Assembly (NCBI GenBank): GCA_028713655.1
Contig: JAQTNW010000042.1
Span: 1-32,018 of the forward strand
From: Candidatus Methylacidiphilales bacterium
Lineage (GTDB): Bacteria > Verrucomicrobiota > Verrucomicrobiia > Methylacidiphilales > JAAUTS01
Length of the DNA: 32,018 bases
Reading direction: 5' to 3'
Every line of letters starts with the position of its first letter. Positions within the stretch are counted from its first letter, which is position 1. Under the pieces are notes generated by a model. That model had not been told where the DNA came from. It was given only the letters and a program-made list of their open reading frames with translations, and did not search any database. Below, one piece after another: positions 1 through 32,018 of the stretch. The position numbers and the translations under genes are program-made.

Positions 1-352
1 CATTGGCGTCCAAATGACAACTGGCTGCCATTGGCAAGCTGAGCAAAATATCTTCCCGGATCGATAGCGTCAAGTCGATTGACTCCTGGGTCGTGATTGG
101 GAGCGCGCATGCGAAGTCGGGTATGGCCACAGACACGGGCAGGGGTTCCTGGCAGCGGGCGCAATCCATTTTCACTGTGGAGGTTATATGACCTCGCACC
201 AAAAGTTCGTCCTGAACCCTTTCCACATGAAATTCGTACTCAAGGGGTGACCAAACCTCGCTGCCCAGAATCTTGAGGTCATAGGGCTCCGGATCCAGTT
301 TCCCGGAGAGGTCAAGCGGCCCGTCCAACAGGTCGGCTACCCGGATTTTCAT
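1..352 (-). CDS. yceD: YceD/DUF177 family protein, C-terminus cut by window edge
   Basis: The first 117 codons are visible, read from an ATG at 352. The protein begins MKIRVADLLDGPLDLSGKL and carries a CARC pair (Cys-Ala-Arg-Cys) followed by a second-half segment SIDLTLSIREDILLSLP and a later Cys-His. This arrangement of a CxxC-type pair inside a beta-rich protein is typical of the DUF177/YceD family, linked in other bacteria to 23S rRNA accumulation and usually encoded next to rpmF, which would lie just outside the window. The start codon overlaps the coaD stop codon (ATGA), so the two are probably translationally coupled. Family assignment is from remembered motifs; the biochemical role is poorly known in the family as a whole. 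Confidence 0.75.
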   Translation of the reverse strand, partial: MKIRVADLLDGPLDLSGKLDPEPYDLKILGSEVWSPLEYEFHVERVQDELLVRGHITSTVKMDCARCQEPLPVSVAIPDFACALPITTQESIDLTLSIREDILLSLPMAASCHLDAN

Positions 353-834
353 AAAAATTTGTTTTTGAGCGCCGTCCGGACCGATTTCGGCACAAAGCAG
401 TCAATCGCGCCGCCCAGGCGTGCGATTTCCTTTACGATGCGGGAGCTGAGATAGGTGTAGTTGTCCTTTGGCATGAGAAAAATGGTTTCGATCCGCGGAT
501 TCAGCTTGCGGTTCATCAAGGCGAGCTGAAATTCAAATTCAAAGTCGGATACGGCCCTCAACCCGCGGATGACGGCCGTGGCTTCCCGCCGTTCTGCGTA
601 ATCAACCAACAATCCCTCAAGGCACTCGATGCGTAAGCGCTTGTGCTCGGGCAAGGCGAGGATGGCTTCCCGGACAAGATCCGTGCGTTCCTGAAGGGTG
701 AAGAGCGGATTTTTGTCGGAGTTTTGGGCCACGGCGATGATGACTTCATCGAACAGCCGCAGAGCCCGCTCGACGACATCGAGGTGGCCGTTGGTGATCG
801 GATCAAAACTGCCGGGATAAATGGCGCGTCTCAT
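349..834 (-). CDS. coaD: Phosphopantetheine adenylyltransferase
   Basis: CoaD transfers AMP from ATP to 4'-phosphopantetheine to give dephospho-CoA, the penultimate step of coenzyme A synthesis, in the cytosol. At 161 residues it has the usual family length. The N-terminus RRAIYPGSFDPITNGHLDV holds the nucleotidyltransferase T/HxGH motif (TNGH, near residue 17), and YLSSRIVKEIARLGG near the C-terminus is the ISSR-type motif. The downstream VIRGLRAVSDFEFEFQ segment is also diagnostic. A GGAG Shine-Dalgarno sits five bases before the ATG. It lies 188 bp downstream of prmC and overlaps the downstream yceD by four bases, so it probably forms a small housekeeping operon. Confidence 0.96.
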   Translation of the reverse strand: MRRAIYPGSFDPITNGHLDVVERALRLFDEVIIAVAQNSDKNPLFTLQERTDLVREAILALPEHKRLRIECLEGLLVDYAERREATAVIRGLRAVSDFEFEFQLALMNRKLNPRIETIFLMPKDNYTYLSSRIVKEIARLGGAIDCFVPKSVRTALKNKFL

Positions 835-896
835 TTAGGCTCCATCCTGCGAAAAAGCAGCGGGGATGTAAAGCTTGGCCGCAACGCCTTCACAGC

Positions 897-924
897 TTTA
901 AGTTTGTAAGTCTTAAGTTTTAAG
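897..924. repeat. AT-rich dispersed repeat, copy 1
   Basis: A 28-bp stretch of alternating TTTAAG / TTAAG-like units sits in the gap between coaD and prmC. A near-identical copy, with one mismatch, is at 27159-27186. It is not coding. The internal partial symmetry (CTTAAG cores) suggests a decayed short tandem or palindromic element. Confidence 0.6.
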
Positions 925-937
925 TACCGAGTTTTTT

Positions 938-1000
938 ATCTGCGCAATCTGCGGTCCAAATGTTTTCCATCTGTGTAGATCCGTGTTCATCCGTGGTTAA
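938..1000. repeat. Degenerate ATCTGYG / ATCCGTG tandem repeat
   Basis: The coaD-prmC gap contains five or so degenerate units of the form ATCTGCG, ATCTGTG, ATCCGTG and CATCCGTGG. Text of this type recurs in intergenic DNA of many environmental bacteria as far as I recall, but only one copy is seen in this window. No gene, promoter or clear terminator was recognised in the rest of the 835-1022 gap. Confidence 0.4.
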
Positions 1001-1022
1001 AAATGTGTTCTTTTTGTATCTC

Positions 1023-1844
1023 TCAACGTTTCCCGTGGATAAACCGGGGTACCTGGTTCAGGTCTTCACGGACTTTCACGGTGGCGAATCCCGATTCCCG
1101 CAAGAGCACGGATACCGGCTCCCCGTGGGAGGCGCCGGCTTCAAGGAAGATATGTGAAGTCGTCGGCCGGGTTCGGGCGATCAGGCGCCGGATAGGGTCC
1201 AGGCCGTCGCTCCCGCCATCCAGGGCCAGAGGCGGATCAAAGCGGACTTCGGGCTGGAGATTGGTCATTTCCTCCGATGTGAGATAGGGAAGATTGGCGA
1301 CAATGACATGTGATTCATCCGGAACAGGCAGGAGATCCTCCTGAAGCCATGAAATTTCAGCGCTGGGATTCCGCGCCTGGTTTCGTTTGGCCAGTTCGAG
1401 CGCGGCGGGGCTGGTGTCCGTGGCGGCCAGGCGCCAGCCCGGCAGATGTTTGGCAAGGGCGAGAACGATGGCACCCGTTCCTGTGCCGACATCGTACAGC
1501 AATCCAGCCGGTTCATTTTTCAATGTTTCAGCCACCCAGGCCACTAACACCTCGGTTTCAGGACGGGGAACCAGAGCCTGAGGCCCGCATTCGAGCGTCA
1601 GTCCGTAAAAAGGGGTTTCTCCCAGAATGTGCTGGAGCGGTTCGCGGTCGGCACGGCGTTTGACCAGCGGGCGCAGGGCGTCGAGTTCCCCGGGTTTGAG
1701 TTCCTGCTCGAACTGCAAATACAGGGACATCCGCGGCAGCTTCAACACATGGGACAAAATAAGTTCAATCTGCAGGCGCGGGGATTCGACGCCTTTTTGC
1801 GCGAAGTACTCCGTGGTCTTGTTGATCAGTTCCAGGATTTTCAA
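1023..1844 (-). CDS. prmC: Peptide chain release factor N5-glutamine methyltransferase
   Basis: PrmC (HemK) methylates the GGQ glutamine of release factors RF1 and RF2 using S-adenosylmethionine. The 273-residue protein has an N-terminal helical domain (about residues 1-90, with the HILGETPFYGL segment near residue 93), a SAM-binding glycine loop YDVGTGTGAIVLALA near residue 117, and the substrate motif at residues 184-187. That motif reads N-L-P-Y, not the classical N-P-P-Y. No ATG is available near the N-terminus; translation appears to begin at TTG (1844), giving the natural start MKILELI. prfA, a frequent neighbour in other genomes, is not upstream here. Identity is secure; the TTG start and the Leu substitution are the odd points. 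Confidence 0.93.
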   Translation of the reverse strand: MKILELINKTTEYFAQKGVESPRLQIELILSHVLKLPRMSLYLQFEQELKPGELDALRPLVKRRADREPLQHILGETPFYGLTLECGPQALVPRPETEVLVAWVAETLKNEPAGLLYDVGTGTGAIVLALAKHLPGWRLAATDTSPAALELAKRNQARNPSAEISWLQEDLLPVPDESHVIVANLPYLTSEEMTNLQPEVRFDPPLALDGGSDGLDPIRRLIARTRPTTSHIFLEAGASHGEPVSVLLRESGFATVKVREDLNQVPRFIHGKR

Positions 1845-2018
1845 TCCCGTCCAGAATAGGAGGGAACTCCGGCTGCCAAAAGGAAAATAGAACTCAGGCT
1901 GGCCAGAAAAAGTCGGATGCTACATACTTCGTACCGATGGCTGGGGAATGTAAACAACCGCTGCATGACTGGCTTAAACCCGTTGACTCAGCCAAAGGCG
2001 AATTGTATTATCCCAACC

Positions 2019-2665
2019 ATGCAGACCCCCTACGCTCGCCCCTGCACCTTGCAAGACAGGTTGAGTCAGAGGCCGGTGTCGGAAGCGGAGGCAATCGAAC
2101 AGGTTCGGAGGTCGGGCATCGAGCCGCGGCCGGTCGGCTCCTTGGAAGAATGGCGGAAGACAAGGTACTTACCGAGTTTTCATCGGAAACATTCCACAAC
2201 GCCCTTGGCGAATTAAAAAATCTCGGAAAAACCGAGCATCTCGTTTTCCACCCAGGCGGCGCCCCGCGCTGCTATCGCGTGACCGACGCGGGCCAGTATG
2301 GCGCGGGTGGTGATTTGATCGAATATCTCCGCCGCCTTGCCTACAGCAACAAGCTTTTCAATGACGACTTTCAAGTTGAAGGCGTGGTCAAAGACCCGAC
2401 ATCAGGGGCGTATAGCCTTGTCGTAAGCCAGCCCTGGATTGCGGACGCCCGCGACGCGGAACCGGACGAAATCCGGAGGTACTTTGAGGACCACGGATTC
2501 CAACGCATCAGCAGCCTGTCGTACCGGAAGGGCGATATTGTTGTGACCGACGCCGCTCCCGGCAATGTGATCATCGACGACAAGGGCGTTGCATATCCGA
2601 TTGATGTGGGTATTGAAGGAGCCGAAGGATCGCTGCTCCCGGATATCGACGAAAATCAGGGATAA
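2019..2665 (+). pseudogene. Kinase-fold (polyvalent-protein-like) gene, apparently frameshifted
   Basis: Two adjacent frames look like parts of one protein. From ATG 2019 one frame reads MQTPYARPCTLQDRLSQRP then SLEEWRK, a sensible N-terminus, but it loses sense after about 2160 and stops by 2216. The next frame, open from 1937, becomes protein-like only from about 2150 (EDKVLTEFSSETFHNALGEL) and runs to 2665. The second part has GKTEHLVFH, LRRLAYSNKLFNDD, VVSQPWI, VVTDAAPGNVII and YPIDV. These resemble the kinase-like domain of phage and mobile-element polyvalent proteins, where D-x4-N and IDV stand for the catalytic loop and the metal-binding Asp. A one-base frameshift near 2150-2170 is the simplest reading. 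Alternatively, a shorter intact gene starts at ATG 2150 (171 aa). Substrate and role are unknown. Confidence 0.5.
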
Positions 2666-2695
2666 ATGGAGGGACGACCGCTGTGTCGTCCCATT
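2666..2695 (-). repeat. REP-like hairpin element, copy 1
   Basis: A 30-bp element begins one base after the stop codon at 2665. Its core is GGGACGAC, a six-base loop and GTCGTCCC, a perfect 8-bp stem. The reverse complement is identical over all 30 bases to 13967-13996, and a decayed copy starts at 17962. It looks like a bacterial REP or MITE-type repeat. It could also act as a transcription terminator or 3'-end stabiliser, but it has no T tract. Confidence 0.75.
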
Positions 2696-2743
2696 GATCG
2701 GGATTGGCTTGAACCACCAAGGCACAAAGACACCGGAATAGAA

Positions 2744-2773
2744 TTGGCTGCTCGAAAGTTTGCGAGCTATAAT
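2744..2773 (+). promoter_or_regulatory. Promoter of fdhD operon with inverted repeat in spacer
   Basis: A -35 box TTGGCT (2744-2749) is followed after 18 bp by a perfect -10 box TATAAT (2768-2773), about 43 bp before the fdhD ATG. The spacer is bounded by GCTCG (2750-2754) and CGAGC (2763-2767), an inverted repeat exactly between the two boxes, which could be an operator. The match is seen directly; promoter and operator activity are inferred. Confidence 0.55.
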
Positions 2774-2815
2774 GGAAACAATCCGGCCAAATAAATTTCT
2801 ACTGAGCACAGTCCC

Positions 2816-3655
2816 ATGATCTCAATCGCGACAAACCCAGGCGTCATTCACAGCTCAATCCATCGCTTCCATAATGGAGCGAGTGTTGTAGAGGAAGATG
2901 AACTGGCGGTGGAAGCGCCGCTTGAAATCCAGCTCGGCTACATGAGCAAGGGCTGGCGTGTCCATAAAAGCGTGTCGATTACCATGCGCACACCGGGGCA
3001 CGATTCCGAACTCGCCGCGGGTTTTTTACTGGGCGAGGGTATTATCGCCGAACCCGGGCACATTGAGCGCATCGAAACGCCAGCGGACAATGTCGTGCGC
3101 GTCGATTTGCAAGCGCAGGTTCGGGTGGATTTGCGGAGCCTTGAGCGGCATTTTTATGCGACTTCAAGTTGCGGTGTTTGCGGAAAAGCTTCCATCGCAG
3201 CGTTGCGTATGGGTTGCGGGCCGCAGGTCGTGATAAGCGGCCCCATTTTTTTCGCGGATGCGATTCATGGTCTGCCCGGAAAATTGCGCGAGACGCAGGA
3301 GGTCTTTGATCGAACAGGCGGACTGCACGCGGCCGCGTTGTTTAATCCTTCGTGTGAGCTGCTTTGCCGTCGCGAGGATGTGGGCCGGCACAATGCGGTG
3401 GACAAGCTCATTGGCGCGCGCTTGCTCGCCGACGAGCAGCCGCCATTTTCAGATAGCCTGATGCTGGTGAGCGGCCGCGCGAGTTTCGAGTTGATGCAAA
3501 AAACGCTTGCGGCGGGCATCCCCATTCTGGCCGCCGTCGGCGCGCCTTCGAGCCTGGCGGTTGATCTGGCGCGGGAGGCGGGAGCGACATTGCTTGGATT
3601 TGTGCGTGACGGCAGATTCAACATTTACACCCATCCGGAGAGGATCCAGTCATGA
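2816..3655 (+). CDS. fdhD: Formate dehydrogenase accessory sulfurtransferase FdhD
   Basis: FdhD passes sulfur from a cysteine desulfurase to the molybdenum (or tungsten) cofactor of formate dehydrogenases, acting in the cytosol. The 279-residue protein has normal family length. The diagnostic catalytic loop SSCGVCGKASI places the two cysteines at 119 and 122. Other family segments are MRTPGHDSELAAGFLLGEG (about 58-76), CRREDVGRHNAVDKLIG (about 184-200) and LVSGRASFELMQK. No clear Shine-Dalgarno precedes the ATG. Its stop overlaps the start of the oxidoreductase gene (ATGA), which is the likely client enzyme. Confidence 0.95.
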   Translation: MISIATNPGVIHSSIHRFHNGASVVEEDELAVEAPLEIQLGYMSKGWRVHKSVSITMRTPGHDSELAAGFLLGEGIIAEPGHIERIETPADNVVRVDLQAQVRVDLRSLERHFYATSSCGVCGKASIAALRMGCGPQVVISGPIFFADAIHGLPGKLRETQEVFDRTGGLHAAALFNPSCELLCRREDVGRHNAVDKLIGARLLADEQPPFSDSLMLVSGRASFELMQKTLAAGIPILAAVGAPSSLAVDLAREAGATLLGFVRDGRFNIYTHPERIQS

Positions 3656-6024
3656 ATGAGCCAAGGACTCCGGCGCCAGGCGTGCAGTCGCCGGAAGACA
3701 GTGGCAGTGTCCGGATTGGCAAAAGTTCCAAGGCTGCGGCGGGCGTGCCCGGCGTTTTGCAAGCCGGACGTTTCGCTTGGAAGGAGATGGGCCTCGTGCG
3801 CAGCGTGCGGACGCTTTTGAAGCTGAATCAAAAGAAAGGTTTTGACTGCCAGAGTTGCGCATGGCCGACCTCGGATGAAGGGCGCCATGTGTTTGAATTC
3901 TGCGAAAATGGCGCCAAGGCCGCTGCCGACGAGGCGACGACGAAACGCATCACGCCCGATTTTTTCCGCGAACACAGCGTCACGGATCTTGCCGCCCGTT
4001 CGGACTACTGGCTCGGACAGCAGGGTCGGCTTATGCACCCGATGATTCTGCGCGAAGGGGCCACGCACTATGAACCGATTGAGTGGGATGAGGCGTTCAA
4101 GCGCATCGCCGCGGAACTCAACGCGCTGGGCTCGCCTAACGAAGCGGCGTTTTACACATCGGGTCGCACGAGCAATGAGGCGGCGTTTCTCTACCAGCTT
4201 TTTGCGCGGCAGTTTGGCACCAACAATCTGCCTGATTGCTCGAACATGTGCCATGAGTCGAGCGGCGCGGCGCTCAGCGAGACCATCGGCATCGGCAAGG
4301 GTTGCGTGATGCTCGAGGATTTTGAAAAGGCGGACGCCATTTTTATCATTGGACAGAACCCTGGCACGAATCATCCGCGGATGTTGATCTCGCTTGAGGC
4401 GGCCAAGGCGCGGGGCTGCGCCATCGTCAGCATCAATCCGCTTCCCGAGGTCGGAAACTTTCGTTTCAAGAATCCGCAGAATTTCCAAAACCCCTTGCGT
4501 GCCCTGCCAACGCTGCTTGGCAAGGGGACGTCCCTTTCCAATCTGTGGTTGCAGGTGCAGATCAACGGCGACCTCGCGTTGTTCCAGGGCATCATGAAGG
4601 AAATGCTTGCCGACGAGGATCGTCAGCCGGGCAGCGTATTCGATCATGCCTTTATCCGCGAGCACACCACCGGTTTCGACGAGTTCATCGAAGCCCTGCG
4701 GCGGACAAGCTGGGAGGAGATCATGGCCGGGAGCGGCTTGACACGCGAATCGATCCGCCATGCGGCCGACATCGCTGTGCGCTCGAAGCGGATTATTTGT
4801 TGCTGGGCGATGGGCCTCACGCAGCATAAGAATGCGGTCGCGACCATTCAATCGGTCATGAATTTTCTGTTCCTTGGCGGCCACATCGGACGGCCCGGCG
4901 CAGGGCCCTGCCCGGTGCGCGGGCATTCCAACGTGCAGGGGGATCGCACGATGGGAATTTGGGAACGGATGGGCGATGCTTTTCTTGACAGGCTTGGCGC
5001 GGAGTTTGGGTTCCAGCCGCCGCGCGATCACGGCGCCGACACGGTTGATGCGCTCAAAGCCATGCACGAAGGGCGGATCAAGGCGTTCTTCGCGCTCGGC
5101 GGTAATTTTCTCTCGGCCACGCCCGACACGAATTTTACCGCGCAGGCGTTGAGCAAGTGCCGCCTCACCGCGCAGGTTTCGACCAAGCTCAATCGCGCGC
5201 ATTTAATCACCGGGCGCACCGCGCTTATTTTGCCCTGTCTGGGGCGCACGGAGATCGACAGGCAGGCGGCGGGCGGGCAATTCGTCACCGTCGAGGACAG
5301 CATGGGAATCATCAACTCCTCGCGCGGCCATCTGGAGCCTGCGTCGGCGCATTTGCTCAGCGAGCCGGCGATCATCGCGCGGTTGGCTCGTGCGACATTG
5401 TGCGAGCGTGGGACAGTCGATTGGGAATCGCTGGCCGGGAACTATGACCGCATTCGCGACAGCATTGAGCGCGTGGTTCCGGGATTTGAGCGCTACAACG
5501 AGCGCATCCGGCTTGGGGTGTTTCATCTGCCGAATCCGGCGCGGGACGAACGCCGGTTCGGGAAGGGTGGAAGGGCTAAATTTACAGTCCATCCCATTCC
5601 GGTTCATACGCTCGCTCCCGGCCAGTTCATGATGATGACGATGCGCAGCCATGACCAATTCAACACCACCATCTACGGCCTCGACGACCGCTACCGCGGC
5701 GTCTTCAACGGCCGCCGTGTTGTCTTTTTGAATGCCGAGGACATGGCCGAGGCCGGTTTGCAGCAGGGCCAGCTTGTGGATCTAACCAGCCATTTTGAAG
5801 GCGTCGAGCGGATTGCGCCGCATTTTTTTGTCGCGCCGTATTCGATTCCGCGCCGTTGCGCCGCGACCTATTTCCCCGAGGCCAACGTGCTCGTTCCGAT
5901 CAACAGCGTGGCGGATCGCAGCAACACGCCTGCCTCCAAATCCGTCATCATCACCATTGCGCCCTCGCCCGATGCGGAAGCAATCATCGCGGATTTGGCC
6001 CGTGATTTGTCAAATCGGAGTTGA
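3652..6024 (+). CDS. FdhF/YdeP-family molybdopterin oxidoreductase (formate-dehydrogenase-like)
   Basis: At 790 residues this matches the FdhF/YdeP clade of molybdopterin oxidoreductases, related to formate dehydrogenase H. The N-terminal part has GFDCQSCAWP with Cys66 and Cys69 and a further Cys near residue 84. DCSNMCHESSG follows (Cys196, Cys200), then IGQNPGTNHPRM and GRPGAGPCPVRGHSNVQGDRT, typical of the bis-MGD binding domains. The C-terminal domain with MMTMRSHDQFNTT and VAPYSIPRRCAATYFPEAN is the molydopterin dinucleotide-binding fold. The start is preceded by a strong GGAGAGG site. No iron-sulfur electron-transfer or membrane subunit is adjacent, so electron partner and substrate are unknown. 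E. coli YdeP has been tied to acid resistance; true formate oxidation is not shown here. Confidence 0.9.
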   Translation: MNEPRTPAPGVQSPEDSGSVRIGKSSKAAAGVPGVLQAGRFAWKEMGLVRSVRTLLKLNQKKGFDCQSCAWPTSDEGRHVFEFCENGAKAAADEATTKRITPDFFREHSVTDLAARSDYWLGQQGRLMHPMILREGATHYEPIEWDEAFKRIAAELNALGSPNEAAFYTSGRTSNEAAFLYQLFARQFGTNNLPDCSNMCHESSGAALSETIGIGKGCVMLEDFEKADAIFIIGQNPGTNHPRMLISLEAAKARGCAIVSINPLPEVGNFRFKNPQNFQNPLRALPTLLGKGTSLSNLWLQVQINGDLALFQGIMKEMLADEDRQPGSVFDHAFIREHTTGFDEFIEALRRTSWEEIMAGSGLTRESIRHAADIAVRSKRIICCWAMGLTQHKNAVATIQSVMNFLFLGGHIGRPGAGPCPVRGHSNVQGDRTMGIWERMGDAFLDRLGAEFGFQPPRDHGADTVDALKAMHEGRIKAFFALGGNFLSATPDTNFTAQALSKCRLTAQVSTKLNRAHLITGRTALILPCLGRTEIDRQAAGGQFVTVEDSMGIINSSRGHLEPASAHLLSEPAIIARLARATLCERGTVDWESLAGNYDRIRDSIERVVPGFERYNERIRLGVFHLPNPARDERRFGKGGRAKFTVHPIPVHTLAPGQFMMMTMRSHDQFNTTIYGLDDRYRGVFNGRRVVFLNAEDMAEAGLQQGQLVDLTSHFEGVERIAPHFFVAPYSIPRRCAATYFPEANVLVPINSVADRSNTPASKSVIITIAPSPDAEAIIADLARDLSNRS

Positions 6025-6354
6025 TCTCAATCCCCTCCATTTTCAGGAGCGCGGGCATCCTGCCCGCACCGCTGCGCATCCTGCACAGCGGATGCTTTGG
6101 GGCATGTTTATTTTTTCTGGATCATCACAGCCCGGAAGACAACACCCCCCGAAGCGGTCGCCGCGGCGACCTTTCCGCCCCTCTTGATAGAGGGGATTGG
6201 CCTCGCGATGGCGCATTCACGCGTCCGCGTTCCGCCGCAGCGGACGAGGAGCGAGGCGACGCGGCAATCCATGCCGTCTCCGATTCCCGAGCGAACACAG
6301 TTGCGGACATGCTTGATGTCGGCCATGATTTACTTGCTGATAGCCGATACCCAT
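6025..6354. other. Repeat-rich intergenic region
   Basis: This 330-bp gap holds no convincing gene. At 6051-6067 there is a perfect hairpin (GCGGGC, five-base loop, GCCCGC) 27 bp after the oxidoreductase stop; it lacks a T tract, so terminator function is uncertain. At 6147-6200 lies one copy of a repeat whose inverted, diverged partner is at 27218-27271. A reading frame continues upstream of the LolA-like gene through this region, but its composition follows the repeats and is not protein-like. Confidence 0.6.
6147..6200 (-). repeat. Dispersed repeat, inverted partner of 27218-27271
   Basis: The segment starts with CCCCGAAGCG and includes CTTTCCGCCCCT, a short spacer and AGAGGGGATT. The reverse complement of 27218-27271 carries the same three blocks in the same order with a diverged middle. 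CCCCTC...GAGGGG makes a short internal hairpin. Likely a mobile or recombinogenic intergenic repeat. Confidence 0.5.
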
Positions 6355-7122
6355 ATGAACTGCAAAACTTTTGAAATCTTGAAAAAAATAAACCAGAACC
6401 GCCTTATCCTGACGCTGGGTTTCCTTGCTGCACTGCTTGCATGGCCGCAAGAGTCCCAGGCCCTCACAGCCAATGAGATTGTCCAGAAGGTCGCCGCGCG
6501 CGACAAGGTCCTGCAGGCGCGGCGCCGACAGTTTGATTATACCATCGCGATCACAGTCCAAAAATTGGATGAAAATGGAAAAATTGTTTCATCAAAAGTC
6601 ACAAGTGAGACGGTCGTCGGCGACAAACGTCCTTCTTATACCAGCAAGGCCGAAATGGACGACGCCCATGCCGAGTCGTTGCAACGCGCGGCGGATGAGC
6701 AGTCGAAAAAGGAACCCTTCAGCCTGTTGAACGTGATTTCGCATTTTACCTTCACGCGGGCAGGCGAGGAGACCGTGAATGGCGAACTCGCTTACAAGAT
6801 CCATTACAAGCCGAAGCCTGACATGCCCTTTCACAGCCGCGAGGAAAAAGTCATCAACCGGGTGGAGGGCGATCTTTGGGCTGCGGAGTCGGATTTTTCC
6901 CTGTTGCGCAACCAGGGGGCATTGGGTGAGCCGGTGTCCATCGCCTGGTTTTTTGCCACGTTACGGAACATGAAATACCGGTTCGACGCGCAGCGTTTGC
7001 CGAACGGCGATTTTGGCCCGGAGAGCGTGACGTATGAATTTCGGGTGATGATCCCGTTTGGCATGATTCATGAGCGGCATACGCGCCGCATGAGCGACTT
7101 CGAACTGCATCGTGGGAAGTGA
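6355..7122 (+). CDS. Exported protein of LolA-like type, function unknown
   Basis: From ATG 6355 the 255-residue protein starts MNCKTFEILKKINQNRL, followed by a hydrophobic stretch LILTLGFLAALLAWP and a likely cleavage site after SQA (about residue 34). The mature part begins LTANEIVQKVAARD, resembling the start of LolA/outer-membrane-lipoprotein-sorting-like domains, and continues with alternating beta-type strands (FDYTIAITVQKL, FTFTRAGEETVNGELAYKIHYKPKP). An open frame extends upstream to 6097 but crosses repeat DNA, so ATG 6355 was chosen. It sits 182 bp before the tolC-like gene on the same strand and may belong to the envelope or efflux group. The LolA-like fold is an inference; I do not recognise a named family. 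Confidence 0.6.
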   Translation: MNCKTFEILKKINQNRLILTLGFLAALLAWPQESQALTANEIVQKVAARDKVLQARRRQFDYTIAITVQKLDENGKIVSSKVTSETVVGDKRPSYTSKAEMDDAHAESLQRAADEQSKKEPFSLLNVISHFTFTRAGEETVNGELAYKIHYKPKPDMPFHSREEKVINRVEGDLWAAESDFSLLRNQGALGEPVSIAWFFATLRNMKYRFDAQRLPNGDFGPESVTYEFRVMIPFGMIHERHTRRMSDFELHRGK

Positions 7123-7193
7123 AATAAGTTTCAAGTCTCCCGCTTTCGTCCCGCGGATGACGGACTTTGCTGCGCAGGCAGGTTTCCCATCCA

Positions 7194-7223
7194 TTGAAAT
7201 CTGAGTCTATCTTTGGATAAAAA
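7194..7223 (+). promoter_or_regulatory. Possible promoter of the tolC-like gene
   Basis: TTGAAA (7194-7199) is followed after 18 bp by TAAAAA (7218-7223), about 80 bp before the chosen tolC-like start. The -35 matches the consensus at four of six positions or better, while the -10 is weak. Nothing else was seen in the 7123-7303 gap. Confidence 0.28.
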
Positions 7224-7303
7224 TATGGGCCTCCATTGCGAGCCTTGCACGTGGCTCATTTACACGGTTGCGCTGGGCTGATTCACAAACTACGATTGTC
7301 CGG

Positions 7304-8695
7304 ATGTGTCCCGGCCCGTTTAAACTTTTTTCTGCTGTTCTTTTCTGCCTCGCTCTTCATGCAGCCGGGGCGGAAACCCAGCCACCCGCAGCCGTCCCGC
7401 CCACTGAACCACGGCGCGCCCTGCCGGTGGAGCCCTTCGCCGGGCAACCGCTCAACCTCAAAACCTGTTACGAATTGGCCCTTCTCCGGATGGAAAGCGT
7501 CGGCCTGCGGGACGAGGATGTCCGCGTCGCCCAGGCCCGCTATCGCGAGGCCATCGGCGCGATTTTGCCGAACGTCACCCTGACCGGTAATCAATATTTT
7601 TACAAAGATCAGTCGAGCAGTTTCTCTTCTTTCAGCACGGGCGGCAACACAAGCGCCGCTGGGCCCGTCGGCACGAGTGACCTCACCCCGCGCATGGCAT
7701 CCGTCGATGTCAAGGTGCCGCTCTTCTCGGGACTGCGCGATGTCGAACTGGCCCATGCGGCAAAAGCGCAAATCGAAGGCAACCGCCAGACCGCACAGAG
7801 GATCCGGCAAAGCTTGTATCTCGACGTGGCGGAGTCGTTTTACCAAACGCTCGACTACGAGGAGGACCTGCGCATCCTGGCTGATGTCGAAACCACCCTG
7901 CAAGACCGGGTCAAGGAACTGGAAAAACGGGTCCGCCTCGGCAAATCGCGCGACAGCGAGCTGCTTGACGCCAGCACATCACTGGCGCAAACAAAAGTCA
8001 GCGTGGAACACACCCGCGGCTTGTTGTCCGCCACACGCGAAATGCTGGCCTTCCTCATCGGCCTGCCATCGGAACAAATCACGCTACGGGATGATTCCCC
8101 ACCCGCGCCCGGCAGCCTGGCCCTGGCGGAATATTTGAACCAGGTGGCCGGCCGGCCCGATGTGCTGGCGGCGGTGCAGGCCGAGCAAGCCGCCCGAGCG
8201 CAACTCTCCGCGGCCAAGGGCGAGCACTGGCCCAAGCTCAGCTTTGAAGGGAATTACACCCTCTACGATTCCAGCAATCTTCAAACCGGCAATTGGTACG
8301 GCTTTCTGACTCTGGAGGTGCCGGTGTTCGACGGCGGCAGCATCGAAGCGCGGGTGGATCAGAATAAATCGCTCTATGTCGAGCGCCGCCTGGATCTCGC
8401 GCAACTGCAGCGCGAAGCCGAGCGCGATATACGCACCTATTTCAACCAGTTTAACCTGTCGCTCGCGGAACTTGTCCGGTTGGAGGAAGCCGTTAAAACC
8501 TCCGGGCTTAATTACCAGGCCCAACGGTCCGACTATGAATTGAAGATCGTGAATAATCTCGACGTATTGAGCGCTCTCTATCGTTTTCAAAATTTGCGCC
8601 GGGACGAAAACACGGCCCGCATGAACACCCGCCTGAATCTTATCAAACTGTATGTTGCAGCCGGCAGCGTGGCGCAGGGATCAGGCAGGAAATAA
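7304..8695 (+). CDS. TolC-family outer membrane efflux channel
   Basis: The 463-residue protein from ATG 7304 has a signal peptide MCPGPFKLFSAVLFCLALHAAGA. A mature N-terminus rich in proline follows, then LNLKTCYELALLRMESVGLRDEDVRVAQARY, the typical first helix of the outer membrane efflux protein (OEP) repeat. A second repeat begins near LAEYLNQVAGRPDVLAAVQAEQAARAQLSAAKGEHWPKLSFEGNY. The LPNVTLTGNQYFY and WPKLSFEGNYTLY segments are the beta-barrel strands. Trimeric TolC-like channels span the outer membrane and periplasm and export substrates from an inner-membrane pump. The RND gene follows on the same strand after a 47-codon remnant. An upstream TTG at 7268 would add twelve codons but spoil the signal peptide. 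Confidence 0.9.
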   Translation: MCPGPFKLFSAVLFCLALHAAGAETQPPAAVPPTEPRRALPVEPFAGQPLNLKTCYELALLRMESVGLRDEDVRVAQARYREAIGAILPNVTLTGNQYFYKDQSSSFSSFSTGGNTSAAGPVGTSDLTPRMASVDVKVPLFSGLRDVELAHAAKAQIEGNRQTAQRIRQSLYLDVAESFYQTLDYEEDLRILADVETTLQDRVKELEKRVRLGKSRDSELLDASTSLAQTKVSVEHTRGLLSATREMLAFLIGLPSEQITLRDDSPPAPGSLALAEYLNQVAGRPDVLAAVQAEQAARAQLSAAKGEHWPKLSFEGNYTLYDSSNLQTGNWYGFLTLEVPVFDGGSIEARVDQNKSLYVERRLDLAQLQREAERDIRTYFNQFNLSLAELVRLEEAVKTSGLNYQAQRSDYELKIVNNLDVLSALYRFQNLRRDENTARMNTRLNLIKLYVAAGSVAQGSGRK

Positions 8696-8710
8696 GAGGC
8701 AGGAAGAAAT

Positions 8711-8854
8711 ATGGAACGCGATCGTGAAGAGCTCAAAAAGCGCAGCAAGGAATTTGCCTTGCGCGTGATGAAACTGGCCGACCTGCACCGCGAAGCCGAG
8801 GAATTAACCGCTATATTTTATTCAATCATCCGCTCAGCAAAGCAGAACCCATGA
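8711..8854 (+). pseudogene. Internally deleted remnant of a four-helix-bundle (23S rRNA IVS-type) protein
   Basis: A 47-codon frame with a good AGGAAG site starts MERDREELKKRSKEFALRVM and ends EAEELTAIFYSIIRSAKQNP. The first half matches the usual N-terminus of the small four-helix-bundle protein family first known from 23S rRNA intervening sequences. The second half matches the family's usual C-terminus (EAxELTAIFxxSIKTAK). The middle, including the conserved RSGTSVGANYRAA region, is missing, so about 65-70 codons have been lost in frame around KLAD/LHRE. Intact members are about 115-130 residues. It lies between the tolC-like and RND genes. It may still be translated, but is unlikely to fold as the family does. 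Confidence 0.62.
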
Positions 8855-8913
8855 GCACTTATGCTTCTTACCTGACCCCTCTTACTTGATACTTTCTACC
8901 TGATCCCTTCTTC

Positions 8914-11900
8914 ATGAACCTTGCCGATATTTCCATTCGACGGCCCGTCTTTGCGTGGATGCTCATGTCCGCGCTCATTATTTTCGGCGCCATCTCATTC
9001 GGACGGCTCGGCGTCAGCCTGCTCCCCGACGTGGAAGTCCCGAGCATCTTTGTCCAGCTCGATTGGGCCGGGGCGGCGCCCGAGGTCATGGAAACCGAAA
9101 TTGTGGACCGGATCGAGCAGGCCCTGGTCAGCGTCTCCGGGATCGACAACCTCAAATCGACCATCCGCCAGGGCAGCGCGCAAGTCGTCCTGGAATTTAC
9201 CCCGGGCCGGAATGTGGATGCCGCCCTGCTGGAAGTGCAGTCCAACATCTCCCGTGTCCGCCTGCCGCGGGAGATGGAAACCCCGCAGATTTTCAAAGTC
9301 AATCCCTCCGACCAGGAAATCATGTGGATCGGCATCAGCAGCGACAAACGCTCCCTGCGCGATCTGACCGTTTATGCCGAACGCTATCTGCGCGACAAAT
9401 TCCAGGTTCTGCCCGGCGTCGGGCAGTTGATCCTGAGCGGCTTCGCCGAACGCAATCTCCGGATCTGGGTCAACTACGATAAATTGGCCGAATACGAACT
9501 GACCATCCTGGACGTGCAAAATGCCCTCCGTACCCAGCATATCGAACAGGCTTCCGGTTATTTTGAAAACAACCGCCAGGAAATCAACGTCCGGATGATG
9601 GGGGAAGGGGTGAGCCCCGAGCAGGTCGGCGACATTCTGATCAAACAGCGCGGTGGCGACACGATCCACAACGCGGCCATCCGTATTCGGGACGTGGCGA
9701 AAGTCGAGGACGGGCTCAATGATGTCCGCAGCATCTCAAAAATCTACGGCACCCGCGGCGGCGGGATCGGCTTCCGCAAGCAGCGCGGATACAACTCGAT
9801 TGAAGTGGCCGACACCATCAAGCGCACGATGGCGGAGCTGCAGCCCACCCTTCCGCCTGACGTTAAAGTGGAGATTAATTACGACGAGTCCAGATTCACG
9901 CGCGAGGCGGTCAATGAAACCGAATTTACCCTCATTCTCTCCGCCATCCTCACCGCGCTGGTTTGCTGGCTTTTTCTCGGCTCCCTTTCCAGCACATTCA
10001 ATGTCGTGATGTCGATGCCCACCTCCGTGCTGGGCTCGTTCATCATCCTGTATTTTCTCGGGTTCACGCTGAATATTTTCACCCTGCTCGCACTCTCGCT
10101 GGCCATCGGCATCGTGGTGGACGACGCCATCATGGTTTTGGAAAACACCGTCCGCCATTTTGAGATGGGAAAGAGCCGCAGGCAGGCCGCCATCGACGGC
10201 GCGCGCGAAATCACCGCGCCGGCAATCGCAACCACCCTTTCGGTCATTGCGGTCTTTCTGCCCATCGCTTTCATGCACGGATTGACCGGCAAGTTTCTTT
10301 ACCAGTTTGGCATTACCATCTCCGCTGCGGTAGCCTTGTCCCTGGTTGAAGCCACCACGCTTACGCCGATGCGCTGTTCCCAGTTCCTTTCAGTCGGACG
10401 CAATCATTTCATCACCCGTAGGACCGACGCCCTCATGTCTTCACTGGCGATCCGCTACCGCAATCTTCTGGTTTATTGCCTCAAACATCGATGGAAAGTC
10501 ATCGGGCTGCTTTTCGCGTTCTTTGTCCTCTCTCTCTTCATTGCAATGCATATTCCGGGTGAAAACATGCCCGCCCAGGACCAGGGTACCCTGTTTATCA
10601 AATACGAAACACCCGTGGGTTCTTCCCTCGCATACACGGAAAACCGGCTGGCCGAAGCCGAAAAAATCATCAAGGCCCGGCCTGAAGTGCGCACCTATTT
10701 CCTCGCCGCGGGGAGTTTCATGGGCGAAAGCACCAACTCGGGCATCATGTTCGTGGACCTGAAACCCCGCAAGGAACGCAAGTATTCGCAAATCGAACTC
10801 ATGAATCTGCTCCGTCCGGAGCTCGCTAAAATTTCGGATCTCAAATCGTATCTGATCGATCTTTCAAAAGGAGGCCTTGACGGAGGACTCGGGTTTCCGG
10901 TTACGTTCAGTCTCCAGGGACCCAGCCTCGACGTCCTTAAAAAGGAGTCCGCCCGTTTGATTCAGCAGATGAAAGATCAAAAGCTGGCCACCGACATCCA
11001 TACCGACTTCAAGGAGGGCCAGCCCGAACTGCGGATTTATGTGGACCGCGAAGCCGCCTCGGCGCGCGGCGTGACGGTACAGGAAATTTCCGATACCGTG
11101 TCGGCGGCCATCGGCGGAGTGCGCGAAGGCAAATATACCAATGAAGACCGGCGTTATGATGTCCGGATCCGGTTGGAACCCGAAGAACGGAGCAAAGTCG
11201 CTGACCTGCTCAAGTTGACGGTGCGCAATCTCTACGGCGAAATTGTTCCCATCCAGGATGTCATCCGCTATGAAGTGGTGCCGTCCCTCCAGACCATCGC
11301 CCGCCACAATCGCGAACGTTCCATCACGATTTACGGCAATCCCTATCCCGGCATTGCCGAGAATGAGGCGCTGGCGCGGGTTGAAAAAATTGCCGCTGAT
11401 TCCCTGCCGCAAGGCTACCGGCTGTTGCCATCGGAAACGGCCAAAACCAGCAATGAGATGAAACAAGACATGATGTTCGCGCTTGGTCTTGGAATCCTGA
11501 TCGCTTACATGGTGCTCGCCTCGCAGTTCAACAGCTTCAGCCATCCTTTGCTCATTCTCCTGGCCCTGCCGTTCGCATTGAGCGGGGCCTTTGTCGCCCT
11601 CTGGCTTTTTCACCAAACGTTCAACCTCTACAGTTTCATCGGCCTGGTGTTGCTGTTGGGAATCGTGAAGAAAAATTCCATCCTGCTGGTTGAATTCACC
11701 CACCAGATCCGGGAACGGGAAAGCCTGGGCGCTGAAGCCGCGTTATTGAAAGCCTGTCCGATCCGTCTGCGCCCGGTGCTCATGACTTCGTTTGCCACCA
11801 TCGCCGCCGCCATTCCGCCCGCCCTGGCCATCGGACCCGGGGCGGAAAGCCGCGTGCCCATGGCGCTCACGGTTCTGGGCGGCTCGGCTGTGTCCATGCT

Positions 11901-11994
11901 CGGCACGCTCCTGATTGTGCCCTGCGCGTACAGTTTGGTGGAAGGCTTGAAAGCGTGGCTGCAACATAAATTTCAACCCGAACACAAGGTCTGA
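8914..11994 (+). CDS. RND-family (HAE1/AcrB-like) efflux pump permease
   Basis: The 1026-residue protein has the full RND layout: TM1 after MNLADISIRRPVFAWMLMSALII, a large periplasmic loop, TM2-TM6, a second periplasmic loop from about residue 560, and TM8-TM12. The proton-relay Asp pair in TM4 is present (GIVVDDAIMVLEN, Asp403-Asp404), as is the TM10 lysine (LLGIVKKNSILLVEF, Lys919 or Lys920). These mark it as a proton-driven HAE1-type exporter of hydrophobic or amphiphilic compounds. It lies 218 bp downstream of the tolC-like gene. No periplasmic adaptor (membrane fusion protein) gene is present anywhere in the window, so it must use one encoded elsewhere or work differently. No clear Shine-Dalgarno precedes the ATG. 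Confidence 0.94.
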   Translation: MNLADISIRRPVFAWMLMSALIIFGAISFGRLGVSLLPDVEVPSIFVQLDWAGAAPEVMETEIVDRIEQALVSVSGIDNLKSTIRQGSAQVVLEFTPGRNVDAALLEVQSNISRVRLPREMETPQIFKVNPSDQEIMWIGISSDKRSLRDLTVYAERYLRDKFQVLPGVGQLILSGFAERNLRIWVNYDKLAEYELTILDVQNALRTQHIEQASGYFENNRQEINVRMMGEGVSPEQVGDILIKQRGGDTIHNAAIRIRDVAKVEDGLNDVRSISKIYGTRGGGIGFRKQRGYNSIEVADTIKRTMAELQPTLPPDVKVEINYDESRFTREAVNETEFTLILSAILTALVCWLFLGSLSSTFNVVMSMPTSVLGSFIILYFLGFTLNIFTLLALSLAIGIVVDDAIMVLENTVRHFEMGKSRRQAAIDGAREITAPAIATTLSVIAVFLPIAFMHGLTGKFLYQFGITISAAVALSLVEATTLTPMRCSQFLSVGRNHFITRRTDALMSSLAIRYRNLLVYCLKHRWKVIGLLFAFFVLSLFIAMHIPGENMPAQDQGTLFIKYETPVGSSLAYTENRLAEAEKIIKARPEVRTYFLAAGSFMGESTNSGIMFVDLKPRKERKYSQIELMNLLRPELAKISDLKSYLIDLSKGGLDGGLGFPVTFSLQGPSLDVLKKESARLIQQMKDQKLATDIHTDFKEGQPELRIYVDREAASARGVTVQEISDTVSAAIGGVREGKYTNEDRRYDVRIRLEPEERSKVADLLKLTVRNLYGEIVPIQDVIRYEVVPSLQTIARHNRERSITIYGNPYPGIAENEALARVEKIAADSLPQGYRLLPSETAKTSNEMKQDMMFALGLGILIAYMVLASQFNSFSHPLLILLALPFALSGAFVALWLFHQTFNLYSFIGLVLLLGIVKKNSILLVEFTHQIRERESLGAEAALLKACPIRLRPVLMTSFATIAAAIPPALAIGPGAESRVPMALTVLGGSAVSMLGTLLIVPCAYSLVEGLKAWLQHKFQPEHKV

Positions 11995-12033
11995 TCCGGC
12001 TGTGTGGAACCCGTTTGTTGAGCGGCCTTGGGG

Positions 12034-12061
12034 TGGACTTTTAGGGCCGGTTCCATATAAT
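12034..12061 (+). promoter_or_regulatory. Possible promoter giving a leaderless transcript
   Basis: TGGACT (12034-12039), 16 bp, then a perfect TATAAT (12056-12061). The ATG of the DUF3592-Sel1 gene starts at 12068, only seven bases past the -10 box, so a transcript starting at the usual distance would begin at or next to the start codon. There is no Shine-Dalgarno, which is consistent with a leaderless mRNA. Confidence 0.4.
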
Positions 12062-12067
12062 CCGGCC

Positions 12068-12973
12068 ATGCTGACGCTCCTGATTCTGGTACTGTTTCCA
12101 TTCGTGATATGGCAGGCCTATAAAAAGCTCCGCCTCTCAAAAGCCAGCGCCACATGGCCGACTGCGCCCGGTGTGGTGACCGCGGCTGAGCGCACAAAAC
12201 TCGCATGGCGCACCCAGCCGCGCGTTTCGTTCAGCTACGAGGTCGCCGGAAAGGCCTACAACTCCAGCAAGGTTTCGTTTGCCGACGTGGTGCCCGCACG
12301 CGAAACCGAACCGACGCTCAGCCGTTACCAGCCTAAACAGCAAGTTGTTGTACACTACCAGCCCGAAGATCCCGGACTGGCCGTTCTGGAGCCGGGTCCG
12401 AACCGTTATGTGAGCGCCGCGTTCCGCAATTACATCATCTGGTTTGTCCTCCTCATTTTCTTCAACGTCCTCTACATCGGCCTCACCGTCTGGCAACACA
12501 CCCAGGACATGCAAAAGCAACCTGTGCATACTTACGACGATGTTGCCAAGGCCGACCCGCAGCTTGGCAACCGTCTCCTGCGCGAAGCGGCGGAAAAAGG
12601 CGATGCAAAGGACCAGGTTTATGTGGCCATCTGGTATCTGACCGGAAAGGAAGGTTATCCGAAGAACCCGGCTGAAGCCGCAAAATGGTTTCGTAAAGCC
12701 GCCGATCAGGGCGACGCCGAAGCGCAAAACTGGCTGGCGGTGCTTTACAACAGCGGCAACGGCGTGGAAAAGAATACAACACTCGCGTTTGAGTGGCTGA
12801 ACAAAGCGGGCGCCCAGGGCGAACCGCACGCCTGTTACAGCCTCGGCTACGCCAGCGAAAAAGGCATCGGCGGAACGCCGCAGGACACGCAGAAAGCCAT
12901 CGAATGGTACCGCAAGGCGGGCAACGAACCCCACTCAAAAGCCGCTCTCGCCCGACTGCACGCCGATCCATAA
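12068..12973 (+). CDS. DUF3592 membrane protein with C-terminal Sel1 repeats
   Basis: From ATG 12068 the product is 301 residues. TM1 is MLTLLILVLFPFVIWQAY. Residues about 30-110 (TWPTAPGVVTAAER, VSFSYEVAGKAYNSSKVSF, YQPKQQVVVHYQPEDPGLAVL) are a typical DUF3592 domain. TM2 is near residues 122-145 (IIWFVLLIFFNVLYIGLTVW). After it come three or four Sel1-type helical repeats with A-E-A-A-K-W-F-R-K-A-A-D-Q-G-D and A-I-E-W-Y-R-K-A-G signatures. Sel1 repeats bind partner proteins, so this is probably a membrane scaffold, but no function is known. The downstream TolB-like gene starts two bases after its stop. An open frame from GTG 12002 is longer but not needed. Confidence 0.8.
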   Translation: MLTLLILVLFPFVIWQAYKKLRLSKASATWPTAPGVVTAAERTKLAWRTQPRVSFSYEVAGKAYNSSKVSFADVVPARETEPTLSRYQPKQQVVVHYQPEDPGLAVLEPGPNRYVSAAFRNYIIWFVLLIFFNVLYIGLTVWQHTQDMQKQPVHTYDDVAKADPQLGNRLLREAAEKGDAKDQVYVAIWYLTGKEGYPKNPAEAAKWFRKAADQGDAEAQNWLAVLYNSGNGVEKNTTLAFEWLNKAGAQGEPHACYSLGYASEKGIGGTPQDTQKAIEWYRKAGNEPHSKAALARLHADP

Positions 12974-12975
12974 AC

Positions 12976-13878
12976 ATGAAAAAAATCATTACGATTATTC
13001 TCACTCTTTCCGCTTGCGCCAACCTGGCATCTGCAGCGGATCAACCCGCGCGCAAACTTGCGTTCGAACGAGATGATGCGATCTGGATATCCAACATCGA
13101 CGGCGCCGCGCCCAAGAAAATCGCCGACGGCCAGTCGCCCGAGCTTTCCCCCGACGGCACCCGCCTCGCCTACAACACCGTGCAGGCAATCGGCCAGCCA
13201 GCCCATCGCCAGATTGCCGTTATCGATCTCGCCACCGGCAAGACCACTCTTCTCAAGGACATCCCGAGCGACAACTGCATGGAGGCGCGCTGGTCGCCCG
13301 ACGGCAAACGCTTGCTCTTCGATTATTACACCGATAACGAGCGGCGCATCGGTCTCGTAAATGCCGATGGCAGCGGGTTTCGCTACGTCCAGCAATCCGA
13401 ACCGAAGCACCAGAGTTATTGGGCGGCGGCGTGGGCGGCTGACGGCCAGTCGTTTTTTGCCGAGGACATGGCAAATCTCTACCGTCTCGATCTCAACGCC
13501 AAGGTACTGAAAAAATGGGCTATTAATAAACTCGTCCCGCAGGGCGGCATGAGCGGCGAAGTGCGCCTCGACGCCTCGCCCGACGGCAAGACGTTGTTGA
13601 TGGACGTCGAAATGGATGAGAAGGAACGCAAGGATTGGGATGGCCCGCCGCCTTCGATCTGGACGCTGGATCTTGCAACAGAAAAAGCCACACGCCTGAC
13701 GCCCAAAACGCTCTACGCTTGGGATTGCCATTGGCTTGACGCGCCGAACTCGATCCTGTTTATCAGCCAGGGCCCCGGTGAGGAAAAAACGTCGATCTAC
13801 CGGATGTCCACAACAGGACAGGGGAAAGACAAACAGTTGCTCATCGAAAACGCCCGAGGCCCCGGCGCGTCGAGATAA
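12976..13878 (+). CDS. Exported TolB-like beta-propeller (PD40) protein
   Basis: The 300-residue protein starts MKKIITIILTLSACANLASA, a clear signal peptide cleaved after ASA. The mature part has repeated PD40/WD40-like units: SPELSPDGTRLAY, RWSPDGKRLLF, AAWAADGQSFF, DASPDGKTLLM. This is a TolB-type propeller without the TolB N-terminal domain, so it is a general periplasmic propeller, not tolB itself. It is separated by two bases from the Sel1 gene and is probably cotranscribed with it. Its target is unknown. Confidence 0.82.
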   Translation: MKKIITIILTLSACANLASAADQPARKLAFERDDAIWISNIDGAAPKKIADGQSPELSPDGTRLAYNTVQAIGQPAHRQIAVIDLATGKTTLLKDIPSDNCMEARWSPDGKRLLFDYYTDNERRIGLVNADGSGFRYVQQSEPKHQSYWAAAWAADGQSFFAEDMANLYRLDLNAKVLKKWAINKLVPQGGMSGEVRLDASPDGKTLLMDVEMDEKERKDWDGPPPSIWTLDLATEKATRLTPKTLYAWDCHWLDAPNSILFISQGPGEEKTSIYRMSTTGQGKDKQLLIENARGPGASR

Positions 13879-13912
13879 AGCACCTGCGTTTTTGGCATTG
13901 CGGATCGCGATT

Positions 13913-13956
13913 TTGGAGTGCGGTGGCAAGCCCGGAGGGCGCAACACCGCTTTGCC
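13913..13956 (+). repeat. Intergenic hairpin repeat (GCGGTG...CACCGC)
   Basis: GCGGTG at 13920-13925 and CACCGC at 13945-13950 form a stem around a G/C-rich loop that itself can pair. It lies just before REP-like copy 2. Text of this form (GGAGTGCGGTGGCAAG...) recurs in related genomes as far as I recall; only one copy is in this window. Confidence 0.4.
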
Positions 13957-13966
13957 TCCGATTCAA

Positions 13967-13996
13967 AATGGGACGACACAGCGGTCGTCCCTCCAT
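13967..13996 (+). repeat. REP-like hairpin element, copy 2
   Basis: Thirty bases identical to the reverse complement of 2666-2695, with the GGGACGAC...GTCGTCCC stem. It lies between the convergent TolB-like gene and the lone receiver gene, 11 bases beyond the latter's stop, where a bidirectional 3'-end element would be expected. Confidence 0.75.
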
Positions 13997-14007
13997 GCCC
14001 TACACCC

Positions 14008-14382
14008 TCAACACAGCAGCACTTCACGCACGGTCTGCCGGAATTCCTCGGCGGCAAACGGTTTGTGCAAGACCGCCCTCGCGCCGAGGCCGCTGGCAAT
14101 TTCCAGCATGCCCGCGCCTGACAACCCCATGCCTCCGGCCGAAATCGCAATAATCCGGGTCTGCGGGCAAAATTCAATGGCCTTCTCGATTGTCTCGATG
14201 CCGTCCATCTCCGGCATGAAAATATCCGTGATGATCAGGTCAAAATCATTTTCTTTCTTCAATAGATCCAGAGCCTCGCGCCCGTTTGAAACCCCGACAA
14301 GCTGGTGATTCAGTTCCGCCAGCATCATTTCAATCTGCGCCCGCGCCGATATGCTGTCTTCCACAATCAAAATCTTGCTCAT
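14008..14382 (-). CDS. Single-domain response regulator (CheY-like receiver)
   Basis: From ATG 14382 the product is 124 residues, one receiver domain: MSKILIVEDSISARAQIEMM with the acidic pocket Glu-Asp, the phospho-acceptor Asp53 in LIITDIFMPEMDG, the switch Ser in IIAISAGG and Lys in VLHKPFAAEEF. There is no output domain. It is the third gene of a minus-strand operon, 33 bp after the GYF_2-receiver-PATAN gene, and likely takes phosphoryl groups from the Hpt domain of the hybrid kinase. An upstream in-frame start at 14397 would add five residues. A decayed relative of its C-terminus lies at 18584-18709. Confidence 0.92.
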   Translation of the reverse strand: MSKILIVEDSISARAQIEMMLAELNHQLVGVSNGREALDLLKKENDFDLIITDIFMPEMDGIETIEKAIEFCPQTRIIAISAGGMGLSGAGMLEIASGLGARAVLHKPFAAEEFRQTVREVLLC

Positions 14383-14415
14383 AAAATTCGGATTCACCCG
14401 ACGCGCGCGCCCCGC

Positions 14416-15600
14416 TCACGCCGCAATTTCCCCGTCCCTTTCATCCATCCGGCTGCTGATCTCAAGAAGCAGCGATATCGCATCACCCTTGATGGTGTGC
14501 GCCCTGGACTCGCGCCCGTAAAAAAAGCTGAAATAACCGTCGGGACATAGCATCAACTGCGTCAGAACCTTCCCGCCCGAGTCATTGCCGCTTTCCGCAT
14601 GCACGATTTTGCCCTTCATAAAGTAAATGCCTCCGAGGCGTTTCCGGGCTTTATCCACAAGCTGAAGCTCGCCGGTCTTGCCGGATTGCACCAGCAACTG
14701 CGCCAGTTCGAGAAGGCTGAGGTCGCCAATCCTCCCCTGGAAAGGAGACTCCGACGCATAAATGTTTGTGCCTGGAAAAACCTCGGAATTTTTTTCCTCG
14801 AGCTGCGCCGCGTATTTCACGATGGTTTCCAGCTTGGACAACAACCCGCCCAACGAGGATTCTCTTTGAACCAGAGTGCTCATCATCTGTTCCGCCACCG
14901 CTCCTTTTCCTGCCAACTTGAGGCGGATCAACTCCAGATAACCCGCGCGCTCCTCGCGGTGCCGGGAGGTCTGTTGAATCGCGGAATGAAGGGCGGCCAG
15001 AAATGATTTGCGGCGGAGCGGCTTTTCCTGAAAATCGCAGACACCGGCCCTGAGCCCCAGCTTCACAACCTGCTTGCTGTCATGGGCGGTTAACAAAAGC
15101 ACCTGCAGGGCATGCTCGCGGCTTTTGATCCAGCGCGCCAGATCCACACCCGTGCCGCCGGGCATATTGTAGTCGGTGACCACGCAATCATAATGGGAAA
15201 GGCCGTTCTGTTCGAGCAGGTCCAAAGCGGGCTTGTAGTCCTCGGCCGTTTCCACGTCGATGCCTCCGCTGTCCAGTATGTCGCGGATGATTTCACAAAG
15301 GACGGAATCGTCGTCCACGACCAGCACGCGGGGCTGGCGTTCTCCAGCGGGTTGGGATGCGGAGGCCTGCGGTTTGTGCGTTCCGTGGCCGCCCTTGTTC
15401 TGCGCGGGGATATTTTGATGGCCAAAGACATGGAGCGCGGGGCGCCATTCTTCCATGCCCTGGATCCAATAAAACGCATCGCGGCTCAGGCGGCCCTTGC
15501 TCCAAATGATACGGGCCTCAAAAAACGGGATGGGGCCGGTTTGTACCCCGTCATCATAGAGAAAAACCGGTTCTTCCTCGTTAATAGATCGGAATCCCAT
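14416..15600 (-). CDS. GYF_2-receiver-PATAN (DUF4388) response regulator
   Basis: The 394-residue protein has three parts. Residues about 12-57 (VFLYDDGVQTGPIPFFEARIIW, GMEEWRPAL) form a GYF_2/DUF4339 domain, a peptide-binding fold. Residues about 89-205 are a receiver (RVLVVDDDSVLCEIIRDIL; phospho-Asp143 in CVVTDYNMPGG; Lys in FQEKPLRR). Residues about 285-385 (SPFQGRIGDLSLLELAQLL, GELQL, GGIYFMKGKIVHAE) are a PATAN/DUF4388 domain, known from pilus and phototaxis regulators of cyanobacteria and from myxobacteria. It starts one base after the stop of the hybrid kinase gene, so cotranscription is near certain. Output is probably by protein contact, not DNA binding. Confidence 0.88.
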   Translation of the reverse strand: MGFRSINEEEPVFLYDDGVQTGPIPFFEARIIWSKGRLSRDAFYWIQGMEEWRPALHVFGHQNIPAQNKGGHGTHKPQASASQPAGERQPRVLVVDDDSVLCEIIRDILDSGGIDVETAEDYKPALDLLEQNGLSHYDCVVTDYNMPGGTGVDLARWIKSREHALQVLLLTAHDSKQVVKLGLRAGVCDFQEKPLRRKSFLAALHSAIQQTSRHREERAGYLELIRLKLAGKGAVAEQMMSTLVQRESSLGGLLSKLETIVKYAAQLEEKNSEVFPGTNIYASESPFQGRIGDLSLLELAQLLVQSGKTGELQLVDKARKRLGGIYFMKGKIVHAESGNDSGGKVLTQLMLCPDGYFSFFYGRESRAHTIKGDAISLLLEISSRMDERDGEIAA

Positions 15601-15601
15601 G

Positions 15602-17827
15602 TCAGTTGCCCCCGCTGTTTAAAAGTTTATGGCCTGCTTCCTTAAATGCGTCGCGCGCCTCGGGCAGCAATTCCCAAACTCCGCTCAAATTCCCGAGCCG
15701 CGCCCGGGCATCCATCTCACGCGCTATGTCGTAGAGCTTGTGCGCGCGGAAATTGCCCGCTGTTCCCTTGATGGTATGCGTGATGAGGGCCACCCGTTCC
15801 GCATCCGTCTCCGCGAGGGCCATGCTGAGATCATTCAGGCGCCCGCCGGTTTCAGTGATAAACAGTTGTACCAGCCGGGCCGGAAAATAGGGCTCGTCCT
15901 CTGCGCTCTTGTCTGCAGCCACATGTGCCGGAACCGTTGTCGTGGCTGGTATCGGAGGCAAAACCGGAATTGCCGGCGCCAAAGTCTCCGCTGGCAAAGT
16001 GGGCTCAGGCCCATTTTGAGGAGCATTCCGCAAAATTTCATGGCAGCGTCCCAGCGCGCGCAGCAAATCCCGTTCTTCAAACGGTTTCCCCACATAATCG
16101 TTCATGCCCGATTGCAGGCAGCGCTCGCGGTCTCCCGGCATTGCATTGGCCGTCATGGCAATAATGAAAATATCGCGGTTTAAGACCGGCGTCCCGGCCT
16201 GCCGGATGAAACGGGTGGCTTCATAGCCGTCCATCTCCGGCATCTGGCAATCCATCAGGACGCAATCGTAGGCGCGGGTTTGCAATTTCTCGATTCCCAG
16301 CCGCCCGTTCTCCGCCACATCGACCTTGTGTCCCCAGCTTTCGAGCAGAATAACTGCCACCTCGCGGTTCACCTCGCTGTCTTCCACTAACAATACAGAA
16401 AGCGGCGGCACATCCTCAGAAGGTTCGGGAGCGGGAGGCGGAAGTATTTTTGGCCCGGCATCCAATCCCGCCCCGGTCTTGGGCAGTTCCAATTCAAACC
16501 AGAACGTCGAGCCTTTGCCCGGTTCGCTTTGCAGCCCGATCCGGCCCTCCAGCAACTGCACGATTTTTTTGGAGATCGCCAGCCCGAGCCCGGTTCCGCC
16601 GTAACGCCGGTTGGTCGAGCTGTCGGCCTGCTCGAATGCCCCAAACAACCGCGCCTGGGCTTCCTTTGGAATGCCGATGCCGGTGTCCATGACCGAAACC
16701 CGCAACCGTGTGTGCGTGGCCGTTTCCGAGACATTCTCAACACGAATGACAACTCTTCCGGCTTCGGTGAATTTAATGGCATTGGCCGCCAAATTCAAAA
16801 TCACCTGCCGGATGCGCGTTGGGTCGGAGACGGCCCGTGTGCAGACTCCGGGATCGATCCAGCTCGTGAAATCGATTTTTTTCTCGCGAGCGCGCTCTGA
16901 AAGCAGCTCCACAACCTCCCGCACCACATCCGCCAGATCAAATTCAACCGATTCGAACGTCATCTTGCCCGCTTCAATCTTTGAAAAATCCAGGATGTCA
17001 TTCAGGATCGTGAGCAGCGCGCCTGCGGAATTCTGAATCGTGCCGGAATAACGGCGCTGGTCTGCATCCAGCGAGGTGCGCATCAGGATTTTGATCATCC
17101 CGAGGATGCCGTTGAGCGGCGTGCGGATTTCATGGCTCATATTGGCCAGGAAGGCGGATTTGGAATCGGCGGCGCGGTTTGCCTCATCGCGCGCAAGCGC
17201 CAACTCGCGGTTGTTTTCGTTCAGCTCCGCGGCCATGGCCTGCATGGCCTCCAACTGCATATGGATAATCCGGTGCTGAAGCAACGTCAGCGTACGCGCC
17301 CCGATCAATCCCAGATAGCTGCCGTTTTCATCCGTCAAAATAATGTCGTCGAAGAAGTTTTCCCGGCGCGACATGACCCGGTTCAGGACCTGCTGCACCG
17401 GCATGCCGCGAACGACAATCAGGTGGTCGGAACGCAGGTGGCGCAGGACCGAACTTTTTGCATAAACGGCAAACCCAAGGCCGCCCCGCATGCTCAAAAT
17501 GCGGCTGACCCGCCGTTCCGAACAAAGTCCCACAATCCGTTCATCATCCAACACGGCCGCAAATTTCACCTCTTCGTTATGGCGGAAATAGTTCTGAACC
17601 TGCTCCAGGTTGTAAGAGGCCGGAATCGACGCCGTGGCGTCGATCAGGCGGACCCAGTCCGCTTTTTCGCCGTCCGCAAAACGTTCGGCGAAAGCCGACT
17701 CCCCTTCTTCATCCATCGACAATGCGGTGGGAGTTCGGAGGGATTGCTCTTGCTCCAGAAAGTCCAGCGCCTCCGGGGCGCGAGGACCGGCTGCTATTTC
17801 TTCTTCCAATGTAACCGCGCTAATCAT
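15602..17827 (-). CDS. Hybrid sensor histidine kinase: CBS pair-HisKA-HATPase-receiver-Hpt
   Basis: A 741-residue soluble hybrid kinase. Residues about 65-190 look like a pair of CBS domains (NYFRHNEEVKFAAVLDDERIVGLCS; IILTDENGSYLGLIG) which often sense adenine nucleotides. A coiled linker leads to HisKA with His232 in ANMSHEIRTPLNGI. HATPase motifs follow: NLAANAIKF (N box), MDTGIGIPKEA (G1) and GGTGLGLAISKK (G2). The receiver has phospho-Asp526 in CVLMDCQMPEMDG. The C-terminal Hpt has His684 in ITHTIKGTAGNF. No transmembrane segment is seen, so the signal is cytoplasmic. It is the first gene of the three-gene relay operon and can supply phosphoryl groups to both downstream receivers. Confidence 0.92.
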   Translation of the reverse strand: MISAVTLEEEIAAGPRAPEALDFLEQEQSLRTPTALSMDEEGESAFAERFADGEKADWVRLIDATASIPASYNLEQVQNYFRHNEEVKFAAVLDDERIVGLCSERRVSRILSMRGGLGFAVYAKSSVLRHLRSDHLIVVRGMPVQQVLNRVMSRRENFFDDIILTDENGSYLGLIGARTLTLLQHRIIHMQLEAMQAMAAELNENNRELALARDEANRAADSKSAFLANMSHEIRTPLNGILGMIKILMRTSLDADQRRYSGTIQNSAGALLTILNDILDFSKIEAGKMTFESVEFDLADVVREVVELLSERAREKKIDFTSWIDPGVCTRAVSDPTRIRQVILNLAANAIKFTEAGRVVIRVENVSETATHTRLRVSVMDTGIGIPKEAQARLFGAFEQADSSTNRRYGGTGLGLAISKKIVQLLEGRIGLQSEPGKGSTFWFELELPKTGAGLDAGPKILPPPAPEPSEDVPPLSVLLVEDSEVNREVAVILLESWGHKVDVAENGRLGIEKLQTRAYDCVLMDCQMPEMDGYEATRFIRQAGTPVLNRDIFIIAMTANAMPGDRERCLQSGMNDYVGKPFEERDLLRALGRCHEILRNAPQNGPEPTLPAETLAPAIPVLPPIPATTTVPAHVAADKSAEDEPYFPARLVQLFITETGGRLNDLSMALAETDAERVALITHTIKGTAGNFRAHKLYDIAREMDARARLGNLSGVWELLPEARDAFKEAGHKLLNSGGN

Positions 17828-17961
17828 GGTATTCGGGTAAGTAACAATGTTGCCCGGCAGTATCCCGCTACAATTGTTCCGTTTCAGCGAATTATTTGTG
17901 ACATTTCGGCTGAAAACAAAAATAGAGGCTGCCTGTAAGCTTTATTGCGCGTGGTCCTTTA

Positions 17962-17989
17962 AATGGGACGACACAGGGTTCATCCATCT
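17962..17989 (+). repeat. REP-like element, decayed copy 3
   Basis: The first 14-15 bases (AATGGGACGACACAG) equal copies 1 and 2. The second half matches at about nine of 13 positions, so the stem is broken. It lies in the 242-bp divergent gap between the hybrid kinase and the antitoxin gene, a region that holds no other clear feature except the toxin-antitoxin promoter region. Confidence 0.55.
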
Positions 17990-18032
17990 ATCTTTCATCG
18001 CGCAGCGTATGGGTTGCCTTGCAACGCCGGGC

Positions 18033-18061
18033 TTGAAGTCAAACCGCTCAACCGGTAGGAT
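18033..18061 (+). promoter_or_regulatory. Possible promoter of the toxin-antitoxin pair
   Basis: TTGAAG (18033-18038), 17 bp, TAGGAT (18056-18061), nine bases before the antitoxin ATG. The same AGGA could instead be a ribosome binding site with good spacing, so the two readings compete. A small perfect inverted repeat (GTTGC, three bases, GCAAC, 18013-18025) just upstream could be an autoregulatory operator. Confidence 0.3.
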
Positions 18062-18069
18062 AAAACATC

Positions 18070-18291
18070 ATGAGCACTGCTGAAATCATGGCCGAATTGC
18101 CCAAACTTCCTCCCAAGGAGGTGGAGTCGATTTACTTCCGGGCTGCCGCACTCCTTGATACTTCGTCCCTGAAAGAAACCCCAGAGCTGCTTGCCGCTTT
18201 GGACGAGGCCGAAGCTTCCTATCGAGCCGAAGGAAGTGTCAGCGCGGACGAAATGCGCCGAATGGTGGCCTCGTGGAACACTTCCAAGTAA
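18070..18291 (+). CDS. Antitoxin of a ParE/RelE-type toxin-antitoxin pair
   Basis: A 73-residue acidic, helical protein starting MSTAEIMAELPKLPPKEVES and ending DEMRRMVASWNTSK. Size, charge and position directly before and overlapping a ParE/RelE-like toxin gene identify it as the antitoxin. The pattern (leading helix, central LLAALDEAEASYRAEG, terminal toxin-binding tail) resembles the putative addiction-module component family described as CHP02574, but I cannot confirm the exact family. Its last 19 bases overlap the toxin gene. Confidence 0.75.
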   Translation: MSTAEIMAELPKLPPKEVESIYFRAAALLDTSSLKETPELLAALDEAEASYRAEGSVSADEMRRMVASWNTSK

Positions 18292-18581
18292 AGTTTACAA
18301 AAACCGCTCGGCGCGACCTGGAACAAATCCGGGCATACATTGCTGAAGCCAGCGCGGATGAGTGGACGGCGGATCGCTTCTGCGGACGGTTGCTCGATAC
18401 CGCTCTTTCGCTTGATGTGACACCTGATCGGGGTGCGAAGCTTCATACTCGACCCGATACGCGCTTTCTGGTCTTGCGGCCTTACTTGGTCTTTTACCGC
18501 ATCCTGGAAGAGGAAAATATCGTCTTGGTGCTGCGGTTCTGGCATGGAGCCCAACATCCCAAACGTCTCCGTCTGAAATAA
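18273..18581 (+). CDS. ParE/RelE-superfamily toxin
   Basis: A 102-residue basic protein. It starts at GTG 18273 inside the antitoxin gene (overlap 19 bp) and reads MEHFQVKFTKTARRDLEQIRAYIAE, the usual first strand and helix of the fold. Later segments TRFLVLRPYLVFYRILEEEN and LVLRFWHGAQHPKRL are the conserved strands and the basic C-terminal motif of ParE/RelE toxins. ParE members block DNA gyrase and RelE members cut mRNA at the ribosome; the sequence alone leans to ParE. The GTG start and overlap suggest translational coupling, keeping toxin below antitoxin. Confidence 0.85.
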   Translation: MEHFQVKFTKTARRDLEQIRAYIAEASADEWTADRFCGRLLDTALSLDVTPDRGAKLHTRPDTRFLVLRPYLVFYRILEEENIVLVLRFWHGAQHPKRLRLK

Positions 18582-18583
18582 CT

Positions 18584-18709
18584 TCAACAAACCAGCACTT
18601 CCCGCACGGTCTGCCTGAGTGCTTCCCGTAAAGATGACAATAACGCGGGGCGCCAGCCAAATCCCCTCTCGATTTGCCCCAACAACTGCTGTAGGCTGGC
18701 AATCTTCAT
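18584..18709 (-). pseudogene. Decayed C-terminal fragment of a CheY-like receiver
   Basis: Read on the minus strand, the last codons spell LRQTVREVLVC and stop. The lone receiver at 14008-14382 ends FRQTVREVLLC and stop. The DNA agrees at about 35 of 43 positions, including the stop codon and frame. Further upstream GFGWRPALL aligns with GLGARAVLH of the receiver. The rest of the domain, including the phospho-Asp, is gone. It overlaps the first bases of the CHAD gene. It is probably the tail of a former duplicate receiver gene. Confidence 0.48.
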
Positions 18710-19652
18710 GAAATCTCCGCCTCCCGCTCTGAAGCAGATATCCGGCCCTCTCTGCGAACAAGGTCTTTTGGGCAACCACCTGCTCCTCTCCCTCAAAAAG
18801 CACGGGCGCGCCTACCGTAAAAAACTCAAACGCTGCCGGGATGGTTTTTCAAAAAAGTCCGTGCATGAACTGCGGGTGGAAACCCGCCGCTTGCTGGCTT
18901 TGCTGGACCTTTTGAACAAGATGGGTTCCCAAATCAGCCTGCCGCAGAGAACCCGGGCCCCGTTGAAAAAGCGCTTTGATACGCTCAGTTCGTTGCGGGA
19001 CGCCCAGGTGCAGTCGGATTACGTGGGGAAAATGTTGGTTCGCCGTCCGGAACTCCGCGCTTTCCACGAGTTTCTGCAACGGCGCGCGCTTCGACTGGCC
19101 CGTTCCGCTGTCAGTACATTGAAAAAAGGCAAGATGTCCGAACTGGAAAACGGCATCGCAGACCTGAAACAAAAGCTCGCAAAACAATTTTCCGATCCGG
19201 ACGCGGAGGCCCGCTGTTACACAGGCGTCCAGCAGGTTTTGATCCAGGCGCGGGACAAAGTCCTGGAACTCCGGCGGCAAAGTGTCGGCGATGCATCCCT
19301 GATCCATCGCGGCCGCATCGCGCTTAAAAAATTCCGCTACCTGCTGGAAGCCCTGCAACCGGTACTCTCCGGCATCGGCCCCCGGGAACTCAAAGCCATG
19401 CGGGAAGAGCAGGCTTTGGTTGGTAACATCCAGGATGCCGAAGTGCTGACAGCCTGTATCAATAAATGGGTGTCCAAGAAAAAGTTGAAAAAGGCGCCGC
19501 TGCTATCTCTGCGCAAAACCCTGGTTCGCCGCCGCTCGACACTATTGCGAGCCCATCTCAAGAAGCTGGCGGAACCACCCGATTGGAATTTGCCGGACGG
19601 ATTTGAAATTAACCTCAAATCTGCCTTGCCCGCTTCTTCATCCGCTTCGTAG
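18708..19652 (+). CDS. CHAD domain protein
   Basis: A 314-residue, strongly basic helical protein. SVHELRVETRRLLALLDLL (about residues 51-69) and IHRGRIALKKFRYLLEAL (about 200-217) are the two conserved histidine-bearing helices of the CHAD (conserved histidine alpha-helical) domain, one in each half of the four-helix-like repeat. CHAD domains bind inorganic polyphosphate and often localise to polyphosphate granules; many are fused to CYTH phosphatases, but no CYTH domain is present here. Its stop is one base before the KDPG aldolase start, so they are likely cotranscribed. Function is inferred from the family. Confidence 0.85.
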   Translation: MKSPPPALKQISGPLCEQGLLGNHLLLSLKKHGRAYRKKLKRCRDGFSKKSVHELRVETRRLLALLDLLNKMGSQISLPQRTRAPLKKRFDTLSSLRDAQVQSDYVGKMLVRRPELRAFHEFLQRRALRLARSAVSTLKKGKMSELENGIADLKQKLAKQFSDPDAEARCYTGVQQVLIQARDKVLELRRQSVGDASLIHRGRIALKKFRYLLEALQPVLSGIGPRELKAMREEQALVGNIQDAEVLTACINKWVSKKKLKKAPLLSLRKTLVRRRSTLLRAHLKKLAEPPDWNLPDGFEINLKSALPASSSAS

Positions 19653-19653
19653 A

Positions 19654-20325
19654 ATGAAATTTATGACCAAACAGGAATCCATCCATCGACTGCTCAATCC
19701 CGGCGTTGTCGCTGTCATCCGCGCCGACTCTTCCGAACAACTTTTGGACATCTGCAGGGCCCTGGCAGACGGCGGTGTTACAGGGATGGAAATCACCATG
19801 ACCACGCCCAACGCCCTGGACGCCATCCGGGAAACCACCCGCACGCTTGGCGACAAAATTTACATGGGCGTCGGCAGCGTTCTGGACCCCGAGACCGCGC
19901 GGCTGGCCATTCTGGCCGGGGCGGAATTTGTGGTCACCCCGATTTTCAAACCCGAGATCATCCGCCTTTGCAATCGCTACTCGAAACCCATCGTTTGCGG
20001 CGCCTACACACCGACCGAGGCCTTGAATGCGTATGAGAGCGGGGCGGACTTTGTAAAAATTTTTCCGGCCGACGGTCTCGGACCGAATTACATCAAAGCC
20101 CTGAAAGCGCCGATGCCGCACTTGCAGGTCATCCCCACCGGCGGTGTGGACGTGAACACCTGCTCTGACTTTATCAAGGCGGGCTGCGCGGCGGTTGCGG
20201 CCGGCAGCAGTCTGGTCAAAAAAGAGTTCATTCAGAAAAAGGATTGGAAGGCGCTCAGTGAGCTCGCGGCCCAATTCGTCGCCAACGTCGCCAAAGCCCG
20301 AGCCGCTGATCCAGCCAGGAAATAA
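19654..20325 (+). CDS. eda: 2-dehydro-3-deoxyphosphogluconate (KDPG) / 4-hydroxy-2-oxoglutarate aldolase
   Basis: Cleaves KDPG to pyruvate and glyceraldehyde 3-phosphate, the last step of the Entner-Doudoroff and hexuronate pathways. From ATG 19654 the product is 223 residues, the usual length. Family landmarks are VVAVIRADS (Arg23), GMEITMTTPNA (catalytic Glu46), GVGSVLDPE, EFVVTPIFKPE and the Schiff-base lysine at 135 in GADFVKIFPAD. PTGGVDVNTCSDFIKAG forms the phosphate site. A second ATG at 19663 is possible. A KDG-kinase-like gene at 27423-28520 would make its substrate. Confidence 0.93.
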   Translation: MKFMTKQESIHRLLNPGVVAVIRADSSEQLLDICRALADGGVTGMEITMTTPNALDAIRETTRTLGDKIYMGVGSVLDPETARLAILAGAEFVVTPIFKPEIIRLCNRYSKPIVCGAYTPTEALNAYESGADFVKIFPADGLGPNYIKALKAPMPHLQVIPTGGVDVNTCSDFIKAGCAAVAAGSSLVKKEFIQKKDWKALSELAAQFVANVAKARAADPARK

Positions 20326-20576
20326 GACTTAACGCAAAGTCGCAATGCGCCTGTGGCGCACGCCAAGGCGCGGAAAACCTGGCCTCAGAACGCGGAGACG
20401 GGCGAAAGGATTCAAAATTCCGAATTTAAACTTCCACCTTCAACCTCTATCCCCCTGACAAGGGGGAAGTAAAGGGGGTTTGTGTTGCCCGCGAAACACG
20501 CGGAAATCTGAAGGCTGAAAGCCGAACGCCCGCAGGCTTTAAACTTTAAACTTTAGATTTATAACTCTGATACTAC
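20326..20576. other. Intergenic mosaic of short repeats
   Basis: The 251-bp gap between eda and the convergent receiver-kinase holds no gene. It contains a perfect hairpin TGCGCC-TGT-GGCGCA (20346-20360) 20 bp past the eda stop, without a T tract, then the 43-bp repeat at 20444-20486 and an AT-rich run of TTTAAACTT units near 20538-20560. Confidence 0.6.
20444..20486 (+). repeat. 43-bp dispersed repeat, copy 1
   Basis: An exact duplicate of 27321-27363 in the same orientation. It starts CCTCTATCCCCC and carries a TCCCCC/GGGGGA hairpin with loop TGACAA, then GGAAGTAAAGGGGG. Flanking sequences on both sides differ, so the 43 bp behave as a unit. Confidence 0.8.
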
Positions 20577-21689
20577 TCAGCGCGGCAGCGTGAAATAAAA
20601 CGTGGCGCCTTCATCGACCTTGCCTTCGGCCCAGGTGCGCCCTCCATGGCGCGTGATGATGCGCAGCACATTGGCCAGCCCGATGCCCGTGCCATCAAAT
20701 TCCTCCTTGCGGTGCAGCCGCTGGAAAACGCCGAATAATCTGTCCGCATGCTTCATGTCAAAGCCCACGCCATTATCGCGCACAAAAATCACCGTTTCCC
20801 GCTCCTCAATTCTGCAACCGATTTCGATTTCAGCCGGGTTGCGCGGGCGGGTGTATTTAATGGCGTTGGACAGAAGATTGCTGAAGACCTGTTGGAGCAG
20901 GGAAGGGTCCGCCTGCACCAGGGGGAGGGGACCTTTCTTCCATACAATATTCCGCCCTTCGATTTCCGGCTGCAGCCTCTGTATTACTGTTTCCAGCAAA
21001 TCCTGAAGGTTGATCTGGGTGCATCGCATTTCGGAACGGCCCATTCGGGAAAAATTGAGCAGGTCGTCGATAAGACGGTTCATCTCCCTGGCTGAGTTGG
21101 CGATGAGATTCAAATAGCGCTTGTCGCTTTCTGAAAGCGAGGGGCCGATGGTGTCGTCCAGCATCTCAACAAAGCCTTCGATATGGCGGACAGGCGTGCG
21201 CAAATCGTGCGAAACAGAATAGGAAAAAGCCTCCAGTTCCCGATTGGCCGCTTCCAATTCAGCCGTGCGCTCGCGCACACGTTGTTCCAGGGCGGCGTTT
21301 TCCAGGCGCAAACGCCGGACCGTGAGCGCGCGGTCCAGCACGGGGAGGATGGCGCTTAATTTGAACGGCTTGAGAATATAATCAAGCGCGCCCGATTTCA
21401 TCGCCTCCACCGCCGTTGTAATTGTTCCTTCTCCGGTCATGATGATCCCGACCAGATTGGAGTCCTTTCGGCGGGCGGCCTGCAGCAGCGAGATGCCGTC
21501 CATTTCCGACATCATCAAATCCGTCAAAAGCAGGTCAAATTTTGTCCCCTCCATCGCGCTCAGGGCCGCGGTGGCCGAGGAAAAACCGGTTGTTTCGTAC
21601 CCGCGGTCTTTCAGCGTGTTGCACAACGCTTTCATTTGAGCGATCTCGTCGTCAACGATCAGAATCTTCGCCAAAGAAATGTCAGCCAT
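20577..21689 (-). CDS. Receiver-histidine kinase (REC-HisKA-HATPase)
   Basis: A 370-residue soluble protein. The N-terminal receiver has AKILIVDDE and phospho-Asp57 in LLLTDLMMSEMDG, where Ser replaces the usual Pro. The switch Thr is in IIMTGEG and the Lys in YILKPFK. A coiled linker (about 125-152) leads to HisKA with His161 in FSYSVSHDLRTPVRHIEG, the phytochrome-like HisKA type. HATPase motifs are SNLLSNAIKY, VRDNGVGFDM and GTGIGLANV. It starts six bases after the stop of the upstream hybrid kinase, so it belongs to the same operon. Its receiver is a plausible acceptor from that kinase, which would set its own kinase activity. Confidence 0.92.
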   Translation of the reverse strand: MADISLAKILIVDDEIAQMKALCNTLKDRGYETTGFSSATAALSAMEGTKFDLLLTDLMMSEMDGISLLQAARRKDSNLVGIIMTGEGTITTAVEAMKSGALDYILKPFKLSAILPVLDRALTVRRLRLENAALEQRVRERTAELEAANRELEAFSYSVSHDLRTPVRHIEGFVEMLDDTIGPSLSESDKRYLNLIANSAREMNRLIDDLLNFSRMGRSEMRCTQINLQDLLETVIQRLQPEIEGRNIVWKKGPLPLVQADPSLLQQVFSNLLSNAIKYTRPRNPAEIEIGCRIEERETVIFVRDNGVGFDMKHADRLFGVFQRLHRKEEFDGTGIGLANVLRIITRHGGRTWAEGKVDEGATFYFTLPR

Positions 21690-21695
21690 AAAAAA

Positions 21696-24188
21696 TCACG
21701 CTTTTGTTCGCGCCAGACACTCGGCCAGAGCTTCGCGCAATTCGCGCAACTTGGGAGGCTTGTTCAGGACACGGTCAACATGCGGCGGTATGTCGCCTTC
21801 TGCAGCCAATCGTTGTCCCCAACCGGTCAAAAGAATGACAGGCGTTAATGGGGAAATGCCCTTTATGGCCGCGGCAACCTGCCGTCCGTCCACATAAGGC
21901 ATCCCGAGATCTGTAATGATGGCCGAGAACGGTTCCTGTGCTTCCCATGCCTTGCGGAACGCCTCAATGCCCTCCCGCCCTCCATTTGCAGTTACAATGA
22001 CATGGCCGTCCATCTCAAGAGTATCGCGCAGCGACTTGATAATCAGCGGATCATCATCGGTGATGAGCAGGCGGAGTCTCGACGGCATCGTAAAGCCTGA
22101 AGAACTCGGGCTCGATTCGCCTGCGGGAGTTTCCGGCACCGAGAAGACAAGCCGGATCGTTGTTCCTTTTCCAATCACACTGTCAATTTCGATTTCGGCA
22201 TTATGCCGACGGACAATGCCATGCACCATCGCAAGGCCGAGGCCGGTGCCACGCTCTCCTTTCGTCGTAAAAAACGGCTCAAAGCAGCGGCGGCGCGTGT
22301 CCTCGTCCATTCCCATGCCGGTGTCGCTGACTTCCACATGGACTTGCCGTGGCGCTGGATCCGCTGTGCCGGATTTTCCGGGTTCGGAAATTTTTGTCCG
22401 CAAGGTCAGAGTGCCGCCTTCGGGCATGGCATCGACAGCATTGAAGACAAGATTGACGAGCGCTTCACGAATCTCGCTCTCGACTCCCAGAATGGCCGGT
22501 AATTCCGCCGCCAGTTCCGTTTCCATTTTGATGAAATGTCCGCGCTGTTGCGGCATGTCGCTCCAGCGGGCGCGTGAAAGATCGATGACTTGTTGCATGA
22601 GGCGGTTCAACTGGACTGGCAGAAGAACCAACTGCGGTTCGCGCTGGCGGTAAAATTCCTTCATGCGCGAAACGGTCTGTGCGACATCGTCAATCGCATG
22701 CTGGATGGTGCCCAGGTAGTCGCGCGTACGGGCGCTCAAACCCGGCTCCGCTTCAAGCAGGGATTCGGTGTAAAGCGCGATGGGCGAAATGGCGTTGTTG
22801 ATGTCGTGCGCGATGCCGCTCGCCATCTGTCCCAGCGCGCGCAAACGTTCCTGCTGCATCACGGCCTGTTGTGTTTGTCGCAAATCGTCATAAGCCTGGT
22901 GCAATGCCTCGTACAGTTGCGTCTGATGCGCGGCCAGGGCCACATGCTCGCTCATCTGCCGTAAAAATTCGCATTCGCCGCTGCTGAAGCCATTGGGTTG
23001 GCGGCGCGCCGTAATGAGTACGCCGAAAACCCTGCTTTCCACCAAAAGAGGCGCAGCGACAAGGGAGCGCAGCCCGCCGCCCGCAAGGCGTTGTGGGAAT
23101 GGAAACTTGGAATTGCTGATATCCGGCTCGTAAACCAACTCTCCGCGCACACAGCGGGAAAGGCCGTTTTTATCGATATCCACGCTGGAGGATTTGGTCA
23201 GTGCCAGCTCCAACGCCAACGCTTCACTGCGAATGCCGACGCTTGTGACGGTCAAAGTTTTGGAGCCCTGCTCGTAGAGGCAAACGCACCCGAAATCGAG
23301 CGGCAAATCCTCCTCCAGGGTGCGGACGACCACCTGAAAGATGCTTTGCAAATCCTGCCGCTCGCTGATGGCGCGGGTGGTGCGGTGCAACAATTCAAGC
23401 CGCGTGAGCTGGGATTGCACCCGCTCCTCGGCGCCCTTTCGTTCCGCAATTTCCTGCCGCAAGGATTCATTCGCGGCCAGCAGGGCTTTATCGCGATCTT
23501 CGATGCTGGCCAGCAATTGATTGAAGGCGCCGGTGAGCTGCCCGGTTTCATCCCGGCCCTGTGCGGGTACACGGACCGTATAGTCCTTGTCTTCCGCAAT
23601 GCGCTTCAACGTTTCAGCCAGGATGAGGATGGGCCGTGAAATGGGCCGTTGGAAGCGAGAGGAAAGCGCAAGAGCTACAAATACGGAACCGGTCAAAACC
23701 ACCGCGGCAATCCCCAGGAACACATTGAGCTGACCATACATTTCCTCCAGGCCGGTTTGGATGTAAATCGTGCCGATGCGTTTCTCATTTAAAAAAACGG
23801 GGTGAAAGACAATCAGGCTGCCTCGTTCGAAGCGATACCCGTCGCCGGAAGGGCGGACCGGAAAATCGATTTTTTTTCCCGCCCGGGTGTATTGGGCAAA
23901 CAAATTTCCTTTCTCATCATAAAGACATGCGGATGCAACGCTGGATTTGACCTGCAGCGCCTGCAGGGTTTCCTGCGCCGCATTCTCATCCTGAAAAGCC
24001 AGGGCGGCCTGGGTGTTTTTTGCCAGCACATCGGCCAATACCGTGGTACCGCGCACCATTCCTCCGCGAAAGTTGACGAATTGATAGGCAGCCAGCACGC
24101 CGCACGCAAGCAGGAGCGCCGCCGAGCAGGTCAGTAAAATGGCCAGCGTCAGCTTTCGGCGAATGGGCAGATCCCGCAGCCAGTTCAT
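21696..24188 (-). CDS. Membrane hybrid kinase: CHASE8-like sensor-HAMP-GAF-HisKA-HATPase-receiver
   Basis: From ATG 24188, preceded by a strong AGGGGGG site, the product is 830 residues. TM1 is about 12-38 and TM2 about 155-177. The periplasmic region between them (GTTVLADVLAKNTQAALAF, ACLYDEKGNLFAQY, IGTIYIQTGL) matches the CHASE8 type. HAMP follows (about 180-235), then a coiled coil, a GAF domain (about 270-425), HisKA with His461 in SGIAHDINNAISPI (NtrB-like), HATPase (NLVFNAVDAM, SDTGMGMD, GTGLGLAMVHGI) and a receiver with phospho-Asp760 in AIITDLGMPYVDG. CHASE8 is also the sensor of the YfiN cyclase, whose partner is YfiR; here a yfiR-like gene ends one base upstream. A TTG at 24206 is a less likely start. 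Confidence 0.9.
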   Translation of the reverse strand: MNWLRDLPIRRKLTLAILLTCSAALLLACGVLAAYQFVNFRGGMVRGTTVLADVLAKNTQAALAFQDENAAQETLQALQVKSSVASACLYDEKGNLFAQYTRAGKKIDFPVRPSGDGYRFERGSLIVFHPVFLNEKRIGTIYIQTGLEEMYGQLNVFLGIAAVVLTGSVFVALALSSRFQRPISRPILILAETLKRIAEDKDYTVRVPAQGRDETGQLTGAFNQLLASIEDRDKALLAANESLRQEIAERKGAEERVQSQLTRLELLHRTTRAISERQDLQSIFQVVVRTLEEDLPLDFGCVCLYEQGSKTLTVTSVGIRSEALALELALTKSSSVDIDKNGLSRCVRGELVYEPDISNSKFPFPQRLAGGGLRSLVAAPLLVESRVFGVLITARRQPNGFSSGECEFLRQMSEHVALAAHQTQLYEALHQAYDDLRQTQQAVMQQERLRALGQMASGIAHDINNAISPIALYTESLLEAEPGLSARTRDYLGTIQHAIDDVAQTVSRMKEFYRQREPQLVLLPVQLNRLMQQVIDLSRARWSDMPQQRGHFIKMETELAAELPAILGVESEIREALVNLVFNAVDAMPEGGTLTLRTKISEPGKSGTADPAPRQVHVEVSDTGMGMDEDTRRRCFEPFFTTKGERGTGLGLAMVHGIVRRHNAEIEIDSVIGKGTTIRLVFSVPETPAGESSPSSSGFTMPSRLRLLITDDDPLIIKSLRDTLEMDGHVIVTANGGREGIEAFRKAWEAQEPFSAIITDLGMPYVDGRQVAAAIKGISPLTPVILLTGWGQRLAAEGDIPPHVDRVLNKPPKLRELREALAECLARTKA

Positions 24189-24189
24189 G

Positions 24190-24816
24190 TTAGTTGCCCC
24201 CCTCAACGACTTTGCCCAGGCTTAACAATTGTGAGCTGATCCTCAATCCCCTGCGCTGGGCGGCTTCAGGGTTGATGCTGAAACGCACCTTGCCCTCTTG
24301 AAGGTACAAATTGATGGCGCCTCCGCTTTGCGCAAACCCGCCGATCTCGCTCACCATGAGGATGGGTCTGGCATCCAGACTGGATAGGATTTGGCCCACA
24401 TGGCCATCTTCCGACTTGCTGATGAAAAGGAGCTGGCAGTCTTTCAAATCCTCCACCCTTTGGGAGCGAATGATCGCCAACCTGTGATTATCGATGGATT
24501 CGCCCTGGATTATTTTTTCCAGCGCCCCCTCGAAGGGGTCGTCCCCCAGGACGCCGATGTAAAAGGGCGTGTCGCTAGTCGCAAAAGATGAGGTCGGCCA
24601 TTTGACAAACTGCGCGAAGTTGTAGAGGAATGCCGCCTTGAGCTGGTATTCCTTCGACTGCGCTTCAGCGCGGCCCATGCCGAATGTGCTGATACATAGG
24701 ATGAAAATCAACAGACCCCAAAACCGCCTTTGCCGTTCAAGGAATGGCCGTGGAAATAAACAGGATTTCATCCGCCCGAACAGCGAATGTCGTGTTGTGC
24801 GACTTAAAAATGCCAT
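24190..24816 (-). CDS. YfiR-like (DUF4154) periplasmic protein
   Basis: A 208-residue protein with an N-terminal signal segment (WGLLIFILCISTFGMGRAEA) cleaved near residue 52. The mature part starts KEYQLKAAFLYNFAQFVKWP, the hallmark of the DUF4154/YfiR family, and continues with FYIGVLGDDPFEGALEKII, CQLLFIS, ILMVSEIGGFAQSGGAINLY and a C-terminal VRFSINPEAAQRRGLRISSQLLSLGKVV. In Pseudomonas YfiR is a periplasmic repressor of the CHASE8 membrane cyclase YfiN. ATG 24816 has a GGAAAG site and overlaps the receptor gene by 13 bp; ATG 24771 is an alternative giving a shorter leader. It likely controls the CHASE8 kinase encoded next. Confidence 0.88.
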   Translation of the reverse strand: MAFLSRTTRHSLFGRMKSCLFPRPFLERQRRFWGLLIFILCISTFGMGRAEAQSKEYQLKAAFLYNFAQFVKWPTSSFATSDTPFYIGVLGDDPFEGALEKIIQGESIDNHRLAIIRSQRVEDLKDCQLLFISKSEDGHVGQILSSLDARPILMVSEIGGFAQSGGAINLYLQEGKVRFSINPEAAQRRGLRISSQLLSLGKVVEGGN

Positions 24817-26921
24817 GAGATCTTTCCATAGACGCTGCGTTCAATTTGCACTTGCGTCGGGCTTGGGAATCCATACTCAGCATGCTGATCGTGCAAAAGA
24901 TTTTGTCCGACAATGGAAATCTCAAGGTCCTTGGTTGGATGCCACGCCAGGCGTGCTTCGAGCTCAAAATAGTCCGGTACACCCCCGGGGTTGGGGCCGT
25001 TATTGATCGTCAACCTGTCCACCCAGCGTAATCCGGCGTCCAACTCGATGTTTTGCGGCAGATCCATCGAGGAACGGAATGAAAATTGATTCTGGGGGTC
25101 CGCGGTCTCGTTAAGTCCGTGCGTAAAATCGACTTGTCCCGGTTTGACGTGGACATGTTCCTTGAGAAAATCATAGCCCGCGTGCAAACGCCACCAGTCG
25201 AGCATTTGATAATCGGCGCTAACCTCAACTCCGTACGTCTCGGCTTCAAGGTTGTTGTGCAAATAAATGGGTAAATTGAACGGGGCGGTTGCAGTTGTGC
25301 TCCGGATATCGTCATAGTCATTGTAATACGTTGAAATAGAACCTGAAATCCTGTCCGCGAGCTGGGCGCGATATCCCAATTCATAGGCAATCAATGTTTC
25401 CGAAGTAAACGCCGTCGTGCCGCTCAGAATGCTCCCCGGCAGGGGCGACGGCAGGCCCGTGGGTTGCGCCGAATCATGGTCGATCCGCGAGGGTGTCCGC
25501 ACCGCGCGTGAAATTGCACCCCAAATCATCTGTTTCGGTGTAATGTTCCACTGCAAACGTCCGCTGGGTTGGAATTCAAATCCGGTATAATCGTTGTGCT
25601 CCAGCTTCGTTCCCAGAGTCAGGAACAAATCGTCCAGAAGTTTGATCTCGTCCTGCACAAAACAACTCCAGAGATTTTGTTCCAGTGGAGCTGGGTAAAA
25701 GGCCAGCGTCGGGGCATTATTATTCTGGTCGTGCGTGAAGCGGTAACCCGCGCCCCAGGTGATTTTGTTGCGGTCACCCACGGCAAAGCGGTGTTGAAAA
25801 TTCGCATCGTAGGTATCGAGGCTGTCTGAAAAATTGCCGCCCGGCTCGAACGTGGTGCCCAGAAAAATGGACGGGCTGGTCGGCTTGGATAGGTTCGTCC
25901 GGTCATAGTACAATTGCAGGCTCATGTCCGAATCAGGCGAAAAGGTGTGGGACCAGCGGCCAATGACATTCTCGCCGCTCTCAACATTCGTTCCCGGTGT
26001 TGGTACGGTCCCGGAGGCGCCGTTGTAGTAATCGCCCTGCAATGTGAACTTGTCGTCCGACGTGCCGGCCGTATCGAGGCGGAATCCCCCGCGTCCCTCG
26101 CTCCAATCGTCCGTGGCGGTGGCGCCATTGGTGAAAACTTCATTATTCCGGTCGAAATACGTACCGTACACCCGGAAATAAACGTCGGGAGCCAGCTTGC
26201 CGCCATAACGAACCGCTGTGAAATCCTCCAATTCTGTTCCCGCGCCGGCTTCCGCATACCAGCCTTGCGTGTCCTGTGCGCTTTTGGAGATTACGTTAAT
26301 GACTCCGTTGACCGCGTTTGCTCCCCAGAGCGTCCCGCCCGGCCCGCTGATCACCTCGATCCGGTCCAGGTCTTCCAGCATCACATTTTGCACGTCCCAA
26401 AAAACTCCCGAAAACAGCGGCGAATAAACCGTCCGCCCATCGATCAAGACCAGAAGCTTGTTGGAAAGATTCGCATTGAATCCACGGGCGCTGATATTCC
26501 AGTCATGCGCATTGTCCTGCGCCACCTCCAGGTTGTCTGCCAGTCGCAGTGCCTCCGGCAGGCTCGATGCGCCCGAACGGCGGATTTGGTCGTTGGTGAT
26601 GATCTGGATCGCCGCCGGCGCCCGGCCAAACGGTTCGGGCTCCTTGGACACGGAGGTGACTTCCTGGTTCATCAACTCCTCCAAACTCATCTTTTTAAAA
26701 ACCTCCGGCCCTTCCCATCGGGCGGGGGCTTTTGATGGATTGTCTGCGGTCGGAACCAGATCAACTGATGTTGTTGACGTTGCCGGGTCCGGTGGATTCT
26801 CCTGGGCATGCAGCAGATCCGCCAGAGTCAGGCCAAGGGCAAAACAACTCCATCGAATAAATATTCCAACTCTGGTCCATTGCCTTGATCGACACGCTTG
26901 ATTCATCGATAGGCAATGCAT
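24804..26921 (-). CDS. TonB-dependent outer membrane receptor
   Basis: A 705-residue receptor. It has a signal peptide (FALGLTLADLLHAQ), then MSLEELMNQEVTSVSKEPEP, a conserved N-terminal segment of this receptor type. The plug is about residues 95-215 (AAIQIITNDQIRRSGASSLP, WNISARGFNANLSNKLLVLI, DRIEVISGPGGTLWGANAVNG). The rest is a 22-strand-type barrel ending in a C-terminal aromatic (YGKISWHF). The ATG at 26921 has a strong AGGGGG site six bases upstream. The gene heads a four-gene operon with a yfiR-like gene and two kinases and overlaps the former by 13 bp. No TonB/ExbBD genes are present. The ligand is unknown. Confidence 0.93.
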   Translation of the reverse strand: MHCLSMNQACRSRQWTRVGIFIRWSCFALGLTLADLLHAQENPPDPATSTTSVDLVPTADNPSKAPARWEGPEVFKKMSLEELMNQEVTSVSKEPEPFGRAPAAIQIITNDQIRRSGASSLPEALRLADNLEVAQDNAHDWNISARGFNANLSNKLLVLIDGRTVYSPLFSGVFWDVQNVMLEDLDRIEVISGPGGTLWGANAVNGVINVISKSAQDTQGWYAEAGAGTELEDFTAVRYGGKLAPDVYFRVYGTYFDRNNEVFTNGATATDDWSEGRGGFRLDTAGTSDDKFTLQGDYYNGASGTVPTPGTNVESGENVIGRWSHTFSPDSDMSLQLYYDRTNLSKPTSPSIFLGTTFEPGGNFSDSLDTYDANFQHRFAVGDRNKITWGAGYRFTHDQNNNAPTLAFYPAPLEQNLWSCFVQDEIKLLDDLFLTLGTKLEHNDYTGFEFQPSGRLQWNITPKQMIWGAISRAVRTPSRIDHDSAQPTGLPSPLPGSILSGTTAFTSETLIAYELGYRAQLADRISGSISTYYNDYDDIRSTTATAPFNLPIYLHNNLEAETYGVEVSADYQMLDWWRLHAGYDFLKEHVHVKPGQVDFTHGLNETADPQNQFSFRSSMDLPQNIELDAGLRWVDRLTINNGPNPGGVPDYFELEARLAWHPTKDLEISIVGQNLLHDQHAEYGFPSPTQVQIERSVYGKISWHF

Positions 26922-27158
26922 CAGGACCCCCTTATTGGATTCGGAGTTTGAACGACGGGAAAAAACCCGCGGGTTTGGAGGCTATTTCAAGGCCGGAAAA
27001 ACGGAGCTTTGAAATGAACCTAATATAGGGGAGATGATTCCGTTTCAAAGTCATAAACAATTCTAATCCAGCAATATTTAAAACTTATTACTCCCGCCTT
27101 TCTTACAGGTATTGCCTATTAGAGGTCAAACCAAAAGGCGAAGGGGGGGGACTGAAGT

Positions 27159-27186
27159 TTTAAGTTTGTAAGTCTTAAGTTATAAG
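27159..27186. repeat. AT-rich dispersed repeat, copy 2
   Basis: Matches 897-924 at 27 of 28 positions. It lies just after an eight-G run in the gap between the receptor operon and kdgK. Confidence 0.6.
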
Positions 27187-27217
27187 CAGCTCTCAGCCGC
27201 CAGCTTACGGCACTCAG

Positions 27218-27271
27218 CAATCCCCTCTAATCTAAAGGGGCGGAAAGTGAGCTTTAGCGAACGCTTCGGGG
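27218..27271 (+). repeat. Dispersed repeat, inverted partner of 6147-6200
   Basis: Contains AATCCCCTCTAA, AAAGGGGCGGAAAG and CGCTTCGGGG. The outer blocks match 6147-6200 in inverted orientation, while the middle differs. Confidence 0.5.
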
Positions 27272-27320
27272 CGAGTGGTCATTCCACTCGCGAAGTCTAT
27301 GTCTATCAGAGTTCCTTCTG

Positions 27321-27363
27321 CCTCTATCCCCCTGACAAGGGGGAAGTAAAGGGGGTTTGTGTT
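27321..27363 (+). repeat. 43-bp dispersed repeat, copy 2
   Basis: Identical over all 43 bases to 20444-20486, same orientation, with the TCCCCC/GGGGGA hairpin. It lies 60 bp beyond the kdgK stop. In both places the repeat is close to a gene 3' end, so a role in transcript ends is possible. Confidence 0.8.
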
Positions 27364-27422
27364 TAACTACGAACCAGGAACGTCTTCACGTCTTGGCGTT
27401 AAACCTCGATAGTCTTGCGCCG

Positions 27423-28520
27423 TCAACGCACAACCCGCGCGCTGCCGCCTGACATCAATTTCTCAACCTCTTTCAACGTCGCCATCGACGTGTCGCCCGG
27501 CGTCGTCATCGCCAGCGCCCCGTGCGCCGCGCCGTAGTTCACTGCTTTTGCCGGATCTCCCGACGTGAGAAAACCGTAGATCAACCCTGACGCAAAGCTG
27601 TCGCCACCGCCGACCCGGTCGTAAATTTCCAGATCGGGCCTGTAGATCGATTCGTAAAAGTTTCCATCATGCCAGCAGATGGCACCCCAGGAATTGACCG
27701 TTGCCGATTTCACCGTGCGCAACGTGGTCGCGGTGGCTCTGAAGTTGGGGAATTCCTTCACTGCCTGCTCGATCATTTTTCTGAAACTGTCGATTTCGAT
27801 TTTGGAAATGTTTTCGTCGAGACCCTCCACATGCAAACCGAGGCAGGCCGTAAAATCCTCCTCGTTCCCGATCATGACATCCACATAACGCGCGATCTCA
27901 CGGTTCACTTCCTGGGCGCGTTTCTGGCCGCCGATGGATTTCCAAAGCGAGGGCCGGTAGTTCAAATCATAGGACACAATCGTGCCATGCTTTTTGGCTG
28001 CTTTGACGGATTCCAGCACCAGGTCGGGTGTGGTATCCGAAAGCGCGGCGAAAATGCCGCCGGTATGAAACCAGCGCGCGCCCAGTTTGCCGAAAAGATG
28101 CTCCCAATCGATGTCTCCCGGCTTCAGCTTGGATGCGGCGCTGTTGCCGCGGTCCGAAACGCCGACCGCGCCGCGTATGCCATAACCGCGCTCCGTGAAA
28201 TTCAGGCCGTTTCGCACACTGCGCCCCACGCCGTCGTCGGGCACCCACTTGATGAAATCTGTATCGACGCCGCCCTGCAGGATGAAATCCTCGATCAAAT
28301 GGCCGACTTCATTGTCCACAAACGAAGTCACCACGGCGGTTTTCAGGCCGAAACATTTGCGCAGTCCGCGCGCCACATTGTATTCGCCGCCGCCTTCCCA
28401 GGCTTTGAAGGAACGGGCGGTCCGGATGCGTCCGTCGCCCGGGTCCAGGCGGAGCATGACCTCGCCCAGTGAAATTTCATCGTACCTGCAGGTCCCGGCG
28501 TCTCTTAATTTCAGTGCCAT
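27423..28520 (-). CDS. kdgK: PfkB-family sugar kinase, probably 2-keto-3-deoxygluconate kinase
   Basis: A 365-residue ribokinase/PfkB-family protein. The N-terminus SLGEVMLRLDPGDGRI with ARSFKAWEGGGEYNVARGL is typical of KDG kinases (MLRL, GGxxNVA). The C-terminal catalytic signature is DRVGGGDSFASGLIYGFL with catalytic base Asp307. GTIVSYDLNYRPSLWKS is the conserved DxNxRxxLW segment. KdgK phosphorylates 2-keto-3-deoxygluconate to KDPG, which the eda product at 19654-20325 would cleave. It is single, with a good promoter at 28576-28604 and no clear Shine-Dalgarno, and is divergent from the porin. Fructokinase or another PfkB substrate is a weaker option. Confidence 0.82.
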   Translation of the reverse strand: MALKLRDAGTCRYDEISLGEVMLRLDPGDGRIRTARSFKAWEGGGEYNVARGLRKCFGLKTAVVTSFVDNEVGHLIEDFILQGGVDTDFIKWVPDDGVGRSVRNGLNFTERGYGIRGAVGVSDRGNSAASKLKPGDIDWEHLFGKLGARWFHTGGIFAALSDTTPDLVLESVKAAKKHGTIVSYDLNYRPSLWKSIGGQKRAQEVNREIARYVDVMIGNEEDFTACLGLHVEGLDENISKIEIDSFRKMIEQAVKEFPNFRATATTLRTVKSATVNSWGAICWHDGNFYESIYRPDLEIYDRVGGGDSFASGLIYGFLTSGDPAKAVNYGAAHGALAMTTPGDTSMATLKEVEKLMSGGSARVVR

Positions 28521-28575
28521 GAATTGAACTTTCTACGTCCTGTTAAATCTATGTGGATGTGGTTTTAGGCCGGTC

Positions 28576-28604
28576 ATCATAATTGGGGGGGGTATAAATT
28601 GCAA
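28576..28604 (-). promoter_or_regulatory. kdgK promoter with eight-G tract in the spacer
   Basis: On the minus strand, TTGCAA (28599-28604) is followed after exactly 17 bp by TATGAT (28576-28581), five of six matches to the -10 consensus, about 56 bp before the kdgK ATG. Eight of the 17 spacer bases are one C run on the coding strand (G run 28585-28592 on plus). Change of this run by one unit would alter the spacer length. Confidence 0.5.
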
Positions 28605-28677
28605 GAATTCGGGTACCAACAGCAAATCGTCTGAGACAAATTCTGAATCCTTCATTCCACATTTTGTATTTAGGGGG

Positions 28678-28705
28678 TTGACCTCATTCGCAAAACAATT
28701 ACCAT
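28678..28705 (+). promoter_or_regulatory. Possible porin promoter
   Basis: TTGACC (28678-28683), 16 bp, TACCAT (28700-28705), about 71 bp before the chosen porin start. The -35 is good; the -10 matches four of six. A second -10-like TATAAC (28743-28748) is nearer the gene but has no -35 at proper distance. Confidence 0.35.
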
Positions 28706-28776
28706 CTGTTTACACGACTGCAAAATTGCGATTTGTGGATTGTATAACATAATCATAATCAATGACTTGGATCCAT

Positions 28777-30135
28777 ATGACTAAACAAACTTTATGCCTT
28801 TGCGCGACTCTCCTAATCAGCAGCGTTGCCCTGGCCGATACCGGCACGACAACCGTCCCGGGCAAAGATCTCGGCAAAACCATCGACAAGGTGAACTATG
28901 TCGAGACGGATGTTCCCGGCGTCAGGCTGAATGGTTATGTGGATGTGGGTTACACCTATAATTTCATCGGTGCCGGCAGTCAGGTCACAAACCGCTTTTC
29001 ACAGGATTCCCACTCAGCGGGGGATTTTAACGTCAATGCAGTTAAACTGACTCTCGAAAAACCCCTGAGCGACAAGAATGAACTCCAGGCCGGTTTCCGC
29101 GTGGATGCCATGCTCGGTGAAGATGCCGCAGCCGATGCCAACGATAACTACAGCACGGCCTTGCTGCAGGGTCTCAACGGCGACGGCACCCAAGGCCATG
29201 CCAGCAGCTTTTTTGTCGAACAGGCCTATGTCACGATCCGCGTTCCCTATGGCAATGGCATCGACTTCAAAGTCGGAAAACAAGTCTCATGGCTCGGCTA
29301 TGAAGCCGTCGAGCGCCCCTCCAACCTCAATATTACCTACGGCAATCTTTTCCAGAACATGACCCCGCTTTCCGGCACGGGCGTGTCGGCGGAATACAAG
29401 TTTTGCGACATCGTGGACGCAGGCCTGAAGGTCACAAACGGCTGGGATGCCGACACCAATGGCGGTCAAAGCTTTGATATCGGAACTCCTGTCAACGACG
29501 GCTACGCAATTGAAGCCAAATTGAACATCAAGAACAAGGCGGGCAATGCCAACATCCAGCAGTCCGTTTTCTACACCTGGGATTCTTCCTACCTGATTAC
29601 CAGAGACCAGGGCGTCGCCCAATATAACAACGGGAATGCCGTTGTGTATGACGTCTGGGGCAACTGGGCCCCGAAATGCACCCGGGACAAGCTCCTGCTC
29701 GGCTTTAACACCGATCTGGGCTTTGCCGAAATAGACAGTTGGCCTCATGCCAACGACACAACCACCACCACATGGTGGGGAGCGGCGCTGTATGCCAAGT
29801 ATCAGTTCAACAGCATTTACAGTTTGGCTGCCCGCGCCGATTATATACACACGGATGATAGCGGCCAAAAATTTGGCGCAGGCTACCCGACCAATGGCGG
29901 TGGAAGCGCGCAAAATTTTGGCGGTTATCTTGCGGGGTATAACAATGAAGACATATGGAGCCTGACCCTGACCAACGGCTTCAACATTGTGGACAACCTG
30001 CTGCTGCGTGCGGAATACCGCGTTGATATCGGAGACGATGTTACACGCACCACCAAGCTCAACGGTTTTGGCAATCCTCTTGGCACCGGCAATATTGCCA
30101 ACACAGTCTCCGTCGAGGCCGTTTACACATTCTAG
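28777..30135 (+). CDS. Outer membrane beta-barrel porin (BBP2-like)
   Basis: From ATG 28777 the product is 452 residues with signal peptide MTKQTLCLCATLLISSVALA. The mature part has alternating amphipathic strands throughout (VRLNGYVDVGYTYNF, FNVNAVKLTLEKPL, GIDFKVGKQVSWLGYEAVERP, LLLRAEYRVDIGDD) and ends in VSVEAVYTF, the C-terminal Phe of outer membrane barrels. The porin-type layout, with VKLTLEKPL and the KVGK...GYE segment, resembles the putative beta-barrel porin-2 (BBP2) family common in Verrucomicrobia and Planctomycetes. ATG 28762 would add five residues. It is divergent from kdgK, so it may admit sugar acids or oligosaccharides, but that is a guess from context. Confidence 0.82.
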   Translation: MTKQTLCLCATLLISSVALADTGTTTVPGKDLGKTIDKVNYVETDVPGVRLNGYVDVGYTYNFIGAGSQVTNRFSQDSHSAGDFNVNAVKLTLEKPLSDKNELQAGFRVDAMLGEDAAADANDNYSTALLQGLNGDGTQGHASSFFVEQAYVTIRVPYGNGIDFKVGKQVSWLGYEAVERPSNLNITYGNLFQNMTPLSGTGVSAEYKFCDIVDAGLKVTNGWDADTNGGQSFDIGTPVNDGYAIEAKLNIKNKAGNANIQQSVFYTWDSSYLITRDQGVAQYNNGNAVVYDVWGNWAPKCTRDKLLLGFNTDLGFAEIDSWPHANDTTTTTWWGAALYAKYQFNSIYSLAARADYIHTDDSGQKFGAGYPTNGGGSAQNFGGYLAGYNNEDIWSLTLTNGFNIVDNLLLRAEYRVDIGDDVTRTTKLNGFGNPLGTGNIANTVSVEAVYTF

Positions 30136-31709
30136 TGTTTTTGCTGCAGCAAACTTTGCTTTTCAGCGTCGGAGAGCGATGAGTTCTGGATGGCCGTGGC
30201 GGCGGCGGTTGGATCAGTTTTTGACCAACGCTGGTAAATTTTCTGGGTTTGATCCAGGCGCGTCTGGGTGTCGCCTATGGTGACCGACCAGAGGAGGGCT
30301 CCCTCAGGGTCACTGCGGACAACCTGATTGGTAAAGCCCAGTATCGCGGAGTCGCGGTTGCTGCCGGTCGGCAGTTGTTGCAGCCAGGTTGAAGCCTGGT
30401 AGGAGTCTTTGCGCGCCCACTCCGTGGCCATCGTGGTGTACACCCCGTTATTTTGAGTGCCGGCCGGCAGGGATGCGATCCATTTGGCGGCAGCGGCTGG
30501 ATCGCTGCTTGCCCAGCGGCCGGCCACTGCGTTGGCCAGGGTGGCTTGGGCTTCGCCGGTCAAGGTCAGGGCGTAGGCGGCAGCGGTTTGGGGATCACTG
30601 CGGGCCCACTGGTTGGAGAGAGCGTTGATCACCTGGGTTTTTGTAGCGCCATCGGGCAGTGTTTTCAGCCAGGAGACGGCGGCGGCGGAATCGCTGTTAA
30701 GCCACTGGGCGGCCACATTGCGGACCAAGTTCGCGGCTGTGTCGCCGGTTTGTGATTGGGCATAAAGAATGGCAGCTTTGGGATCGGTCGCCGCCCAGTT
30801 GTCCACGATCGTGCGCTGGGCGGAGTCGCGATCGGCGCCCGCCGGCAACTGGCCCACCATCCAGGCGATGGCGGCTTGCGGATCCTTTTGAGCCCACTGC
30901 GAGGCAATCCCTTGGAACGCGTTGGATCTGTCATTTCCGGCGGGCAACTGCAGGGCCATCTGCGTGGCCTGGCCGATGTCTTTGGATGCCAGTTGGCAGA
31001 AGAGAGTTCCGTATAGCCCTCCTCTAGCGCCAAACATGCCCCCCATCCGCCCGCCGCCCGCATTGGTGTCACCGCTGGATTGAAGCAACTGCAGGGCTTT
31101 TTGCGGATCTTGCAGGGCCAATTGGCCGATGGCGGCTTGCAGAGCCGCGGAGCGTTGGCGCGGATCGGTGATTTGCTGGATCTGGTTGATGGCTTCCTGA
31201 GGATTGCTGGCGGCAACGGCGGCGAAGACGCTGGAAATGTTCATCAAATTGGAGAAACGGTTTTTGCCATCCAGCGCGGCGGCCATGGCCCCCTTGGGAT
31301 CCAGATCCGCCCAGCGCCCCATGAGCATGGAGGTTGCCTGGAGCTTGGCCATGCTTTGCGGCATGGATTCCAGTTGTTTCATGATATGGGCCATATCTTC
31401 CGCTTTAACGGTGTCGAGGTAGGCTGACAAATCCTTCATCATGCGGTACGGATTGCTTTCCTTGAGTATGGAATTCAGATCACTGGCGGGAGCTGTCAAA
31501 GGATTTGATTTGGACTCTTCGACGCCTGCTTGGATGTTTGTTGCGACTGAGGCACCCAAGCCGGCGAGGTTGGAGCTTCCGGAATGGCTGGCGGCGTGGG
31601 TGCCTGTGGTTGTGGAAGCCGCAGGCAATATGGAAAAATAGCTGCCTGCCATGTAACCGATGGCCAGGGCGGTGGTACTGCTGATGCCAAGCAAGAGGGG
31701 CAGTCTCAT
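30132..31709 (-). CDS. Membrane-anchored helical-repeat protein (W-x3-D-P repeats)
   Basis: A 525-residue protein. Residues 5-28 are one hydrophobic segment (LLLGISSTTALAIGYMAGSYFSIL), an anchor or uncleaved signal. A Ser/Thr/Ala-rich stretch follows. From about residue 130 the protein is built of repeated helical pairs with the pattern W-A-x-x-D-P-x-x-A-A...W/L...L-P-x-G. Landmark tryptophans at 272, 305, 336, 368, 399, 431 and 495, with Val463 filling one place, give a period of 31-33 residues, so at least eight units. A Gly/Met-rich insertion is at 218-232. Such solenoids bind other proteins; proteins of this type recur in Verrucomicrobia without known function as far as I recall. Its stop codon overlaps that of the convergent porin. 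Confidence 0.75.
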   Translation of the reverse strand: MRLPLLLGISSTTALAIGYMAGSYFSILPAASTTTGTHAASHSGSSNLAGLGASVATNIQAGVEESKSNPLTAPASDLNSILKESNPYRMMKDLSAYLDTVKAEDMAHIMKQLESMPQSMAKLQATSMLMGRWADLDPKGAMAAALDGKNRFSNLMNISSVFAAVAASNPQEAINQIQQITDPRQRSAALQAAIGQLALQDPQKALQLLQSSGDTNAGGGRMGGMFGARGGLYGTLFCQLASKDIGQATQMALQLPAGNDRSNAFQGIASQWAQKDPQAAIAWMVGQLPAGADRDSAQRTIVDNWAATDPKAAILYAQSQTGDTAANLVRNVAAQWLNSDSAAAVSWLKTLPDGATKTQVINALSNQWARSDPQTAAAYALTLTGEAQATLANAVAGRWASSDPAAAAKWIASLPAGTQNNGVYTTMATEWARKDSYQASTWLQQLPTGSNRDSAILGFTNQVVRSDPEGALLWSVTIGDTQTRLDQTQKIYQRWSKTDPTAAATAIQNSSLSDAEKQSLLQQKH

Positions 31710-31814
31710 GAATGGGAATTAAACCAGAAGTCAGTGATTTTGTTGCATTAAACGGCTCTTCGCTGTTTTGAGTGGGTTGTCGAGGGGAGGATAAGGGCTG
31801 CGATTTGACCCGGC

Positions 31815-31837
31815 AAGTCCCCTTTTTTGAGGGACTT
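31815..31837. other. Hairpin upstream of the helical-repeat gene
   Basis: AAGTCCC and GGGACTT form a perfect 7-bp stem around the loop CTTTTTTGA. It lies in the 241-bp divergent gap between the repeat-protein gene and the transposase. No promoter is convincing in this gap. The role is unknown. Confidence 0.35.
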
Positions 31838-31889
31838 AAGCGCGTCCTGGCAGCGGGTTTACGATGATGTTTGAGACTTTTGCGAAAAA

Positions 31890-32018
31890 GCGGAAAAAGG
31901 GGTCAGTCGTCTTATCTTGACAAAACCCAGAAGGAATATAGACAGGTGATATGGCGCGGCAGGTCAGGATTGAGTTTGCGGGGGCCATTTATCATGTGAT
32001 GGCACGCGGGGATCGGCG
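31890..32018 (+). mobile_element. Left end of a RAYT/IS200-like element
   Basis: The stretch from about 31890 (GGAAAAAGGGGTCAG) up to the transposase start resembles, as I recall, the conserved leader found before Y1-type transposase genes in many genomes. It also contains a consensus TTGACA (31917-31922), but no -10 at the right distance. GTCAG and CTTGAC may form an imperfect terminal hairpin. The element runs off the window, so the right end cannot be seen and the exact left boundary is a guess. Confidence 0.5.
31951..32018 (+). CDS. REP-associated (Y1, IS200-like) transposase, N-terminus only
   Basis: Only 22 codons are inside the window: MARQVRIEFAGAIYHVMARGD and the start of what follows. 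The pattern of a short basic start, then A-x-Y-H-V-x-x-R-G, is the standard N-terminus of the Transposase_17 (Y1) domain used by RAYT proteins. The HUH motif and catalytic tyrosine lie beyond the edge. RAYTs are single-copy housekeeping-type transposases that handle REP hairpins in trans; hairpin repeats of that kind do occur in this window. Confidence 0.8.
   Translation, partial: MARQVRIEFAGAIYHVMARGDR

Follow-up and report, generated by a model that had tools for sequence, protein, structure and literature searches.

The hairpin at 2666-2695 of the window, by which we mean the whole stretch of 32,018 nucleotides analysed here, is a member of a genuine REP family of variant type. The family has a conserved stem-loop and a conserved GGAG head, and in other genomes it adjoins the genes of a clade of WD-type RAYTs. 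We hold it likely that this GGAG-tagged REP is mobilised in trans by a cognate short RAYT and not by the RAYT-like enzyme encoded in the window, the copies of the present genome being probably orphaned. In the mechanism that we propose, the cognate enzyme, a Y1 HUH transposase mostly of ~150-190 aa with the motif WQxxxWD[T/R], would recognise the single strand of the non-autonomous REP by its hairpin and its 5′ GGAG guide, and would cleave and copy the element, cutting and pasting it in trans. The cognate RAYT may have been lost here or may lie in the missing part of the assembly, which would leave the copies as an orphaned population.

A GGAG-tagged REP family in the genome

The window is the whole of contig C42; its assembly has 90 contigs, totals 3.29 Mb and is 95% complete and 0.09% contaminated. 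The first copy, ATGGAGGGACGACCGCTGTGTCGTCCCATT (2666-2695, forward strand), starts directly 3′ of the stop codon of the frame 1937-2665 and consists of the head TGGA (2667-2670), an 8-bp stem (2671-2678 with 2685-2692), the loop CGCTGT and the tail ATT. Its exact reverse complement, identical over 30 nt, lies at 13967-13996 on the reverse strand, flanked by two convergent frames (12793-13878, forward, and 14008-14397, reverse). A decayed copy is found at 17962-17989 on the reverse strand, matching at 84% over 31 nt and at 80% over 35 nt, in which the hairpin is lost (fold z of −0.5, where the intact 30-mers have −3.2). When its fold takes in 81 nt of context, the first copy has a z of −0.4 and a stability no better than that of shuffles. 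At up to three mismatches the 28-nt core matches the window twice, and 100 shuffles not once. The three places agree with the initial annotation, which had listed an inverted identical pair and a decayed third copy and had called the three intergenic; they do lie between the frames taken for genes, and mechanical frames on other frames or strands (2402-2809, reverse, and 13736-14308, forward, for example) overlap both intact copies. Two direct repeats are also present in the window: a 50-nt repeat with the core CCCCCTGACAAGGGGGAAGTAAAGGGGG (20437-20486 and 27314-27363, 96% identical), perhaps a second dispersed family, and an AT-rich 31-nt repeat (894-924 and 27156-27186, 94% identical).

The hairpin, which the annotation had seen in three places, is far more numerous in the genome as a whole. 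A perfect-stem pattern matched nine places, a head-anchored pattern 21 places and a 22-mer with up to three mismatches 23 sites, and the reversed control of each matched none. A relaxed rule applied to the pooled loci, with the decayed window copy left out, gave at least 26 copies as a lower bound, and these align without gaps as TGGA-GGGACGACCGC[C/T]GTGTCGTCCC-ATTT. All eight stem pairs are Watson-Crick in 19 of the copies and seven have one exception; the foot tetranucleotide is conserved, with a GGAG head in 24/26 and TGGA in 23/26, and conservation extends from the stem to the 6-nt loop and the 5′ head. The last G of GGAG pairs within the 8-bp stem, which sets it apart from an unpaired tag unless a stem of 7 bp is assumed. 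Over the 25 distinct rows, 99.0% of stem cells are paired vs 91.4% after shuffling. Three pairs are changed on both sides, vs 1.5 in shuffled rows (5 of 500 shuffles were as high), and 12 cells are compensatory, vs 3.2 shuffled and 0 in six slid frames. Inverted dimers, as in REPINs and BIMEs, occur on C9, with starts 32 nt apart, and on C20, with starts 50 nt apart.

With 26 copies and covariation in the stem, the family has what generally defines a REP, namely a palindrome of 20-40 nt that forms a stem-loop and is dispersed in many copies. Neither GTAG nor GTGG stands at the foot of any of the 26 rows, which places the family outside the GTAG REP superfamily, and it likewise falls outside the CGTC superfamily, which has the tag CGTC and no linked transposase, being tagged GGAG and linked to a RAYT in six genomes.

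Distribution of the hairpin and its possible origins

Beyond this genome the family is sporadic. The strict pattern was found in seven of 142 relatives, the own genome counted, and was absent from all six further members of the family, genomes of other genera that are 77-92% complete. A wider 24-mer pattern, which also takes in hairpins with other loops, matched 72 of 387 genomes of the phylum with 1 to 131 copies per genome, 21 of the 72 having a single match only; its reversed control gave 12 matches in 11 of the 387. When a collection of 84,980 species was scanned with a tighter pattern, 102 stretches were returned. Among the 80 of these listed with titles, 79 are labelled Verrucomicrobia, Spartobacteria, Chthoniobacterales, Opitutaceae, Pontiellaceae or Kiritimatiellae and the remaining one Neomarinimicrobiota. 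At many loci of other genomes two slightly different hairpins stand in inverted orientation. The presence of a near-identical repeat in very different hosts, together with its absence from near relatives, suggests mobility or horizontal spread.

The copies could have arrived by horizontal transfer or by larger duplications and never have transposed in this lineage, an explanation that fits the absence from the six other genomes of the family as well as the copies on C57 and C70, which share flanks and so probably reflect one event. Among the 325 copy pairs, however, 40-nt flanks are similar only in this pair and in the two dimers, all others differing, the identical 22-mer is kept in five copies, and no vehicle was found for a transfer, with 0 matches in viral contigs and a single distant protein match from plasmids. 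We therefore think it unlikely that transposition has played no part.

An intrinsic terminator, or another RNA element that is under selection and not mobile, would be GC-rich like this hairpin, and both intact window copies do lie 3′ of a frame end; on average, 3.8 of the 8 nt that follow the stem are T. Against this reading stand a loop and 5′ head kept as well as the stem, near-identical sequences scattered over distant hosts, and the copy L021 (G000:C48:15157-15181), which sits in frame inside a long open frame of 577 codons that we take to resemble a YD/RHS repeat protein. As there is also no Rfam match in the window at the gathering score, we rejected a terminator or Rfam RNA, and consider such an origin very unlikely.

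The RAYT-like gene of the window

A RAYT-type gene had been annotated as starting at 31951, and an ATG is indeed found there, opening the 5′ end of a Y1 transposase gene (31951-32018, forward strand) that runs off the contig at 32018. The gene looks like a member of the TIR-bounded, TIRYT-like class, and over its first 22 codons it is 82% identical to a complete 347-aa gene on C28. The first 127 bp of its unit (31892-32018, forward) are identical to C37:1-127 on the reverse strand; both contigs break off here, so the assembly was probably interrupted by a repeated unit. The sequence GGGGTCAG (31899-31906, forward), 44 nt before the ATG, does not belong to the REP family and fits GGGGWSAS, given as the TIRYT end motif in excerpts of two earlier studies (PMC3733652, PMC6006769), the match being one vs 0.18 expected in 519 bases, with 30 of 200 shuffles also matching. 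In a check for inverted ends the window gene showed this upstream element only, as the contig stops before the downstream end. The C28 unit has AAAAGGGGTCTG at its start and CAGACCCCTTT directly 3′ of the stop codon, and of its ends GGGGTCTG differs from GGGGWSAS at one base. The C28 protein carries the motifs NHYH and YVHLNP; at E≤0.001 Pfam gave no domain in it other than Y1_Tnp, the TIRYT feature being a C-terminal helix-turn-helix, and the window gene is truncated. Partial relatives or relics are present on C65, C2, C31, C35 and C6, and on C65 (L032/L033) there is, besides a decayed TIRYT-like relic, a further stretch of 27 bp that matches the TIRYT end.

The initial annotation had offered the hairpin family as a substrate of this enzyme. 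The first part of that proposal holds, in that the family is REP-like, numerous and found flanking RAYTs in other genomes, but the pairing with the window enzyme is not supported. The two share a genome and a window, and the class of the window gene is itself repeated and apparently recently active, to judge from the 127 bp identical on C37. Where the hairpin was sought beside the gene, however, a different sequence was found, both at its upstream flank and at the two flanks of the C28 relative, whose bounding elements are those given above. The REP family is absent from the 21 loci checked, which surround the genome's Y1 genes and relics, TIRYT-like or other, and in all of which the 22-mer has at least six mismatches; the copy nearest to the gene on the contig is the decayed one, at 13.96 kb, with an intact one at ~18 kb. 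Across the 387 genomes, with up to five candidates scored in each, window-type RAYTs (E≤1e-30) occur in 21/72 repeat-positive vs 67/315 repeat-negative genomes (odds ratio 1.5, p 0.16), and in 13/42 of those with at least three repeat copies vs 75/345 of the rest (p 0.18). Subclasses 2.1 (NH[YF]H, Y[IV]HLNP) and 2.3 are moreover described without REPs beside them in the excerpted account of PMC6006769. On ends, flanks and co-occurrence we discarded the window RAYT, which is probably not the partner of the REP, and its mobilising the hairpin in trans is scarcely credible. The other Y1_Tnp genes of the genome fared no better as candidates, the genes on C1, C5, C58 and C28 having no REP hairpin within 1.5 kb on each side and that on C58 no tagged hairpin. 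The annotation had paired the REP with the nearest RAYT and not with the RAYT clade found beside it in other genomes; occurrence in one window need not make a RAYT and a REP partners.

Short WD-type RAYTs accompany the family in other genomes

Y1_Tnp genes were present in all 22 repeat-bearing genomes tested, two of which (G100 and G155) yield the same places and are apparently a single genome. At 60 of the listed places, the recurrent tags of hairpins beside short RAYTs were GTAG and GGAG. At L248, in a Chthoniobacterales MAG (G159), the REP and a partner hairpin lie at and just before the gene start. A profile built from L248 and two relatives (A1) matched 149 of the 387 genomes at E≤1e-10 and 40 of these at E≤1e-45, with up to nine candidates scored per genome, so that enzymes may be undercounted; the 40 include G226, which is a member of the other GGAG clade. 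Thirty A1 loci were read, among which L265 is the same gene as the seed L239; GGA-tagged hairpins lie in the flanks of 20 and are missing from the other 10. The very same REP family is carried by four of these 20 (G092, G481, G184 and G241) and, in addition, by G356. The family, GGACGACC with or without the partner hairpin GGACGGGC, adjoins short RAYT genes at ~0.25 kb or less in six genomes: G159, G092 (4 copies), G481, G241, G356 and G184, where two of three copies are <100 bp from the gene. A RAYT flanked by the same hairpin, the arrangement that defines a REPtron, is thus found in these six genomes and not in that of the window. The RAYTs of G159 and G092 (L248 and L272) are sisters on the tree (SH-aLRT 97). 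L247 (G158) had been considered as a second cognate REPtron and was dropped, its nearer hairpin being GTAG-tagged and its label 'mixed'.

RAYTs of the A1 type (E≤1e-45) occur in 18/72 repeat-positive vs 22/315 repeat-negative genomes (odds ratio 4.4, p 4e-5), and in 15/42 genomes with at least three repeat copies vs 25/345 others (p 2e-6); the cut of 1e-45 was picked after the table had been seen and these Fisher tests, like those for the window-type RAYTs, ignore phylogeny. The link is not obligatory, since 54 of the 72 repeat-positive genomes, the own genome included, are without A1 at that cut, and GTAG-tagged RAYTs are present in some of the same genomes. Four genomes (G494, G131, G475 and G289) have 40 to 131 wide-pattern matches without an A1 RAYT at the strict cut, and their repeats are perhaps other families, orphaned or differently served. 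In the own genome a broad short-RAYT profile returned only the genes on C58 and C28 and no WD-type RAYT was detected, hence the REP family looks orphaned here.

Hairpins of the type GGAGGGACG also occur inside the open frames of RAYT genes with the frame kept, at L367 864-887 (G162), L365 (G206) and L366 823-846 (G356), in each case between the HUH and WQ motifs. In-RAYT hairpins are likewise reported for subclass 2.4 in the part of PMC6006769 that deals with it.

The GGAG tag and residue 101 of the RAYT

The 144 different RAYT domains of the fetched loci, which include low scorers and near-copies, comprise 48 with GGAG hairpins, 45 with GTAG or GTGG, 48 without a tagged hairpin and three mixed. 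At a score of at least 100, 88 of 123 domains are labelled, and block-shuffled flanks were labelled in 11 of 615 trials. Counting all 4-mers 5′ of hairpins with no tag preset gave GGAG 109 times beside WD-type RAYTs, the next 4-mer reaching 8, and GTAG 56 times and GGAG 9 times beside FDH-type RAYTs. On a tree of the 123 domains, computed with residue 101 masked, GGAG rows fall mainly in two groups, so that the RAYTs of two clades carry GGAG-tagged REPs. One group of 51 rows (SH-aLRT 89) has 33 GGAG, 15 without label, two GTAG and one mixed; the other, of 12 rows, is all GGAG (support 88), and its sister pair, labelled GTAG with GTAG and GTGG hairpins, has H as the residue, the 14 together having a support of 99.

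Residue 101, the position aligned with H101 of the E. coli enzyme (alignment to structure 4er8), tends to vary with the tag. Of the rows readable at this position, 41 of the 43 tagged GTAG/GTGG have H, and 42 of the 45 tagged GGAG have another residue, T in 22, R in 19 and V in one; five labelled rows are unreadable here. The exceptions are GGAG with H in L208, L220 and L310, and GTAG with T in L282 and R in L332; several FDR rows near L332 on the tree have no label or a mixed one. R at the position of H101 is also noted in subclasses with GTAG REPs, in passages of PMC6006769, and R alone thus would not decide the tag, given those subclasses and the unlabelled or mixed FDR rows. The tree requires at least four tag changes, but only two independent pairs are supported, and the pairing, though striking, is not significant once phylogeny is considered. 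We consequently dropped residue 101 as an independent statistical test. We consider it about as likely as not that the GGAG REPs form a further tagged superfamily whose RAYTs would have changed guide, from GTAG to GGAG or back, on two or more occasions via residue 101 (H for GTAG, T or R for GGAG), as a recognition code for the second guide base.

The biochemistry of RAYT-REP recognition in the literature that we found concerns GTAG tags. According to excerpts of PMC8266576, the E. coli enzyme does not accept altered versions of GTAG and in Marinomonas Mb the tag bases steer the cleavage site, which makes a natural GGAG system informative. If the guide base has changed in a family found in nature, and a protein position tends to change along with it, the recognition rule would become testable in vitro by swaps of residue and base.

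Comparison with known REP and RAYT systems

The REP feet described in the consulted portions of earlier work are GTAG/GTGG, CGTC (PMC3733652) and atypical ones (PMC6006769); these include a mention of GTAG repeats in O. terrae (PMC3733652), and the literature that joins RAYT and Verrucomicrobi, as far as it was covered, consists of PMC3733652 and PMC11588811. We found no description of GGAG-tagged REPs or of the REP 12-mer in the literature searched, with subscription papers and supplements outside its scope.

The truncated gene of the window resembles TIRYTs and subclass 2.1 in its end motif GGGGTCAG and in the NHYH and YVHLNP of its C28 relative; it is a neighbour of the REP without REP flanks, and probably not its partner. 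Hairpins without GT[AG]G beside Y1 genes are shared with the TnpA-Y1 enzymes of class 3 (foot CnGA) and with the REPs of subclass 2.6, as excerpted from PMC6006769, but class 3 enzymes have a Y----Q motif where those studied here have YxxxNP, and the consensus TGGAG foot misfits CnGA. The CGTC REPs (De Nocera 2013, PMC3733652) are also short tagged palindromes found in many genomes. They differ in their tag and in that no association with a transposase is reported for them in the excerpted text, whereas a transposase clade is linked to the family described here. With the GTAG/GTGG REPs and their RAYTs (REPtrons; REPINs/BIMEs) the family shares the short hairpin with its 5′ foot tetranucleotide, inverted dimers, dispersed copies, a cognate Y1 RAYT flanked by the same hairpins, and in-frame REPs in some RAYT genes. 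It differs from them in that the tag is GGAG, the position of H101 is mostly T or R, and the cases are almost all from Verrucomicrobiota.
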